From the NCBI GenBank assembly GCA_017471245.1, contig JAFUVB010000028.1:1-63931 (forward strand): a stretch of DNA of 63,931 nucleotides. Reading direction: 5' to 3'. Position 1 is the stretch's first letter, and every line of letters begins with the position of its first letter. This document shows positions 1-63,931 of the stretch, piece after piece. The position numbers were made by a program, and so were the translations under genes. The notes under the pieces were generated by a model. It made no database searches and was not told the origin of the DNA. It saw nothing but the letters and a program-made list of their open reading frames with translations. The DNA comes from Prevotella sp. GTDB lineage: Bacteria > Bacteroidota > Bacteroidia > Bacteroidales > Bacteroidaceae.

Positions 1-31
1 CCGACATTCATAATTATGCAGTTTTGAGACT

Positions 32-40
32 GCAAAATTA
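32..40 (-). promoter_or_regulatory. Putative leftward promoter -7 box at the window edge
   Basis: On the minus strand these bases read TAATTTTGC, a match to the Bacteroidetes -7 consensus TAnnTTTG. A CAAA at 58-61 could be the -33 element, at a short 17-base spacing. It would drive a divergent gene beyond the left edge. Bases 1-179 hold no gene that I can see. Confidence 0.4.
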
Positions 41-179
41 CTCTGTCTTTTTCAAATCAAAAAATCAATGATCGCTCTGAAACCCTTATTAACAAAGGGA
101 TATATGAAGTTGAACTAAAATTTATCGCATCACTAATAATTATAAAATAAGATTAAACCATAACAAAAAGAAAGAAATC

Positions 180-911
180 ATGATGAAGAAAGCTATGACA
201 CTGTGCTTGCTGTTGGCAATTGGAATGACCACCAGCGCACAAGACAACACGGATTTCGAGCGTGGCATCTTTAACCACCTCGGCGTGAACGTCGGCGTCG
301 GCACAGAAGGTATCAGTTTCGGACTGGCCGCACCGTTAACCTCTTATTTAGAAGTGGGTGCCAGCATGAGCACCACGCCAACCATCTGCTCCAGATCGGT
401 GGTTGACATCATGACCACCGACCAAACCTTCGGCTACACCACGCTCAAGATGAACATCCAGCGTACGGCCTTCGACCTGAGAGCCAATGTCTATCCCATG
501 GGTGGCAATTCCACCTTCTTCCTGGCAGCAGGACTGTCGGTCGGCGGTGGTAAACTGGTGGACATCAATGCCCACAGCGACGGTCTTGAGCAGTATATGC
601 ACGAGCATGGACAGACCACCTACACAGCCCGCGAGAACGGCTACGAATACCGCTTCAACAGCAACGGCAACATTGAGGCCGAGGCAAAGGTGAACAACGT
701 GAGACCCTACTTCGGACTGGGCTTCGGCCGACTGGTGAACCGCCATCGCATGGGCTTCCGCTTCGAACTTGGCGCTCAGATGATGGACAAGCTGAAGTTC
801 TATCAGGACGGACGCGAGATGGTCAAGGAAGCCGGCGGCGATGAGGAATTCTACGAGAAACTCTCCATCTATCCCGTACTCCGTCTGACATTGACAGGTC
901 GTATTTTCTAA
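180..911 (+). CDS. Putative outer-membrane beta-barrel protein, function unknown
   Basis: A protein of 243 residues with a clear signal peptide (MMKKAMTLCLLLAIG, cleavage probably after TTSA). The mature part has alternating aromatic and small residues and glycine-rich turns, and it ends in an aromatic residue (RIF), all typical of small outer-membrane barrels. I do not recognise the family. It is followed 19 bases later by a surface lipoprotein gene on the same strand, so the two are probably co-transcribed. Translation may start at 180 or at the second ATG at 183; both leave the signal peptide intact. Confidence 0.7.
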   Translation: MMKKAMTLCLLLAIGMTTSAQDNTDFERGIFNHLGVNVGVGTEGISFGLAAPLTSYLEVGASMSTTPTICSRSVVDIMTTDQTFGYTTLKMNIQRTAFDLRANVYPMGGNSTFFLAAGLSVGGGKLVDINAHSDGLEQYMHEHGQTTYTARENGYEYRFNSNGNIEAEAKVNNVRPYFGLGFGRLVNRHRMGFRFELGAQMMDKLKFYQDGREMVKEAGGDEEFYEKLSIYPVLRLTLTGRIF

Positions 912-930
912 TCCCAAAACCTCGAACGAT

Positions 931-1542
931 ATGAAAGTAAGATATTTCCTATTCTGCATCGCTGCCACAGTCTGCATGGCCGTCGGCAGCACATCGTGTA
1001 CCATCAACATTGGTGACGACGAGGAAGAAAGTTTTCTCGGTCAAAACCCCAACAATCCCCACAATCCAACACCCGAGAACCCTGGCGGCTTCGCAAACGG
1101 CGAGTATGTTGAGGGACGACGGGGTTACTACTTCAACGGTGCCTTCTACATGCCCAACGGCAACGATGCCACCTTCGTCCGTCTCGACAACCCCGAGGCC
1201 ACGACATTCTCCATCCCCGAGTCCGTAACCATCATGGGCAAGACCTATCCCGTCACCTCCATCGCCGAGCAAGCCTTCGGCGGCATCCAAAAACTGACAG
1301 CCGTCACGCTGCCCGCCACCATCAAGACCATCGGACCCATTGCCTTTGTCGGTTGTGAGAATCTGAAGGAAGTAAAATGTTTGGCGACGACACCACCAGT
1401 CATCGACATTCCGTGGGAAGGGGCTTCAGGCTTCGACTGGGAACTATTGGAGAACGGCAAACTCTATGTTCCCGCCGCCTCCATTGATGCCTACAAGGCC
1501 GCCAAAGGATGGAAGGAGTTCAAGAATATCGTATCACTATAG
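931..1542 (+). CDS. Lipoprotein with BspA-type leucine-rich repeat region
   Basis: A protein of 203 residues. The N-terminus is a lipoprotein signal with lipobox GSTSC, Cys at about residue 23, followed by acidic residues as expected for surface export in Bacteroidetes. After a Pro/Asn-rich linker (residues 35-55) comes a short leucine-rich repeat stretch of the LRR_5/BspA kind (residues about 85-150: IPESVTIMGKTYPVTSIAEQ, then AFGGIQKLTAVTLPATIKTI). The C-terminus (LYVPAASIDAYKAAKGWKEF) is the usual cap of these repeats. BspA-like proteins often bind host or surface ligands; the ligand here cannot be read. A strong terminator follows. Confidence 0.8.
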   Translation: MKVRYFLFCIAATVCMAVGSTSCTINIGDDEEESFLGQNPNNPHNPTPENPGGFANGEYVEGRRGYYFNGAFYMPNGNDATFVRLDNPEATTFSIPESVTIMGKTYPVTSIAEQAFGGIQKLTAVTLPATIKTIGPIAFVGCENLKEVKCLATTPPVIDIPWEGASGFDWELLENGKLYVPAASIDAYKAAKGWKEFKNIVSL

Positions 1543-1563
1543 TCTTGTCTATTCCTGATTATT

Positions 1564-1607
1564 TGCTCCGAGCAACGTAAGTGTATGCTCGGAGCATATT
1601 TTTTTTC
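1564..1607 (+). terminator. Rho-independent terminator
   Basis: A perfect 11-bp inverted repeat (TGCTCCGAGCA at 1564-1574, TGCTCGGAGCA at 1586-1596) is followed by a run of T. It ends the two-gene envelope unit. Confidence 0.9.
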
Positions 1608-1786
1608 AATGCAATAGCCCAAACGTCCATAGTGGAATGCGGTTGCGATAGCCAATCTCTGTATTGTCAACGGCCAGGTAGCTATTAGGAATATCTTTTA
1701 TGTATTTAACCAATGTAATCTGACCTAAAGAAAATCCGTTTGGATGAGTGCAATCCAACAGTCGGCGTATCAAAAGCAGTGGATCA

Positions 1787-1874
1787 GTGGTACTAAAGTT
1801 ACGGTTTTGCGGTACCAAAGTGCCTGTTTTGCGGTACCAAAGTGCCTGTTCTGCGGTACCAAAGTGCCTGTTCT
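1787..1874 (+). repeat. Four tandem 22-bp repeats, GGTACC family
   Basis: Units begin at 1787, 1809, 1831 and 1853, each exactly 22 bp, sharing the core GGTACCAAAGTGCCTG. The first unit is diverged; the other three are almost identical. The stretch is in the 570-base gap between the lipoprotein and pgi. Open frames through it have no start context and are dictated by the repeats. Confidence 0.9.
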
Positions 1875-1883
1875 TCGCTTTTT

Positions 1884-1971
1884 GCTTACAAGCAAAAGAG
1901 CTTGCGCTTACAAACAAAAGATCTTGCGGTTATAAGCAAAAGACCTTGCGCTTAAAAGCAGAAACCTTCGA
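1884..1971 (+). repeat. Four tandem 22-bp repeats, second unrelated family
   Basis: Units begin at 1884, 1906, 1928 and 1950, each 22 bp, with the degenerate core CTTACAAGCAAAAGANCTTG. The sequence is unrelated to the array just upstream but has the same period. The rest of the 1543-2112 gap holds the terminator at 1564, the pgi promoter at 2045, and nothing else I can support. Confidence 0.85.
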
Positions 1972-2044
1972 AAACAAAATCATCCGACGGGCGAAGGAAC
2001 GGGCGAAGAAAGTGTTGCGGATTGAAATTAATTTCATGATACAT

Positions 2045-2076
2045 TTTGTAGTGTCAGGAAAAAGTCGTAACTTTGA
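2045..2076 (+). promoter_or_regulatory. pgi promoter
   Basis: TTTG at 2045-2048, 19 bases, then TAACTTTGA at 2068-2076. This is an exact fit to the Bacteroidetes -33/-7 promoter and lies 37 bases before the pgi start codon. Confidence 0.8.
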
Positions 2077-2112
2077 ACGCAAAAATATTTAACCCCCATA
2101 ATTGACAAAACA

Positions 2113-3468
2113 ATGAGTAATATTAAACTTGACATCACGAAGGCTGCATGCTTCTTGGAGGAAGGCGCAGTGAAGGCTTTTGAGCCGAAGGTGAAGGCTG
2201 CTCAGCAGGCTCTTGAAGACGGTACATGTCCTGGTAATGATTTCTTAGGTTGGTTGCATTTGCCTACAAGCATCACGACGGAGTTCCTGCAGGAAGTGCA
2301 AGAAACTGCCAATGTGCTGCGCGAGAACTGTGAGGCTGTTGTCGTGGCAGGTATCGGCGGCAGCTATTTGGGTGCGCGTGCTGTGATTGAGGCACTCGGT
2401 AATTCTTTTGCATGGCTTGTCAACGACAAGAAAAACCCAACCATTCTCTTTGCCGGAAACAACATTGGTGAGGACTATCTCTCGGAACTGACCGAATATC
2501 TGAAGGACAAGAAGTTCGGAGTGATTAATATTTCAAAGAGTGGCACCACCACTGAGACGGCTCTTACCTTCCGTCTGTTGAAGAAACAATGTGAAGATCA
2601 GCGTGGAAAGGAAGAGGCCAAGAAGGTGATTGTTGCCATTACCGATGCCAAGAAAGGTGCCGCACGAACATGTGCCGATAAGGAAGGATATAAGAGTTTC
2701 ATCATTCCCGACAATGTGGGCGGGCGTTTCTCCGTGCTCACTCCTGTGGGACTGCTTCCCATTGCATGTGCAGGTTTCGACATTGTGAAGCTTGTTGAAG
2801 GAGCCCGGGACATGGAAAAGGCTTGTGGCAAGGATGTTCCGTTTGAGGAGAATCTTGCTGCCCAGTATGCTGCCGTGCGCAACGGTCTGTACGGTGCTGG
2901 TAAGAAGATAGAGATAATGGTTAACTATCAGCCGAAACTCCACTTCATTTCGGAATGGTGGAAGCAGCTATACGGCGAGAGCGAGGGCAAGGAGAACAAG
3001 GGAATTTTCCCGGCTTCATGCGACTTCACCACCGATTTGCACTCCATGGGACAGTGGATTCAGGAAGGTGAACGTACCATTTTTGAGACTGTGATCAGCA
3101 TTGAGGAGCCGAATCGCAAGCTGCTCTTCCCAAGTGATGATGAGAATTTGGACGGCCTGAACTTCCTTGCAGGCAAGCGCGTTGATGAAGTTAACAAGAT
3201 GGCAGAATTAGGAACGCGTCTGGCTCATGTCGATGGTGGTGTTCCAAACATCCGAATCAGTGTTCCTGCTTTGAATGAATACTATATCGGACAGCTGATC
3301 TACTTCTTTGAGATTGCCTGCGGCATCAGTGGCAATGTGCTCGGTGTGAATCCGTTCAACCAGCCTGGCGTTGAGGCATATAAGAAGAACATGTTTGCGT
3401 TGCTTGATAAGCCCGGCTACGAGGCAGAGAGCAAAGCCATCAAAGAGAGGCTTGCCAGCGAGCGTTAG
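2113..3468 (+). CDS. pgi: Glucose-6-phosphate isomerase
   Basis: A protein of 451 residues, normal for the short bacterial form. It interconverts glucose 6-phosphate and fructose 6-phosphate in the cytoplasm. Visible family signatures are [10 protein letters not shown] (about residues 81-90), the phosphate-binding [10 protein letters not shown] (141-150), and the C-terminal PGI signature [18 protein letters not shown]. The ATG at 2113 follows a textbook promoter, and no longer reading frame makes sense. It is followed by a hairpin terminator, so it is probably its own unit. A HAD phosphatase gene comes next; a sugar-phosphate substrate would fit that neighbour. Confidence 0.97.
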
Positions 3469-3487
3469 GCAATAAGATACAAAATCA

Positions 3488-3528
3488 GTGAGGCGGTTTT
3501 ATTGAGAATAAACTGCCTCACGTTTTTT
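3488..3528 (+). terminator. Rho-independent terminator after pgi
   Basis: GTGAGGC (3488-3494) pairs with GCCTCAC (3515-3521). The stem extends through GTTT/AAAC-type pairs and is followed by TTTTTT. Confidence 0.85.
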
Positions 3529-3581
3529 AGTGAATAGCTCAGAAACTACATGTTCTTGGCGTTGAGAATGTATTGTAAGTT

Positions 3582-4562
3582 ATGTTTAAAAAGGCTATAG
3601 CAGCGTATCTGCGGCGCACAAGTTTCCCAGAGTTCACTCCCAAAGCAGTGCTCTTCGATATGGATGGAGTGCTCATCAATTCTATGCCCAACCATGTCGT
3701 GGCATGGAGCGAGTCGATGGCGCGGTTTGGAGTACGGTTTACGAAAGAAGATGCATATATGACAGAGGGCGCGCGCGGGGTGGATACCATCAGAAAGATG
3801 GTGAAGCTGCAGCAGAACCGTGATATAAGCGAGGAAGAAGCACAGCGGATGTACGATGAGAAGACGCGTGTCTTTGGAGAGCAGCCCAAGCCAGATACGG
3901 CAGACGGTGCATACGAGTTGATGGAAAAACTCAGCTTACAAGGATTATCCATTTGTGTGGTGACTGGAAGCGGACAACGACCGCTCATCCAGCGTTTGCT
4001 CACCGACTTTTCTCCTTATCTGACGGAGGATAGAATCATAACAGCATACGACGTGAAGTGCGGAAAACCTGCACCAGATCCCTATCTTGCCGGTATGAAA
4101 AGGTGCGGAGTGCATCCATGGGAGACGGTTGTCGTTGAGAATGCGCCATTGGGCGTGCAGTCAGGAAATGCTTCATGCGCCTTTACCATTGGCTTGAACA
4201 CAGGACCTTTGCCTTCAAAGATGTTGAAAGAAAGAGGTGCCGATATCGTTTTGTCGTCTATGCGGTTGTTGTGCGACCGCTGGAATGTCCAAGAATTGCA
4301 ATGTTCGGCGAAAAAATCTGCCTGGAATATCAGGTATGATGAGATTCTTGCTTTCGTCCAAGATAACAAACGACGTCCCTCCAAGCACAACGGGCAAGAG
4401 CGCCGCATGCATAACTGGCTCAAACAAGCTAAAAAGAGAATGAACAAGGGGGATATGGCTGACGACAAGGTTGAGAAATTCAAGATTCTTCTGGAACTAT
4501 GCAACAGATATCGCAGGTTAAATCAGTTTGCTTATGCTTCTGAATCTGACGCTGAGGGCTAA
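3582..4562 (+). CDS. HAD hydrolase (beta-phosphoglucomutase-like) with a helicase-associated-like C-terminal domain
   Basis: A protein of 326 residues, about 100 longer than usual for the family. Residues 20-225 form a HAD subfamily I enzyme: motif I is LFDMDGVLINS with the nucleophile and acid at D26 and D28, motif II is VVTGSG (126-131), motif III lysine is in CGKPAPDP (160-167), and motif IV is VVVENAPLGV. The rest (about 247-305) has the tryptophan pattern of the helicase-associated (HA) domain: W-x3-YDEILAFV, a basic loop, HNWLKQAKKRMNKG, and a final helix. Substrate is unknown; a hexose or other small phosphate is likely from the fold and the pgi neighbour. Confidence 0.85.
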   Translation: MFKKAIAAYLRRTSFPEFTPKAVLFDMDGVLINSMPNHVVAWSESMARFGVRFTKEDAYMTEGARGVDTIRKMVKLQQNRDISEEEAQRMYDEKTRVFGEQPKPDTADGAYELMEKLSLQGLSICVVTGSGQRPLIQRLLTDFSPYLTEDRIITAYDVKCGKPAPDPYLAGMKRCGVHPWETVVVENAPLGVQSGNASCAFTIGLNTGPLPSKMLKERGADIVLSSMRLLCDRWNVQELQCSAKKSAWNIRYDEILAFVQDNKRRPSKHNGQERRMHNWLKQAKKRMNKGDMADDKVEKFKILLELCNRYRRLNQFAYASESDAEG

Positions 4563-4655
4563 TGTGGTGAATTGTTTGTGTGAGATTCCATGTGGGCGAA
4601 TGCCAAAAATCGCAAATAAAAGCCGCAGTTGTTATCGAGTTTCATTTTTTTGTAC

Positions 4656-4664
4656 TATCTTTGC
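4656..4664 (+). promoter_or_regulatory. -7 box for the divIC-like operon
   Basis: TATCTTTGC matches TAnnTTTG, 35 bases before the GTG start at 4699. No clear -33 element at the usual spacing. Confidence 0.6.
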
Positions 4665-4698
4665 AACAAGATTTATAAATAGCTAATTATAATATTCG

Positions 4699-5037
4699 GT
4701 GGAACGTACAAATCCTTTTTACTCGTTTCTCAGTCACAATAAATATTGGATTGTGCTGATTATAGGTGGGTTGATTGTTGGTGTTCTCGATGAGAACAGC
4801 TTCTATCAGCGCATCAAGTACGAATTGCAGATCAGTGAGCTCAAAGAGCAGATCTCCGAGTTCAATAGCCAGTATGAGAAGGATGAGGCACAGCTTAAGG
4901 AGTTGCGCCGCAACCCGAAAGCCATTACAAAGATTGCCCGTGAACGATATTTCATGAAAGCAGATGACGAGGATATCTTTGTGCTCAGTGATGATTTGCA
5001 ACCTACGACGGAGGAGAACGATGAACGAGTTAAATAA
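4699..5037 (+). CDS. Septum formation initiator family protein (FtsB/DivIC-like)
   Basis: A protein of 112 residues with a short cytoplasmic N-terminus, one membrane segment (about 16-32: YWIVLIIGGLIVGVL), a coiled coil (about 40-75: ELQISELKEQISEF and onward), then the family motif PKAITKIARERYFMKADDED. These proteins sit in the divisome with FtsL and FtsQ. The start is a GTG at 4699 downstream of a -7 box; no earlier ATG fits. Its last 17 bases overlap the start of the next gene, so translation of the two is probably coupled. Confidence 0.9.
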   Translation: MERTNPFYSFLSHNKYWIVLIIGGLIVGVLDENSFYQRIKYELQISELKEQISEFNSQYEKDEAQLKELRRNPKAITKIARERYFMKADDEDIFVLSDDLQPTTEENDERVK

Positions 5038-5449
5038 AATACAGTCGATAGTTTTTCTTGTTGGCGGTGGTCTGATGGTAATCGGAGCTGGCTTGTATGT
5101 GTTAGGTTTCCATCGCCCTGAATGCTGGATCTACATGGTGGGAGCCGTGTGTTTTGCTTCTATGCAGTTGCAACAGCGATACGAGGGTAGTAATATCGTG
5201 ATTCGCCGCCTGCGCCGAACTGTGATACTATGTGATATTTGTTTTCTCCTGGCTGGACTGTTGATGATAGAGAATACGTATAATTTCCTGTTGCCGTTGT
5301 TTCTCGATTATGTCAGGGACGGGTTAAATGCTTATTTGATTTATACCATGAACAAGTGGGTTGTCGTCTTGTTGGTAGCAGCCGTCTTAGAGGTGTATAC
5401 AACGCACAGAATGAGCAATGAATTGGAAAAAGAGGCAAAAAAACGCTAA
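5021..5449 (+). CDS. Small integral membrane protein, function unknown
   Basis: A protein of 142 residues with about four hydrophobic helices (residues roughly 9-29, 35-50, 65-85, 110-130) and a basic C-terminus (KEAKKR). I chose the ATG at 5021, inside the end of the divIC-like gene and preceded by GGAGGAG, an unusually good ribosome site for this genome. The longer frame from 4964 would run in the wrong frame through the upstream gene. No family recognised. Coupling to the divisome gene suggests an envelope role but does not show it. Confidence 0.8.
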   Translation: MNELNKIQSIVFLVGGGLMVIGAGLYVLGFHRPECWIYMVGAVCFASMQLQQRYEGSNIVIRRLRRTVILCDICFLLAGLLMIENTYNFLLPLFLDYVRDGLNAYLIYTMNKWVVVLLVAAVLEVYTTHRMSNELEKEAKKR

Positions 5450-5499
5450 AAGTGCATGCAATTGTTTTAAATTGCATAAAAAATTTTCCATACTTCAAT

Positions 5500-5525
5500 A
5501 ATACGTTGTACATTTGCAACGTATT
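5500..5525. promoter_or_regulatory. Promoter -7 box inside a 9-bp perfect inverted repeat
   Basis: AATACGTTG (5500-5508) and CAACGTATT (5517-5525) flank the -7 box TACATTTGC (5509-5517). The geometry is that of a repressor operator over the promoter of the lipoprotein gene at 5562. Confidence 0.6.
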
Positions 5526-5561
5526 GTCGGGCAAAACCTGCTTGATGGAATATTAAACGTT

Positions 5562-6356
5562 ATGAATAAAGTAATCTACATACTGCTGAGTGTGGCTGCA
5601 TTAACATCGTGCGCCAATAGTTATAACATTCAAGGATCATCGGATGTTTCGATGCTCGATGGGCGTATGCTCTATCTGAAGGTGATTCAGGATAATAGCT
5701 TGAAGAATGTAGATTCGTGCGACGTAGTGCATGGGCAGTTCCATTTCACGGGTTCTGTAGATTCAACCAAAGTCGCAACATTGTTCATGGACGATGAGAG
5801 CATTATACCTGTGGTCATTGAGCATGGTGACATTGTTGTGAAACTGGATAATGCACAGCAGAACGTTACGGGAACACCGCTGAACGACAGGCTGACGGAA
5901 TTCCTCAAAGAATATAACAAACTGGAAAACCAGATGGCTGAGCTCGGAAGAAAGCAAAGCCAGGCTATTATGAACGGCGAGGATGAGAATGTAACCAACG
6001 AGAAACTGGCGCTCGAAGCTCAGCAGATTGCTCAAGACGAAGATAAACTCATCACTACCTTCATAACAGAGAATTTCGACAATGTGCTTGGTCCGTGGGT
6101 GTTCTTCATGATAACAGCCAACTATCGATACCCTGAACTGCAGCCGTGGATTGAAGATATCATGAGTAAGGCTACTGATTACTTCAAGAACGACAGCTAT
6201 GTGAAAGACTATTATGAGAAGGCAAAGCAGAATGAGGCAATCATGAATGGTATGGCAGAGCCGCAAGGCGTTCCCCAGCAACCGGTCAATACTCCGTTAC
6301 CTCAGGCTCCAACGCCGAATCAGATGGCTGCACCAGCCGATTCTGTGAAGCAATGA
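5562..6356 (+). CDS. Lipoprotein, DUF4369-like
   Basis: A protein of 264 residues from the ATG at 5562. The frame is open from 5514 but that start lies within the promoter. Signal peptide MNKVIYILLSVAALTSC has its lipobox at LTSC. Residues about 20-120 look like the DUF4369 beta domain found in Bacteroidetes disulfide and thioredoxin-like lipoproteins (YNIQGSSDVSMLDGRMLYL, later GDIVVKLDN, then VTGTPLNDRLTEFL). A helical stretch with YRYPELQPWIED follows, and the C-terminus is Pro/Gln-rich. No thioredoxin CxxC is present. Function unknown; periplasmic or surface location. Confidence 0.75.
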   Translation: MNKVIYILLSVAALTSCANSYNIQGSSDVSMLDGRMLYLKVIQDNSLKNVDSCDVVHGQFHFTGSVDSTKVATLFMDDESIIPVVIEHGDIVVKLDNAQQNVTGTPLNDRLTEFLKEYNKLENQMAELGRKQSQAIMNGEDENVTNEKLALEAQQIAQDEDKLITTFITENFDNVLGPWVFFMITANYRYPELQPWIEDIMSKATDYFKNDSYVKDYYEKAKQNEAIMNGMAEPQGVPQQPVNTPLPQAPTPNQMAAPADSVKQ

Positions 6357-6393
6357 CGTGTGAAAGATCAACAAACCAGAAGATATTCAGACA

Positions 6394-7722
6394 TTGAAAA
6401 CACTTATATCCAATGGAACAATCGTTAATGAAGGCCGCTCGTTTAATGGTTCTTTGATCATTTGCGATGACCGCATTACCGACATTATAGAAACAAAAGG
6501 AGCATCCCATGAGCATTTCGACCGAGAAGTCGATGCCACGGGATGTTTTGTTTTACCCGGTGTAATCGATAGCCATGTTCATTTCCGTGAACCAGGACTA
6601 ACCCATAAGGCCGATATGGAGAGTGAAAGCCGTGCTGCCGCCTATGGAGGAGTTACTTCTTTCTTTGAAATGCCCAATACGATTCCCCAAACAACAACAC
6701 TTGAGGCTCTGGAAGAGAAGTTCGAACTGGGAAGAAAAAACAGTCATGTAAACTATAGCTTCTTTTTCGGAGCTACGAATGATAATGTGAGATTGTTCCC
6801 AAGTCTGGATATTCATCGTATACCCGGAATCAAACTGTTTATGGGTAGCAGCACTGGCAACATGCTTGTTGACAAGAAAGAAATCCTTGAGGATATCTTC
6901 AGGACAGCATCGCCATTGCCAGTGATGGCTCACTGTGAAGATACGGGGATTATCAACGCAAATATGAAGGTTGCCAAAGACAAGTACGGAAACGATCCAG
7001 ATGTCTGCCATCATCCTGAAATCAGAAGTGAGGAAGCCTGTTTCCTGTCTTCACAGAGTGCCGTCGGCTTGGCTGAGAGATATGGATGTCGTTTGCATGT
7101 CGCTCATCTTTCTACTGCTAAGGAATTAGATCTGTTCGGTAAGCATGACCAGATAACGGCGGAGGCAACCGTAAGTCACCTCTTCTTCTGCGATGAGGAC
7201 TATTCTCGTCTTGGAACCTTGATAAAATGTAATCCTGCAATAAAGACTAAGAGGGACCGTGATGCACTGAGAAAGGCACTGAATGATGGCCGAATAACAA
7301 CGATTGGCACCGATCATGCTCCTCATCTGTTGGCAGAGAAGCAGGGTGGTGCAGCTAAGGCTGTTTCAGGCATGCCCATGTTGCAGTTCTCATTAGTGAC
7401 AATGCTGGAGCTTGTAGATGAAGGAGTGTTGACCATTGAGCGCTTGGTGGAGTTGATGTGTCATCATCCGTCACGTTTGTTTGAAGTCGACAGTCGTGGT
7501 TTCATTCGTAAGGGGAGCAAGGCTGATTTGGTTGTTGTGAAACCCCACTCACCCTGGATTGTTGGGGAAGACTGCATTCAGAGTAAATGCCGATGGAGCC
7601 CAATGACGGGGCATACGTTCCAGTGGCAGGTGCAACATACTTTCTGCAATGGACACCATATATATAATAAAGGTGTATTTGATGCGTGTTACCGTGGTGA
7701 GGAGTTACGATTTAGGATATGA
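6394..7722 (+). CDS. pyrC: Dihydroorotase
   Basis: A protein of 442 residues, class I dihydroorotase length. It closes carbamoyl-aspartate to dihydroorotate in pyrimidine synthesis. The zinc-binding signature HVHFREPG is at about residues 61-68; later metal or catalytic motifs are AHCEDTG, LHVAHLSTAKE and IGTDHAPH. The start is a TTG at 6394, since no ATG or GTG gives a full N-terminal beta strand (MKTLISNGTIVNEG). The stop overlaps the next start by 4 bases, indicating translational coupling. udk, another pyrimidine gene, lies close by on the opposite strand. Confidence 0.93.
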   Translation: MKTLISNGTIVNEGRSFNGSLIICDDRITDIIETKGASHEHFDREVDATGCFVLPGVIDSHVHFREPGLTHKADMESESRAAAYGGVTSFFEMPNTIPQTTTLEALEEKFELGRKNSHVNYSFFFGATNDNVRLFPSLDIHRIPGIKLFMGSSTGNMLVDKKEILEDIFRTASPLPVMAHCEDTGIINANMKVAKDKYGNDPDVCHHPEIRSEEACFLSSQSAVGLAERYGCRLHVAHLSTAKELDLFGKHDQITAEATVSHLFFCDEDYSRLGTLIKCNPAIKTKRDRDALRKALNDGRITTIGTDHAPHLLAEKQGGAAKAVSGMPMLQFSLVTMLELVDEGVLTIERLVELMCHHPSRLFEVDSRGFIRKGSKADLVVVKPHSPWIVGEDCIQSKCRWSPMTGHTFQWQVQHTFCNGHHIYNKGVFDACYRGEELRFRI

Positions 7723-8882
7723 TAGCAAGAATACTAATTCCATTGATAGTGCTGATTGCCATTCCTGATTTATACCTGCATTGGCACTATCTCAAAAGAA
7801 AGAAAGGATATACAGCAGCCTGGCGTGCGGTGTATTGGATGCCTGCAGTTCTCTTGCTTGCATACACCTTTGTATTGGCATCAGTAAGAGGATTTGCTCC
7901 AGAACAGACTGAGTGGCTATATATCTATTTGTTGCTGATAGGCTTATTTGTTGTGCCAAAAGCCGTTTTCGCTCTCTGTTCCTTCATCGGTCTTCTTTGC
8001 TGCAGAGTGTTTCGGAAACGAATGAATTGGGGAAATCTGATTGGGCTTCTGTTGGCAGTATTCACTGTTCTCGTTGTTCTATATGGCAGTTTTATCGGTA
8101 ATCGCAGGTTGGTGGTTCGCCATGAAGAACTCAGTTTTAAGTCCCTGCCTGATGCCTTTGACGGTTATAAAATCGTGCAATTCAGTGATGCTCATGTCGG
8201 ATCGTATCTCGGCAGCACCCGTTTCTTGGAAAAAGTAGTTGATTTGATTAACGAGCAGGATGCAGATGCTGTGATGTTTACCGGTGATCTGCAGAACATG
8301 CTGCCATCGGAGTTGGATGGGGTGCAGAGTATACTTTCTTCGATTAAGCCGAAAGATGGTGTTTGGTCGATATTGGGGAATCATGACTACTCTGACTACA
8401 CGAATGATGATCCTGCCACTGAGGCACTCAATGAGAGTCTTTTGTGCAGCAAAGAGCGATCGATGGGGTGGAGGCTGTTACTGAACGAGCATCAGACCGT
8501 GCGTCGAGGCAGTGATTCTCTTGTGATTGCCGGTATGGAAAACTATGGAAAAACACCTTCCTGTCAGAAAGGTGATATCGAAAAAACCATGAAAGGAATC
8601 AAGAAAGGGGCATTTGTCATCATGTTACAGCACGACCCTTCTTCTTGGAAAGAGGTGATTCTTCCCCATTCTGATGCCCAACTAACACTGAGCGGCCATA
8701 CTCATGGTGGTCAACTGAGAATCTTCGGATGGTCACCAGCTTCATTAGCATACGATGCATGGGGAGGAATGTGTCACGAAGGTCATCGAGCCCTGAATGT
8801 GTCAACCGGTATTGGCGGATTTGTTCCCTTCCGATTCGGTGTTACTCCAGAAATCGTTGTAATTACACTGCATGCCGAATAG
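7719..8882 (+). CDS. Membrane-anchored metallophosphoesterase (YkuE-like)
   Basis: A protein of 387 residues. The N-terminal third holds about four membrane helices; the rest is a calcineurin-like phosphoesterase. Metal motifs are all present: FSDAHVGS (D-x-H), FTGDLQN (GD), LGNHDYSD (GNHD), LQHDPSSW, and SGHTHGGQ (GHTH). The start overlaps the pyrC stop (ATGA). Relatives act on lipid-linked or nucleotide phosphates; substrate here is unknown. It converges on udk with only nine bases between the genes. Confidence 0.9.
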   Translation: MIARILIPLIVLIAIPDLYLHWHYLKRKKGYTAAWRAVYWMPAVLLLAYTFVLASVRGFAPEQTEWLYIYLLLIGLFVVPKAVFALCSFIGLLCCRVFRKRMNWGNLIGLLLAVFTVLVVLYGSFIGNRRLVVRHEELSFKSLPDAFDGYKIVQFSDAHVGSYLGSTRFLEKVVDLINEQDADAVMFTGDLQNMLPSELDGVQSILSSIKPKDGVWSILGNHDYSDYTNDDPATEALNESLLCSKERSMGWRLLLNEHQTVRRGSDSLVIAGMENYGKTPSCQKGDIEKTMKGIKKGAFVIMLQHDPSSWKEVILPHSDAQLTLSGHTHGGQLRIFGWSPASLAYDAWGGMCHEGHRALNVSTGIGGFVPFRFGVTPEIVVITLHAE

Positions 8883-8891
8883 CGGCTACTG

Positions 8892-9512
8892 CTATTTCAC
8901 GTGTTTTTCGGCCAAACCCTCAATATATTTGCATATAATGCCGATACCTTTCAGGTTCTCACCACCCTGTGGGATGATGATATCCGCATATTTCTTGGTA
9001 GGCTCAATGAACTGCTCATGCATGGGCTTTAGCACTTCCAGATAGCGGTTGAGCACCATGTCTACTGTTCGTCCGCGTTCCACCACGTCGCGCAGGATAT
9101 TGCGGATGAGCCGCTCATCGCCATCGGTATCCACGAAAATCTTCAAATCCATCATATTGCGAAGCTTTCGATCGACAAGTGTCATGATACCTTCGATGAT
9201 AATCACGGGTTTGGGTTCTACGTGAACAGTTTCAGGCAGACGATTGCTGATGACATATGAATACGTGGGTTGCTCAATGGCTTCACCTCTTTTGAGCATG
9301 GCAATTTGCTTGTGAAGCAATTTCCAGTCAAATGCCTCTGGATGGTCGAAGTTGATGAGCCTGCGCTCTTCTGGAGTAAGGTCGGATGTGTCATTATAGT
9401 AGGAGTCAAGAGGAACCACAGCTACGCAATGTGGCGGCAGCGCTTCTACGATTTTCTTTACTACTGTTGTTTTTCCCGAGCCGGTTCCACCGGCAATACC
9501 AATGATAGTCAT
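8892..9512 (-). CDS. udk: Uridine kinase
   Basis: A protein of 206 residues. It phosphorylates uridine and cytidine for pyrimidine salvage. Walker A is GIAGGTGSGKTT at residues 4-15; the nucleoside-binding region contains PLDSYYNDTSDL and the Walker-B-like stretch KPVIIIEGIMTL. Full family length. It precedes a glycosylase gene on the same strand by 50 bases. With pyrC opposite, this is a small pyrimidine neighbourhood. Confidence 0.95.
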   Translation of the reverse strand: MTIIGIAGGTGSGKTTVVKKIVEALPPHCVAVVPLDSYYNDTSDLTPEERRLINFDHPEAFDWKLLHKQIAMLKRGEAIEQPTYSYVISNRLPETVHVEPKPVIIIEGIMTLVDRKLRNMMDLKIFVDTDGDERLIRNILRDVVERGRTVDMVLNRYLEVLKPMHEQFIEPTKKYADIIIPQGGENLKGIGIICKYIEGLAEKHVK

Positions 9513-9562
9513 ATTCTAATATATATTCTTTAAAACTCTATAATGATGTCTGTTCACGGTTA

Positions 9563-10156
9563 TCATTTTCGGTAGATATTCTCTGGGAACACATGAACAA
9601 ACATATAAGCATATTTTTCGGCTTTCTTCTCAAGTCTCATCGGATAAGCGCGAGAAGAACTGGGCATGCGATACAGTTGCATCTTACGGCCATTATAGAC
9701 AAAAGGTTCACAACTGCCAACTGCAGGTTGTTTCATTCGGAAATGCCTTGTGAAAACATCTGTTGCTTTCTGTCCTGTTGTCACCACGCATGAGCATTGA
9801 GGTATCTTCTCAAGTAGCGCATCTAAGTCGGTCTCTTCTACAATCTCGAGATCTTTGTCTGATGCCGTATTCTTGGTGCGCACGACAGCGCAAGCCGTGT
9901 CGTAAAGCCCGATGCCTGTTTCGTTGAGGAAAGGGATGATAGCTTCACGACGGAATCTTTTTGCATCCGCGTCAACAAAATAATCCTTGTCGTTGAAGAA
10001 AACAACTCCAAAAATCCTCCACATGTCATTCGTGAAGTTGGGATAGAAGAAGTCCATGCACCATCGTTTCCTTGCAGGAGGAAAGCTGCCGAGCATCAGA
10101 AGCCTCGTGTTTTCTGGCAGGAATGGTTGCAGTGGATGCCTTTCTATCTCTTTCAT
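9563..10156 (-). CDS. Uracil-DNA glycosylase superfamily protein
   Basis: A protein of 197 residues. The N-terminal motif LLMLGSFPPARKRWCMDFFY with PNFTNDMWRIFG matches the active-site motif 1 of the small UDG superfamily (Mug or hypoxanthine-glycosylase-like). IGLYDTACAVVRTKNTASD is a second conserved loop, and RMPSSSRAYP near the C-terminus is the equivalent of the DNA-intercalation motif. The family cuts uracil or hypoxanthine from DNA. The exact base specificity cannot be read from sequence. Confidence 0.8.
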   Translation of the reverse strand: MKEIERHPLQPFLPENTRLLMLGSFPPARKRWCMDFFYPNFTNDMWRIFGVVFFNDKDYFVDADAKRFRREAIIPFLNETGIGLYDTACAVVRTKNTASDKDLEIVEETDLDALLEKIPQCSCVVTTGQKATDVFTRHFRMKQPAVGSCEPFVYNGRKMQLYRMPSSSRAYPMRLEKKAEKYAYMFVHVFPENIYRK

Positions 10157-10174
10157 ACCTGAATGCTCCGATGG

Positions 10175-11224
10175 CTATTTCTGTTCCTTAACGAGATAAA
10201 CCACAACAGGAAGGTGATCGCTGTATCCGTCAAGCCATACACCACCGGCGTGTGTTCTCTTTGGACTTCCTTTGTATTTTCCTTCAGTCTGCAGCAGATA
10301 GTCGCGGATAAAGATTTGCTTATTCAAATATGTCAGTTTGCTATAGTCTTTTTTCCCTTTGCGGTCAAGCAGGTTTGGTGTCATGACGATTTGGTCGAAC
10401 AAGTTCCATCCGCCATTATAGGTTAGAGTGCCTTTTCCTTGTTTCACCAAGACGTTGTACCAGGGATTGTACATATTGTCATCATTGGTCTTGTTTATTT
10501 CAGACTTGCATTTCAGACCTTCTGTCAGACTTTTGTCAGAAGGATCATCATTGAGGTCGCCCATAACGAATACTTTCATGTTCGGGTCTTCTCTCAGCAA
10601 GGCATCTTTGATGGCACGAACCTGTCTTCCGGCGGATTCACGATAGAAAGAAGTACTGAAACGGCTGGGCCAGTGGCATACGATTACTGTGACGGGTTCA
10701 TCAGCCATCTTGCCTGTAACCGTGAGGAATCCTCGCGTGAAGAACGCACTGTCTTGCTCAAGCTCTTGTACGTATGGGTGGAGGCATACGGTATCTACAG
10801 TAAAGAGAGCCGGGTTGTATAGCATGGCGCAATCAACGCCACGGCGATCGGGACCTTCAATGTGTACAAATTGCATGTTGCGTTCGCGGAGTGGTTCCTG
10901 TGAAATGAGATCCTGCAGGGCTTTGGCGTTCTCAACCTCAGATAGTCCAATGATGGCGCAACCCAATCCCGGAAGCTTGTCTGTACCCATATCGGCAAGA
11001 GCGCGCGCCATGTTTTGCAGTTTGTGGGTATATTTGAGTGCATTCCATCTGTAACTGCCTGTGGGAAGGAACTCATAATCGTTTTTCCCTTCATCGTGAC
11101 AAGTGTCGAAGAGGTTTTCCTGATTATAAAAGCCTACTGCATACACGGAAAATTTCTTCTGTGCAGTGGCGCTTAATGCGAAGAAGCATGAAAGCGCAAT
11201 GATTAGTAAGTTCTGTCTTTTCAT
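10175..11224 (-). CDS. Exported endonuclease/exonuclease/phosphatase (EEP) family protein
   Basis: A protein of 349 residues with a signal peptide ending in ALSATAQ (residues 1-21). EEP motifs are present: FYNQENLFDT near the N-terminus (metal-binding N and E), IIGLSEVEN, RRGVDCAMLYNP, VIVCHWPSR, VFVMGDLNDDP, and YSDHLPVVV (catalytic SDH) at the end. Such proteins hydrolyse phosphodiesters, including nucleic acids. It is divergent from a TonB receptor operon, and with the secreted endonuclease at 17240 suggests periplasmic or surface nucleic-acid breakdown. Promoter -7 box is at 11246-11254. Confidence 0.88.
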   Translation of the reverse strand: MKRQNLLIIALSCFFALSATAQKKFSVYAVGFYNQENLFDTCHDEGKNDYEFLPTGSYRWNALKYTHKLQNMARALADMGTDKLPGLGCAIIGLSEVENAKALQDLISQEPLRERNMQFVHIEGPDRRGVDCAMLYNPALFTVDTVCLHPYVQELEQDSAFFTRGFLTVTGKMADEPVTVIVCHWPSRFSTSFYRESAGRQVRAIKDALLREDPNMKVFVMGDLNDDPSDKSLTEGLKCKSEINKTNDDNMYNPWYNVLVKQGKGTLTYNGGWNLFDQIVMTPNLLDRKGKKDYSKLTYLNKQIFIRDYLLQTEGKYKGSPKRTHAGGVWLDGYSDHLPVVVYLVKEQK

Positions 11225-11245
11225 GATTTGGTAAGATTTTATGTC

Positions 11246-11254
11246 GCAAAGATA
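11246..11254 (-). promoter_or_regulatory. -7 box for the EEP gene
   Basis: On the minus strand it reads TATCTTTGC, 22 bases before the start codon at 11224. Confidence 0.65.
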
Positions 11255-11306
11255 CGAAATAAATTGGAATTATCCATCTAAATAAAGAAGAATTATAAAA
11301 AATCAT

Positions 11307-11338
11307 TTTGTATTTTAAACAAATATCATTATATTTGC
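11307..11338 (+). promoter_or_regulatory. Promoter of the TonB receptor operon
   Basis: TTTG at 11307-11310, 19 bases, then TATATTTGC at 11330-11338. An ideal Bacteroidetes promoter. It lies inside the longer open frame, which fixes the true start of the receptor downstream at 11365. Confidence 0.85.
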
Positions 11339-11364
11339 AGAAAAATAGAATCAAAACTACTATT

Positions 11365-13911
11365 ATGCAGAAAAAGTTGAAATTAGTTGTACTCTCTCTC
11401 TGCTATGCATCGTTAGCATTCGCCCAAACGGAGCAGACTGAGGGGCAAAAGTCCAGCTCGTCAGTTGAGCAGGCTTTCACGTTCACTGAGGCACAATTGG
11501 GAGAGGATGATGATATGTCGCAAAACGTGACGATTATTAACTCTAACAATAATATCTATGCCGGCGAAGTGGGTTTCCTGTTTTCCCCCGTCCGTTTCCG
11601 ATACCGTGCTTTCAATCAGAAATACAATGACGTATTCATCAATGGCGCACCTGCCAATGACATGGAAACCGGGCAGTTCCGCTATTCGATGGTGGGCGGA
11701 TTGAATCAGCAGACCCGTAATGTGGAATTTGCGCTGCCATTCGAGAGCAATAACTTCTGCATGCCGGGTATGGCAGGAAGTAATAACTACAACTTCCGCC
11801 CTGCACAGATGGCTGCAGGTCATCGCGTTACGCTGAGCGCGGCTAACCGAAGCTACACGATGCGCGGTATGTATACTTACAATACAGGACTAAACGAAAA
11901 GGGATGGGCTTATAGTGCAAACATCACCTACAGATGGGCAGGCCGCGGCTATGTGGAAGGCACATTCTATAATTCGCTGACTTATTTCTTTGGTGTTCAG
12001 AAACTGATCAACGACCAGCATTCAGTATCCCTGATAACATGGGGCAATCCCACGGAGCGCGCATCGCAAGGAGCTTCAACGGATGAAATGTACTGGATTG
12101 CCAACGACCGTTATTACAACCCTTATTGGGGATGGCAAGGCGGAAAGAAACGCAACTCACGTGTCGTAAACGATTTTGCACCTACCGTTCTTGCCACATG
12201 GGACTGGAACATTGATAATGATACGAAACTGGTTACCAGTATTCTTGGCAAGTATTCCATGTATAAGAGCACGAAGTTGAACTATAACAACAGTGACAAC
12301 CCACAGCCTGATTACTGGAAGTTGATGCCGAGTAATTACTTTGACGTATGGGATGAGACGGATACTTACAACCGAACAGAGCAATGCTTGGATAACTGGA
12401 TTACAGCGCGCGACTATCTCAGCGTGAAGGCTAACCGACAGATTGATTTCGACCGCCTGATCTATTCCAACAGGCAGGTGTCGCTGCAGGGCGGTGATGC
12501 CATGTATTATATTCAGGCAAAGCATAATGATGTGTTGAACATCAATGTATCTTCCACCCTGACCAAACAGTTGACCAAGAACACCACTTATAATCTGGGC
12601 GTAAACTTCGGGACGAACAACGGCCGCCACTATCAGACGATGGAAGACATGTTGGGTGCTACCCAGTTCCATAACATCAATACGTATGCGCTCGGAACCT
12701 ATAGTGAGACCGATGACCGTGTGCAATATGACGTGAACAATCCCAATGCACTTGTCGGCGAAGGCGACAAGTTCGGCTACGATTACAGCATTCTCGTGAA
12801 CAAGGCAACTGCTTGGACAAGTATCTACACCAAGGCCGGCAGCTGGCATTTGATGGCAGCTGGCAAGGTGGCAGGAACATCCATGCAGCGCGATGGTAAG
12901 ATGCGCAATGGTATGGCCGTAGACAATTCCTATGGCAAGAGTGGAACCGCGAAGTTCCTTGACGGTGGCGTAAAGGGAAATGCCACATGGAATGCCGGCA
13001 ACGGCCAAATCTTCTCCTTGGGAGCTGGCTATGAGTGGAAGGCACCAACGGCTTCGACAGCCTTTGCTTCGCCGGAAATCAACAACGACTTCGTTGCAAA
13101 CCTTAAAAACGAGCGCATTTTCAGTGCTGATTTCGGCTATGCATTCCAGACATCTTGGATGAGAATGAATATCAATGCTTACTATAGCTTGATCGATAAC
13201 GTAACAGAATGGCAGAATTTCTACTATGATGACATCAATTCATTCTCTTACGTATCCCTGACAGGACAGCAGAAAGAGCATTACGGTATTGAGGCTGGTG
13301 CTCGTTTCAAGGTTACATCCGCCTTCGACGTGATATTAATCGGAACTTACAGCGATGCGAAGAACAAGAAAGATGCCAATGTGCGTTACATGAACTCAAC
13401 AAAAGGTGTTTATGTGGATGATATCTGCTACAACAAGAACCATCGGGAAAACGGAACACCGCTCACCGCAGCCAGTTTAGGCCTCAGCTATCATAGCGGC
13501 GGATGGTATATTGATTTGGATTGCAACTGGTATGACCGTATCTATCTTTCAAGTGCACCTTGCTTCTATTATCAGCAGTCGCTCGACAACAGGCATGCCG
13601 TATATAACGATGTATACGACAACGAAGGAAACTTCCTGCCCGGCGTGCTCGAACAGTCGAAAGGACATGGCGGCATCATGGTGGATGGTTCAATAGGCAG
13701 AAGCATCCGCATGAAGAAAGGTTCTCTCTCAATCAATCTGATGGTATCCAATATCCTGAATAATCAGAACATCACCACTTGGGGATTCGAGCAGGGACGT
13801 TCCGACTATACAAGCAGCGGCAACGTGCGTGCATACAAGTTCACCAAGAACCCCAAGGTGTTCTATGCTCTGGGAACCAATGGAATGTTGAACCTCGCAT
13901 ATAGGTTTTAA
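11365..13911 (+). CDS. TonB-dependent receptor-like outer-membrane protein
   Basis: A protein of 848 residues from the ATG at 11365 (the frame is open from 11308, but the promoter occupies that part). Signal peptide ends in ASLAFAQ. A plug-like region follows (VFINGAPANDMETGQFRYSM), then a long series of amphipathic strands and a C-terminal aromatic residue (NLAYRF), the barrel insertion signal. No carboxypeptidase-like N-terminal domain is seen. It heads an operon with two lipoproteins, as SusC-type receptors do with SusD-type partners, although the partners here are not SusD. Cargo is unknown; nuclease neighbours suggest nucleic-acid fragments. Confidence 0.85.
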   Translation: MQKKLKLVVLSLCYASLAFAQTEQTEGQKSSSSVEQAFTFTEAQLGEDDDMSQNVTIINSNNNIYAGEVGFLFSPVRFRYRAFNQKYNDVFINGAPANDMETGQFRYSMVGGLNQQTRNVEFALPFESNNFCMPGMAGSNNYNFRPAQMAAGHRVTLSAANRSYTMRGMYTYNTGLNEKGWAYSANITYRWAGRGYVEGTFYNSLTYFFGVQKLINDQHSVSLITWGNPTERASQGASTDEMYWIANDRYYNPYWGWQGGKKRNSRVVNDFAPTVLATWDWNIDNDTKLVTSILGKYSMYKSTKLNYNNSDNPQPDYWKLMPSNYFDVWDETDTYNRTEQCLDNWITARDYLSVKANRQIDFDRLIYSNRQVSLQGGDAMYYIQAKHNDVLNINVSSTLTKQLTKNTTYNLGVNFGTNNGRHYQTMEDMLGATQFHNINTYALGTYSETDDRVQYDVNNPNALVGEGDKFGYDYSILVNKATAWTSIYTKAGSWHLMAAGKVAGTSMQRDGKMRNGMAVDNSYGKSGTAKFLDGGVKGNATWNAGNGQIFSLGAGYEWKAPTASTAFASPEINNDFVANLKNERIFSADFGYAFQTSWMRMNINAYYSLIDNVTEWQNFYYDDINSFSYVSLTGQQKEHYGIEAGARFKVTSAFDVILIGTYSDAKNKKDANVRYMNSTKGVYVDDICYNKNHRENGTPLTAASLGLSYHSGGWYIDLDCNWYDRIYLSSAPCFYYQQSLDNRHAVYNDVYDNEGNFLPGVLEQSKGHGGIMVDGSIGRSIRMKKGSLSINLMVSNILNNQNITTWGFEQGRSDYTSSGNVRAYKFTKNPKVFYALGTNGMLNLAYRF

Positions 13912-13941
13912 GTAATCACAACTCATAATCATATAACAGAC

Positions 13942-14832
13942 ATGAAGAATCTGAAATATATCATAGCAGGATTGCTTTTCGGCGTATTCACCGGGTGTAT
14001 GGACGGTGGTTATGATGATACATGGACGGCTGATGCCCCCTATGGGAATAACAGCATCACTGAGTCGAACCTGCTCACCATTGCACAGTTGAAGAGTGCA
14101 TACAGTAAAGTGCTGAAAACCGACTACCGCGATGGCGTAAGCTATCAGCAAGTCACTGAGAACACTCAGATCAAAGGATATGTGACAGCCAATGACATTA
14201 CTGGTAACATCTATAATGAAGTGTGGATTCAGGATGCTACGGGTGCCATTTGCGTGGCAGTGCAACAAGGAGGAATCTGCGGATACCTGCCAGTTGGCGC
14301 TGAAATCATAGTGGAGCTGAAAGGCTTGTATGTGGGCAACTACCGCAAACAGGTGGAAATCGGTGTTCCTTATACGAATAATCGCAATCAGACTTATGTG
14401 AGCCGCATGAGCCGAATGGAGTGGATGTCACACTTCAAGATTACAGACAACAAGAAAGAAATCGTTCCCGAGGTGTTTGCAGAAGGTAATGCTGCCACCA
14501 CATGGAACCTCGACAACGATGCCGGCAAGCTGGGAACTCTGAAAAACGTATCGTTCAAGAACGGCTCATATTATGATTCCTCAGCAGGAAGAGCGGTATC
14601 TTTAAGCTTCAACAGCAATTCTGTGTATGCCGATCCCGAGGCAGGGTATTCCACATCATGGTATTTCAATGAGCAGAAAACAACGGTGATGCTATACACC
14701 AGTCCCTATTGCGACTTTGCCAACCAACTGCTGCCTCATGGAAAGCTGAATATCACTGGCATCCTGAAGCGTTATGACAGCAGTTGGGAAATCATCGTGC
14801 GCAGCTTGGATGATATTGAGCCTGCAAATTGA
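13942..14832 (+). CDS. Surface lipoprotein with DUF5689-type OB-like domain
   Basis: A protein of 296 residues. Lipoprotein signal MKNLKYIIAGLLFGVFTGC gives Cys19. Residues about 45-160 match the DUF5689 pattern: LTIAQLKSAY, then QIKGYVTANDITGNIYNEVW with IQDATGAICV and VELKGLYVGNYRKQVEIG. This resembles an OB-fold, as seen in nucleic-acid-binding domains. The gene is 30 bases after the receptor, so it is the likely lipoprotein partner of the barrel. Function has not been assigned for the family as far as I know. Confidence 0.8.
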   Translation: MKNLKYIIAGLLFGVFTGCMDGGYDDTWTADAPYGNNSITESNLLTIAQLKSAYSKVLKTDYRDGVSYQQVTENTQIKGYVTANDITGNIYNEVWIQDATGAICVAVQQGGICGYLPVGAEIIVELKGLYVGNYRKQVEIGVPYTNNRNQTYVSRMSRMEWMSHFKITDNKKEIVPEVFAEGNAATTWNLDNDAGKLGTLKNVSFKNGSYYDSSAGRAVSLSFNSNSVYADPEAGYSTSWYFNEQKTTVMLYTSPYCDFANQLLPHGKLNITGILKRYDSSWEIIVRSLDDIEPAN

Positions 14833-14883
14833 TGAAGTGGCGAGGTTATAAATGATAAGAGAAAACTAAAAAACATAATAAAC

Positions 14884-16701
14884 ATGAAAAAGATTTTGTA
14901 TTCAATGTTTGCGTTTGCCATGGCGGCAATGACATTAACAAGTTGCGAGGATGTGCCGATGCCATACGACATGCCGGTGGTGAATCCTGATAATCCTGGC
15001 GAAGAAGGTGATCAGTATGAAGGTGCGGCAGGCACTGGCACGCTTGAGGATCCATACAATGTGATGGGTGCGCTGAAGATGGTTTCTGCAATGGAAGGCG
15101 GTGTTAACTCCACCGAAGAGTATTACATCAAGGGCAAGGTGGTGAATATCACTGCAGAATATAAGAACGACCAATACGGAAACGCCACGTTCTATATCTC
15201 CGACGATGTGAGTGACACAGAAAAGTCGCACTGGTTCTATGCTTACAGATGTCTGTATCTGGGCAACACCAAGTTCATTTCTGGCACCAACATCAAGGAA
15301 GGCGACGAAGTAATCCTTTGCGGCAAGGTGGTGAATTATTCAGGAAACACTCCCGAAACCGTTCAGAATGAAGCCTACCTGTATTCTCTCAACGGTGAGA
15401 CTCAGGGTGGAGGAGGAGCAGTTGCTGCCATCGGAAGCATCGACAACCCCTACAGCGTGACCCAGGCACTGAATGTGATTAACGCATTGGCTGACAATGG
15501 TGTTACGGCAGAGGACTATTACGTGGCAGGAAAGATAACCCAAATTAAGACAACCGATGCCAATATTGCACAATATAAGAATATTGATTATGTAATTACC
15601 GACGGAACGAGTGAGATTACCGTATTCCGCGGCAAGAACTTGAACAACACCGACTTCACCAAAGCGGGCGAAATCAATGTGGGCGACGAGGTGGTTGTGC
15701 TCGGGAAACTGCAGAAATATGTGAACAACGGCAGCACCACTCCCGAAGTGGCACAGGGCAACTATATCGTGAAGTATACAGCCGGTAGCGGCGGAGGCAC
15801 TTCATCCTCTGCATTAGGCTCTGTTGACAATCCAATCACCATCACCAAGGCATTGGAAATCGTCAACGGGCTTGCCGACAATGCCACTTCCGACCAGAAT
15901 GTGTATGTGAGCGGAAAGATTACAACCATCAAGACTTCTGATTCCGATATCGAGAAGTACAAGAATATCGACTATGTGATCAGTGACGGCACCAACGAAA
16001 TCACCGTGTTCCGCGGCAAGAACCTTAACAACACCGATTTCACCAAGGCCGGAGAGATCAATGTAGGCGACGAAGTGGTGGTGTATGGCAAGTTGCAGAA
16101 ATATGTTAAGGACGGCAATACCACTCCCGAGGTGGCTCAGGGCAACTACATCGTGAAGTTCATCACCGGCGGTTCCGGCAGCGGCAGCGGCGGTTCTGGT
16201 TCCGGTTCGGGTTCTGGCGATGTGACATCAAGCGGTGACAACGGCACGTTTGAATCATGGAACGGCAGCACACCTACCAACTGGAAGACTGAATCGACAG
16301 CCGGTAATGCCACTCTCTCACAAAGCACAGATGCTCACGGTGGCAGCTATTCTGTGAAAGTGGGCGGGGCATCAAGCGCTAACAAACGTTTGGGCTACAA
16401 GGAAATACAGCTGAGTGCCGGTTCCTACACATTAAAGTTCTATGCCAAGGCTGCAACAAGCACTGGAGCATCAGTCCGTCCGGGTTATGTTCCTGTTACA
16501 AACGGTTCGGTAGTCAGTTATGTCTATGGAGATTATGTGAACGACATCACCACTAACCAGTGGGTGGAGGTTACATACACCTTCGAGATTGCTTCGGCTG
16601 GAGTATATAGCATCGTGATAATGAACTCCAAGAACCCCGGAGGCGACGTGCTTATCGACGATGTGACGCTTACAACCGGCTCCACAAGCGTGATAAAGTA
16701 G
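14884..16701 (+). CDS. Repeat-containing surface lipoprotein (three OB-like domains plus carbohydrate-binding-like domain)
   Basis: A protein of 605 residues with lipoprotein signal (LTSC, Cys at about 21). Three related domains follow, each opening with a GS/T-x-DNPY motif: residues about 55-165, 183-295 and 311-425. The second and third are near copies (ITVFRGKNLNNTDFTKAGEI occurs in both, 384 bases apart). Each has the strand order VSGKI..YVISDGT..ITVF..VGDEVVVYGKL seen in OB-folds. A Gly/Ser linker (about 430-450) leads to a jelly-roll-like domain (NGTFESWNGSTPTNWK to VLIDDVTL) as in carbohydrate-binding modules. It is third in the receptor operon. Confidence 0.8.
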   Translation: MKKILYSMFAFAMAAMTLTSCEDVPMPYDMPVVNPDNPGEEGDQYEGAAGTGTLEDPYNVMGALKMVSAMEGGVNSTEEYYIKGKVVNITAEYKNDQYGNATFYISDDVSDTEKSHWFYAYRCLYLGNTKFISGTNIKEGDEVILCGKVVNYSGNTPETVQNEAYLYSLNGETQGGGGAVAAIGSIDNPYSVTQALNVINALADNGVTAEDYYVAGKITQIKTTDANIAQYKNIDYVITDGTSEITVFRGKNLNNTDFTKAGEINVGDEVVVLGKLQKYVNNGSTTPEVAQGNYIVKYTAGSGGGTSSSALGSVDNPITITKALEIVNGLADNATSDQNVYVSGKITTIKTSDSDIEKYKNIDYVISDGTNEITVFRGKNLNNTDFTKAGEINVGDEVVVYGKLQKYVKDGNTTPEVAQGNYIVKFITGGSGSGSGGSGSGSGSGDVTSSGDNGTFESWNGSTPTNWKTESTAGNATLSQSTDAHGGSYSVKVGGASSANKRLGYKEIQLSAGSYTLKFYAKAATSTGASVRPGYVPVTNGSVVSYVYGDYVNDITTNQWVEVTYTFEIASAGVYSIVIMNSKNPGGDVLIDDVTLTTGSTSVIK

Positions 16702-16720
16702 TTTGTAGTATGTTCCCCAA

Positions 16721-16750
16721 AGGAGCAGAAAGGAGCAGAAAGGAGCAGAA
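16721..16750 (+). repeat. Three tandem copies of a 10-bp repeat
   Basis: AGGAGCAGAA occurs three times in exact tandem, just after the operon. Each copy contains a Shine-Dalgarno-like AGGAG, but no start codon follows at a useful distance. Confidence 0.8.
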
Positions 16751-16782
16751 ATATGAATAAACCTAAAAAAACTTGATTATTA

Positions 16783-16820
16783 TTTGGTGGGCTGCGAAAT
16801 TCTTTGTAATTTTGCAGCCC
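16783..16820 (+). promoter_or_regulatory. L31 promoter overlapped by an inverted repeat
   Basis: TTTG at 16783-16786, 20 bases, then TAATTTTGC at 16807-16815. An inverted repeat (GGGCTGC at 16789-16795, GCAGCCC at 16814-16820, stem extended by AAAT/ATTT) spans the spacer and the -7 box, as an operator would. Confidence 0.7.
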
Positions 16821-16864
16821 ATAATGTGAATAACAGAATTATAAACAATATTATTTAAACAAAA

Positions 16865-17122
16865 ATGAAAAAAGGTATTCATCCCGAAAACTATCGCCCC
16901 GTCGTGTTTCGTGACATGTCCAACGGCGATATGTTCCTGTCACGTTCTACATGCAAGACTACAGAGACAGTAGAATTTGAAGGCGAAACTTACCCAGTGG
17001 TAAAAGTAGAAATCTCAAGCACATCTCACCCGTTCTATACCGGTAAGAGCAAGCTCGTTGATACAGCAGGTCGCGTTGACCGCTTCATGAGCCGTTATGC
17101 CAAGAGCACTGCTAAGAAATAA
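16865..17122 (+). CDS. rpmE2: Ribosomal protein L31, type B (zinc-free)
   Basis: A protein of 85 residues, a component of the large ribosomal subunit. Motifs: [40 protein letters not shown], and VDRFMSRY. The CxxC zinc pairs of the type A form are missing, so this is the C-minus form. It has its own promoter with an inverted repeat over it, and its own terminator. It is not part of the surrounding receptor and endonuclease genes in function. Confidence 0.95.
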
Positions 17123-17154
17123 TACATACCTTTATTATAATAAGCACATCAGCG

Positions 17155-17207
17155 AAGTGTGTCACCGTGTAGTTGCATATGCACGCTGACACACTTTCTT
17201 TTTTTCT
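17155..17207 (+). terminator. Rho-independent terminator after L31
   Basis: AAGTGTGTCA (17155-17164) pairs with TGACACACTT (17187-17196), with a second short GTG/CAC stem inside and a T-rich tail. Confidence 0.85.
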
Positions 17208-17239
17208 ATTGCAATACTATTACTAAAAACCAGCAACCA

Positions 17240-18202
17240 ATGAAATGTTTTAAGCCTGTTCTCGCCCTCATGTCGGCTCTGTGCCTTGCAGCTTGCGGCG
17301 GTGATGATGACGACAATGCACAAGTGAGCGCCGAAGTGAACCTCAACCGCAACAGCACATCTGCATACGCAGAGGCGGGACGCTTGGAGTTTCCCCATCT
17401 GGCAAGCGGAAACAGCGTGGTGTTGATACACAAAACGGGCGACAACGTTGACCCTGACAAGGTGAACTATGCCGTGGAATGGGACATCGACAAGAAGTCG
17501 CAGCGCTGGACGTGCTACCAGATGACGAAGAGCAATGGCGTGTCAAACGTTTCACGCTATAGGGGAAACCCGCAGTATCCGTTGGATCCCGACCTGCCTT
17601 CGGCCTATTATTTAGACCGCCCGTCGGCCGACTATAGCACCCGCGACTACTTCTACGGTTCGAATTTCGACCACGGACACATCTGTCCCAGTGCCGACCG
17701 GCTCTATTCTTCGCAAGCCAACTATCAGACATTCTTCCTCACCAACATGCAGCCGCAATACAGCAAGTTCAACGGAAGCGATGAAAACTACGAAGGACTG
17801 AGCCTCTGGCTGGCAATGGAGAATCAGGTGAGAGACTGGGTTCCGAAGAACACCACCGACACCATGTATATCTGCAAGGGCGGTACCATCGATGACGTGG
17901 TGCTGAACGGCACCCGAAGCAGCGGTGTGCTGATGCGCATTCAGCAGAAACTGATCGTTCCCAAGTATTTCTTTGCAGCCGTGCTTTATAAGAACAGCAA
18001 CGGCTACCGCGCCTTGGCATTCTGGTTTGAGCATACCAGCAAGGATATTCCCTCGACGGCACGCCTTTCCGACTACGTGATATCCATCGATGAGCTGGAG
18101 GAGAAGACCGGCATCGACTTCTTCTGCAACCTTCCCGACGACACGGAGAAGCGGGTGGAGGCAAGCGTAGCACTGAATGCATGGGGCAAGATGCGCTATT
18201 GA
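17240..18202 (+). CDS. Lipoprotein DNA/RNA non-specific endonuclease
   Basis: A protein of 320 residues from the ATG at 17240. The open frame from 17159 runs through the terminator and is rejected. The lipoprotein signal ends LCLAAC with Cys at about 19, followed by GGDDDD, a surface-export-like acidic stretch. The NUC1 signature is FDHGHICPSADR, where the catalytic His is in DHGH (family DRGH); QPQYSKFNGSDENYEGLSLW gives the metal-binding Asn region. The family cuts single- and double-stranded DNA and RNA. Surface location plus the nearby receptor operon suggests nutrient scavenging or biofilm DNA breakdown. Confidence 0.92.
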   Translation: MKCFKPVLALMSALCLAACGGDDDDNAQVSAEVNLNRNSTSAYAEAGRLEFPHLASGNSVVLIHKTGDNVDPDKVNYAVEWDIDKKSQRWTCYQMTKSNGVSNVSRYRGNPQYPLDPDLPSAYYLDRPSADYSTRDYFYGSNFDHGHICPSADRLYSSQANYQTFFLTNMQPQYSKFNGSDENYEGLSLWLAMENQVRDWVPKNTTDTMYICKGGTIDDVVLNGTRSSGVLMRIQQKLIVPKYFFAAVLYKNSNGYRALAFWFEHTSKDIPSTARLSDYVISIDELEEKTGIDFFCNLPDDTEKRVEASVALNAWGKMRY

Positions 18203-18253
18203 GCAGCCAAGGGCATAAATCAATTAAAAATAATTAAAACAGCGCAAATGCTT

Positions 18254-18283
18254 TTTGCTGTCAATCTTTTTCACTATCTTTGT
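18254..18283 (+). promoter_or_regulatory. Promoter of the peroxidase-trxB operon
   Basis: TTTG at 18254-18257, 17 bases, then TATCTTTGT at 18275-18283. It sits 33 bases before the start at 18316; the spacing is slightly short. Confidence 0.6.
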
Positions 18284-18315
18284 GCCGAATACGAACCAAT
18301 CTTACAAACAAGAAA

Positions 18316-18864
18316 ATGAAAACAGTTTACGAATTCTCTGTCAAGGACAGAAAAGGAAAGGATGTTTCACTGAAGGAATACTCCAACGAAGTGTTGCTCA
18401 TCGTTAACACCGCCACCAAGTGCGGCTTCACACCGCAATATGACGAGTTGGAGAAACTCTACGAAAAATACCACAGCCAGGGTTTTGAGATTCTCGACTT
18501 CCCGTGCAACCAGTTCGGACAGCAGGCACCTGGCACCGACGAGAGCATCCATGAATTCTGCAAGCTCAACTTCGGCACCGAATTCCCGCGTTTCAAGAAG
18601 GTGAAAGTGAACGGCGACGACGCAGATCCCCTCTTCAAGTTCCTCAAGGAGCAGAAAGGATTCGCCGGGTGGGACATGGAGCACCCCATTGCCCATATCC
18701 TCGACGACATGCTCACCAAGGAGAATCCCAACTACAAGGAGAATCCCGACATCAAGTGGAACTTCACCAAATTCCTGATCAACAAGAAAGGCATGGTGGT
18801 GGCGCGCTTTGAGCCCACGGAAAAGATCGAGCATATCGAAAAGCAGATAGAAGAACTATTATAA
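18316..18864 (+). CDS. Glutathione peroxidase family protein (thioredoxin-type peroxidase)
   Basis: A protein of 182 residues from the ATG at 18316; the longer frame from 18280 overlaps the promoter. Catalytic cysteine is in NTATKCGFTPQY (about residue 36; Cys, not selenocysteine). Also visible are FPCNQFGQQAPGT (catalytic Gln and the possible resolving Cys) and KWNFTKFLI (catalytic Trp and Asn). Bacterial Cys-type members usually take electrons from thioredoxin. trxB follows by four bases, which supports that route here. Confidence 0.93.
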   Translation: MKTVYEFSVKDRKGKDVSLKEYSNEVLLIVNTATKCGFTPQYDELEKLYEKYHSQGFEILDFPCNQFGQQAPGTDESIHEFCKLNFGTEFPRFKKVKVNGDDADPLFKFLKEQKGFAGWDMEHPIAHILDDMLTKENPNYKENPDIKWNFTKFLINKKGMVVARFEPTEKIEHIEKQIEELL

Positions 18865-18868
18865 TAAC

Positions 18869-19801
18869 ATGGAACACATTAAATTATTGATTATCGGCAG
18901 CGGTCCCGCAGGGTATACGGCTGCCATCTATGGCGGGCGCGCCAACCTGCATCCCGTGCTGTATTGCGGAATGCAGATGGGCGGACAGCTCACCCAAACC
19001 ACCGAAGTGGAAAACTTCCCGGGCTATCCCCAGGGCGTTGATGCCAACCAGATGATGATGGAAATCCGCGAACAGGCAGAGCGCTTTGGCACGGAGATGC
19101 GCGACGGTATCATCACTAAAGTGGATTTCAGCAAGAAACCTTATGTGCTTACAGTGGACGATGAGAAGGAGATCTCGGCCGACGCGGTGATTATTGCCAC
19201 CGGAGCCAGTGCCAAGTATCTCGGTTTGGCTGATGAGGAGAAGTATCGCGGACAGGGCGTTAGTGCCTGTGCCACATGCGACGGCTTCTTCTATCGCAAG
19301 AAAGTATGTGCCGTGGTAGGCGGCGGCGACACTGCCTGCGAAGATGCACTTTATCTCTCCGGCCTGTGCAAGCAGGTTTATCTGATTGTGCGCAAGCCAT
19401 ACCTCCGCGCCTCGCAGGTGATGCAAGACCGTGTGAAGGCTGCCGAGAACATTGAAATCCTGTTCGAGCACAACGCAACAGGTCTCTATGGTGAGAATGG
19501 CGTGGAGGGCGTGCACCTCGTGAAGCGCAAGGGCGAGCCCGACGAGAGCCATTATGACATCCCCATCGACGGTTTCTTCCTCGCCATCGGTCACAAACCT
19601 AACAGCGATGTATTCAAGGAGTGGGTTGATACCGACGAAATCGGATATATACAGACCATCGGGAAGACTCAGGCAACGAAAGTTCCCGGCGTGTTTGCTG
19701 CCGGTGATGTATGCGATTCTGTCTATCGCCAGGCCATCGTAGCTGCTGGCAGTGGCTGTAAGGCAGCTTTGGAGGCTGAACGCTATCTGCAGACGCTCTG
19801 A
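18869..19801 (+). CDS. trxB: Thioredoxin reductase
   Basis: A protein of 310 residues. FAD motif GSGPAGYTAAIYGGRA is near the N-terminus, the redox-active pair is SACATCDGFF (CATC), the NADPH motif is VVGGGDTACEDALYL, and the C-terminal FAD motif is VFAAGDVCDSVYRQ. It reduces thioredoxin with NADPH. It is translated four bases after the peroxidase gene, so this is a two-gene peroxide-defence operon. A large terminator-like hairpin follows at 19852. Confidence 0.97.
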   Translation: MEHIKLLIIGSGPAGYTAAIYGGRANLHPVLYCGMQMGGQLTQTTEVENFPGYPQGVDANQMMMEIREQAERFGTEMRDGIITKVDFSKKPYVLTVDDEKEISADAVIIATGASAKYLGLADEEKYRGQGVSACATCDGFFYRKKVCAVVGGGDTACEDALYLSGLCKQVYLIVRKPYLRASQVMQDRVKAAENIEILFEHNATGLYGENGVEGVHLVKRKGEPDESHYDIPIDGFFLAIGHKPNSDVFKEWVDTDEIGYIQTIGKTQATKVPGVFAAGDVCDSVYRQAIVAAGSGCKAALEAERYLQTL

Positions 19802-19851
19802 GCCGAATCTGCATTGCAATAAGACAAAAGGGCGTATCAAGAAGAAACAAC

Positions 19852-19937
19852 AACGGATTCCACGGATTTCACAGATTATTTCAGTTCCTGATTATCAGAA
19901 TGACTTAAATCTGTAAAATCCGTGAAATCCGTTTTTT
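19852..19937 (+). terminator. Long-stem terminator of repeat origin
   Basis: Arms of 26 bp (19852-19877 and 19907-19932) pair with only two mismatches, followed by TTTTTT. The arms consist of GGATTTCACGGATT-type units, a repeat motif I have seen widely in Bacteroidetes intergenic DNA (recollection, not checked). Confidence 0.75.
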
Positions 19938-20007
19938 CTATAGGATTATCTGTCTTTTGACAAACCTTTTGTTTTCTTGGTCTGTTGCTCCCGGTAATAA
20001 AAACATT

Positions 20008-20112
20008 ATGTTTCGTGCCGCAGTATCTATGTTTTCATGCTTCAAAAGCTTAGGTTTTGGCTCTCAAAAACTATGGTTTTATGCTCTAATACCTATAGTT
20101 TCAATGCTCATG
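20008..20112 (+). repeat. Degenerate 22-bp tandem repeats, CTATG family
   Basis: About five units with cores at 20008, 20029, 20052, 20073 and 20095 (21-23 bp apart). They carry variants of AAACTATGGTTTT. The array fills part of the 709-base gap between trxB and the lptD-like gene. Confidence 0.7.
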
Positions 20113-20203
20113 CAATGGGTTCTGAGCACAAAAACGACGGCTGCAGTGTTTGGCAACTTGCTACAGCATGTAGAAAAACTTCTCCTGCAATAAGAAACAC
20201 GAT

Positions 20204-20481
20204 ATCCCACACCTGAATGTAAACTATTGATAGTCAACTACTTGACAAAGAATTATCCCGCACCCGATCCCACACCCGATCCCACACCCAGTGTCGCACC
20301 TGTGGTGCCATATAGTGAGCATTCAACATCACTTTATGCCATCGCTCCTTTTATTCGGGGCCAACGTGCACAACATGTACCGCAGGTGCGGCACTGGGTG
20401 TGGGATCGGGTGTGGGATCGGGTGCGGGATAATTCTTTGTCAAGTAGTTGACTATCAGTAGTTTATGCTTAGGTGTGGGAT
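20204..20481. repeat. Long inverted repeat element, 102-bp arms
   Basis: Left arm 20204-20305 and right arm 20380-20481 are reverse complements with about seven mismatches in 102 bases. The loop is 74 bases. Each arm contains tandem 12-bp units (CCCACACCCGAT type) and the segment GTCAACTACTTGACAAAG. The element lies between convergent genes. No coding content in the loop that I can support. A related element is at 33985-34394. Confidence 0.9.
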
Positions 20482-20510
20482 GCCGGTCAATTATTGTATG
20501 TATGGACGGC

Positions 20511-23399
20511 CTAATACCACTGCACGGAGTTGGCATAACCAGACCGCTTGTCGTATTTCAGGGCATCGGTCAGTGTTGAGGCGTTGCAGCGGAAGGTGAA
20601 ATTATAGGAAGTGTAAGGGGCAATCACCACGGAGCACGACATGTTGAAGCAGTGCAAGTCGCGCGACAGCGATGCCGTGGTCATGGAAAGCTTCTTCTGA
20701 TCGAAGTCATAACCGCTGGAGAAATTGATGTTCCATCCGTCGCTCAGTCGGATGTTGCCGCTGATATTCAGGTTTTGCGAGAACTTGTAGGGGTAGCGCA
20801 TGGTCTTGGTGTTGAACTTGCCGCCGGTGTTCTCGTGCATGCTGATGCCGTAGCCGAAGGTGATCGACCATGGCATGGAGAATTTCATGTAGCCGTCATC
20901 GTCGGTTTCCGCCTTGCCGGCGTTCTCTTTCTTAGCGCCATACTTGCCGCGCTCCATGTCATCGTCGATGTTTGTCTCCACGTCAAACTCATCGTCGTCA
21001 TCGTCTGTTCTCGTCTTTTTCTCCAATTCCTCTTTGTCGTCGCCGCCGCCGAACCATTTTTTTATCTTCTCGGGATTGAGCGTGAAAGAGATGTTTTGCG
21101 ATGTTCCCTGGAAGCGTCCGAACCGCCCGTAGCCGTATTCGGTGTGGTTGCCTAAGTAGGGATTTCCGTTTTCGTCGAGTTCGTAGGCGTATGTTGCAAA
21201 CACGGCGTTCATGTTGAAAGTGTAGTTTTTCCACCATTTCAGTCGTAGTCGCACGTTCAGGTCGCTCAGCGGCTTTTCTTTTGCCGCCATGTTATACGAC
21301 ATGGAGAAGCCCAGTTCGTCGATGAGGCTGATTTTTTTGAACCCCGTGCTGTCTTTGTCCGACTTCACTTTCATTTCAAGATTGTTGCCCACGTCTAACG
21401 AAATGTTGCCCGACTTGCCGCGCTTGGGTGAGCCGAACATGCCGTATTGGTAGGGTTCATATTCCACTAACGACACATTGCCTTCGGCATCAGTCTTCTG
21501 GTAGGTCTTGTAGTAGCCGTAGCGCTTCGTGCCGAAGTCGGGTGTATAGCTGAACGAGAGCGACGGTGTGAGCACGTGGCGTATGGTCTGCACCTTGTCG
21601 CCGAAGATTTTCCTCATGGGAGTCCAGAATCCGTAGAGCTTGGTGTTCATTGATACGCTTGAGCTCCAGTTGTACAGGTTGTACAGACCGTAGATGGTGT
21701 CGGTCACTTCTCGCTGATTCATTTCGTCCCACGATTTCTCTATCTTGTTGCTATACATGCGGTCGGTGATGTTGATCGAGGGTGTGATGTTGATATAGTT
21801 CATCATCACGAAAGTGGCATTGATGGGAATCTGGTGCTGCATGCCGTTTTTCCAGTCTTTCACCAGGCTTGAATGCAGCAGCATGCTCTCTTTTGTGTCG
21901 ATGGAGTTGGAGAAATGCCCCGTATAGCTCAGGTTGATTTTCTCATACCAGCGCTCCTTGCCCACCATGTGCTTGCGCTTGAAGGGGTAGAAGCGCGAAA
22001 TTCTCACGTTCAGGTCGGGCAGCGTGATGGCAACAGAGGTGTCGCGCATGTTCTGATTCAGGTTAGCGGTTCCGTCGATCGACATGCCGATGCTCGAGAA
22101 AGTGGTTCCCCAGTTCACCGATGATGTGCGCGTGCTCTGTGTCATGGCCTGCGGGTTATAGAGGCTGCTCAGGTTGTTGCGCTCATAACTGGATGTGGCA
22201 AAGTTCACACTTGCCGAGAGGGTGTTGAAGGGGTTGGCTTTTGCATCCTGCCTGTGGCTCCACTGAATCTTGAAACTTTCTTGCTCTGTGAAGTCGGGCA
22301 TGCCCTTGTCGCCGTTCTTGGTGTCCTGATAGCTCACATACACGCTTCCTGAATACTTATAGCGCTTGCGGTAGTTGCTGGCAGCGCTCAGTCCCCACGA
22401 GCCTTTGGTGTAAATCTCGCCCAAAAGCTTCAGATCCCATTTGTCGTTGATGGCAAAGTAGTAGCCACCGTCGCGCAAATAGAAACCGCGTGCGCTCTCA
22501 TCGCCGTAAGTGGGCATGATGAATCCGCTTGAATAGCTTTTGGTGAACGGGAAGAAACCGTAGGGGATGGCGAGCGGCAGCGGCACGTCGCATACAACCA
22601 GGTATGCCGGGCCGAAGATTACATCCTTTCCCGGGCGCACTTTAGCTCTGGAAAGTGAAATATAGAAATCAGGATGTTCGGCATCGCAAGTGGTATAGGT
22701 TCCTTTTGCCAGATAGAGAATGCCGCTCGAATCGCGCTTGGCGAGCTTGCTGGTAAGGTATCCTTCTTCCTGCTGAGTGATCACTTGGTTGATGAAACCT
22801 TTCTTGGTCTTGAAGTTATACGACATGGTGTCGTTCTCATATTTGTCGGATCCCATCGTGAACACGGGTCTTCCCTTGATCTCTGTGTTTGTGGAGTCGG
22901 TGTAGGAACCAGTGGCGTGGACCAGACTGCTGTCAAGGTTCATGTATATCTTGTCGCTCTGCAGGTTCATGATCTGATAATCCACCTTGCTGCTGCCATA
23001 CAGATGTACGGTCTTGGAGCTTGCATCGTACACGAGAGAGTCTTCTGCGGAATACTTAACGGGCGCGTCGATGCCGTTTTTCTTCTTCCGGTTCAGACTG
23101 TCGAGCCGGATGGAGTCATCGATAATCTTGTTGTGGTGATAGATGGCGAGTTCCAAGGAGTCCATCTTTGTTGTGTCGGGCTCGCTGTTGGCCATGCTGT
23201 CGATGGGCAAGGCAACCTGTTTCCGTTGGTTTCTTTTTGGCTTTTGGTTTCTGCGGATGAGGGTATCGGCAGCAGTTTTCACACTGTCGCTGTCGTTCAC
23301 ATTCTGCTGCTGTGCTTCCAAGGTATAGGTATACGGCGTTCCTGCCATCACGAAAATGAAGGCCGACAGCAACAGAAATATGATAGAATTCTTTCTCAT
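20511..23399 (-). CDS. lptD: LPS-assembly protein LptD-like outer-membrane protein
   Basis: A protein of 962 residues. Signal peptide about 1-29. A charged linker is followed by an OstA-like beta-jellyroll segment (about 115-260: YSAEDSLVYDASSKTVHLYG, later LAKRDSSGILYLAKGTYTTC). The barrel-start motif is VCDVPLPLAIPYGFFPF with SSGFIMPTYGDE, typical of LptD. A long barrel ends at SVQWY. An Asp/Glu-rich insertion (about 795-830) is unusual but probably a surface loop. LptD inserts lipopolysaccharide into the outer leaflet. Promoter-like box TACTTTTGC (minus) is at 23415-23423. Confidence 0.85.
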   Translation of the reverse strand: MRKNSIIFLLLSAFIFVMAGTPYTYTLEAQQQNVNDSDSVKTAADTLIRRNQKPKRNQRKQVALPIDSMANSEPDTTKMDSLELAIYHHNKIIDDSIRLDSLNRKKKNGIDAPVKYSAEDSLVYDASSKTVHLYGSSKVDYQIMNLQSDKIYMNLDSSLVHATGSYTDSTNTEIKGRPVFTMGSDKYENDTMSYNFKTKKGFINQVITQQEEGYLTSKLAKRDSSGILYLAKGTYTTCDAEHPDFYISLSRAKVRPGKDVIFGPAYLVVCDVPLPLAIPYGFFPFTKSYSSGFIMPTYGDESARGFYLRDGGYYFAINDKWDLKLLGEIYTKGSWGLSAASNYRKRYKYSGSVYVSYQDTKNGDKGMPDFTEQESFKIQWSHRQDAKANPFNTLSASVNFATSSYERNNLSSLYNPQAMTQSTRTSSVNWGTTFSSIGMSIDGTANLNQNMRDTSVAITLPDLNVRISRFYPFKRKHMVGKERWYEKINLSYTGHFSNSIDTKESMLLHSSLVKDWKNGMQHQIPINATFVMMNYINITPSINITDRMYSNKIEKSWDEMNQREVTDTIYGLYNLYNWSSSVSMNTKLYGFWTPMRKIFGDKVQTIRHVLTPSLSFSYTPDFGTKRYGYYKTYQKTDAEGNVSLVEYEPYQYGMFGSPKRGKSGNISLDVGNNLEMKVKSDKDSTGFKKISLIDELGFSMSYNMAAKEKPLSDLNVRLRLKWWKNYTFNMNAVFATYAYELDENGNPYLGNHTEYGYGRFGRFQGTSQNISFTLNPEKIKKWFGGGDDKEELEKKTRTDDDDDEFDVETNIDDDMERGKYGAKKENAGKAETDDDGYMKFSMPWSITFGYGISMHENTGGKFNTKTMRYPYKFSQNLNISGNIRLSDGWNINFSSGYDFDQKKLSMTTASLSRDLHCFNMSCSVVIAPYTSYNFTFRCNASTLTDALKYDKRSGYANSVQWY

Positions 23400-23414
23400 C
23401 TTTTATTCCAAGAT

Positions 23415-23423
23415 GCAAAAGTA
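23415..23423 (-). promoter_or_regulatory. -7 box for the lptD-like gene
   Basis: Reads TACTTTTGC on the minus strand, 16 bases before the start codon at 23399. Confidence 0.5.
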
Positions 23424-23483
23424 CGAAAAAGAAATGATATACCGCTTTCGTTAACTGATAATTAACTTATTTAATTGATAATT

Positions 23484-23522
23484 ATCAATATGCAAGGTGG
23501 CATTAATCAATATGCAGGGTGG
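23484..23522 (+). repeat. Two direct copies 22 bp apart
   Basis: ATCAATATGCAAGGTGG at 23484-23500 and ATCAATATGCAGGGTGG at 23506-23522. Start-to-start distance is exactly 22 bases. The repeat lies just beyond the stop of the HD gene. Confidence 0.85.
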
Positions 23523-23525
23523 ATA

Positions 23526-24062
23526 TTATCCAAACAGGTGTTCCCATTCCTTGAAGCGGAGCACACCTGCTTCGCCGAACTTGGCAAGGCTCCTTTCTGC
23601 CTGTTCCACCGTTTTCTCAATGTCGGGGCGTGTCTTTGAGAAGAACTTGTCGGCATAGCAGATGAGCCGTTCCTCAAGTGTTTCGGGCAGGAACGACTGC
23701 ACGGGCAGAGGCAGATGCTGGCTCACGATGTCGTCAACGGATAGTCCGGCTCCGGTGTGTCGCTCGCAAACACGTGCATGTCTTGGGTATCCTTCTTTGC
23801 GCAGGATCTCTGCACCGATGCGGCCATGGCAGATGTATGGCTCGTTTCCGTGGCATTCTATACCCGGGGCATCACATCTGAAGATGCCAATGTCGTGAAG
23901 CATGGCAGCTTCTTCCACGAACTGCCTGTCGAGATGCAGTTCAGGATGTGAGTCACAGATGCGCAATGCCTTGTCTGCCACGGCTCGGCTGTGCACGAGC
24001 AGTATCTTTTTCAGGGCATTGTCTTCGGGATAGTATTTGTCGATGATATGCAGATAATCCAT
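23526..24062 (-). CDS. HD-domain phosphohydrolase
   Basis: A protein of 178 residues. The metal-binding HD motif is MLHDIGIF (about 54-61) with an upstream HSRAVADKALRI histidine, CHGRIGAEIL and CERHTGAG supplying further ligands. The arrangement is that of small bacterial HD/HDIG hydrolases acting on nucleotides or phosphate monoesters. It is a single gene between lptD and the carboxyltransferase. The true substrate is not readable. Confidence 0.85.
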   Translation of the reverse strand: MDYLHIIDKYYPEDNALKKILLVHSRAVADKALRICDSHPELHLDRQFVEEAAMLHDIGIFRCDAPGIECHGNEPYICHGRIGAEILRKEGYPRHARVCERHTGAGLSVDDIVSQHLPLPVQSFLPETLEERLICYADKFFSKTRPDIEKTVEQAERSLAKFGEAGVLRFKEWEHLFG

Positions 24063-24216
24063 GGATACTTGTGTTATATAAACTGGGAGCTTACTACAAG
24101 TCTGGCGATTGTTGAAGACAGCAAGATGGTGTCCCTGCCAAAATAGTAGTAAACTCCCGATTCTTTAGTTTTCAGTATGCTGATTTTTGATTCAATTGCT
24201 CAGCATGGTCGCTCAA

Positions 24217-25995
24217 TTACTCAGCATTGTCGCGCTCAATCCATGCAAGGGTCTGGCCTTTCTGAACCTTTGCGCCCTGCTTGGCTGCTATTTCAACCAG
24301 CTTGCCTCCAAGAGCAGCGGGGATTTCGGTAATCTCGCCCCATGGAGTCTGGATGTAGCAGAAGGTCTGACCTTCCTTGTATGTCTGACCGATGAACGGT
24401 TCTACGCATGGAGCGCATTCTCCGTCGCCGTTGAATTCATAATAGATCTGACCCTTCACAGGAGCTACCAGTGCATCAGCCTTGGCATGCTTGAACTCGG
24501 CAATCTTCTCTGGCGAGAGGCTTGCGCCCAGTTTGGCATCCTTCATCTTCTGCAGGTCGGCAAGGAAGTTCTTCTTTGCCTGACCGCTCTTGAAGTTACG
24601 GTACTGCTCGGGGTGCATTGCCAGTTCGTAGAGTTCCTCATCGTCCTGTCCATATTCCCATCCGTTCTCGTCCATTTCCTTGCGGAAGTCATCAAGCGCA
24701 TTGGGAATCAATGTGTGCGGGTCGGCATCTGTGAACTCGCGACCTTGCTTTGCAGCCAGCTCTACGAGCTCCTGATCGATCTTTCCAGGTATCTTTCCGC
24801 TCTTGCCGAGAATCATTCCCCACATGGCATCGTCCATCATCACGAAGCGACCCTTGCCTTGTGCCATGGTCAAGAGGTTCATCAGGGCGATGTTCTTTAC
24901 GTATTGGCTGAACGGTGTTACCAATGGAGGATAACCAACACGCGGCCATACGTAGGCTACTTCGTCGAACAGCTTCACCAGCATGTCGTCTGTGGAAAGC
25001 TCTGGCTCGCCTTTTGCCTTCAGTGTCTTGTTGATGATGGAATGGATACCGGCAAGGTCGGCCATCATTGAACCCATCATGCCGCCGGGAAGTCCACATC
25101 CGAGGAGCAGAGAACTCATCAGCTTGTTGCCGGGATTGATGAAATAGCCCAGCCAGTCGTCGATGAACTCTTGTGTGAGGGCACGTGCACGCATGTAGGC
25201 ATTCATGTTGATCTCCTTCACTTCGAATCCCTCGTGCTTCAGCATGCTCTGCACTGAGATGATATCTGGATGTACTTTACCCCAAGAAAGCGGTTCGATG
25301 GCTGTATCGATCACATCGGCACCATTGTTGCAAACCTCTAAGATGGATGCCATCGACAGACCGGGGCCGGAATGACCATGATACTGGATGATTACATCCG
25401 GATGCTTTGTCTTGATAGCTTTCGTCAAGGCACCCAGCAGTGCGGGCTGTCCGATACCTGCCATGTCTTTCAGGCAGATTTCTTCTGCTCCGGCAGCAAT
25501 CACTTGCTCAGCAATGTCACTGTAGTATTCCACTGTATGCACGGGTGAAGTGGTGATACACAGTGTTGCCTGCGGAGTCATGCCAGCAGCCTTTGCCCAT
25601 TTGATTGACGGAATGATGTTGCGCACGTCGTTCAATCCGCAGAAAATACGCGGTATGTCAACACCCTGTGCGTGCTTTACTTTGTACTGAAGTTCACGAA
25701 CATCATCGGGAACGGGATACATGCGGAGTGCGTTCAGACCTCGGTCGAGCATGTGTGTCTTGATGCCAACCTCATTGAAAGGCTTGCAGAATGCGCGAAC
25801 AGCAGCATTCGGGTTCTCACCTGCCAGGAGGTTTACCTGCTCGAAGGCTCCACCATTGGTCTCAACGCGGTCGAAAACGCCCATGTCGATGATTGCTGGG
25901 GCTATTCGCTCCAACTGATCCTTACGAGGCTGGAATTTTCCTGAACTCTGCCACATGTCACGATAGACAAGGCTAAACTGGATTTTCTTTTTCAT
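24217..25995 (-). CDS. Pyruvate carboxylase subunit B / oxaloacetate decarboxylase alpha-like carboxyltransferase
   Basis: A protein of 592 residues. The carboxyltransferase TIM barrel covers about 1-300: YRDMWQSSGKFQPR, VETNGGAFEQVNLL, GLNDVRNI, CLKDMAGIG, and the metal-site QYHGHSGPG. The conserved helical domain follows (GYFINPGNKLMSSLLLGCGL, YPPLVTPFSQYVKN). The C-terminal 75 residues look like a biotinyl/lipoyl domain (GDGECAPCVEPFIGQTYKEG, later GGKLVEIAAKQGAKVQKGQT), yet the usual AMKM biotin site reads TPWG with no lysine. So carboxyl transfer probably depends on a separate biotin carrier, or the domain is structural. No carrier gene is nearby. Confidence 0.85.
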   Translation of the reverse strand: MKKKIQFSLVYRDMWQSSGKFQPRKDQLERIAPAIIDMGVFDRVETNGGAFEQVNLLAGENPNAAVRAFCKPFNEVGIKTHMLDRGLNALRMYPVPDDVRELQYKVKHAQGVDIPRIFCGLNDVRNIIPSIKWAKAAGMTPQATLCITTSPVHTVEYYSDIAEQVIAAGAEEICLKDMAGIGQPALLGALTKAIKTKHPDVIIQYHGHSGPGLSMASILEVCNNGADVIDTAIEPLSWGKVHPDIISVQSMLKHEGFEVKEINMNAYMRARALTQEFIDDWLGYFINPGNKLMSSLLLGCGLPGGMMGSMMADLAGIHSIINKTLKAKGEPELSTDDMLVKLFDEVAYVWPRVGYPPLVTPFSQYVKNIALMNLLTMAQGKGRFVMMDDAMWGMILGKSGKIPGKIDQELVELAAKQGREFTDADPHTLIPNALDDFRKEMDENGWEYGQDDEELYELAMHPEQYRNFKSGQAKKNFLADLQKMKDAKLGASLSPEKIAEFKHAKADALVAPVKGQIYYEFNGDGECAPCVEPFIGQTYKEGQTFCYIQTPWGEITEIPAALGGKLVEIAAKQGAKVQKGQTLAWIERDNAE

Positions 25996-26071
25996 GATAA
26001 TTCTAATCGTTAAAATAGTTGATACGTATATTCTTTTTTGTTTTTTACCTGTACCTTCTTGTATATTATTT

Positions 26072-26080
26072 GCAAATATA
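26072..26080 (-). promoter_or_regulatory. -7 box for the carboxyltransferase gene
   Basis: Reads TATATTTGC on the minus strand, 77 bases before the start codon, leaving a fairly long leader. Confidence 0.55.
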
Positions 26081-26123
26081 GATATTTTTTCTTAATGTAG
26101 CACTAAATAATCGATTTTTTAAC

Positions 26124-26132
26124 TATCTTTGC
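26124..26132 (+). promoter_or_regulatory. -7 box for the lipoprotein gene
   Basis: TATCTTTGC, 18 bases before the ATG at 26150. It overlaps the automatic start at 26129, so that start is rejected. Confidence 0.65.
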
Positions 26133-26149
26133 ATCATAATTTTGAAAAA

Positions 26150-26905
26150 ATGAAACAATTTGTACTATTTATAGGAGCAATTGCGGCATTCATGTGCGTC
26201 GGTTGCAGTTCCCGGAACCAAGCTCCGGAAGAAAACAAAACTGTGGGAACAAGTACTACGATAGAGGGAGACAGCACACTCTACGGTCTTGCCTGTGATG
26301 GCTGCACCGATTCAGTGCTTGTGTTCCTTCCCGGAAAGGGCGGCGACCCTGTGACATACGATATTATCAATGCCACGATGAAACGTCGCATCATCGGAAA
26401 GCCAAAAGTGGGCGACTGGGTGGCAGTGATTCTCAATGGCGAGAATCCCCAAAAGGCGGACATGGTGATAGATCTGGATGAATTGAAAGGCACATGGGTG
26501 GAACTCGTGATGCCCACCAAGCGTGAGCAGATTGCCACTGTGGAAATCGATCCCGAAGAAAAACGCATCCAGGATTCAATAGTGGCATCGCTGATGAAGC
26601 CTATCGAGATTGGTTTTTCGCTGAAGCGGCACTACACAGCCCAGCCTTACGGGCGGCGTTACATGAATACCACGTCGGATGAAGAGAGTCCTGTCGTGTT
26701 ACCCACGCCCAAGTTCTACACGGAATGGCATGTCATCAACGGAAAACTCGTTCTTTCCATTAGCGATCGTGTGAGAGTGGAGCATGGCGACAGCACCAAG
26801 ATGGCGGTGGTGGGTCATGATACGATTGATTTTGTGCTCATGACCAAAGACTCGCTCCGCCTGAAATTCAAAGACGGAGAGAGGGGCTTTTACAGGAAGA
26901 ACTGA
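26150..26905 (+). CDS. Lipoprotein with lipocalin-like domain
   Basis: A protein of 251 residues from the ATG at 26150. Lipoprotein signal MKQFVLFIGAIAAFMCVGC (Cys19). The early region has GLACDGCTDSVLVFLPGKGG and the second half has the lipocalin-like pattern of Bacteroidetes lipoproteins: LKGTWVELVMP, FYTEWHVINGKLVLS, DTIDFVLMTKDSLRLKF. Function unknown. It stands alone between a divergent carboxyltransferase gene and the convergent queF. Confidence 0.75.
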   Translation: MKQFVLFIGAIAAFMCVGCSSRNQAPEENKTVGTSTTIEGDSTLYGLACDGCTDSVLVFLPGKGGDPVTYDIINATMKRRIIGKPKVGDWVAVILNGENPQKADMVIDLDELKGTWVELVMPTKREQIATVEIDPEEKRIQDSIVASLMKPIEIGFSLKRHYTAQPYGRRYMNTTSDEESPVVLPTPKFYTEWHVINGKLVLSISDRVRVEHGDSTKMAVVGHDTIDFVLMTKDSLRLKFKDGERGFYRKN

Positions 26906-26928
26906 TTTTTTGATTTACGCCGTTACGT

Positions 26929-27396
26929 TCACACGGCTGCGTGTCGAGCAAATCGCTCTTCGGCGAGCCGCTCATACTTGGTTCCGGGCATGCCGTAGTT
27001 GGCAAAAGGATAGATGCTGATGCCTCCGCGCGGTGTGAACAGCCCTGTCACCTCGATATATTTCGGTTGCATCAGCCTGATCAGGTCTTTCATAATGATA
27101 TTCACGCAGTCTTCATGAAAGTCACCATGGTTGCGGAAACTGAACAAGTAGAGTTTCAGACTCTTGCTTTCCACCATTTTCTCGGCAGGGATATACATGA
27201 TTCTGATCTCTGCAAAGTCGGGCTGACCTGTAATGGGACACAGCGAAGTGAACTCCGGACAGTTGAATTGCACCCAATAGTCATTCTCAGGATGCTTGTT
27301 TTGAAAAGCCTCCAATACGGATGGGTCGTAGTTCATAGAATATTTTGTTGGTGCACCAAGTGCCTGTAGCCCTTCGTCTTTTCTTGTTCCTTCCAT
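26929..27396 (-). CDS. queF: NADPH-dependent 7-cyano-7-deazaguanine reductase
   Basis: A protein of 155 residues, the unimodular QueF form. It reduces preQ0 to preQ1 in queuosine synthesis. The catalytic cysteine is in [13 protein letters not shown], and the substrate motif [20 protein letters not shown] is complete. I place the start at the ATG at 27396 (MEGTRKDEG); the open frame extends to 27540 only through repeat DNA that encodes PRQLAR twice. No other queuosine gene is in the window. Confidence 0.95.
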
Positions 27397-27429
27397 GTCT
27401 GTTGTCTTTCTTGTTTTGTAAATAGAGTT

Positions 27430-27541
27430 TCTGGCAAGCTGCCTCGGCCGTATTGTTTTGTGATCAGCTGCTCTGGCAAGCTGCCTCGGTCGGTTCTTAT
27501 ACCACTTTTTATACAAGCTCTTATACCACTTTGTATACAAG
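27430..27541 (+). repeat. Two kinds of direct repeats between queF and the antiporter
   Basis: TCTGGCAAGCTGCCTCGG occurs at 27430 and 27472 (42 apart). CTTATACCACTTT occurs at 27496 and 27520 (24 apart), each followed by TATACAAG so that every unit is a small imperfect palindrome. The last unit overlaps the stop of the antiporter gene. Confidence 0.75.
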
Positions 27542-28453
27542 CCAGCCTACATAAGCTATGTACAATACCGTGAGAACGGCACCTTCCCAGCGCGCCACCG
27601 TATATTTCGTATAGCTGAACACCCATAACAGCACGATGCTACCCAGCATGGCGGCAAGGTCTAATGTCGTGATTCCTTGAATATCCATAGGCAGGATTAT
27701 TCCAGTGATGCCCAATATCATGAGGATATTAAATACGTTGGAGCCAATCACGTTGCCGATGGCGATGGCGGAGCGTCCCTTGCGGGCTGCCACAACGCTC
27801 GTGGCGAGTTCAGGAAGTGATGTTCCCAATGCTACAATCGTTAAACCGATCACGGCATCGCTCACACCCAATGAGCGCGCAACGGATGTGGAACCGTCGA
27901 CAAAGAGATGGCTGCCACCCACAAGGCACACCAGCCCTAAAAGCATCAGGCCTGCTGCCTTCCAGGGATTCATGTTTTCAATCTTAACACTTTCCATGTT
28001 CGGGTCGCCTCCCTTCAGTCCCATCCTCACGGTGTACACAAGGAAGATGATGAATCCCACAAACAGCAGGATGGAATCAAAGCGCGACACTTCACCGTCT
28101 AAGCAGAATGCCAGCAATGCCACCGATGCGATGATGGCAAAGGGAATGTCTTTCCTCACCGTGCTCCTGCTGATTGCCATGGGAGCTACCAATGCGGCGA
28201 TGCCCACTATCATCAGCGTGTTGAAAAGATTAGAGCCGATGATGTTGCCCACTGCTATGTCTGAAGTTCCCTTGATGGCAGACATGAGAGAAACGAAAAA
28301 CTCTGGCATGGAAGTACCCATCGCCACAACCGTCAGACCAATTACTATCTGAGGAATGTTCAGTCGTTGCGCCATGGCTGTTGCTCCGTCGGTCAGGCGA
28401 TCTGCTCCCCACAGCACGAGAACTGCTCCTATGATGATAAACAAAATACTCAT
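27521..28453 (-). CDS. Calcium/sodium antiporter (CaCA family, YrbG-like)
   Basis: A protein of 310 residues with about ten membrane helices. Both alpha-repeats are present: [20 protein letters not shown] with [13 protein letters not shown] in the first half, and [20 protein letters not shown] with [13 protein letters not shown] in the second. The acidic ion-binding Glu occurs in each. It exchanges Ca2+ for Na+ or H+ across the inner membrane. A -7 box (TAACTTTGC, minus strand) lies at 28461-28469. Confidence 0.93.
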
Positions 28454-28460
28454 ATCGACG

Positions 28461-28469
28461 GCAAAGTTA
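28461..28469 (-). promoter_or_regulatory. -7 box for the antiporter gene
   Basis: Reads TAACTTTGC on the minus strand, eight bases before the ATG, so the leader would be almost absent. Confidence 0.6.
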
Positions 28470-28551
28470 CTTTAAGTTTGCGACAAAAAAGAATATAGCG
28501 AATTAAATTTGCGAAATTATCGGCATTTTTTGCATAAAAAGAGGAATTTCT

Positions 28552-28583
28552 TTTGCCTTGCGCGCGTTTTTACGTAATTTTGC
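28552..28583 (+). promoter_or_regulatory. Promoter of the solute symporter
   Basis: TTTG at 28552-28555, 19 bases, then TAATTTTGC at 28575-28583. It lies only seven bases before the ATG at 28591, implying a leaderless or near-leaderless message. Confidence 0.75.
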
Positions 28584-28590
28584 AACCGTT

Positions 28591-30051
28591 ATGATGGTGA
28601 TTATTACAGTTTTGGTGTACTTCCTTGCACTGATGGCATTCAGCAGACTGACGGCAAGGCGGTCGGATAATGAAACGTTCTATAGGGCTAACCGGCGCAG
28701 TCCGTGGTATATGGTGGCTTTCGGAATGGTGGGAGCGAGCATCTCGGGTATCACCTTCGTGAGCGTGCCTGGCATGGTTATCCGACAGGACATGACATAC
28801 GTGCAAACATGTCTCGGGTTCATCCTGGGCTATTTTGCCGTGGCGTTCATTCTGCTACCTATCTATTATAAGTGGAATCTTACTACCATCTACAGCTATC
28901 TGCAGCGCCGCTTGGGCAGGAGTGCATACAAAACAGGCGCCTGGTTTTTCCTGTTGTCGAAGATGACGGGTGCTGCCGTGCGTTTTTATGTGGTATGCCT
29001 GATTGTGTCGAATGTGTTCACGGCAAGCGATTGGAGCAATGAGGCGGGGCGTTCAGGCAGCAGTTCGCATGCCATATTCATGCTTACGGTTGTTGTGATG
29101 ACAGCTTTGATCTGGCTCTATACGCGCCGCGGCGGTATCAAAACACTGGTGTGGACCGATACCTTCCAAACAGTATGCATGTTCACAGCCCTTTTCCTGA
29201 TCATCCTGAAAGTGATCGGTATGCTCGACATGTCTGTTGGAGAAGCAATAACCGCCATTGCCGGCAACGAACATAGCCGCATGTTCGTATTCGACGACTG
29301 GGTTTCACGTCAGAATTTCTGGAAACAGTTCCTGAGTGGTATCTTCATCGTGGTGGTGATGACCGGTCTCGATCAGGACATGATGCAGAAAAACCTGACA
29401 TGCAAGACGTTGCGCGATGCGCAGAAAGACATGTGCGCCTACAGTTTTGCCTTCGTGCCTGCCAATTTGCTGTTCATGTCGTTAGGCATTCTGCTGGTGT
29501 TGCTGGCTCAGCAGCAGGGTGTGGCTCTTCCTCAGAATAGCGATGAATTGCTGCCAATGTTTGCTGCCAGCGGCAAACTGGGTACAGCCGTAGTTGTTTT
29601 CTTCACCATCGGCATTGTAGCAGCATCGTTTTCAAGTGCCGACTCGGCGCTCACTGCCATGACCACCAGCTATTGCGTTGACATCAAGGAACAGCCCGCC
29701 GATGAGCAACTGCGCAAACGCGTACATATATGCATGTCGTTGGTTTTCATGTTGATTATTCTTTTGGTGTATTTTGTCAATTCCACCAGCGTGATTGATG
29801 CCATCTACATCCTTTGCTCCTATACCTACGGTCCGTTGTTGGGATTGTTTGCCTTTGCATTGCTCACCAAACGGATGCCAGCCGGCAGGTATGTTCCCTT
29901 CATAGCCATCGCTTCGCCTGTTGTCTGCTATCTTCTCGACGTTTTCACCACGAAGATGGCGGGCTATCATTTCGGTTACGAGCTGCTGATGCTCAATGGA
30001 ATGCTCACTTTCATGGGGCTGTGGCTCACGGGAAAGAAGGCTGCTGTATGA
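28591..30051 (+). CDS. Sodium:solute symporter family protein
   Basis: A protein of 486 residues from the ATG at 28591; the open frame from a TTG at 28558 is occupied by the promoter. About 13 membrane helices. SSS-family features: YFLALMAFSRLTARRSDNET, then FYRANRRSPWYMVAFGMVGA (the family's first conserved loop and helix), TRRGGIKTLVWTDTFQT, and AASFSSADSALTAMTTSY. It imports a small solute with sodium; substrate cannot be assigned. It converges on the CPA2 gene with six bases between. Confidence 0.9.
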   Translation: MMVIITVLVYFLALMAFSRLTARRSDNETFYRANRRSPWYMVAFGMVGASISGITFVSVPGMVIRQDMTYVQTCLGFILGYFAVAFILLPIYYKWNLTTIYSYLQRRLGRSAYKTGAWFFLLSKMTGAAVRFYVVCLIVSNVFTASDWSNEAGRSGSSSHAIFMLTVVVMTALIWLYTRRGGIKTLVWTDTFQTVCMFTALFLIILKVIGMLDMSVGEAITAIAGNEHSRMFVFDDWVSRQNFWKQFLSGIFIVVVMTGLDQDMMQKNLTCKTLRDAQKDMCAYSFAFVPANLLFMSLGILLVLLAQQQGVALPQNSDELLPMFAASGKLGTAVVVFFTIGIVAASFSSADSALTAMTTSYCVDIKEQPADEQLRKRVHICMSLVFMLIILLVYFVNSTSVIDAIYILCSYTYGPLLGLFAFALLTKRMPAGRYVPFIAIASPVVCYLLDVFTTKMAGYHFGYELLMLNGMLTFMGLWLTGKKAAV

Positions 30052-30057
30052 TGCAAG

Positions 30058-32313
30058 CTACCGGATGAGCTGCTGCAACGACTCTTCTTCGCCCACCACC
30101 CAGATGATGTCGCCCTTCTCAAAGCGGTAAGTCGGCTGGGGCTGCGACAGGTTTTCCTTGCCTTCCTCTATTCCCACCAGCATACAGTTGTACTTGTCGC
30201 GGATGCCGCTTTCCTGCAATGTCTTGCCAATAAACGGACTGCTGCCCGAGATGATCATGCTGCGCAGTCGCATCTCGCGCTTTTCCAGTTCCATATCTTC
30301 GCCGAACACTTCCGATTCAACGGCATGCCTGAAGGCTGTGAGCTGTTCGTCGCTGCCGATCACCTGCAGTTTGTCGCCTGGAAAGATCAACGACGAGCCG
30401 TCGGGAATGTTCAGTCGCCTGTTGGCACGCAGGATGCTGCTCACGTGAACGCCATATTGCTTGCCGAGATTCAGCTCTTTGAGCGACTTGCCCATCCACA
30501 ACGAGTTGGCGGGAACTTCGAAATCGGCAATGTGAATGTTGCGGTCAAGCAACTTACCTTCATATAGCGGGCGCTTGTGTCCGTGCACCTGCGCCTGAAT
30601 ATCGCGCGACCGCAGGTTCATAATGAACAGTCGCTCAAGCCGGATGCTGCGGTGCTTGATCCATCTCGACAGGATGATGAGCATCAGAAGTACCACGCCG
30701 ATGGTGATCATCAGTGCATTGGAGAAGCGAGTGAGATAGTTGCAGATATAGAAAATGAAGGCAACGGCAAAGACCACTCTCACTAAGATGGTGAACAGCA
30801 GCGGAATGCGGTTCACGTTGCTCTCTTTCCACAATGCCATAAATTCCTCGCTGTGGTTCTTTTTCATCACCATGGCGCGCAGGAACGGGGCGATGATGAT
30901 CACCGTGAGCACGCCCGTGATGGCGTTGGCATACCAGTGGAGCTCCCATCCGGGCAGAATCTTGCGCATCAGAGGTAGCACGAAGGTGAACATCAGGGTA
31001 ATGGTTGCTGCCGACAGGATGCTGTAGATCAGCGTGTTGCGCCCCATCTGCAAGAGCAGCTTCTTCCATTTGCTCTTCTCCGTGGTGTTGGGATGGCTCA
31101 TGGTGAGATGGTTCAGCGAGCGCACCACCTTGTTGGGAATCTTCTTTTCAATATGGTTATAGCACGGAGTAGCCAGCTTGATCATATAGGGAGTGAGGAA
31201 TGTGGTGATCACACTCACCGCCACCACCACCGGATAGAGGAAATCGCCAATCACGCCGAGTGACAATCCCAACGATGCAATGATGAACGAGAACTCTCCG
31301 ATCTGCGCCATGGAGAAGCCGCACTTCATGGCCGACTTCAGCGTTTCGCCGCCGAGCATGAAGGCAAACGTTCCAAAGATGCCCTGTCCCAACAGGATGG
31401 TGAGCACCAGCACCATGATGGGGAGGGCGTAATCAACCAATATCTTCGGATCGACGAGCATGCCCACCGACACGAAGAAGATGGCACCGAAGAGATTCTT
31501 CACCGGTTCCACCAGCTTGATGATCTTTTCTGCCTCGATGGTTTCTGCCAGGATGCTGCCCATGACGAATGCTCCGAAAGCAGAGCTGAAGCCTACTTGC
31601 GTTGACAGAACGGCCATGGCGCAGCACAAGCCTAACGCCACGATGAGCAGCACCTCGTTGTTCATCAGCTTTCGCACCCGTCTGAGAAACAGAGGGATGG
31701 CGAAAATGCCGACCACAAACCACAGGATGAGGAAGAATCCTATCTTCACCACCGAACCGAGCATCTGTCCTCCGTCGGGATTGTTGCCGCTGGCGATGGC
31801 AGAAAGCATCACCATCATCACGATGGCGAGTATGTCTTCCAGTATCAGCACGCTCATTACGAGTCCGGCAAACTGCTGTTGGCGCAGCCCCAAGTCATCG
31901 AAAGCCTTATAGATGATGGTGGTGGAGCTCATGGCGAGCATACCTCCTAAGAAGATGCAGTCCATCTTGCTCCACCCGAAAAGGTGTCCCACGATGATTC
32001 CCAGCATCATCATGCAGAAGATGATGGTCACCGTGGAGATGATGGGCGATGCTCCCATCTTCAGAATCTTCTTGAAAGAGAAGTCGAGTCCCAGCGAGAA
32101 CAAAAGGAACATCACACCGATGTCGGCCCATGTGTGGATATCCTGATGGTCAACCACCGATGCTAAATAGGGCATGTGGGGACTTACCAGGAAGCCTGCC
32201 ACCACATAGCCCAGCACCAGAGGCTGCTTCAGCCGCTTGAACACAAGGGTTACGATGCCTGCCACCATCAGTATCAGGGCAAGGTCTTTGATCAGTGCCG
32301 GTAGCTCGTTCAT
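30058..32313 (-). CDS. CPA2-type cation:proton antiporter with two RCK_C (TrkA-C) domains
   Basis: A protein of 751 residues. The N-terminal half is a CPA2 antiporter of about 12 helices (GYVVAGFLVSPHMPYL, LFSLGLDFSFKKILKMG, SSTTIIYKAFDDLGLRQQQF, LILEDILAIVMM with the DD-like acidic site). A second membrane block follows (about 430-545). The C-terminus has two TrkA-C-type regulatory domains (about 590-665 and 680-750: NSLWMGKSLKELNLGKQYG and PFIGKTLQESGIRDKYNCML), which bind ligands that gate potassium or sodium flux. Similar proteins serve pH or K+ homeostasis. Confidence 0.92.
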   Translation of the reverse strand: MNELPALIKDLALILMVAGIVTLVFKRLKQPLVLGYVVAGFLVSPHMPYLASVVDHQDIHTWADIGVMFLLFSLGLDFSFKKILKMGASPIISTVTIIFCMMMLGIIVGHLFGWSKMDCIFLGGMLAMSSTTIIYKAFDDLGLRQQQFAGLVMSVLILEDILAIVMMVMLSAIASGNNPDGGQMLGSVVKIGFFLILWFVVGIFAIPLFLRRVRKLMNNEVLLIVALGLCCAMAVLSTQVGFSSAFGAFVMGSILAETIEAEKIIKLVEPVKNLFGAIFFVSVGMLVDPKILVDYALPIMVLVLTILLGQGIFGTFAFMLGGETLKSAMKCGFSMAQIGEFSFIIASLGLSLGVIGDFLYPVVVAVSVITTFLTPYMIKLATPCYNHIEKKIPNKVVRSLNHLTMSHPNTTEKSKWKKLLLQMGRNTLIYSILSAATITLMFTFVLPLMRKILPGWELHWYANAITGVLTVIIIAPFLRAMVMKKNHSEEFMALWKESNVNRIPLLFTILVRVVFAVAFIFYICNYLTRFSNALMITIGVVLLMLIILSRWIKHRSIRLERLFIMNLRSRDIQAQVHGHKRPLYEGKLLDRNIHIADFEVPANSLWMGKSLKELNLGKQYGVHVSSILRANRRLNIPDGSSLIFPGDKLQVIGSDEQLTAFRHAVESEVFGEDMELEKREMRLRSMIISGSSPFIGKTLQESGIRDKYNCMLVGIEEGKENLSQPQPTYRFEKGDIIWVVGEEESLQQLIR

Positions 32314-32372
32314 GCTTTCAGATGTCTGTTATTGGTTCTAATTGTGGGTGATACTGGCTATAACTGCCATCA

Positions 32373-33596
32373 TCAGTCGTTGTATCCTGCCGTCAGTTCG
32401 CAGATTTTCACCACTGTCTGCATGGCTTTTTCCATCACCTGTATGCTGATGAATTCATACGGACCGTGGAAATTCACGCCGCCGGCGAAGATGTTGGGGC
32501 AGGGAAGACCCTTGAACGACAGCTGCGCACCATCGGTTCCGCCGCGTATGGGCTTCACTCTTGGCGGCACGTCGCACTCCTGCATGGCTTTCAAAACGAT
32601 GTCGATCACGTGCATGTTCGGGTCAATCTTCTCCTTCATGTTGTAATACTGGTCTTTCACCTCGCACGTAACCACCTCCTTGCCGTATTTCTCCTGCATC
32701 TTCTCCACGCATGCCTTGATGAATCGCTTGCGGTCTTCAAACTTCTCGCGGTCGTGGTCGCGGATGATATAGCTGAGTTTCGCATTCTCCGTGCAGCTTT
32801 CCATGCCGGTTAGGTGATAGAAGCCCTCATAGCCCTCAGTCTCTTCAGGAGTCTCGTTGCCGGGAAGCATATTGGCAAATTCGGCAGCCAGTCGGCTGGC
32901 ATTGATCATCTTTCCCTTGGCATAGCCCGGATGCACGCTCACGCCCTTGATGAAAATCTTCGCGCTTGCGGCATTGAAGTTCTCGAATTCCAGTTCTCCC
33001 AGGTCGCCGCCATCCATGGTATACGCCCATTCGCAGCCGAATTTCTCCACGTTGAAGTGGTGTGCGCCCATGCCGATTTCCTCATCGGGGTTGAATCCCA
33101 TGCGGATATCGCCGTGCTTGATCTCCTTGTGGTCGCGCAGATAGCACATTGCCTGCACGATTTCGGCTATGCCCGACTTGTCGTCGGCACCCAATAGCGT
33201 GGTGCCGTCGGTCACAATCAGGTCTTCACCCTTGTGCTCCAACAGTTCAGGAAACTTGGCAGGGCTGCTCACAATGCCTGGCGACAGCTCGATGTCGCCG
33301 CCGTCGTAGTTCTCCACGATGCGCGGTTTCACGTTCTCGCCCGAGCAGTCGGGGCTGGTGTCGTAGTGCGAGATGAAGCCAATGGTGGGCACTTCCTTCT
33401 TGATGTTCGACTTCAGCGTGGCGTAGATATATCCGTTATCGTCCATCTCCACGTCGTCGAATCCCTCGCGCTCAAGCTCTTCTTTCAGGTATTTTGCAAA
33501 GATGAGCTGTTTCGGTGTACTGGGTACTGTGGTGCTTTCTTCGCTCGACTGTGTGTCGAACTTCACGTAATTCAAAAATCTTTCAGTAATATTCAT
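32373..33596 (-). CDS. pepT: Peptidase T (tripeptide aminopeptidase)
   Basis: A protein of 407 residues, M20B family. It removes the N-terminal residue from tripeptides using two zinc ions. Motifs: [13 protein letters not shown] (zinc His), [15 protein letters not shown] (bridging Asp), [13 protein letters not shown] (catalytic Glu pair), [13 protein letters not shown], and [20 protein letters not shown]. The start is the ATG at 33596 ([10 protein letters not shown]); the longer frame to 33626 runs into the -7 box at 33623. Confidence 0.95.
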
Positions 33597-33622
33597 GATA
33601 TTCCGGTTTATAGTTTCATGTT

Positions 33623-33631
33623 GCAAAGATA
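33623..33631 (-). promoter_or_regulatory. -7 box for pepT
   Basis: Reads TATCTTTGC on the minus strand, 27 bases before the ATG at 33596. Confidence 0.65.
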
Positions 33632-33709
33632 ATCATTTTCCCCATAATAAACAAATACTCCTTCGGAAAAAACATTCTGAGTCTCCGAAACGGCTGCCTT
33701 AGCAAGGCG

Positions 33710-33796
33710 TTGACCGTTGACCATTGACCGTTGACCATTGAGCATTGACCGTTGAACATTGAGCATTGAGCATTGACCGTTGAACATTGGGCATTG
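33710..33796 (+). repeat. Heptanucleotide tandem repeats (TTGANCR)
   Basis: About twelve consecutive 7-bp units: TTGACCG, TTGACCA, TTGAGCA, TTGAACA and variants. The array is followed without a gap by the 22-bp array. Frames through it are open only because the units lack stops. Confidence 0.9.
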
Positions 33797-33906
33797 GAAA
33801 AGCATAGGTATTGACAATCAAAAGCGTATGTTTCATCCATCAAAAGCATAGGTTTCAAGCGGTAAGAAATACGTTTTCGGCTATCAAAACCATAGGTTTC
33901 AGCACC
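33797..33906 (+). repeat. Five 22-bp tandem repeats, CATAGG family
   Basis: Units start at 33797, 33819, 33841, 33863 and 33885, exactly five times 22 bp. Core CAAAAGCATAGGTTTC. Read on the other strand it is the same family as the arrays at 42141 and 50766. Confidence 0.88.
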
Positions 33907-33984
33907 GGGATATTCGCCTTCACGTCAGCCTGCCACTTAACTACAGAACAACACACTACTTAGTGTAGAAACGGAAAAAATGTA

Positions 33985-34394
33985 GCACCTGAGCATATCT
34001 GCCTTATTGTCAATCACTTGGGCGAATTTATCCGGCACCCGCTGCGACACCTGCTGCGGCACCCGCAGGAAGTTAAGAGTTAAGAATTAAGAGTTAAGAA
34101 AATATGAATTGAGAATTAAGATTTAAGGAGTATAGGAGTAAAGGAGTGTAGGAGTGTAGGAGTGTAGACGAATGTCATGCTACAGATTACCCGTACTCGA
34201 ATGTATTTTCTAATCTTCTAATCCTCATTCCCGAGCCAAGCTCGCCTACCCGTAGCCTTTCACCTCTTAACTCATTTTTTCTTAACTCTTAATTCTTAAC
34301 TCTTAACTTCCTGTGGGTGTCGCAGCGGGTGTCGCAGCGGGTGTCGGATAATTTTGTTCAAGTGGCTGATTGTCAGTGGTTTGTGCTCAGGTGC
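33985..34394. repeat. Long inverted repeat element, about 123-bp arms
   Basis: Left arm 33985-34107 and right arm 34271-34394 are imperfect reverse complements. Each arm holds 12-bp CACCCGCTGCGA-type units and 7-bp AGTTAAG units. The 160-base loop has 8-bp GGAGTGTA repeats at about 34127-34167 but no supported gene. A 15-bp direct repeat (CCACTTAACTACAGA, 33933-33947 and 34436-34450) flanks it. The rest of the 1.1-kb gap 33597-34690 shows the pepT promoter, the two tandem arrays above, and nothing else. Confidence 0.85.
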
Positions 34395-34690
34395 GGGAAA
34401 ATTCTTTTTTTTCTCTATGGGTGCGACAACGTGAACCACTTAACTACAGACCGAAAGGACGAGAAATCGATAGCTCCTTAACTACTTAACGACATGAAAG
34501 CTGAACGAATGCGAAACATGAATGATCGGAATCGATGTAAGCACGGCAATTTCTCGTCTTGAAAACTACATTTTGCATACTTTCTGCTGTTTTTTCTTGC
34601 ACAAATGAATAAAAATAAGTAACTTCGCACCCAATGTGTAACATGCACAAATGCCAAAGGGTAAAAGGATTATTCAAAACAATAAATGTT

Positions 34691-36055
34691 ATGAGCAGAC
34701 AGAAAAGATTTATTTTGCAAGAGAATGAGGTTCCCACACAGTGGTATAACATTCAGGCAGACATGGTGAACAAGCCCATGCCACCGCTGAATCCCGGAAC
34801 CAAACAGCCGCTGAAGGCAGAGGATTTGTTCCCAATCTTCGCCGAGGAGTGCGCCCGTCAGGAACTCGACACCGAGCATGCGTGGATAGATATCCCCGAG
34901 GAGGTGTTAGAGAAGTATAAGTTCTACCGCTCCACGCCGCTTGTGCGCGCCTATGAACTGGAGAAGGCGCTCGACACTCCGGCTCACATCTACTTCAAGA
35001 ACGAGAGCGTGAACCCGTTAGGCTCGCATAAGGTGAATTCAGCACTGCCGCAGTGCTACTATTGCAAGCAGCAGGGAGTGACCAATGTGACCACCGAAAC
35101 GGGTGCCGGACAGTGGGGAGCAGCCTTGTCGTATGCCGCCAAGGTGTTCGGTCTGGAGGCTGCCGTCTATCAGGTGAAGATTTCCTTGCAGCAGAAACCT
35201 TATCGCAGCATCATGATGCGCACCTTCGGTGCCACTGTTGAGGGCAGTCCGTCGATGTCGACCCGTGCCGGAAAAGACTTGATAACGAAGGATCCCACGC
35301 ACCCGGGCTCGTTGGGAACTGCCATTTCAGAGGCTATCGAACTGGCAATTACCACGCCCAACTGCAAGTACACGCTGGGTTCGGTGCTCAGTCATGTGTC
35401 GCTGCATCAGACTGTCATCGGTTTAGAGGCAGAGAAACAGATGGCTATGGCTGGCGAATATCCCGACATGGTGATTGCCTGCTTCGGTGGCGGCAGCAAT
35501 TTCGGCGGTCTGGCATTCCCCTTCATGCGCCACAACCTGAAAGACGGCAAGACAACGGAGTTTGTTGCCGCCGAGCCGAACAGCTGTCCGAAGCTCACGC
35601 GCGGAAAGTTTGAGTATGATTTCGGCGATGAGGCTGGCTATACGCCGCTGCTTCCCATGTATACGCTGGGGCACGACTTTAAGCCTGCAAACATCCATGC
35701 GGGCGGTCTGCGCTATCACGGAGCAGGAACCATCGTGAGCCAATTGATCAAAGACGGGCTGATGCGCGGCGTGGATATACCTCAGTTGGAGTCGTTTGAT
35801 GCCGGCGTTCTGTTTGCCCGCACCGAGGGAATCATCCCTGCGCCGGAGAGTTGCCATGCCATTGCCGCCACCATCCGTGAGGCAAAGAAGTGCAAGGAGA
35901 GCGGTGAGCAGAAGGTTATCCTGTTTAACCTCTCCGGTCATGGACTGATCGACATGACTTCCTACGACAGTTTCATCAATGGTGACCTGCGCAACTACGA
36001 GTTGAGCGACGAGGATATCGCGCGCAATCTTGCAAACGTGCCGAAGGTGATGTGA
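34691..36055 (+). CDS. trpB: Tryptophan synthase beta chain-like protein (TrpB2 type)
   Basis: A protein of 454 residues, the longer TrpB2 form rather than the usual 400-residue TrpB1. It joins indole and serine with pyridoxal phosphate. The PLP lysine is in NPLGSHKVNSAL; the phosphate loop is CFGGGSNFGGLAFPF; HAGGLRYHGAGTIVS is conserved. I take the ATG at 34691 (MSRQKRFILQENEVPTQWYN), the usual family N-terminus, over the upstream frame at 34634. No trpA or other trp genes are near, which is common for TrpB2, thought to salvage free indole. Confidence 0.93.
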   Translation: MSRQKRFILQENEVPTQWYNIQADMVNKPMPPLNPGTKQPLKAEDLFPIFAEECARQELDTEHAWIDIPEEVLEKYKFYRSTPLVRAYELEKALDTPAHIYFKNESVNPLGSHKVNSALPQCYYCKQQGVTNVTTETGAGQWGAALSYAAKVFGLEAAVYQVKISLQQKPYRSIMMRTFGATVEGSPSMSTRAGKDLITKDPTHPGSLGTAISEAIELAITTPNCKYTLGSVLSHVSLHQTVIGLEAEKQMAMAGEYPDMVIACFGGGSNFGGLAFPFMRHNLKDGKTTEFVAAEPNSCPKLTRGKFEYDFGDEAGYTPLLPMYTLGHDFKPANIHAGGLRYHGAGTIVSQLIKDGLMRGVDIPQLESFDAGVLFARTEGIIPAPESCHAIAATIREAKKCKESGEQKVILFNLSGHGLIDMTSYDSFINGDLRNYELSDEDIARNLANVPKVM

Positions 36056-36058
36056 TGT

Positions 36059-39000
36059 TTACATATTGGGTTCGGGGTTGATGATGGCGCGAAGAATCTC
36101 AACGGCATCCTTCACCGAACCCACTTGCATGATGACCATCGACCGTTTTCCGTTCACTTCCTTCAGCTGGCAGCGGCGCGGAAAGCGGGTAAGGAAGTTC
36201 AGCACGCTGTCGAACACGCTGCTTTGGTAATAGGGACTGTTGGGATTGCTCACGAAATAGAGCATCAACTGTCCCTTTTTCAGCATGATTTTCTCACATC
36301 CCAACTGCTTGCCAAGCCGCCGGAGCGGAACCACTTGCAGCAGTTCGAGTCCCTCGATGGGTATTTCGCCGAAACGGTCGCGCAGGTTCAGCTTGAATTT
36401 TTCCAAGTCTTCGTCGTTCTTGATGCTGTCTAACTGGCGGTAGAGCAGCATGCGCTCGCTGCTGCTTGGCACGTAGAGCTCGGGGAAATACATTTCCAGG
36501 TCGCTCTCGATGGAGCAGTCGTCAACAAACTGGGTCGAGTCGATGAGTGATTTCGTGTCGGCTGCCGCGCGTTCAGCCGTTTCTTCAGTGGCGAAGAGGT
36601 TGGCGAATTCGTCGTTCTTGAGTTCTGTGACCGCCTGCGATAGGATTTTCTGATATGTTTCATAGCCTAAGTCTTCCATGAAACCGCTTTGCTCTGCACC
36701 GAGCAGATTGCCCGCGCCACGGATATCGAGGTCTTGCATTGACAGATTGAAGCCGCTGCCCAGTTCGGAGAATGTCTCCAATGCCTCCAACCGTCGCCGC
36801 GCATCCTGATTGATACTCGCCATGGGCGGTGCCAGCAGGTAGCAGAACGACTTTTTGTTGGATCTTCCCACGCGTCCTCGCATCTGGTGCAGGTCGCTCA
36901 GTCCGAAGCGGTGGGCGTCGTTGATGATGATGGTGTTGGCATTGGGTATGTCGATACCGTTCTCCACGATGGTTGTGGAGAGCAGCACGTCGTAGTCGTA
37001 GTTGATGAACCCCATCACCGTCTTTTCCAGTTCTTCGGGTTTCATCTGTCCGTGGCCGATGGCTATGCGCACTCCCGGCACATATTTCTCAATCACCTTT
37101 GCGATTTCGGGCAGGTTTGAGATGCGGTCGTTCACGAAAAACACCTGACCGTTGCGGCTCATCTCGAAGTTGATGGCTTCGCCGATGAGTTCTCCGTTGA
37201 ATGTGTGTATCTCCGTGTGTATGGGATAGCGGTTTGGCGGCGGTGTCTGTATGATGCTCATGTCGCGTGCTCCCATCAGCGAGAACTGCAGCGTACGCGG
37301 GATGGGCGTGGCGCTCATGGTGAGCGTGTCCACATTCACCTTCATCTTGCGCAGTTTCTCCTTCACGGCAACGCCGAATTTCTGTTCCTCGTCAACGATA
37401 AGCAGTCCGAGGTCGTGAAACTTCACCGACTTGCCTATCAGCTTGTGTGTGCCGATGATGATGTCGATCTTTCCCGATTCCAGATCGGCAAGTATCTCTT
37501 TCGTTTTCTTGGCACTTCGCGCACGGGAAAGATAGTCGATGTTCACAGGAAGCTCTTTCAGCCTCGATGTGAAAGTCTGATAATGCTGGTAGGCCAATAC
37601 CGTGGTGGGTACGAGCACTGCCACTTGCTTGGAGTCGCAGGCTGCCTTGAAGGCGGCGCGAATGGCAACTTCGGTCTTGCCGAATCCCACATCGCCGCAC
37701 ACCAGACGGTCCATCGGGCGCGCACTTTCCATGTCTGCCTTCACGTCGTTGGTGGCTTTCAGCTGGTCGGGCGTGTCTTCATAGAGGAAGCTCGCCTCCA
37801 GTTCGTGTTGCATGAACGAGTCGGCGCTGAAGGCAAAGCCCTTCTCATGGCGGCGGGCAGCATACAGTTTGATGAGGTCGCGCGCGATATCCTTGATTCT
37901 TTTCTTGGTGCGCTCCTTCATTCGTTCCCATGCGCCGGTGCCGATAGTTGACAGGCGCGGAGGCGTTTCGCTGTCTCTCCGCTTGTATTTGCTGATTTTG
38001 TAGAGCGAATGAATGCTCACATCCACCTTGTCGTTGTTGGCATAGATGATGCGTATCACCTCTTGGTAGGCATCTTGCGACGGATTTGGCTTTCCGGGAG
38101 AGGGAGGAATGGGCACGCGAACTAATCCGGCGAAGCGCCCGATGCCCAAATCCACGTGCACGATGTAGTCGCCGGGCTCCATCTCCTGCAGCTCTTTCAG
38201 TGTCAAAGCCACCTTGCCGGTGCGCGCGGCATCGCTCTTCAGGTTGTATTTATGGAAACGGTCGAATATCTGATGGTCGGTGAAGATGCACAGTTTGAGC
38301 GCATTGTTGACGAAACCCTCATGTATCGTGTGGTCAACAGGCGTGAACTCGATGCCCTTGGCTGCTACCGGATAGTCTAAGATGTCAGGATGCCCTTTGC
38401 TTGCAATCTCGTTGAAGATGTCTTTCAGGCGCTCCTGCTGCTTCTGGCTGTCGGCAAGGATATAGAGATGATAGCCTTTCTGCATGTAGTCTTGCAGGGT
38501 GGAGGCGAGCAGTTCGAAGTTCTTGTGGAACAGTGGCTGGGGTGTTATCTCGCATCTGATGGTGGCATCGGGCGCAATACTTGCCCTGCTGCCGAACTCA
38601 ACCTTGCGGAACGGTTGTGTTTCTTCGGCATACTGACCGCCGCTGAGTAGCATGTTCTCTGCCTTCATGTCTTGCAGAATCTGCTGTCGCTCCATTTCGG
38701 GAATGCCTTCAAGGCGCTCGGTGATTGCCTGCGATGCGAATCCTTCGTTGAAGGTGCGCTCAATGATGTCGCGCACGAAGAGAAAATCCTTTGCCACGAG
38801 GATGGTTTCCGGGTGCAGGAACGTCATGAACGATGTCTTTTTGCTGCCGGCATCGGCGAGTTCGGGGACTATTTCCGCCATCGGCCGCTTGTCTTTCGAC
38901 AACTGGCTTTCCACCTCGAAAGTGCGGATGGAGTCGATTTCATCGCCGAAGAAGTCGATGCGGAACGGGTATTCACTGCTGAATGAATAGACATCGAGTA

Positions 39001-39592
39001 TGCTGCCGCGAAGCGCAAACTGCCCAGGCTCGTATACATAGTCAACCTCTTTGAACCCGAAGCCTATCAGCATGCTCTCCAATTCGCCCACATCCATCTC
39101 GTCGCCAGTCTTCAATGTGATGCTTTTCTCTGCGAGCTTTTGCTTTGATACAACCAGTTCGGAGAGGGCTTCGGGATGAGTGATGATGAAAAACGGGCTT
39201 GCCGGTATGCCGTCTTCCTGCGTCGGTGCCGACAATTTGGCAAGCACCTCGGTTCTCAATATCTCGTTTGCCGCATCGCGCTGTCCGTATTTCACCTGCC
39301 GGCGATATGACGAAGGGTAATAGAACACCCGGTCGCTGCCGAGCATTTGTGTGAGATCGTGGTAGAAATAGCCGGCATCGTCGGCATCAGGAAGGATAAA
39401 CACAACGGTTTTCGCATGCGACTGCTCGTTGTCCCATATACGACGGGTTACGGAAGCGAACAAAACGGCTGGGGCGGAAGCCGACAGTCCCTGCAGGAAA
39501 ATGTGTTTCAAAGATACATCTTCCAATGCTTTTGCCAATGCCGCCGACTGTGGCGAATGGGCATATAAATTGATTAAATCCTGTACTTTCAT
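36059..39592 (-). CDS. mfd: Transcription-repair coupling factor
   Basis: A protein of 1177 residues from the ATG at 39592 (MKVQDLINLY). It removes stalled RNA polymerase and recruits the UvrABC system. Visible domains: UvrB-homology region at the N-terminus, RNA-polymerase-binding CarD-like domain (PGDYIVHVDLGIGRFAGLVR), helicase motif I (RLVCGDVGFGKTEVA), motif II (LLIVDEEQKFGV), motif III (TMSATPIPRTL), motifs V and VI (TTIVENGIDIPNANTI, QMRGRVGRSN), and the C-terminal TRCF domain. Converges on trpB with three bases between. Confidence 0.97.
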   Translation of the reverse strand: MKVQDLINLYAHSPQSAALAKALEDVSLKHIFLQGLSASAPAVLFASVTRRIWDNEQSHAKTVVFILPDADDAGYFYHDLTQMLGSDRVFYYPSSYRRQVKYGQRDAANEILRTEVLAKLSAPTQEDGIPASPFFIITHPEALSELVVSKQKLAEKSITLKTGDEMDVGELESMLIGFGFKEVDYVYEPGQFALRGSILDVYSFSSEYPFRIDFFGDEIDSIRTFEVESQLSKDKRPMAEIVPELADAGSKKTSFMTFLHPETILVAKDFLFVRDIIERTFNEGFASQAITERLEGIPEMERQQILQDMKAENMLLSGGQYAEETQPFRKVEFGSRASIAPDATIRCEITPQPLFHKNFELLASTLQDYMQKGYHLYILADSQKQQERLKDIFNEIASKGHPDILDYPVAAKGIEFTPVDHTIHEGFVNNALKLCIFTDHQIFDRFHKYNLKSDAARTGKVALTLKELQEMEPGDYIVHVDLGIGRFAGLVRVPIPPSPGKPNPSQDAYQEVIRIIYANNDKVDVSIHSLYKISKYKRRDSETPPRLSTIGTGAWERMKERTKKRIKDIARDLIKLYAARRHEKGFAFSADSFMQHELEASFLYEDTPDQLKATNDVKADMESARPMDRLVCGDVGFGKTEVAIRAAFKAACDSKQVAVLVPTTVLAYQHYQTFTSRLKELPVNIDYLSRARSAKKTKEILADLESGKIDIIIGTHKLIGKSVKFHDLGLLIVDEEQKFGVAVKEKLRKMKVNVDTLTMSATPIPRTLQFSLMGARDMSIIQTPPPNRYPIHTEIHTFNGELIGEAINFEMSRNGQVFFVNDRISNLPEIAKVIEKYVPGVRIAIGHGQMKPEELEKTVMGFINYDYDVLLSTTIVENGIDIPNANTIIINDAHRFGLSDLHQMRGRVGRSNKKSFCYLLAPPMASINQDARRRLEALETFSELGSGFNLSMQDLDIRGAGNLLGAEQSGFMEDLGYETYQKILSQAVTELKNDEFANLFATEETAERAAADTKSLIDSTQFVDDCSIESDLEMYFPELYVPSSSERMLLYRQLDSIKNDEDLEKFKLNLRDRFGEIPIEGLELLQVVPLRRLGKQLGCEKIMLKKGQLMLYFVSNPNSPYYQSSVFDSVLNFLTRFPRRCQLKEVNGKRSMVIMQVGSVKDAVEILRAIINPEPNM

Positions 39593-39656
39593 GTTTAAAG
39601 TTCGACAAAAATACAATTTTTCTGCGACATAAACACAAAAGAATCTTTTTTTTTGT

Positions 39657-39665
39657 TATCTTTGC
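39657..39665 (+). promoter_or_regulatory. -7 box for the GT2-plsC operon
   Basis: TATCTTTGC, 22 bases before the ATG at 39688. Confidence 0.65.
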
Positions 39666-39687
39666 ACGCAAACAAAAGATAATAACC

Positions 39688-40437
39688 ATGAATAAAAGCG
39701 ACTGTATCGTTATCATTCCTACTTATAACGAGAAAGAGAATATTGAGAAAATCATACGTGCCGTGTTCGCACTGGAGAAATGTTTCCATATCCTGGTGAT
39801 CGACGATGGTTCGCCCGACGGCACGGCTGCGATAGTGAAACGATTGATTGCCGAAGAATTCGGCGAGCGGCTATTCATTCTTGAGCGAAGTGGAAAGCTT
39901 GGGCTCGGCACAGCTTATATCACCGGCTTCAAGTGGGCATTAGAACATGCGTATGACTACATCTTTGAGATGGATGCAGACTTCAGTCACGATCCGAAAG
40001 ACCTGCCGCGTCTCTATGCCGCATGCCATGACGAAGGCTACGATGTGGCAATCGGCTCGCGCTATATATCGGGCGTGAACGTCGTGAACTGGCCTATAGG
40101 TCGTGTGCTGATGAGCTATTTCGCTTCGAAATATGTGCGCATTGTCACAGGATTCAAGGTTCACGACACCACGGCAGGCTTCAAATGCTACAAGCGTCGT
40201 GTGCTGAAGACCATCGAACTCGACAAGATTCGCTTCAAGGGCTATGCTTTCCAGATTGAGATGAAGTACACCGCCTATAAGATTGGCTTCAAAATCAAGG
40301 AGGTTCCCGTAATCTTCGTGAACCGCAGGGAGGGTGTCTCGAAGATGAGCGGCGGCATTTTCGGTGAGGCTTTCTTCGGTGTGATGCGCCTGCGCTGGGA
40401 CGGTTTCTTCAGGAAATACCCGCAAATTGTTGAATAG
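39688..40437 (+). CDS. Polyprenol-phosphate mannosyl/glycosyltransferase (GT2, DPM1-like)
   Basis: A protein of 249 residues. The GT2 core is complete: VIIPTYNEKENIEKII, VIDDGSPDGTAAIV, EMDADFSHDPKDLP (DxD metal site), and SRYISGVNVVNWP with TTAGFKCYKRRVL. The arrangement matches dolichol/polyprenol-phosphate mannose synthases, which load a sugar onto the lipid carrier for glycosylation at the membrane. No C-terminal membrane domain. It precedes plsC by 25 bases, a lipid-linked pairing. Confidence 0.88.
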   Translation: MNKSDCIVIIPTYNEKENIEKIIRAVFALEKCFHILVIDDGSPDGTAAIVKRLIAEEFGERLFILERSGKLGLGTAYITGFKWALEHAYDYIFEMDADFSHDPKDLPRLYAACHDEGYDVAIGSRYISGVNVVNWPIGRVLMSYFASKYVRIVTGFKVHDTTAGFKCYKRRVLKTIELDKIRFKGYAFQIEMKYTAYKIGFKIKEVPVIFVNRREGVSKMSGGIFGEAFFGVMRLRWDGFFRKYPQIVE

Positions 40438-40462
40438 GAATTGAAGAAAGGAGAACCGCGGC

Positions 40463-41221
40463 ATGAAATATGTCTATCGGATTTATCAGCTCTGCATTGC
40501 AGCTCCTGTGATTATCGTGCTCACAATCATCACTTCGCTCGTCGTGGTGATAGGTACGGCGGTGGGATTCGGTCATTGGGCAGGCTATTATCCCGGCAAA
40601 TGGTGGGCCTGGTCGATACTGAAAGTGCTGCTGATTCCCGTGAAAGTGACCGGGCGAGAGCATCTCAAGCAGGGGCAGTCGTATGTTTTTGTGAGCAATC
40701 ATCAGGGTGCTTTCGACATTTTCCTTATCTATGGTCATCTGTGCCGCAACTTCAAGTGGATGATGAAACAGTCGTTGCGCAAGATTCCCTTTGTGGGATA
40801 TGCCTGCGAAAAGTCGCATCAGATATTCGTTGACAAGCGTGGTGCAAGCAAAGTAAAGAAGACTTACGACGATGCTCGGCGGATTTTGAGCGGTGGAATC
40901 AGCGTAACCGTGTTTCCTGAAGGTGCCAGAACATTCACGGGACACATGGCAGCGTTCCGCCGCGGGGCGTTCATGCTTGCCGATGAGTTGCATTTGCCGG
41001 TGGCTCCGCTCACCATCAACGGTTCATTCGATATCTTGCCGCGAATGAAAGGATTGTCTTTCGTGACGTGGCATCCGCTGTCGCTCACCATCCATGAGCC
41101 CATTATCCCGCAGGGGCAGGGTGCTGAGAACATCAGGAACATGATGGATCAGAGCTACGAAGTGATCATGTCGGCACTGGTTCCCGAATACCAAGGATAC
41201 GTTGAGAACCCCGACCAGTAG
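40463..41221 (+). CDS. plsC: 1-acyl-glycerol-3-phosphate acyltransferase family protein (PlsC-like)
   Basis: A protein of 252 residues with an N-terminal membrane helix (about 8-30). The acyltransferase motifs are SNHQGAFDIF (HX4D), the GTP-like KIPFVGYACEKSHQIFVDK, FPEGARTFTG (PEG motif), and VAPLTINGS. It adds the second acyl chain in phospholipid synthesis. Co-directional with the glycosyltransferase upstream. The start ATG at 40463 gives a normal N-terminus. Confidence 0.88.
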   Translation: MKYVYRIYQLCIAAPVIIVLTIITSLVVVIGTAVGFGHWAGYYPGKWWAWSILKVLLIPVKVTGREHLKQGQSYVFVSNHQGAFDIFLIYGHLCRNFKWMMKQSLRKIPFVGYACEKSHQIFVDKRGASKVKKTYDDARRILSGGISVTVFPEGARTFTGHMAAFRRGAFMLADELHLPVAPLTINGSFDILPRMKGLSFVTWHPLSLTIHEPIIPQGQGAENIRNMMDQSYEVIMSALVPEYQGYVENPDQ

Positions 41222-41238
41222 GCGTTTACTGCGGTTTT

Positions 41239-41325
41239 CTTCCTCGGTTTTGCATTTTTGGTAGCGCAATTATGCTATTTCCTTCCTCGGTTTTGCAATT
41301 CTATGGCGCGATTCTGTAGTTTCCG
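41239..41325 (+). repeat. Two alternating 22-bp unit types
   Basis: CTTCCTCGGTTTTGCA starts at 41239 and 41282 (43 apart). Between and after are two copies of a GCGCAATTNTG-type unit. The order is unit A, unit B, unit A, unit B at 22, 21, 22 and 22 bases. It sits between convergent genes. Confidence 0.7.
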
Positions 41326-41332
41326 TGTATTC

Positions 41333-42022
41333 TTATTTTATGATTTCCGCGTCCTCAATGGTGTCGTTGGCGGCAGAAGCCAACGATTCTTCGAGTTTCT
41401 TCTGTGTTTTTTCGTAGCCTTTCCGGGCTTTGTATATCTTGATGCTGTTGATGCACTCCACCACACCATAGAGTATCAGGCCCCATCCTAAGATGCGGAA
41501 CGGCATCGCCATGGCTTCGAGGGGCTTCACCAGCATGTAGATTCCGGCAAGAAGGATGAAGGAGGGGAACAGCCAGTAGATGATCGGCACGCGCGAGATC
41601 TTCAAAATGCCGGCGAGATTGATGTATTGGTTGACGGCACCTAATATCAAGATGGCAGCCAAGGCATACATCATGCCGTTGATGAATGTGGAAGGCATCA
41701 CGGAAAGTATAACGCCAAGAATCACACTGCCTATTCCCACCAAGGGGAATGCAGGCTTGATGGAGCGCAGAATGTCGGTCTTATCCTTCGGGATGTCGGC
41801 TCCGTTGCGCATCTCTGCTATGGTTGCCAGCTGCTCTGCTGTGCGTTCAGCCTTGCGCTTCTCAACGTAATACATGATGACAGATATTAATCCCGACACA
41901 AAGAACAATGCTCCGATGGCAATCGTGAGCCACTGAACCATCTCGGTGCGGTACATCACCAGCAGGTAGCCCACCGCACATGCGCACACGGCGCGAATGA
42001 TTGAACTCTGTAAAACTCTCAT
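41333..42022 (-). CDS. DUF308-like membrane protein
   Basis: A protein of 229 residues with six or so membrane helices in paired arrangement, and a charged cytoplasmic linker near residues 53-75 (EKRKAERTAEQLAT). The later pattern FPLVGIGSVILGVILSVMPS, then INLAGILKISRVPIIYWLFP and LGWGLILYGVVECINSIKIY, resembles the HdeD/DUF308 family. The C-terminus is long and acidic (SAANDTIEDAEIIK). Function unknown. -7 box (TAACTTTGC, minus strand) at 42052-42060. Confidence 0.8.
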   Translation of the reverse strand: MRVLQSSIIRAVCACAVGYLLVMYRTEMVQWLTIAIGALFFVSGLISVIMYYVEKRKAERTAEQLATIAEMRNGADIPKDKTDILRSIKPAFPLVGIGSVILGVILSVMPSTFINGMMYALAAILILGAVNQYINLAGILKISRVPIIYWLFPSFILLAGIYMLVKPLEAMAMPFRILGWGLILYGVVECINSIKIYKARKGYEKTQKKLEESLASAANDTIEDAEIIK

Positions 42023-42051
42023 TTTCTTTCTTTTTTATATGTGATTCTGTT

Positions 42052-42060
42052 GCAAAGTTA
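42052..42060 (-). promoter_or_regulatory. -7 box for the DUF308-like gene
   Basis: Reads TAACTTTGC on the minus strand, 30 bases before the ATG at 42022. Confidence 0.6.
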
Positions 42061-42140
42061 CAATTTTTCTTTCGTATTAGCGCACGAAGCACATTCTTTT
42101 TTCGACTCTTCGCGCAAACAGGTTTTATGGCAACATTTTC

Positions 42141-42272
42141 CGAAACCTATGCTTTCACCCTTCAAAACCTATGCTTTCGTCCTTCAAAACCTATGCTTTT
42201 GAGCCCCGAAACCTATGGTTTTGCAGCCCAAAAACTATGTTTTTGAACACCGAAACCTATGGTTTTTCAGCG
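42141..42272 (+). repeat. Six 22-bp tandem repeats, CCTATG family
   Basis: Six units in exact 22-bp register (AAA of the core at 42143, 42165, 42187, 42209, 42231, 42253). Core GAAACCTATGNTTT; several units form the small palindrome AAACC-TAT-GGTTT. It occupies most of the 340-base gap 42023-42362, which also holds two divergent promoter boxes. Confidence 0.92.
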
Positions 42273-42346
42273 CGACAGCTGTTTTTCGGCTTTTTTTGAC
42301 ATGAAAAAATGTAAGTGATTGTTGCAGTTTTCCGACCGGAAATATG

Positions 42347-42355
42347 TACTTTTGC
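42347..42355 (+). promoter_or_regulatory. -7 box for the histidine phosphatase gene
   Basis: TACTTTTGC, eight bases before the ATG at 42363. It overlaps the longer open frame from 42315. Confidence 0.6.
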
Positions 42356-42362
42356 AAATAAA

Positions 42363-42920
42363 ATGAATGATATGCAGACCACGAAAAAGAATGATATGCA
42401 GACCACGTTGTTGCTGGTGAGGCACGGCGAAACCGTGGACAATGTGAACCAGATCATGCAAGGACAGACACAGGGAATGCTGACCGACAGCGGCATTGCT
42501 CAGGCAAAGCGGCTCGCACAGGAACTGGCGAAAGAGAGAATCGATGCTTTCGTGAGCAGTGACCTGAAGAGGAGCGTTGATACTTGCTGCATTCTGGCGG
42601 CTCCCCACGGGCTGTCTGTGGTGCAGACACCGTTGCTTCGCGAGCGCGACTGGGGTGGTTTCACCGGCAGGTTTATTCCCGATTTGAAGGGCGAAACCTG
42701 GCCCGACGACATTGAAACGTTGGATCAGCTCATGTCAAGAGCGCGCCTGTTCCTCAGATTTATTCATGAAAACTACGAGGGAAAGCGGGTTGTTGCCGTG
42801 GGGCATGGCATCATCAACAAGGCCATACAAGCAGTATACTTCGGCAAGACCATGCGGGAGATCCCCAGAATGACCAATGCCGAAGTACGTTGCCTAACCT
42901 TAAAACAATCTTTACCTTAA
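42363..42920 (+). CDS. Histidine phosphatase family protein
   Basis: A protein of 185 residues from the ATG at 42363. Catalytic motif LLLVRHGETVDN (RHG) with the family pattern LTDSGIAQAKRLAQEL, FVSSDLKRSVDTC, RERDWGGFTG, and the second His in VVAVGHGIINKA. It belongs to the broad phosphoglycerate-mutase-like branch. The first codons are duplicated: NDMQTT occurs twice, eight codons apart, so starts at 42363, 42372 or 42396 would each leave the catalytic domain intact. Substrate unknown. Confidence 0.88.
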   Translation: MNDMQTTKKNDMQTTLLLVRHGETVDNVNQIMQGQTQGMLTDSGIAQAKRLAQELAKERIDAFVSSDLKRSVDTCCILAAPHGLSVVQTPLLRERDWGGFTGRFIPDLKGETWPDDIETLDQLMSRARLFLRFIHENYEGKRVVAVGHGIINKAIQAVYFGKTMREIPRMTNAEVRCLTLKQSLP

Positions 42921-42971
42921 TCAAACTAATACCTTGCAATCTATTTATTAACCCAAAACGAGAGATTCTTT

Positions 42972-44174
42972 TCATCTGTGACCACCGAAATGGCCGCCAC
43001 CTCCACGGCTTCCGCCACTGCTGTGGCTGCTTCCGCCACGCGAACCGCTGCTCATTGAGCTGCCGCGAGAGCTGCTACTGCTGCTGCGCGAGGGGGAACT
43101 GCTGAACGAACTGCTGCTGCGAGAGGATGAGCTACCAAACGAACTGCTGCTGCGCGAGGGTGCTGGCGAAGAGCTTCGCATGGTAGAACTCGAGCTCCTA
43201 CTTGGCGAGAAAGTGCGGTTGGGAGTGGATACGCTGCCGCGAGAAGTGCTGCCACGGCTCACGCTGGATGAGCTTCTGGAGTCGTTTCCGCTGAAATTGC
43301 TGCGGCTGCCCACAGTTGTACGGGTGCTGCTTTCACGCTGTCCGAAGCTCCCAGAGCTGCTTCCGCTTCTTGAAACACTGCTGCTGCGAGTGCTTCCCGA
43401 CACGCCACTGCTGCGCGTTCCGCCGAAAGAGCCGCTGCCGCGATTGCCTCCGAAGCTGCCCGACCTGCTGTATCCGTTGTCGTTACCGCTGCGGGTACCC
43501 ACGCTACGGCCGTTGTTGCCTGGGTTTCCGCTACGTCCGTTGTTGAAGTTTCCGCCTCGGTTGCTGTTGAAATTGCCTCCGTTGCTGCGCTCCAACCCCC
43601 TGCTGCCTTGGTTGCGCACGAAGTTTCCGCTCTGATTACGGAAGTCGCCGCGGTCGAATCCGTTACGCATTCCGAAGCCTCTCATATCGCGAGCATTGCG
43701 ATGAACTGCGCCGAAGGTGCGTCCGTGATACCAGCTGCGTCCGCCGTTCATCCTCCAGCTGTGGCCGCCACGATAGGTAAGATAGAAGTGGGGACGACCA
43801 AAATAGAAGTAAGTGCGGTGCGGATAGCGGGCGTAAATGCCGAAATGCCAGAACCCGGCATCCCAATATAGCGGGCGATAGAAGTAGGCTGCCTCCACAA
43901 AAGCGCGATATTGCCAGTCGAGCAGAATGTAGCTGAGGTCGAGGTTGCGCCTTGTCCAGTATGTGCTATACAGGTCGTCGACGGTCTCAACGCTCATCAG
44001 GTAGTCGAGGTTGATCTCAAATGCGGCCTCATACTGATCCTCTGTGAGGTTCAGTTCGTATGCCATCTTGTCCGTAAGGAACAATGCTTGGTCGCGTGCC
44101 TGTTCATAACTCATGGCATTAGCTGTTATTGTCATGGTGAACAACGCTGTCAGGACAATCATTAACTTCTTCAT
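42972..44174 (-). CDS. Secreted protein with long Gly/Asn then Ser/Arg-rich low-complexity region
   Basis: A protein of 400 residues. Signal peptide ends ITANA at about 20. Residues 21-120 are an ordinary folded-looking domain (YEQARDQALFLTDKMAYELN, LTEDQYEAAFEINLDYLMSV) with many aromatics later (YFYRPLYWDAGFWHFGIYAR). From about residue 150 the chain is a disordered tract: Gly/Asn/Arg-rich (NRGGNFNNGRSG), then Ser/Arg-rich (SRSSSSFSSSPSRSSSSSSR), ending GGGGHFGGHR. No family recognised. The N-terminal part is reminiscent of stress-linked DUF-type proteins, but I would not name one. Confidence 0.75.
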   Translation of the reverse strand: MKKLMIVLTALFTMTITANAMSYEQARDQALFLTDKMAYELNLTEDQYEAAFEINLDYLMSVETVDDLYSTYWTRRNLDLSYILLDWQYRAFVEAAYFYRPLYWDAGFWHFGIYARYPHRTYFYFGRPHFYLTYRGGHSWRMNGGRSWYHGRTFGAVHRNARDMRGFGMRNGFDRGDFRNQSGNFVRNQGSRGLERSNGGNFNSNRGGNFNNGRSGNPGNNGRSVGTRSGNDNGYSRSGSFGGNRGSGSFGGTRSSGVSGSTRSSSVSRSGSSSGSFGQRESSTRTTVGSRSNFSGNDSRSSSSVSRGSTSRGSVSTPNRTFSPSRSSSSTMRSSSPAPSRSSSSFGSSSSRSSSSFSSSPSRSSSSSSRGSSMSSGSRGGSSHSSGGSRGGGGHFGGHR

Positions 44175-44253
44175 AATCGTATGTTTTTTAAAGATTAATA
44201 CTCTGTTTTATCAGTTTTCTTTGTTTTACGTTGCAAAGAAACAAAGAATTTCT

Positions 44254-44262
44254 TACCTTTGC
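44254..44262 (+). promoter_or_regulatory. -7 box upstream of the Wzi-like gene
   Basis: TACCTTTGC, giving a leader of about 95 bases before the ATG at 44365. The leader contains a 22-bp duplication. Confidence 0.5.
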
Positions 44263-44265
44263 AAA

Positions 44266-44300
44266 GGATTTTCCCTATAGTGTGAGGGGATTTTCCCTAT
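44266..44300 (+). repeat. Two direct copies 22 bp apart in the Wzi leader
   Basis: GGATTTTCCCTAT at 44266-44278 and again at 44288-44300. Start-to-start distance is 22 bases. Confidence 0.8.
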
Positions 44301-44364
44301 TGTTTTCAATGAGGAGAAAATAAGTGGCAGCACTGATAACCACACTCAGTGCTATAATATAATA

Positions 44365-45927
44365 ATGTATAGGGTGAAGATTGCCGTAGTGGCGCTGCTG
44401 ATGACTATCATGTCGGGCATTCCCGTCTGTGCCGAAGACGGGGACGATAGCCGCCTTGTGCGTGGGCTGCACTATGGTTTGGAGGTGCAGGCATCCCTGT
44501 CTGACGGGGCTACACCCCTGTGGCTGAATGCCAACAAGCATGGTCTGAGCTCCTTGGAAGCGCAGAACGGCTATCTGCGCACCAGTGTTTGCCGCCCGCT
44601 TGAGGCAGATTCCATGCGCCAATGGGCTATCGGCTACGGGCTCGATTTGGCAGCTCCCGTGCATTATACAAGTAGCGTGGTGGTTCAGCAATTCTATGCC
44701 GACGTGAGGTGGAAGAGGCTCCTTCTCTCCGTGGGAACCAAGGAACGGGAGATGGAATTGAAGGATAACGAGCTGTCGTCAGGCTCTCAGACACTTGGAA
44801 TCAATGCGCGTCCCGTTCCCCAGATCAGGCTTGAAGTTCCCGATTACTACACATTGCCTTTCGCGCGAGGTTGGCTTCACGTGAAAGGTCATTTATCTTT
44901 CGGCATGATGACCGATGGCAAATGGCAGCGCGGTTTTGCGCACCAACAGGGCAAATACGCCGACGGCGTGCTGTATCACAGCAAGGCAGGCTATCTGATG
45001 ATTGGGAAAAAGGATGCGCGTTTCAAGGCTGAGCTGGGACTGGAGATGGCTGCCCAGTTTGGCGGAACAGCCCACAATGTGTTTCTTTCCGACGGTACTG
45101 GACAGACAATACAGGGCGGAAGGCGTTTCAAAGATTTCCTCAATGTGTTGGTTCCCGGCGGTAATTCCGAAGGGCAAGATGTCTATCTCAATGTGGCAGG
45201 CAACCATCTCGGCAGCTGGGTGGCACGTTTCAGCTACGAAACCGACGCTATTGCGCTTGCTGCCTATATGGATAAGTATTTCGAAGACCACAGTGCGATG
45301 CTGTTTCTCGACTATGACGGATATGGAAAAGGGCCGAATTGGAATCGGCGAGAGAGCAACCGCTTCGTGTTTTATCCGATGAAAGACGTGATGATAGGCG
45401 GTGAGGTGGAGCTGAAACGCGCGGAATGGCTGAAGAAAATAATCGTGGAGTATATCTATACGAAGTATCAGAGCGGCCCCATCTATCATGACCATACCAC
45501 AACGATATCTGATCACCTCGGCGGAAACGACAACTACTATAACCATTACGTATATTCCGGATGGCAGCATTGGGGTCAGGTGATCGGAAATCCCCTCTAT
45601 CGCTCACCCATCTATAACAGCGACGGGCAGATACAGGTGGAAAACAGCCGCTTCAGGGCATGGCATGCCGGCATTTCAGGCAACCTTTCCAACCGCTTCC
45701 ACTACCGTCTTATGGCAACATTCCAGAACGGACTGGGCACCTATTCGCAGCCTTTCAACCGGAAAAGGCACAATGTGAGCATGCTTGCCCATGCAGAATA
45801 TCGCTTCAAAACCAAGCTTCAAGGCTGGAGCGTCGGCGGAAGCGTGGGAATAGACAATGGTAGTATACTGGGAAATAATAGGGGAATGCAGCTGACAATC
45901 AAGAAAACGGGGGTGCTGGGATTATGA
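44365..45927 (+). CDS. Capsule assembly Wzi family outer-membrane barrel
   Basis: A protein of 520 residues with signal peptide ending in PVCAEDG. The family pattern is visible: LHYGLEVQASLSDGATPLWL near the N-terminus, VGTKEREMELKDNELSSGSQ, PQIRLEVPDYYTLPFARGWL, and FEDHSAMLFLDYDGYGKGPN. Wzi anchors group 1 capsule at the cell surface in other bacteria; here it lies 2 kb from the start of an exopolysaccharide cluster on the other strand, which fits. The stop overlaps the next start by four bases. Confidence 0.82.
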   Translation: MYRVKIAVVALLMTIMSGIPVCAEDGDDSRLVRGLHYGLEVQASLSDGATPLWLNANKHGLSSLEAQNGYLRTSVCRPLEADSMRQWAIGYGLDLAAPVHYTSSVVVQQFYADVRWKRLLLSVGTKEREMELKDNELSSGSQTLGINARPVPQIRLEVPDYYTLPFARGWLHVKGHLSFGMMTDGKWQRGFAHQQGKYADGVLYHSKAGYLMIGKKDARFKAELGLEMAAQFGGTAHNVFLSDGTGQTIQGGRRFKDFLNVLVPGGNSEGQDVYLNVAGNHLGSWVARFSYETDAIALAAYMDKYFEDHSAMLFLDYDGYGKGPNWNRRESNRFVFYPMKDVMIGGEVELKRAEWLKKIIVEYIYTKYQSGPIYHDHTTTISDHLGGNDNYYNHYVYSGWQHWGQVIGNPLYRSPIYNSDGQIQVENSRFRAWHAGISGNLSNRFHYRLMATFQNGLGTYSQPFNRKRHNVSMLAHAEYRFKTKLQGWSVGGSVGIDNGSILGNNRGMQLTIKKTGVLGL

Positions 45928-46361
45928 AAGTGAGGCAAATCATAGTGTTATCGGTTCTGATGGCGGCGTTGGCGTCGTGCGAATTGGAAGTTTCCGACAA
46001 CGGAAACCTTGACGGATTCTGGCACTTAGAGAAGGTTGACACCCTGCAGACCGGCGGAACCAGCGACCTTTCGGACCGTCTTTTGTTCTGGTCGGTGCAG
46101 ATGAACCTGCTTGAATTGTCGGATCGCAGCGAGGGAAACGGCTTTTTGTTGCTACGGTTTGAGCAGAACGACGGAAGCCTCCACGTGCATACGCCTACCC
46201 GTTTCGACGGAAAAAACACCGACCTACCTATTGATGACCTTCAGCAGTTGGCACCATTTGGTATTCAATCGCTTGATGAAACGTTCCGCATCATCATGCT
46301 TTCAAGCGGCAGGATGGTATTAGAGGGCGACCGTCTGCGCCTCTCTTTCAGCAAGATGTAG
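45924..46361 (+). CDS. Small lipocalin-like lipoprotein (DUF4847-like)
   Basis: A protein of 145 residues. Lipoprotein signal with lipobox LASC (Cys at about 19). The N-terminal lipocalin-like start is NLDGFWHLEKVDTLQTGG, then RLLFWSVQMNLLEL and GRMVLEGDRLRLSFSKM at the C-terminus, a layout of the DUF4847 sort. It is translationally coupled with the Wzi-like gene (ATGA overlap), suggesting a joint envelope function. Its last codons are part of a 44-bp duplication that continues past the stop. Confidence 0.75.
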   Translation: MKVRQIIVLSVLMAALASCELEVSDNGNLDGFWHLEKVDTLQTGGTSDLSDRLLFWSVQMNLLELSDRSEGNGFLLLRFEQNDGSLHVHTPTRFDGKNTDLPIDDLQQLAPFGIQSLDETFRIIMLSSGRMVLEGDRLRLSFSKM

Positions 46362-46419
46362 CAGCAGGGCAGAATCGTGTGCGGCTCTCTTTCAGCAAGA
46401 TATAGCAGCAGGGCAGAAT
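46341..46419 (+). repeat. Direct repeat of 35 bp at 44-bp distance
   Basis: Copies at 46341-46375 and 46385-46419 differ at one position. The first contains the end and stop of the lipoprotein gene; the second is the same 3-prime end copied downstream. The 44-base offset equals twice 22. The gap to the next gene holds no obvious terminator. Confidence 0.88.
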
Positions 46420-46451
46420 GCAGAACCGGCAAACAGAGATTCAGCAACTGT

Positions 46452-47558
46452 TTATTCAAAGAGAGAGGGTTGCCTTCCTTTGCCCTTGATTCTCTGGTTC
46501 AGCAGCCAGTGGAATACGGTATAAACCACGATGTCGGTAACCACAGTGAACGTGATTCCCACGTATGAGTTCAGCACATAGTTGATGAGGCAAAACGAAA
46601 GTGCCAGAGTCAGGATGGTGATCAGTGCCTGGTGCTGCGTGAAACCTGCGCGAATCAGCTTGTGATGTATGTGGTTCTTGTCGGGCGTGATAGGTGAGCG
46701 GCGGTGGCGCAGCCTTACCAGCGCCACGCGGAATACATCCAGCACTGGCACCACTATCAAAGTGAAGGATATGAGCAGCCCATTGCCGGGATATTGGGGC
46801 AGGTGAGGGTTCTCCATAGATAGTTTCAGACAAAGGAAAGCGAGCAGAAATCCGATGGTGAGCGACCCTGTGTCGCCCATGAAAATCTTCCTGTTGCGGT
46901 CTGCACTGCCATATATGTTGAAGTATAAATAGGGCAGCAGCACGCCGATAATGGCGGCAATCACGGTGGAATAGACCGTAAGTCCCCACTGGCTGAATGC
47001 ATAATAGAATCCCATCATGGCTATCATGGTGAGTCCGCCCGCCAGTCCGTCGATGCCGTCGATCAGGTTTATGGCATTCGAAATGAAGGCAACGACCACC
47101 ACCGTGAGCGGCATTCCTATATAATAAGGTATGTCGTGAATGCCGAAAAAGCCGTGAAGGTCGTTGATATATAGTCCTGAGAGCGGCAGTGCGCACGCTG
47201 CGATGAGCTGAACGGTGAGCTTGGTGAGCGGTCCTAAGCCGATAATGTCGTCGATAAGCCCCGTTATGTAGATGGCGGCAGCACCGCAGAAGAAGAACAA
47301 AGTCCAGAGACTGACGGTTATTTCGGATGCTCCGTTGAGCTGATAGACGATAAACGACACGATGCATCCTAAGAACACGCTGGGCAGGAACACCACGCCG
47401 CCCAGTCGGGGAATGGCATTCTTGTGAACTTTCCGGGCGTTGGGAATGTCGTAAAGCCCTTTTTGCTTGCAGAAATCCAGCACCTTCGGGATGGTGGCTA
47501 TGCCGCAAATGCAGCTTGTGATGCCTGCTATGAGTGTATATAGAAGATGATTGTTCAT
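46452..47558 (-). CDS. Undecaprenyl-phosphate N-acetylhexosamine-1-phosphate transferase (WecA/TagO/MraY type)
   Basis: A protein of 368 residues with about ten membrane helices. The first catalytic region includes NARKVHKNAIPRLGGVVFLP, the DD pair is in LIDDIIGLGPLTKL, and NAINLIDGIDGLAGGLTMIA is the central aspartate motif. MGDTGSLTIGFLLAF and the HRRSPITPDKNHIHHKL basic loop (WecA type) are also present. It starts glycan synthesis by moving a sugar phosphate onto undecaprenyl phosphate. It is the last gene of the exopolysaccharide locus. Confidence 0.92.
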   Translation of the reverse strand: MNNHLLYTLIAGITSCICGIATIPKVLDFCKQKGLYDIPNARKVHKNAIPRLGGVVFLPSVFLGCIVSFIVYQLNGASEITVSLWTLFFFCGAAAIYITGLIDDIIGLGPLTKLTVQLIAACALPLSGLYINDLHGFFGIHDIPYYIGMPLTVVVVAFISNAINLIDGIDGLAGGLTMIAMMGFYYAFSQWGLTVYSTVIAAIIGVLLPYLYFNIYGSADRNRKIFMGDTGSLTIGFLLAFLCLKLSMENPHLPQYPGNGLLISFTLIVVPVLDVFRVALVRLRHRRSPITPDKNHIHHKLIRAGFTQHQALITILTLALSFCLINYVLNSYVGITFTVVTDIVVYTVFHWLLNQRIKGKGRQPSLFE

Positions 47559-47566
47559 TTCATCAT

Positions 47567-48700
47567 TTATGTTTCAATCTGATTAGACAATTGCCGATAG
47601 ATGGCGAGATGTTTGTCAACCACGTTGATTATCGAGAATTCTTTCTCAGCTTTCTCCCTTCCGCGGAGCCCCATCAGTATGCGCAGGCTGCGCTTGTTGA
47701 TCAGTTCGCGCAGCTTTTCGGCAAGTGCGTCGCTGTCTTTGATGGGAACCAGGAACCCGTTGCGGCCGTTGTCGACGGTGTCTTTGCACCCTATCGAGTT
47801 GGTGGTCACTATGGGACGGCCGATGGCATTTGCCTCGATGAGCGACCGCGGCACACCTTCGCGATAGAAACTTGGCAGTGTCACGATGTGCGACTGCATG
47901 AGCAACTCCCTCACATCGCTCCTATAGTCGAGCCATTTGATGTATTTCCCGTCGCAAAGGCGCTGCAGTTCGCGCTTTCTGATGGCCAATGGGTTGTCGG
48001 AAAGTCCTCCGCAGAGCAGGAAAGTGACATGATCCTGCATCTCGGAGCGCAGTTTCTCGGCTGCTTTCACCAATACGAGGATTCCTTTTTCCTTCACCAT
48101 GCGCGCCGTGAAGATGATTTGGATGTGCTTGTCGTCGGGTTCCGGCGTGTAGTGGAACTCTTTCAGGTCGACGCCAGAGCCCTTGATGAATGCGCAATCA
48201 TCCTCTTTCACGATTCCGCGACGCACAAACAGGTCCATGTCTTCGTGGTTTTGGAAGATCACGGAGATGTTTTCGCGGTGGTTGGAGAACTTCATCACCC
48301 GCAAAACCATACGTGCCATGAGCGAAGGCTCATCGCCTGAGAACAGCACACCTAATCCGCTCACCGCATTCACCACACCCGGCACCTTTGCCAAGCGAGC
48401 TGCCAGCCCGCCCCAGAGTATGTTTTTGATGCCCACATGGTGAACAATGTCGGGCTTTTCCTCTCTGTAGAGTCGATAAAGAAACCGGAATGTGCGCATT
48501 TCTTCCCATATATTGACGCCCGTGGGGTTAACCGGCAGGTCGATCATTGGCAGTCCCAGCGCCTCGATATCGCCTTTTTGCCCAGTATCTTTGCAGACTA
48601 TACTCACATCATAGCCCTCTTGCTGTGCTTTCACGGCAATATCCTTGCGATGAGATAGGAAAAAACGGTCTTCGTTTACTACGATGTAGAGTTTCGCCAT
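47567..48700 (-). CDS. Glycosyltransferase family 4
   Basis: A protein of 377 residues with the GT-B fold. The N-terminal half has VNEDRFFLSHRKDIAVKAQQ and IVHHVGIKNILWGGLAARLA. The C-terminal half has FTARMVKEKGILVLVKAAEK and the E-x7-E nucleotide-sugar site in YREGVPRSLIEANAIGRPIV. The N-terminus resembles PglA or related enzymes that extend an undecaprenyl-diphospho-sugar. It is eight bases upstream of the WecA-like gene in the operon. Confidence 0.9.
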   Translation of the reverse strand: MAKLYIVVNEDRFFLSHRKDIAVKAQQEGYDVSIVCKDTGQKGDIEALGLPMIDLPVNPTGVNIWEEMRTFRFLYRLYREEKPDIVHHVGIKNILWGGLAARLAKVPGVVNAVSGLGVLFSGDEPSLMARMVLRVMKFSNHRENISVIFQNHEDMDLFVRRGIVKEDDCAFIKGSGVDLKEFHYTPEPDDKHIQIIFTARMVKEKGILVLVKAAEKLRSEMQDHVTFLLCGGLSDNPLAIRKRELQRLCDGKYIKWLDYRSDVRELLMQSHIVTLPSFYREGVPRSLIEANAIGRPIVTTNSIGCKDTVDNGRNGFLVPIKDSDALAEKLRELINKRSLRILMGLRGREKAEKEFSIINVVDKHLAIYRQLSNQIET

Positions 48701-48758
48701 GCGGTACTTTTTAGGTTGTTTGCTTATTTGATAACGCGGATAAGGGCTTTAAATTGTA

Positions 48759-50633
48759 TCATCCATAAATATTCTTATACCATTTTTGGAACACATAGAG
48801 ATTCCAAATCATGTTCTTATGGTTTTCTTTGCCTGCAAAGTGCTCATGCAGAATGGTTTGTATGAAATCATAGTTGAACAGGGCCTGCCGCTCGATAGCA
48901 TCGCGGTTGGTGAGCTTTTCCAGCTCCGGGCGCAGCTCGTTGCGCAGCCAATGGTCAACGGGAACGTCGAATCCCTGTTTGCGGAAGCGCGTGGTTGCCT
49001 CGGGAAGCATGTGGCGGAACGTTTCCTTCAGTATGTATTTCTTGTTGCGCCCGTGCAGTTTCAGGCCGTCGGGCAGCGAAAGTGCAAACTCAATGATACG
49101 GCGGTCGGCAAAGGGAGCGCGGTTTTCGAGCGAGTTATACATGCAGGCGCGGTCCACTTTGGGGAACATGCAACCCTCCAACACGCTCTCCACGTCGAGC
49201 AATTGCTGCTTCTGCAGGTAGGAAAGGTGACTGTCCATGCTGTCGAAGCGCCTGCGGTAGCTCTCCTTGATGTCTCGGTAGGCCTCGGGAACGAGCAGCC
49301 GGCGGCGCTTTTCGTCGTTAAATCCCAAGCAAAGCATGTCGTAATAGAGGTCGAAACCGCTGTCTTGGGCTGCGCGAATCACCTTCTTCACCTTCCGGAG
49401 CAGGTTGTTGGTGCGCGAATTGACAGGACAGCAGCCCACAAGCTTCTCTATGAGCCTCCTGAAAGGCTTTGGCATGCGCTGATAGCGGCTCACGTAGTAG
49501 TGGGCGAGATACTTTTCATAGCCTGCAAATATCTCGTCGGCAACGTCGCCCGTAAGAACCACCTTCACATCCTGCCGTGCCAGCTTGGCAACATAGTAGG
49601 AAGGAATCGCCGAAGAGTCGCCAAACGGCTCGTCGTAATACCCTATCAGCGAGTCGAGAGCACCCATCACATCACCGTATTTCAGCACTGTCGTGGTGTG
49701 GTTGGCACCTATGTGGCGCGCCAAGATCTCTGCCCGCTCGCTCTCATCGCATTCCCGCTGCTCGAAACCTATGGAGAACGTGCGCAGTGGCTCCTGAGAA
49801 ATCTCGTGGATGATGCTGCACACGATGCTCGAATCGATGCCGCCGCTGAGGAAAGCGCCCATCGGCACGTCGGCAATCATGCGTTTCTCCACTGAGTCGT
49901 TCACCAACTGGCGCAGCCTTGCCTTAGCTTCCTGCTCCGTAAGCGTTGAAGGATTGACGAAATCTCTCACCTGATAGTAGACGTGGGTTGCCGTTTCGCC
50001 GTCCTTGCCGATGGTTATCCATGTGCCGGGCATCAGTTTGCGCACGGGTTCATAGATGGAGTGGGGGGCGGGAATATAGTCGAGCGTGAGGAAAAGGTTC
50101 AGGGCGGTCATGTCGATGGGGAACTTCTGCTTTTCGGGAGCGAATGCCTTGAGCTCGGAGGCGAACCTGAATGCGCCGGCATCCTGCATGTAATAGAGCG
50201 GCTTCTCGCCGAAACGGTCGCGCGCAAGGTGCACTTCGCCGCTCCTGCGGTCATAGATGGCGAAGGCAAACATGCCTTCTATCTTTTCCAGACATGCCTG
50301 CATGCCGTACATCCGGTATGCCTGAGCCACCACTTCGGTATCGCTGCTTGTCAGAAACGTGGCTCCTGCCTGCTCCAATTCATCGCGCAGCTGCCTGAAA
50401 TTATAGATTTCGCCGTTGTAGGCTATCACGATGTCGCCGCCAGCCACCTCCATGGGCTGGTGGCCGGTATGTATGTCGATCACGGAGAGCCGCCGATGGG
50501 CGAGCGCAACGTGGTTTTCGGCAAACAAACCGCTGTCGTCGGGGCCGCGCAGCGCCATGCGGTCGGCCATGAGCTGCGCTTCGGCAGCGTCGGCGGTGCC
50601 GTTATATCGTATGATTCCTGCTATTGCACACAT
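48759..50633 (-). CDS. asnB: Asparagine synthase (glutamine-hydrolysing) of the polysaccharide locus
   Basis: A protein of 624 residues. The glutaminase domain starts with Cys2 (MCAIAGIIRY) and has RRLSVIDIHTGHQP and AYNGEIYNFRQL. The synthetase domain has the PP-loop LSGGIDSSIVCSI, TGDVADEIFAGYEKY and MLPEATTRFRKQGFDVP. Lodged between two GT4 genes on the same strand, it may amidate a uronic acid of the polymer, as WbpS-type proteins do, rather than supply free asparagine. That role is inference. Confidence 0.9.
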   Translation of the reverse strand: MCAIAGIIRYNGTADAAEAQLMADRMALRGPDDSGLFAENHVALAHRRLSVIDIHTGHQPMEVAGGDIVIAYNGEIYNFRQLRDELEQAGATFLTSSDTEVVAQAYRMYGMQACLEKIEGMFAFAIYDRRSGEVHLARDRFGEKPLYYMQDAGAFRFASELKAFAPEKQKFPIDMTALNLFLTLDYIPAPHSIYEPVRKLMPGTWITIGKDGETATHVYYQVRDFVNPSTLTEQEAKARLRQLVNDSVEKRMIADVPMGAFLSGGIDSSIVCSIIHEISQEPLRTFSIGFEQRECDESERAEILARHIGANHTTTVLKYGDVMGALDSLIGYYDEPFGDSSAIPSYYVAKLARQDVKVVLTGDVADEIFAGYEKYLAHYYVSRYQRMPKPFRRLIEKLVGCCPVNSRTNNLLRKVKKVIRAAQDSGFDLYYDMLCLGFNDEKRRRLLVPEAYRDIKESYRRRFDSMDSHLSYLQKQQLLDVESVLEGCMFPKVDRACMYNSLENRAPFADRRIIEFALSLPDGLKLHGRNKKYILKETFRHMLPEATTRFRKQGFDVPVDHWLRNELRPELEKLTNRDAIERQALFNYDFIQTILHEHFAGKENHKNMIWNLYVFQKWYKNIYG

Positions 50634-50765
50634 GTTTTGCTCGTTCTTCCTGTTTCTTTTATTAACGCGTTTTTTCCGGATTTATTTGGTTTCAGTGTCA
50701 CTAAAAACCGCATTTCTTACCGCCCAGAAACGGTAGCTTGGAACGGTACTTTAGGTTCCGCTTTT

Positions 50766-50853
50766 CAAAACCTATGGTTTTACCCTCCAAAACCTATGCT
50801 TTTGAAGCTCAAAACCTATGTTTTTGAAGCCCAAAACCATAGCTTTTTTTGCA
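50766..50853 (+). repeat. Four 22-bp tandem repeats, CCTATG family
   Basis: Units start at 50766, 50788, 50810 and 50832, exactly four times 22 bp. Core CAAAACCTATGNTTTTGAAG; the last unit has CATAG in place of CTATG. It lies in the 284-base gap between asnB and the GT4 gene. Same family as 42141. Confidence 0.92.
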
Positions 50854-50917
50854 CATTTCTTTCTCGTTGATTTTCAAGATGTTACGTTTTCGCGGTGAGA
50901 GATGTCCCTTCTCCGGC

Positions 50918-52009
50918 CTACTCCTGCCGTTTCTCGCGCCGGATCAGGGCATTATAGATGTCGAGATAGTGATTAGTCATGGCTTGGAGCGAGAATATAG
51001 AGGCATAGTCGGTGCCAGTTAAGGGCGCATTTCCGCACGTCGTGATGAGGTGTTTCAGCTGTTGCGCGTTGCCAACAGTGAAGAGTCGCTCCTCGGGGAG
51101 CAGTTCGCGGAAGGCGGGAATGTTGCTTGCTATGACGGGAATACCGCACACGGCGGCTTCAATCACCGTAAGTCCGAAGCCCTCGGAGGTGGATGTTGAG
51201 ACGTAGAGATTGGCCATTTTCAGCAGCGACCCGATATCATGCCGCGCACCGGTGAATAGGATCCTGCCCTCCAAGTGCTGTTCTTTCGCCTCGCGCTGCA
51301 GCAGTTCGCGGCAGTCGCCGTCGCCCACAATCACTCCCTTATACTGCTCAGGCAGCAGGCTCATGGCACGTATGAACGTTGAAAAGTCCTTTTCCGGGCA
51401 TAGCCTGCCTATGGTGAGCACCACGAAATCGCCCTCTTTGAAGCCCATTTCGTGCCTGATAGCGGGGCGGGCGCTGAGCAACCGCTGCGTGTCGATGCCG
51501 TTGTATACCACCCGGAACCGCGGTCCGGGCTCTTCTCTGAGCCATTCCAAGAGTGACTGCTGCACGGTGTTGGAAACGGAAACCACGCTGTCGTATGCCC
51601 GATAGGCACGTCTGTCGATGCGCCGGAACCATTTGTGGTTGCGGCGCATGCCGAAAACGGAGTGCTCAGTGGTGACCCAGTGCGTGTTTTTCCTGCAGAT
51701 GGGCTTGATGAATGCCCCTATCAGTTGCGGAATGGTGTGGTTGGTGTGGATGATGTCGTAGTTTCCGCGGCGCGCCACGGTGATATATCTCCATGCTTTG
51801 AGCAGCGAAAAGCGCCCATTCATGCCCAGATTGATGAGGCTTACGCCGTTTTTGCGCAGCAAGTCGGCATATTGCTCATCGTCCTGACGGTGAACCATCA
51901 TCGTCACATCGTGCTCCCCGGTAGCGGCAATGGCGAGTGCCAGTTCCGTTATCAGCTTCTGCACCCCGCCGAAGGTGTCGCCAAACTCTTGGATGAACAG
52001 TATTTTCAT
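50918..52009 (-). CDS. Glycosyltransferase family 4
   Basis: A protein of 363 residues from the ATG at 52009 (MKILFIQEFGDTFGGVQKLI). The longer frame reaches 52270 but would overlap the next gene's coding region and has no start logic. GT-B features are LTIGRLCPEKDFSTFIRAMS, GARHDIGSLLKMANLYVSTS, and the E-x7-E site in TSEGFGLTVIEAAVCGIPVI. It lies two bases from the next gene in the locus. Sugar donor not readable. Confidence 0.9.
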   Translation of the reverse strand: MKILFIQEFGDTFGGVQKLITELALAIAATGEHDVTMMVHRQDDEQYADLLRKNGVSLINLGMNGRFSLLKAWRYITVARRGNYDIIHTNHTIPQLIGAFIKPICRKNTHWVTTEHSVFGMRRNHKWFRRIDRRAYRAYDSVVSVSNTVQQSLLEWLREEPGPRFRVVYNGIDTQRLLSARPAIRHEMGFKEGDFVVLTIGRLCPEKDFSTFIRAMSLLPEQYKGVIVGDGDCRELLQREAKEQHLEGRILFTGARHDIGSLLKMANLYVSTSTSEGFGLTVIEAAVCGIPVIASNIPAFRELLPEERLFTVGNAQQLKHLITTCGNAPLTGTDYASIFSLQAMTNHYLDIYNALIRREKRQE

Positions 52010-52011
52010 GT

Positions 52012-52914
52012 TTATAACCGGTTGAAGAGGATTCGCAGTTTTAACCAGAAGTCGTTTGAAACATTCCCCGTTGTGAAGCGGGAGCTCGAAAGCAGCCTCA
52101 TTTTCTTGCGCAGGCTGTGGCGATAGTTGGCAACCGTGTCCACAATATCTCGGTTTTCGGCACTCATATCGCCGCCGAAGCAGCGCAGCAGCTCTGTTGC
52201 CATGCGCTCGCGGTCGTGCTGGCGGCCGATGGTTTTCATCTCTTTCGCCCTCCGCATCCATATTTCCCATGCCGTGCGCTTATCTCCTATCTGGTTGTTT
52301 TCGTGCTGCCGGTAGAGGATATGGCTTTCTTCGTCGTAGCAGACATGCCCCGTGGCAAGGGCAACGGTGTATATCCAGAAGTCGTGGGCGAAGATGAACT
52401 GCGGCGGATGCGCCCGCAAGGCATCGCGCAAGGTGCGGTTGAACACCATCGTGCAGCCGGCAGTCATGCACCGGATCAGCCCTTGTGCCAGCGGCGTGGC
52501 ACGGTTTCCCTGATAGACAAGCCCTTCGCAAGCGCCGTTTTTGTAGTAATGCAGGTTGGAACCATAGAGATTGCGGCCTTCGCCCATGGTGTTGAGATGC
52601 GAAACGGCAGCTTTCAGCTTGTCGGGAAGCCATACGTCGTCCTGATCGCATAGTGCGTAGAAGTCGGCATCGGGTGCTTCACGCACAAGTTGCATGAAGC
52701 TTTCGGCCCACCCGATGTTATTTCCTTGCTTCCATTCAAGCAGTCCGCGCCTCTGATAATCATCCAAAATGGATTGCGTTGCGTCGCTGGATCCATCGTC
52801 TCTTACAAGCAGACGCACGTTAATCTCCTCTTGACGAATAACAGAATCAATCTGTTCGCGGAGGTATTTCTCCCCGTTGTAGGTCGACATCATTACTTGT
52901 ACGGTAGGTTCCAT
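52012..52914 (-). CDS. Glycosyltransferase family 2 (rhamnosyl-like)
   Basis: A protein of 300 residues. GT2 features: VQVMMSTYNGEKYLREQIDS, VRDDGSSDATQSILDDYQ, ADFYALCDQDDVWLPDKL (DxD), AGCTMVFNRTLRDALRAHP and the AHDFWIYTVA acceptor loop. Its form is that of rhamnosyl or similar transferases in O-antigen loci. It is two bases from the GT4 gene and close to the Wzz-Wzy fusion. Confidence 0.9.
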   Translation of the reverse strand: MEPTVQVMMSTYNGEKYLREQIDSVIRQEEINVRLLVRDDGSSDATQSILDDYQRRGLLEWKQGNNIGWAESFMQLVREAPDADFYALCDQDDVWLPDKLKAAVSHLNTMGEGRNLYGSNLHYYKNGACEGLVYQGNRATPLAQGLIRCMTAGCTMVFNRTLRDALRAHPPQFIFAHDFWIYTVALATGHVCYDEESHILYRQHENNQIGDKRTAWEIWMRRAKEMKTIGRQHDRERMATELLRCFGGDMSAENRDIVDTVANYRHSLRKKMRLLSSSRFTTGNVSNDFWLKLRILFNRL

Positions 52915-52964
52915 GTTGCTTTTGGTGATTATATATGATAAAACGCAGATTCGTATTTTTTATT

Positions 52965-55058
52965 TCAGGAGTCGGATAATTGTTTTTCCGGCTCCTTACT
53001 TTTGGTTACGGCATAGTCTCGTAGATGACTTTGAAAGGAAAGAGTGATACGGTTTTGAGTCATCAGAAACAAGAAGAACACTAACTGCACAAAGAAAACC
53101 AGGCTGAGCATGATGTTTTCCTGATAGAACTGCATCAATAATATATATACAAAATAGGTGTAAAGGCAATGCCCCATTGCGCTTCCATTGCGGAACATCC
53201 TATATATCCACCCTGAAGCAGATCCATAGATAAATGCAAAAAATGCCACGCCTTTGTAGCCGAAGTCTTGATAGAAAGGCTGGAAGATGGTGTATACGTT
53301 GGTGGGAAGTGGCACCCAGACGAATTCCTGCAGTTTGGAATTCAGTTCAAAGTGTCCTATTCCGAATTTGTTGAGCAGCATATAGACCACCTCGAAGGTA
53401 TGTGAACCGAACTGTGAAGACAGGTCGCGCGTTACACGCTCGAAGGCAACAGGCGGAGAAAGCACGTAGATGGCAAAGAAATCAATAAAAGACATTTCCG
53501 TTCCTTCTGTGTCGGTTTGGTCGGTTCTTGCCAAATTCATGAAGAAGAAGAACACCACTATGACAGCACTCACTATGGCAATGGAGCGCATCTTGATGTG
53601 TCCTTTCTCGAAAAGCACAAACATGGTGGAGAGGAACATCAGCAGGATGCCTCCTTTCTCCATGATGGCAAAGCATGAAAGAATGTTTGCAAGGAACACG
53701 GTGATGAGCTGCCAACGAGGAATACGTGGATAAAGCCATAGCGCCACAAGCAATAAAGCCTGGTTGATGACAAGCGAATAGTTGAGAAAACCATAGTTGG
53801 TATCGCCAAAAACCGCAAACATCCTGATATTGTAAAGCAGGTTTTCAACATCAAACATCATGACGAATTTCATGATTTGATAAAGATACAGTGGCGTGAT
53901 GACCATGGAAATGGTATAGAGGATATTGAAAACAAGCAAGTTTGCGTTGATGGGGGCTGCAGTTGTCGTATGTTTTGGTGTAGAGGATTTAGGCAGGGTT
54001 ATGAAAGTAACTATCGAGGAAGCCACAAATATGGGAATCCACAATGCCAAACACGTATAGAAGCGATTGCCGAGCGGGTAGAGAACTCCTTTCTGTAACT
54101 GGAATAAAATCAAGAGTCCTACCCATATTGCGATGGTTATTACCCAAGGAGAAAAGCTGTCGGAAATCTTGAACCGCAGGCTTTCTGCTGTCGAATCCTT
54201 TCCCGCAATCCACCATTTGGTGAACACGATGGCTATAATGACGAATGCAAAAAGATAGCCCATGGCGTTTGGACTGACAGGTTTGGTAGGGACAGAAGCA
54301 TTACTGAGTGTTGAGAAAAACAGAGGCTGCTGACGGTAGAGAGCCTTGTCGCGGTAGTATTGTATACTCGCCTTGTTGTATATGTCGTATGCTTTGTTTT
54401 TCTCGTTTTCAAGGTATTCCTCTTCTGCAAGTATACTTTTCACAGAAATGTCCTCATGTGTATCAACAAAATCATCATATATTTTTTTCGCCCTTTCATA
54501 CCTTTTCTTTCCGTCAATCCATAGCTTTGAAGAGTGATTCAGTTCGTTTAGGGCGAACATTTTCTTCTGTTTAGCAATTTCTTCATGCAGTTTCACTCTA
54601 ACAGAGTCTGCCATCTGGGCTGCCACAACGGGATCTTGGTCGGTTACTTGGATAAGAAGAGTGGAGTATTTCTGTGAAAAATCATATTGGATATTGTCCT
54701 GAATAATCTGTATAATGTCTTTTTCACTTTCCCACCATGCATGGTGATGGTGTTCAATGAGATAGTCAGAATAGGTCTGTCTATAGTGAGGAACCATGAC
54801 AAGAGCCATCATTTCGGCAAACGATGTGGTGCTGAGAATCTGGCAATAGGTGTTCATATCCTCAATGCTGCTTACCGTGTTGGTCTTGAAATTCATCCAA
54901 CTGGCAATGTCACGCTCACCCACTCTCATGTTGTAAGAGACATATTCATTGGCAACTTTCACCTGCGCAGCATATTCCTTAGGTATGGAATACACCACGA
55001 TGAAAGCCAGCAAAATGGCGACCGAACATGTCAGAAGATACAACTTGAGGTGCTTCAT
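52965..55058 (-). CDS. Fusion of Wzz-like chain-length regulator and Wzy-like polysaccharide polymerase
   Basis: A continuous protein of 697 residues. Residues 1-290 are Wzz-like: membrane helix about 7-25, a periplasmic part ending TDQDPVVAAQMADSVRVKL, a coiled coil about 165-245, the proline-rich motif SVPTKPVSPNAMGYLF, and a second helix about 264-285. Residues about 300-670 form a multi-helix membrane protein with the oligosaccharide repeat unit polymerase signature PLPTNVYTIFQPFYQDFGYK. Normally Wzz and Wzy are separate proteins that cooperate in polymerisation and chain length. There is no internal stop or start break. A separate Wzz gene is next to it. Confidence 0.9.
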   Translation of the reverse strand: MKHLKLYLLTCSVAILLAFIVVYSIPKEYAAQVKVANEYVSYNMRVGERDIASWMNFKTNTVSSIEDMNTYCQILSTTSFAEMMALVMVPHYRQTYSDYLIEHHHHAWWESEKDIIQIIQDNIQYDFSQKYSTLLIQVTDQDPVVAAQMADSVRVKLHEEIAKQKKMFALNELNHSSKLWIDGKKRYERAKKIYDDFVDTHEDISVKSILAEEEYLENEKNKAYDIYNKASIQYYRDKALYRQQPLFFSTLSNASVPTKPVSPNAMGYLFAFVIIAIVFTKWWIAGKDSTAESLRFKISDSFSPWVITIAIWVGLLILFQLQKGVLYPLGNRFYTCLALWIPIFVASSIVTFITLPKSSTPKHTTTAAPINANLLVFNILYTISMVITPLYLYQIMKFVMMFDVENLLYNIRMFAVFGDTNYGFLNYSLVINQALLLVALWLYPRIPRWQLITVFLANILSCFAIMEKGGILLMFLSTMFVLFEKGHIKMRSIAIVSAVIVVFFFFMNLARTDQTDTEGTEMSFIDFFAIYVLSPPVAFERVTRDLSSQFGSHTFEVVYMLLNKFGIGHFELNSKLQEFVWVPLPTNVYTIFQPFYQDFGYKGVAFFAFIYGSASGWIYRMFRNGSAMGHCLYTYFVYILLMQFYQENIMLSLVFFVQLVFFLFLMTQNRITLSFQSHLRDYAVTKSKEPEKQLSDS

Positions 55059-55060
55059 TG

Positions 55061-56122
55061 TTATCTGCGAGAAATGATAGTGTCTCTGTGGTTGTAAGAT
55101 ATTAAGCCGACGCGCAGTACAAAACCAATGAGCACAAATGCTGCAAGAATGAACAATTTTGGAGTATTGCTATGCTTGACAGGAACGGTTGCTGACTGCA
55201 CGACAGTGAAAGCTGGTGTGCGTTCCTGCACTTTTGCCTTTGCCAACTGTAATTGTTCTGTCACCTGAGTGTATATGTTGTACTTCAATTGCATCTCGTT
55301 TTCCAGATCTTCTTGCTTGCTTCGGAACGATTGAAGCAGTAAGTCTTGGTTGGCATCGGAGTATGATGCATAGATTTGGCGTGCTTTCGTGTATTGAGCC
55401 TTCGCTTCTTCAAATAGTTTCTCCATGTAGCTCAGGTCATTTCTTGCCTTGTTGGTGCGGTAGTCTGTAATAAACATTTGCAGTCGGTTCTTTACAGAGT
55501 CGGCAATACAGGCTGCAATGAGCGGGTCTTGGTCGGTAATCTCAATTGTTATAACACTTGTCTTCTTGTCAACATTACAATTGATGTTACCGATGATACT
55601 TTGCATTACCTCATATTGCTGACGAGTTAGTCTGAAAGGGTTGATTTCTTTGCCTTCACCCTTGCTTCCCTTGTCTTTAAGCTTCTGGATAGTTTTGATA
55701 ATCCATAGCTTGGGATATGACCACCATGCCACTTTCTGCTTGTCTTTGATATATTCGTAATAGTTTGTGCTGATATTACCATCCATGGATTCAACACAAA
55801 TGGGAAAGAGACTGACTAAAAAGTCGGTTGATCTCATAAGATCTGGATAAATTTCTGGGAAGATTGCGTCGCTGCCACCGCCGAACTGCATGTCCATTCC
55901 TATCATGGAGGCAAGTGAGGATATGCTTGTTGACAGATTGGTACCGCTGGCAGTTTCTGGTGCCAGTACGACTCTTGCCTTGTAGATTCTTGGAATGCTG
56001 AATGCCACGATGATGCCGATCAGTCCGAAACCTATGCAAGTGAGCAGCAGCTTTTTCCAGTCATCCTTGATAACTGATAATAATTGGAGGCAGTTAATTT
56101 CTGTTTTCATTTCCTCTTTCAT
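55061..56122 (-). CDS. Chain-length determinant protein (Wzz family)
   Basis: A protein of 353 residues. N-terminal membrane helix about 29-46 (LLLTCIGFGLIGIIVAFSIP), a periplasmic domain with KARVVLAPETASGTNL and TDQDPLIAACIADSVKNRL, a coiled coil about 220-300, and a second helix at the C-terminus after PVKHSNTPKLF. This is the separate partner of the fusion gene downstream; the shared TDQDP motif suggests the two Wzz parts are homologous. The start overlaps the stop of the upstream GT2 gene by four bases. Confidence 0.9.
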   Translation of the reverse strand: MKEEMKTEINCLQLLSVIKDDWKKLLLTCIGFGLIGIIVAFSIPRIYKARVVLAPETASGTNLSTSISSLASMIGMDMQFGGGSDAIFPEIYPDLMRSTDFLVSLFPICVESMDGNISTNYYEYIKDKQKVAWWSYPKLWIIKTIQKLKDKGSKGEGKEINPFRLTRQQYEVMQSIIGNINCNVDKKTSVITIEITDQDPLIAACIADSVKNRLQMFITDYRTNKARNDLSYMEKLFEEAKAQYTKARQIYASYSDANQDLLLQSFRSKQEDLENEMQLKYNIYTQVTEQLQLAKAKVQERTPAFTVVQSATVPVKHSNTPKLFILAAFVLIGFVLRVGLISYNHRDTIISRR

Positions 56123-56970
56123 ATCTTTTCCTTTCTTTTTCTCTTTTTGATTCTTATCTTATATTGGATCTTATATCTTAAATACTTAAAAACCGAACCG
56201 TAGCCGATGGCACGAAGTGTTTGATAATGCTTGATATTGGATTTCAAAATCATCCGAAAATGAGCTATCCTGAAGGGTATGCTCAGCGAATTCTTGTCTT
56301 TGGCACCGACGACATTACCGGGGTGTTGCCGATAGAATACGTAAGAACCATCAATTCTTGATACTATTCCACCCGCTTTGAATACTGATAGCGTGAGCCA
56401 TTCATCGTGCATCTGGGCTTCAGAATAGGGGCGTACCATTACTTTTTTCGCTGCTTTATTGAATGCCATGGCACAGCCGGGAATGAAAGCAGTGGCTCCA
56501 CATTCGTTGAAGTTACTGATAAATTCGGGGAATATGCCTGCAAAGCTGAAAAAAGAATCAGAAATGAGGTGGAGTTCTTCATCCACAACGGTTAAATCGG
56601 AGTATACTATGGCAGGAATGTTTGGGTGTTCCTCCTCAATCTGTCTCATCCTTTGCATGTAAAACTGCATTTTATCACGGTGCCACACATCATCTTGGTC
56701 GCAAAAGAAGTAGTAGTCGCTATCTGTTTTCTCAATCAGACTGAAGAAATTGTCTTTTGCATTGTGGTGGCTTTCATATTCCAAGAGGATAATATTCTCA
56801 TGTTTTTTTGTGTATTCGTTGATAATATCTATACTGTTGTCGTTGGAACCGTCATCATGAATATAGAGCACCCAGTCTTGAAAAGACTGTTCAAGCAGGG
56901 AATCTATCAGCTGATGCAGATATCTGCTCCCATTATATGTCGCAAGCAGTATAGATGTTTTATCGTTCAT
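56119..56970 (-). CDS. Glycosyltransferase family 2
   Basis: A protein of 283 residues with the same plan as the GT2 enzyme at 52012: TSILLATYNGSRYLHQLIDS, IHDDGSNDNSIDIINEYT, DYYFFCDQDDVWHRDKMQ (DxD) and GCAMAFNKAAKKVM. The C-terminus is strongly basic (KIQYKIRIKKRKRKEKI), probably for membrane contact. Base composition is more AT-rich than in the GT4 and asnB genes of this locus, which may mean a separate origin. Confidence 0.88.
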   Translation of the reverse strand: MNDKTSILLATYNGSRYLHQLIDSLLEQSFQDWVLYIHDDGSNDNSIDIINEYTKKHENIILLEYESHHNAKDNFFSLIEKTDSDYYFFCDQDDVWHRDKMQFYMQRMRQIEEEHPNIPAIVYSDLTVVDEELHLISDSFFSFAGIFPEFISNFNECGATAFIPGCAMAFNKAAKKVMVRPYSEAQMHDEWLTLSVFKAGGIVSRIDGSYVFYRQHPGNVVGAKDKNSLSIPFRIAHFRMILKSNIKHYQTLRAIGYGSVFKYLRYKIQYKIRIKKRKRKEKI

Positions 56971-56977
56971 TATCTTG

Positions 56978-58330
56978 TCACTTCAACCATATTCCCCGTG
57001 CTTTGTTGTTTATTATTTTGTTGAATTGCACGATGTTCATTACCAATCCGGGGATGTTGATGAGCGACATGGCAATGAGCATTCCTACAACAGAGTGAAT
57101 GCAATGAATTGAAAGGAGAGCTAAAGGTATGAAAAGAATGGCAGCACATGTAGTCATGATGAGCTGAATATGTAGTGCTCCTATTCCGTTGAGAAAGTTG
57201 GAATAGCATAGACTGCTAATGAGTATCATCATGTAAATACCCATGCAGGCTGTTGTTTCTGTAGTGATTACGACTTCATCGTGTACCCAAATGTGATATA
57301 CAAATTGTGATATGCATATCATGAATATGATGGAGATAGAAACAACAGCCAGCACTTTCTCCATTCTTTTCTTTGAAATACGAATCCATTCCAGGTCTTT
57401 TCGGGCATAGGCATCTGTGGTTGCTGACCAAAAAGGAGTATTGACGACAATAAAGAGCGTTAGTACTATACTGAAGTAACGGTACGTGATTTGATATGGA
57501 TTCACCTCTTCAGGTGAAATCAGTTTTTGAATCAAAATGTTGGAAGTCATGAACAGTAACATTCCACATATTTGCAAAACGAAAAACTTCACACCCAATG
57601 TGAGAAGACTTTTGGCTACATGTTTATTGAAACAGCGGATGCTGGGGCGAAGTTGTGGGTATTTCTTCCAAAAAGTGTAAGGATAAGCCAACAGATATAC
57701 AATCAAGGGAGATGCCGTGTTTATGACGGATATTAAGAATAGAGAGTGTTTTCCAGAAATATAAACTATAAAGGTTCCAAAAAGAGCCAGTGTTTGCCCG
57801 ATTGTTATGAGCAGGTTGTTGACTGCTGGCAGTTGGAGCGCTAAATAAAAATTACTAATGAATTTGAAAATAAAAGTTATGCTAACGAACATTACACTAA
57901 CTGCAAGTATCATGTCTAAATCAGGAATGACCGACTCATCAACGTTAAAAAAGGCATAGTTGTTTATCAGTAGGATAAAGACATTGAGCAACAGTGAAGT
58001 AGGAATGATTATCAAAATAAGCATGAAGAAGGCGGACGATACTGCTTCTTGTGCCTTTTTGTAATCGTTATGTGCCAGATGTATGGTCAGTTGATTCCTC
58101 AATCCGTTGCCTAATCCTATGTCCATAGAGTCTATCCAAACCAGGATTGAACTGATAGTGAGCCAAACTCCATTCTTGTAAAGTCCAAGAGTGAAAAGAG
58201 TCAGTGGAACCATCAGATAGATAATCAAGGCAGACCATCCCTTGATCAAAAACGATGCCAAGATGTTCTTTCTTACCAAGGCAGTACGCTGATCGTTGCC
58301 TTTGATTCTATCGTATAGTTCGGAGAGCAT
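56978..58330 (-). CDS. Polysaccharide flippase (Wzx, MOP superfamily)
   Basis: A protein of 450 residues with about 12 membrane helices. The N-terminal region (GWSALIIYLMVPLTLFTLGL, then LTISSILVWIDSMDIGLGNG with LRNQLTIHLA) is a common Wzx pattern. It flips lipid-linked repeat units to the periplasmic side. Position between the export protein and the GT2 gene is normal for a Wzx/Wzy locus. AT-rich like its GT2 neighbour. Confidence 0.88.
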   Translation of the reverse strand: MLSELYDRIKGNDQRTALVRKNILASFLIKGWSALIIYLMVPLTLFTLGLYKNGVWLTISSILVWIDSMDIGLGNGLRNQLTIHLAHNDYKKAQEAVSSAFFMLILIIIPTSLLLNVFILLINNYAFFNVDESVIPDLDMILAVSVMFVSITFIFKFISNFYLALQLPAVNNLLITIGQTLALFGTFIVYISGKHSLFLISVINTASPLIVYLLAYPYTFWKKYPQLRPSIRCFNKHVAKSLLTLGVKFFVLQICGMLLFMTSNILIQKLISPEEVNPYQITYRYFSIVLTLFIVVNTPFWSATTDAYARKDLEWIRISKKRMEKVLAVVSISIIFMICISQFVYHIWVHDEVVITTETTACMGIYMMILISSLCYSNFLNGIGALHIQLIMTTCAAILFIPLALLSIHCIHSVVGMLIAMSLINIPGLVMNIVQFNKIINNKARGIWLK

Positions 58331-58339
58331 TTAAAAGGG

Positions 58340-60862
58340 TTATTTCAATATATTTGCCAGGGTTGCAATCATCGTGGCGATGCTGGCAACGCTGGTTCCG
58401 ATGGTTAGGATTTCTGCCAAAGTCTTGCCGTCGCGTATGGGTTTGCTGGGAACAACGATTTCGCAGCCGGGCTGTGGCTTCACACCGTGTCTCACTTTGT
58501 CCACCTTTCCATTCATGTAAATGATGATGGCATGCGACTTCTTTGCCCGGTTTCCGTATCCGCCGGCCTGATTCACATAATACTTTATACTCTTTCCTTG
58601 TTCAAAGCCTACGGTGTTGGGGTACATCACGTCGCCGGAAATCTTCACTGTGTTGGTGAACTGAGGCACGATGATGCGGTCGCCTTCACGCAATACGAGG
58701 TCTTCGTCGCTTCCGGGATGCGCAAGAGCTTTGTCAAGCTCGATGCCAACGCTATAAGTATCACCAATATCCAGCTTCTTTATGTCGAGTGTATCCTTGC
58801 CGCCACTCTGACTACTCAGCAGTTTCATCAGAGATTCTGCTCTCATCCTTTCTTCCAAGGTGCGCCTACGTTCCAGTCTGGCGCCCTTAACGTATGCCCG
58901 GTCGTTCACTCCACCTGCAGCAGCGATGACATCGCTGAGCCTTTGGTTCTTCTTGGCGAGTGTGTAAGTGCCGCCAAACATGACTTCTCCTTCAACCGTG
59001 ATATTCTGTTGCTTGTAATAGCCGGGGCTTTTACGCACATAAACCTCGTCGAAAGGCTCCAGTTTGAACCCTTGTTCGCCGTCGATCACGAATCCTTCTT
59101 TGAGTGCGAAGGTAAAGGTGCGTGCTATTATCGTGTCGGTAGTGACGGCTTTAGGGTCACTCAGTCGGCGCGCAACATCCACTTTCACCATCGAGGCGGT
59201 TTCTTTCAGTCCGCCGGCTTGCAGGATAAAGTCTTCAAGAGTCTCGTTGTCTGCATATTTGTAAATACCAGGATAGTTCACCTCGCCATGGATGGTGATG
59301 GTCTGTTCATGCATCATCTCTTTCTTGGTGGGGACGAACAGCACATCATTAGGTTTCAGTGGAATATCCGGGGTGGTGCCGTTCATGATACCGTCGATAT
59401 CGACGGGAACCACCTCAAGGGTCCTGTCGGCTTTCATTCTGTGCATCACGGCATGTGCAGTGAATGCTTCTTCGCGCACGCCTTCTGCATGTTCGATCAA
59501 AGACTTCACGCTGCTGATGTCTCCTCCCACTTGATACATGCCGGGACGGAACACGGCGCCTTTGACTTCTGCCATATTTGAGAAGCGCGGAAGGATGGAG
59601 TCAACACTGACGGAGTCTTCATCGAAGACGTGGAATGATGCCATATCGAACTCATCAACATTATAGACAGTGTAATCGCGACCGGTTTTCCGCACCACTC
59701 TCACCGATTTTGTATAGGCATCGCCAGTGAATCCGCCGCCGTATTTGAGCAATGTGCCGATGCTTTCATTCTTTCGCATCTCATAGAACATCGGTCGTTT
59801 CACCTTTCCTGTCAGGTTAACCAGACAGTCGTAGGCACCTACGATGATCATGTCGTTGTCGGCCAGTCTTACGTTTCCTGTCTGTTTGCCGTTGAGAATA
59901 TAGTCGTATACGTCAACGGTTGAGATGAGTTTGTTGTTGCGATATACTTTGATGTTGCGCAGCGTACCGATGTCGCTGATGCCGCCTGCCATGTACAAGG
60001 CGTTGAACACAGTGGCAAAGGCAGAGAGCGTATAGGTGCCCGGCACCTTCACCTCACCCATCACGTTCACCATGATGGTGCGAGTCTGCCCAACAGTGAG
60101 GCGAATCTGGCTGCTGCTGTATCTTGAACCCAGTGTTGAGCGCAGGTGACTATTGGCTTGCGCTACGGTCATTCCTGCCACTTGCACTGGTCCGTACCCT
60201 TCGATCGTCACTGTTCCGTCGGGTGAAACAGTGCTCTCAATAGTCTTTTGCGATGCACCGTAGATGTCGATATATACAGCATCTCCCGGACCGAGCCGGT
60301 AGTTCTGTGGCGTGGCGATGTTCATCGGCGGCTCAAAAGTGAGTTCCTTGTTGTTGAAGATATCGCGTCCGAACACTTTCCGTTTGTTCTTGTTCTGTTC
60401 GGCAAGCAGTTTTTCAAGCATGGCGGTGGAGTCTGGCATGATGTCGTTCAGCTCTCGTTGCATCAAGACATACTCCATGTTGGTGTCATCGTATACATTG
60501 CTTTGCGTTGCACTGGGATCCAGGTCTTTCATCCTATACGGCGACACATTGTCGTTGGTCTTTTTGCTGCCCGCATTGTTTTTTCGTGTGCGGTCATCTG
60601 TTGATCCTCCTGCCGATTCTCCAGAGATGGCTCCGAGTGCTTTCTCTTTTTGAAGGCGTTCAACTTTTTCTCTGACACGCCTCAGCTGTTGTGTGTCAAC
60701 ACCTCTCTGCATGAGTTTAATGACGATTTGCTGGTTTGAAGTTCCCGCTTCGCGCTCTTTCATGGCGAACTGTATGATCTGGTCGTCGGTCATTGACGAC
60801 TGTGCGTTCACGGATGCGGTGAACAGGAAGATGAGCAAAGTGAATATTATTGATTTCTTCAT
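58340..60862 (-). CDS. Polysaccharide export protein with poly-export and multiple SLBB domains (Wza-like)
   Basis: A protein of 840 residues, about twice a classic Wza. Signal peptide ends SVNAQ (about 21). A helical region with coiled-coil pattern follows (DTQQLRRVREKVERLQKEKA). The export domain begins at about 183 (NYRLGPGDAVYIDIYGASQK). About six SLBB domains follow, each marked by a G-x-V-x-x-P/G-G-x-Y motif: GEVKVPGTY, GKVKRPMFY, GAVFRPGMY, GEVNYPGIY, GEVMFGGTY, and GDVMYPNTV. A C-terminal helix may anchor it. It is the outer-membrane exit for the polymer. Confidence 0.93.
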   Translation of the reverse strand: MKKSIIFTLLIFLFTASVNAQSSMTDDQIIQFAMKEREAGTSNQQIVIKLMQRGVDTQQLRRVREKVERLQKEKALGAISGESAGGSTDDRTRKNNAGSKKTNDNVSPYRMKDLDPSATQSNVYDDTNMEYVLMQRELNDIMPDSTAMLEKLLAEQNKNKRKVFGRDIFNNKELTFEPPMNIATPQNYRLGPGDAVYIDIYGASQKTIESTVSPDGTVTIEGYGPVQVAGMTVAQANSHLRSTLGSRYSSSQIRLTVGQTRTIMVNVMGEVKVPGTYTLSAFATVFNALYMAGGISDIGTLRNIKVYRNNKLISTVDVYDYILNGKQTGNVRLADNDMIIVGAYDCLVNLTGKVKRPMFYEMRKNESIGTLLKYGGGFTGDAYTKSVRVVRKTGRDYTVYNVDEFDMASFHVFDEDSVSVDSILPRFSNMAEVKGAVFRPGMYQVGGDISSVKSLIEHAEGVREEAFTAHAVMHRMKADRTLEVVPVDIDGIMNGTTPDIPLKPNDVLFVPTKKEMMHEQTITIHGEVNYPGIYKYADNETLEDFILQAGGLKETASMVKVDVARRLSDPKAVTTDTIIARTFTFALKEGFVIDGEQGFKLEPFDEVYVRKSPGYYKQQNITVEGEVMFGGTYTLAKKNQRLSDVIAAAGGVNDRAYVKGARLERRRTLEERMRAESLMKLLSSQSGGKDTLDIKKLDIGDTYSVGIELDKALAHPGSDEDLVLREGDRIIVPQFTNTVKISGDVMYPNTVGFEQGKSIKYYVNQAGGYGNRAKKSHAIIIYMNGKVDKVRHGVKPQPGCEIVVPSKPIRDGKTLAEILTIGTSVASIATMIATLANILK

Positions 60863-60864
60863 AA

Positions 60865-61515
60865 TCAGAATTTTTTTCCGGTGATGATTTTTATTGCAGT
60901 TTTGATGAGAATGCTCGTGTCGAGTCGCAGGGTTCGAGTGTTCATATAGTGCAGATCCATGGAGAGTCTTTTCAGCATTTTCTCCATGGTATCAGTATAT
61001 CCGTTGTAGAGGGTTGCCTCCGACGTAAGTCCCGGGCGTATCTTGTAGAGCAGTTCATATCTTGCATCTTGTTGCATAATCATGTCAATGAAGTATTTCC
61101 TTTCAGGTCGTGGACCAACGAGCGACATGTCTCCCCGCAGCACATTCCACAATTGGGGCAGCTCGTCGAGATGATGGCTTCTGAGGAATATCTCTAATGG
61201 GGTGGAGTTGGTGCTGTCGCACGTTGCCACCAACTGCGGAACGCTGTCCTCAATCATCGTGCTCATGGTGCGGAACTTATAGATGGTGAACGGCTTCCCA
61301 CCTCGTCCGATGCGCTCTTGCCTGAAAAGCACATTTCCATTGTGTTGCCTCTTGATGAGCAGTGCTATGGCAGCGATGAGCGGCGACAGCAACAGAATAC
61401 CTGCCAGTGAGCATGTGATGTCGGCAATTCTCTTCACTGCTCTCTGCCAGACTTTCATTCCGTCGGTTGTCGATATGTCGTAGTGCTCCTTTGCTATATG
61501 ACTTTTCTCTTTCAT
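60865..61515 (-). CDS. Polyprenyl-phosphate hexose-1-phosphate transferase (initiating sugar transferase)
   Basis: A protein of 216 residues. The N-terminal part has a membrane segment about 33-53 (ITCSLAGILLLSPLIAAIAL), then the family signatures VLFRQERIGRGGKPFTIYKF with RTM, RSHHLDELPQLWNVLRGDMS, LVGPRPERKYFI and RPGLTSEATLYNG. It is a small member of the WbaP/PglC group, which loads the first sugar phosphate onto undecaprenyl phosphate. It is the first gene of the locus. No UpxY/UpxZ-like regulators precede it. Confidence 0.92.
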   Translation of the reverse strand: MKEKSHIAKEHYDISTTDGMKVWQRAVKRIADITCSLAGILLLSPLIAAIALLIKRQHNGNVLFRQERIGRGGKPFTIYKFRTMSTMIEDSVPQLVATCDSTNSTPLEIFLRSHHLDELPQLWNVLRGDMSLVGPRPERKYFIDMIMQQDARYELLYKIRPGLTSEATLYNGYTDTMEKMLKRLSMDLHYMNTRTLRLDTSILIKTAIKIITGKKF

Positions 61516-61651
61516 TTTATACTATAATATATAAACACAGTTTTCTCTAAAATGTTGCAGAAAGGGGCTATTTTTTTTCAAAAACAATGCTATTTTGCAC
61601 TTCTTGTGAAAGATTTCTGCTTGAAAAGTGACTTTATTGAAGAAAAAACCG

Positions 61652-61660
61652 TAACTTTGC
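61652..61660 (+). promoter_or_regulatory. -7 box for tmRNA copy 1
   Basis: TAACTTTGC, 22 bases before the 5-prime end of the first tmRNA. A minus-strand TATTTTTGC at 61664-61672 could serve the exopolysaccharide operon in the other direction. Confidence 0.6.
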
Positions 61661-61682
61661 AGCGCAAAAATACGTTCTACTT

Positions 61683-62080
61683 GGGGTTGACTGGATTTGA
61701 CAGCGGGTTGGAATGGTATGTAAGCACGCGGAGCGTCGGCTGTTTGCTCCTAAATATCAGCGGTCAAAAAATTAATTGGCAACAATGAGTATGCTCTCGC
61801 TGCCTGATCGAAGCACAGTAGATCATGAGCTTAATTCTGCCACCAGGTGACAGAACGGGACGTCGCTCCGAGGATGTTGTTCCGAATCTGAGGATCAAGC
61901 GGCGCAGGTAAAATCGGAAATAGCCGTTGTCAGGCCTCGATGCATCGGTGAAATTCAGAGGATAAGGCATCAGTTGGTGGTCCAGGTCTTGCTGTTGCAC
62001 GAAAACCGAAGGCTGGAATAAGCGTGTAGAAAGCGTATGGTTTCCCTGTTTGGACGAGGGTTCGACTCCCTCCAGCTCCA
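61683..62080 (+). ncRNA. ssrA: tmRNA copy 1 (ssrA)
   Basis: A 398-base transfer-messenger RNA. The 5-prime end GGGGTTG pairs with CAGCTCC near the 3-prime end (62073-62079), giving a seven-base acceptor stem with the alanine identity G3-U70 wobble. The T-arm is GAGGG-TTCGACT-CCCTC. The tag frame at 61778-61807 reads GNNEYALAA and ends in TGA. The discriminator A is at 62080; CCA is not encoded. It frees stalled ribosomes and tags the nascent protein for breakdown. Confidence 0.95.
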
Positions 62081-62127
62081 CAGACATATACTGATTTCCA
62101 GTATTTTACAGAAAAACCTCCCCCAAA

Positions 62128-62167
62128 ACCTCCCCCTAACAATTCAGTTATGGGGGAGGTCTTTTTT
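62128..62167 (+). terminator. Terminator between the two tmRNA genes
   Basis: ACCTCCCCCTAAC (62128-62140) pairs with GTTATGGGGGAGGT (62147-62160) with one bulge, followed by CTTTTTTT. Confidence 0.88.
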
Positions 62168-62265
62168 TGTTAGAATGAACTATTGATTTTTTTGAGAGTT
62201 TTTGATATGCTCTTAAAAATCGTTATATAATTACATGAGAACTTTCATAATTCAAATTTATTTCT

Positions 62266-62274
62266 TACCTTTGC
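62266..62274 (+). promoter_or_regulatory. -7 box for tmRNA copy 2
   Basis: TACCTTTGC, 12 bases before the 5-prime end of the second tmRNA. Confidence 0.65.
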
Positions 62275-62286
62275 ACTCGTTATCAT

Positions 62287-62683
62287 GGGGGTGACTGGAT
62301 TTGACGACAAGCCGAAATGGTACGCAAGCATGTGGAGTGAAGACTGTGTTCTCTTAAATCAAGTCGGTCGAAAAATTAATTGGCAACAATGAGTATGCTC
62401 TCGCTGCCTAATCGAAGTATAGTAGATTAAGAGCTTAATTCCGTCACAAGGTGACAGAACGAGACGTCGCTCCGAGGATGTTGTTCCGAATCCAGAGATT
62501 AAGCGGCGCAGGTTAAATCGGAAATAATCAGATTGAGCCTCGACAATCTGGTGAATAATTAGAGGATAAGGATGCAGTTGGTGGCTCAGGTCTTGCTGCA
62601 TCACGAAAACAAAGGCTGAGATAAGCATGTAGAAAACGTATGGTTTCCTTGTGCGGACCGGAGTTCGATTCTCCGCACTTCCA
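62287..62683 (+). ncRNA. ssrA: tmRNA copy 2 (ssrA paralogue)
   Basis: A second full tmRNA of 397 bases. The 5-prime GGGGGTG pairs with CACTTCC (62676-62682), again with G3-U70 plus an adjacent G-U. The T-arm is CGGAG-TTCGATT-CTCCG, different from copy 1 but with compensating pairs. The tag at 62382-62411 is again GNNEYALAA but ends in TAA. Long blocks around the tag and in the pseudoknot region are nearly identical to copy 1; both ends and the outer helices differ. Compensated differences suggest a functional gene rather than a decaying copy. Confidence 0.92.
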
Positions 62684-62692
62684 CCGAAACAA

Positions 62693-62735
62693 GCCGAATA
62701 ATGTTTGGATTGCATTATTCGGTTTAGTCATTTTT
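62693..62735 (+). terminator. Terminator after tmRNA copy 2
   Basis: CCGAATAATG (62694-62703) pairs with CATTATTCGG (62713-62722), followed by TTTAGTCATTTTT. Confidence 0.8.
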
Positions 62736-62808
62736 ATGTATTTGTTTATTGGCGATTCTTTTTTGTTTAGTCGTTTCAGTGAGACTTCGCTATCATTCAT
62801 ACTCATTG

Positions 62809-62817
62809 TAATTTTGC
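62809..62817 (+). promoter_or_regulatory. -7 box for the DUF3853-like gene
   Basis: TAATTTTGC, 18 bases before the ATG at 62836. Confidence 0.6.
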
Positions 62818-62835
62818 AAAAAAATTAGCAGATCA

Positions 62836-63183
62836 ATGAGTAAGAAAAAGGAAATAGTCAAGTTGGTAATAGAACAACTGTTAACCTGCAATGCTAGAAT
62901 TGCAGAAGCACTCGAAGTATTGTATGAGGATGAAGATAATTCTCCAAAACAAGAAATGGCAATAGTCAAACTGAGCGAGAATCGGCAACTCAAAGGGTTA
63001 GCGGGTATCGCTGAAATTTTTAGTTGTTCTATCGCCACCGCTTCCAGAATAAAAAAGAGTGGTATTATAGACCCTGCTATATCCCAAATTGGAAGAACAT
63101 TTGTAGTTGATGAAGCAAAGGCCTTAGAGCTTGCAAAACTGAACAAGAAGAAAAATCGTTCTCTAGGGAGAAAACATTTATAG
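62836..63183 (+). CDS. DUF3853-like small protein, probably of a mobile element
   Basis: A protein of 115 residues. The centre has the helix-turn-helix-like stretch KGLAGIAEIFSCSIATASRI with KKSGIIDPAISQIGRTFVVD after it, the layout of DUF3853, whose members I know from Bacteroidetes conjugative and mobilisable elements, where they resemble excisionase-like DNA-binding proteins. The C-terminus is basic (LNKKKNRSLGRKHL). It has its own promoter. Placed right after a tmRNA gene, it suggests the border of an inserted element. The recombinase is not in the window. Confidence 0.7.
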   Translation: MSKKKEIVKLVIEQLLTCNARIAEALEVLYEDEDNSPKQEMAIVKLSENRQLKGLAGIAEIFSCSIATASRIKKSGIIDPAISQIGRTFVVDEAKALELAKLNKKKNRSLGRKHL

Positions 63184-63187
63184 GTTG

Positions 63188-63931
63188 CTATTTAATTTTA
63201 GATGGATCAACATTCACAAAGCCACATTCGAGTAACAAGTCCCTCATCTTGTCGCTTACATCCTTGGGGCATTTATTCACATAAGTTTTATTTGCGTCCT
63301 TATTTATTCCTGGGAAGAAGAACTTGTTAAATGTCTTTGGATTGGGTACGTCTTTGTGTGTTCTGTAGAGCATATCCATAAGAATGGCATACTCATAATT
63401 AGTTCCTAACCAACCTATGATATTTAAATTGCTACATAGTTCAAACGACGGTAAGAAACCAGAAAGTCTGTAAACAAATAAATTCTCAGGGGTCAGTTTG
63501 TCAATAAGTCCATACTCAATAAGTTTCTTATGTAATTGTCTTAGAGAATAATCAAGACGTTTATTTGTTCCTGTCGCAACTTTTGTGGCAGGCGTTTTTC
63601 TAAACCAATCTTTATGTGAGAATTCTGTGTCTTCTTTAGGCTCTGGCCAACCAGAAGATATTTGGGACGTATTAAACAAAGGAACAATTCCCTTCTCATC
63701 GCAATACTCTTTGTACTTGTCGGCGAACATTCCTCCATATTCGTGTGCTTGCAAGTATTTGATGAGTTTAGCGATATTGACCGGGCTTGAACATATCTTG
63801 CTCAATCTCTCGCATAATAAATAATCGTTCCTATGGTCTGTATATAATGTCCTATAGGTAAGAAAGCAACAGAGAACGATTGCTTTCACCTTTATGCTCT
63901 CGTCCTTGTTGTCAAGATAACGAGCATGTCG
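63188..63931 (-). CDS. Hypothetical protein, cut by the right edge
   Basis: The frame is open to the last base of the window, adding at least 14 residues (RHARYLDNKDESIK) before the GTG at 63889 that an automatic call would use. So the true start is beyond the edge and at least 247 residues are present. Visible are a helical N-terminal part and the stretch DYSLRQLHKKLIEYGLIDKL followed by a C-terminal region with WLGTNYEYAILMDMLY. No family recognised. Its stop is four bases from the stop of the DUF3853-like gene, so the two converge. AT-rich, unlike the exopolysaccharide GT4 genes. Probably element cargo. Confidence 0.6.
   Translation of the reverse strand, partial: RHARYLDNKDESIKVKAIVLCCFLTYRTLYTDHRNDYLLCERLSKICSSPVNIAKLIKYLQAHEYGGMFADKYKEYCDEKGIVPLFNTSQISSGWPEPKEDTEFSHKDWFRKTPATKVATGTNKRLDYSLRQLHKKLIEYGLIDKLTPENLFVYRLSGFLPSFELCSNLNIIGWLGTNYEYAILMDMLYRTHKDVPNPKTFNKFFFPGINKDANKTYVNKCPKDVSDKMRDLLLECGFVNVDPSKIK

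Follow-up and report, generated by a model that had tools for sequence, protein, structure and literature searches.

A natural Wzz-Wzy fusion of Prevotella in which a Wzz membrane helix very probably replaces the first helix of the polymerase

A gene of Prevotella sp., located in a stretch of 63,931 nucleotides that was analyzed whole and is here called the window, encodes a Wzz-like part (chain-length regulator) and a Wzy-like part (polymerase) in one protein, and we regard it as virtually certain that this is a real natural fusion. Judging from the sequences, the fusion very probably lost the first membrane helix of Wzy, and the second membrane helix of Wzz (TM2) stands in its place. Our explanation as a whole, which comprises the fusion, TM2 in place of the Wzy helix and a mixed ring formed with a free Wzz protein encoded next door (Wzz2), is in our judgment rather probable. 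The parts belong to known kinds, and what appears to be new is their architecture and the helix replacement.

A Single Open Frame

The fused gene and its parts are as follows (residues are those of the fused protein):

52965..55058, minus strand, fused Wzz-Wzy gene (697 codons plus stop, single open frame)
54270..55058, minus strand, Wzz-like (PCP) half with TM1 and periplasmic domain (residues 1-263; profile-profile and structure matches)
54987..55055, minus strand, Wzz TM1 (residues 2-24; hydropathy and predicted structure)
54195..54266, minus strand, Wzz TM2 (residues 265-288; sits where the split Wzy has its first helix)
54150..54194, minus strand, linker (residues 289-303, predicted to be cytoplasmic; the co-variation signal switches around here)
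52968..54149, minus strand, Wzy (TIGR04370) half (residues 304-697; its ten long helices are interpreted as membrane-spanning)
53253..53312, minus strand, conserved PLPTNVYTIFQPF stretch (residues 583-602)

A preliminary description of this locus had proposed a natural fusion of Wzz-like and Wzy-like parts in a single 697-codon frame. Both statements were borne out: the frame gives 697 amino acids with no internal stop, and the plus strand of 52965-55058 is riddled with stops. The fusion is not a sequencing error, because 39 further loci carry a fused frame, including isolates and a single-contig genome (G044). The window's genome is assembled in 114 contigs, which would leave room for a stop codon deleted by sequencing or assembly error, but the 39 other loci reduce the chance of such an error to next to nil, and for the group a missing stop is ruled out as the source of the fusion. 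Nor did a hidden stop or frameshift near residue 290, which had been considered at the outset, turn up: in L066, the closest fused relative among the matches listed, the junction is read through without a gap (as judged by eye), and 38 more loci are fused. Between the window and L066, dN/dS at the junction is 0.19 over 45 codons, at a dS of 1.7 that is near saturation. The 39 fused loci used in the comparisons come from a scan of named contigs (36 loci, best 80 of 98) and from a scan of the family (three loci); together with the window they are the 40 fusions counted below. L075/L076, L080/L081, L138/L139 and L090/L146 are near-copy pairs among them.

The Two Halves

The C-terminal half is, by its sequence, a Wzy-family polymerase. 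Residues 296-665 match TIGR04370 over the full model (profile positions 3-396 of 396) with an E value of 1.6e-55 and 188.7 bits, against a curated cut-off of 40, and residues 300-697 thus do not align to something other than a polymerase, as might have been the case. The same model matches 50 of the 64 rows of A2, the exact number of rows with a Wzy part. The polymerase signature noticed earlier, PLPTNVYTIFQPFYQDFGYK, does occur in the fused protein. P583, T586, N587 and P594 do not vary among the 15 fused rows of A1, nor do their counterparts among the 29 split rows of A6. Beyond the linker, the predicted structure has ten long helices. Among solved structures searched by sequence, no match was obtained for this half.

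The N-terminal half scores 14.5 bits with Pfam Wzz (PF02706; residues 2-82, E = 0.044), below the gathering cut-off of 25.5, and its assignment was therefore based on profile-profile comparison and structure: we file it as Wzz-like by fold and homology, and not as a member of Pfam Wzz. It is homologous to the free Wzz2 family (profile-profile E = 1.6e-43 over 281 columns), and Wzz2 itself is above the Pfam cut-off (32 bits vs 25.5). At E ≤ 0.01, Pfam Wzz matches 12 of the 64 rows of A2, 48 of the 64 holding a Wzz part. The whole-chain structure prediction (pLDDT 87.4, pTM 0.84) places helices at residues 2-24 (TM1), 143-200 and 207-242, followed by a proline-rich stretch and a helix at 265-288 (TM2); in this model, TM1 and TM2 flank a helical periplasmic domain, as in the PCP fold, in agreement with the two membrane helices and the proline-rich motif before the second that had been described. 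Compared by Foldseek, as a structure check of the Wzz part, predicted residues 1-292 match the structures of KpsE, Wzc, WzzE and WzzB, the last two being structures of full-length proteins, with modest TM-scores (at most 0.69 by target). When solved structures were searched by sequence, the Wzz half gave a weak KpsE match (E = 0.0032) and Wzz2 a FepE match. A polymerase follows TM2, where PCP-1 proteins have no further domain, and the protein is thus a fusion and not a plain PCP-1.

In the window's genome, five matches to Pfam Wzz reach E ≤ 1, among them Wzz2 and the fusion. Wzz-type matches at G000:C1:18108-18353 and G000:C20:14686-14967 lie in frames of 811 and 867 codons, the first above the cut-off and the second just below it; these frames are probably Wzc-like proteins of other polysaccharide clusters. 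The fifth match is doubtful (E = 0.36).

Probable Replacement of the First Wzy Helix

Contrary to the preliminary description, the Wzy part is not complete, as its first membrane helix is missing in all 40 fusions. Just past the junction, fused and split proteins share a motif that we call [SAP]PW. In the split relatives, in which the two parts are separate genes (Wzz' and Wzy), a hydrophobic N-terminal helix ends 3-6 residues ahead of [SAP]PW in 42 of the 42 Wzy proteins tested (L127, whose split Wzy is in two frames, was omitted from this count and from the trees). The best hydropathy within the 24 residues before the motif is 1.86-3.19 in split Wzy, but at most 0.52 in 40/40 fusions, in which the best hydrophobic window within 60 residues ends 15-30 residues ahead of the motif. 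By its sequence and its spacing after a conserved F and a proline-rich stretch, this window is TM2 of Wzz. The median spacing is 17 in fused proteins, 20 in split Wzz' and 18 in Wzz2 (anchor located in 38 of 40, 36 of 42 and 77 of 81, respectively). Plain end-to-end joining of two complete proteins is ruled out by the absent first Wzy helix.

Distant free Wzy proteins (L064, L065, L153 and L165) also start with a hydrophobic helix, as judged by eye, and for this reason an N-terminal first helix is probably the older state of Wzy. The TIGR04370 score of the fusion is unaffected by the loss, because the model begins after the first helix: in five split Wzy proteins scanned, the match starts only at residue 18-21.

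Split Wzy and the fused Wzy half each show twelve peaks of averaged hydropathy, with a weak extra peak in the fused half at 579-595. This peak and that at 524-540 (246-262 in split Wzy) were judged non-spanning, since an outside position of the large conserved loop requires this, and the topology that we infer depends on this judgment. With the large loop outside, the linker would lie inside, and a free Wzy would start outside, its first helix running inward. The predicted direction is thus from periplasm to cytoplasm for TM2 of Wzz and for the first helix of Wzy alike, and the swap would keep the topology. In enterobacteria, according to the part of the source available, TM2 of Wzz points into the cavity, in which Wzy sits (PMC10030265). 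Swapping TM2 between two Wzz proteins disturbed length control, whereas swapping TM1 hardly did (PMC10030265; PMC12004945; partial texts in both cases).

Gene Cluster around the Fusion

All genes of the surrounding polysaccharide cluster have the same direction as the fusion:

50918-52270, minus strand, GT4 (beyond the fused gene in the same cluster)
52012-52914, minus strand, GT2 (beyond the fused gene in the same cluster)
55061..56122, minus strand, free Wzz, here Wzz2 (353 aa; Pfam Wzz 1.6e-7, 32 bits vs 25.5)
56119..56970, minus strand, GT2 glycosyltransferase (profile match)
56978..58330, minus strand, Wzx-like flippase (MatE; profile match; goes with the Wzy half in distance correlations)
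58340..60862, minus strand, polysaccharide export protein (OPX; Poly_export and SLBB domains)
60865..61515, minus strand, priming sugar-phosphate transferase (Bac_transf; profile match)

Wzz2, the second, free Wzz that had already been noticed next door, lies upstream of the fused gene with two bases between them. A free Wzz gene is found beside 40 of the 40 fusions, almost always immediately upstream. Wzz2 is not special to fusions and is no response to fusion, because both free Wzz genes are present in 42 of the 43 split loci as well. In L125 and L057, which are probably one contig, the fused locus is flanked by two free Wzz genes.

The window also contains full-length tmRNA (ssrA) genes in tandem:

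61683-62083, plus strand, tmRNA (ssrA) gene
62287-62686, plus strand, tmRNA (ssrA) gene

They are 83% identical over 241 bases, and both carry the tag GNNEYALAA. Open frames at 61764-62087 and 62359-62715 (minus strand) run antisense through them and are probably not genes. Two tmRNA matches above the cut-off were found in two of 60 genomes of the genus, that is, the window's own (in tandem) and G025 (on two contigs). Because a tmRNA gene lies near the Wzz cluster in the window and in several genomes of the genus, within about 10 kb (G027:C6:57551, G018:C16:9935, G043:C15:252064 and some others), ssrA may mark the location of this Wzz cluster.

Distribution and Origin

The fusion is not a single oddity: going by GTDB code, it occurs in four genera or more, alongside split versions; the search for the same domain order elsewhere, recommended earlier, found it in 39 other loci. 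The counts that follow come from genome sets that overlap, with many genomes in common, and are not additive. Of 200 genomes of the genus, among them the window's own, 32 had a match at E below 1e-100; 15 of these loci are fused, 13 have separate neighboring genes and four have Wzx between the two, and the remaining genomes had weaker matches or none. The named-contig scan, for which the query was an alignment of 15 fused proteins, kept 79 loci from the best 80 of 98 confirmed stretches, with 36 fused and 43 split. The split genes are usually adjacent, Wzx lying between them in six loci (L133-L137 and L142); in L082, the contig end falls within Wzz'. The split Wzy of L127 is broken into two frames (L127:5793-7077). 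By record title, fused isolates are Xylanibacter ruminicola Ga6B6 (L097), Prevotella sp. tc2-28 (L102), Hoylesella loescheii An865 (L101) and Marseilla massiliensis An824 (L143).

A scan of 301 genomes of the family revealed the fusion in three more genera by GTDB code (G386, G248 and G490). The order was sampled with 344 genomes, including some from the same family and genus, and the only full-length match at E ≤ 1e-10 was in the window's own. TIGR04370 matches above the cut-off were present in 52 of 345 genomes of the phylum, in a frame of more than 600 codons only in the window's own (the next being 580 codons, in G1016). Frames of 601-1874 codons hold ten weaker matches, all short of the cut-off, and independent fusions may exist elsewhere.

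In the tree of the Wzz part, Wzz' and Wzz2 are separated by a branch with an SH-aLRT of 100 and are thus paralogues. When the tree is rooted on Wzz2, L132 and the loci whose two genes flank Wzx diverge first, followed by the split and fused loci, and 36 of the 40 fused rows form one group (SH-aLRT 95). This tree has four changes of state, with starred branches forcing at least two in the careful tree; the Wzy tree has 2-3. The fused rows form a single group in 0% of 200 bootstrap trees of the careful runs, and AU tests on quick trees do not reject such a group (p 0.48 and p 0.27). The rooting is unsure, the outgroup branches being long, and exchange of halves blurs the number of fusions and splits. 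In L067 and L070, both genes lie in one frame, separated by one stop codon with an ATG right after it. The most likely order of events would begin with adjacent genes, of which the Wzz stop codon was lost together with the codons for the first Wzy helix, giving rise to the fusion.

Co-variation of the Two Halves

Pairwise distances were obtained from the 24 fused loci with all five genes, near-copies having been dropped. The correlation was 0.90 between the Wzz half and Wzz2, 0.78 between the Wzy half and Wzx, 0.26 between the two halves and 0.42 between OPX and Wzz2. After conditioning on OPX, the first value was still 0.90 (0 of 1000 permutations as high) and that between the halves dropped to 0.15 (94 of 1000). 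For the 34 loci with four genes, the first three correlations were 0.87, 0.75 and 0.28, and by rank 0.82, 0.59 and 0.14. The rank correlation between the Wzy half and Wzx had a minimum of 0.45 after thinning, and the order of the correlations was stable in all subsets tried and in the jackknife. All genes of 19 split loci correlate at 0.89-0.94, and with Wzx at 0.61-0.71; because the genes of split loci all go together, the decoupling is one seen in the fused group.

In a sliding-window analysis, residues 2-287 track Wzz2 in every window, both linker windows are ties, and residues 300-674 track Wzx, except for 348-373 (Wzz2) and a tie at 483-506. TM2 over all rows has a rho of 0.55 with Wzz2 and 0.16 with Wzx. 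Because it co-varies with Wzz2 and not with Wzx, TM2 is not a Wzy helix in its pattern of change. L109 is a mosaic, in which the Wzz half is nearest to L144 (74%) and the Wzy half to L102 (86%), the change occurring near residue 250, before TM2. The idea that TM2 moves with the polymerase half is hinted at only by this locus, and the whole set speaks against it. Gene conversion between the Wzz half and Wzz2 was tested as the cause of their correlation and rejected; linkage may explain part of it.

In pairs with defined dN/dS, purifying selection acts on the junction as well as on both halves: values were 0.07-0.23 for the Wzz half (defined in 6 of 10 pairs), 0.06-0.32 for TM2 plus linker (8 of 10) and 0.03-0.18 for the Wzy half (9 of 10), with dS near saturation in several pairs, including window-L066.

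Proposed Working and Alternatives

We propose that the Wzz half of one fusion would sit in a ring of which the other subunits are free Wzz2, and that such a ring would keep the attached polymerase inside, where it would add the repeat units brought by Wzx while the ring limits chain length. We lean toward a mixed ring of fusion and Wzz2, and give about one fusion per ring an even chance; we infer this stoichiometry, as we do the docking place of TM2. The mixed ring is favored over a fixed 1:1 ratio because of the co-variation and of a published complex with about eight WzzE per WzyE, in which Wzy lies in the membrane lumen of the ring (PMC10030265, in the part available) and which belongs to the enterobacterial common antigen, not to Bacteroidota. 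It is also favored because eight fused polymerases would not fit the lumen and a free Wzz gene lies beside every fusion. For these reasons, the initial suggestion that the fusion fixes a 1:1 ratio does not follow, and it is further opposed by the Wzz half co-varying far more with the free Wzz than with its own polymerase half; the suggestion that mixed oligomers are possible is upheld, a free Wzz being encoded beside the fusion. A more specific reading has slightly less than an even chance: TM2 would be the polymerase's first helix and show its docking site, the fusion would work in a Wzz2 hetero-ring, and the gene would consist of two modules with recombination in or close to the linker, the Wzz half being tied to Wzz2 and the Wzy half to the flippase.

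A homo-oligomer of the fusion, with polymerases at 1:1 around or outside the ring and Wzz2 acting separately, would agree with the covalent linkage, which sets 1:1 within the protein, and with the two competing Wzz proteins of Shigella flexneri (PMC12004945, available portion). We consider it unlikely, as a cavity of about 57 Å takes one Wzy of about 50 Å and the authors, in the portion at hand, say that their data invalidate Wzz as a multi-Wzy scaffold (PMC10030265); the co-variation of the Wzz half with Wzz2 (r about 0.9) also stands against it. This correlation might in turn reflect linkage only, the Wzz half and Wzz2 being inherited as one block and the Wzy half and Wzx as another that is exchanged with the repeat unit, a possibility that we take seriously without favoring it. 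In 30 of 34 loci the fusion is followed directly by Wzx, in nearly all it is preceded directly by Wzz2, and the mosaic L109, with its change near residue 250, fits such blocks; yet OPX adjoins Wzz2 in 19 of 24 loci and correlates at only 0.42, and the breaks fall inside one gene, not between the Wzz2 and fusion genes.

It is very improbable that cleavage after synthesis or an internal start frees Wzy, the fusion merely coupling production: in 10 of 39 fused loci, an in-frame ATG occurs within a stretch of 30 codons about the point where the Wzy match begins, but the other 29 have none (some with GTG or TTG), and a product started there would be without the first helix that 42/42 split homologues tested have. 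Neutral joining of neighboring genes, whose parts would work as when separate and without consequence, is in line with relatives that have the same pair adjacent, L067 and L070 being parted by one in-frame stop, and with trees that need only two to four state changes. This too is rather improbable, since losing the first Wzy helix alters the structure and is more than joining, and purifying selection acts on both halves and the junction (in pairs with defined dN/dS).

If the more specific reading given above is true, evolution has locked the Wzz-Wzy interface into one chain. At stake are the contact between Wzz and Wzy, their ratio, and the way in which the Wzz ring stops the polymerase. The fusion predicts the position of TM2 on the polymerase and makes a debated arrangement of parts testable; together with the separate Wzz2 gene it makes 8:1 vs 1:1 testable, and related species that have the two genes split serve as natural controls. 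In a map of the separate proteins Wzy was not seen, and the authors, in the available text, blame this partly on dissociation of the complex on the grid (PMC10030265). A covalent natural version with a free Wzz would be a more robust object for structure work.

Our literature search, with subscription journals mostly outside its reach, found no natural Wzz-Wzy fusion, and none is named in the available parts of PMC10030265, PMC12004945, PMC13432762 and PMC11340318; the earlier remark that no described case was known thus holds within the literature searched.

Comparison with Known Systems

Like PCP-1 proteins (Wzz; WzzE, WzzB, FepE), the fusion has two membrane helices, a long helical periplasmic domain and a proline-rich stretch before TM2, but its chain continues past TM2 into a polymerase, whereas PCP-1 ends there. 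KpsE serves ABC-transporter pathways. In the predicted structure, residues 1-292 have the same PCP fold as KpsE and PCP-2 (Wzc), although Wzc bears a cytoplasmic kinase where the fusion bears a polymerase (PMC10030265, in its accessible part). The fusion resembles the TIGR04370 Wzy proteins in its full-length profile match and in conserved stretches common to the split relatives, and differs from the free Wzy of those relatives in having the putative TM2 of Wzz instead of a first helix of its own. WzzE-WzyE of the enterobacterial common antigen has the same two kinds of protein working together, there as two separate proteins at about 8:1 and here as one covalent protein plus a free Wzz. The split Wzz'-Wzy pairs, such as those of Hoylesella oralis (L128) and Prevotella lacticifex (L100), are homologous genes in the same type of cluster, with Wzz2, OPX and Wzx, but they are two genes, and their Wzy retains its first helix.
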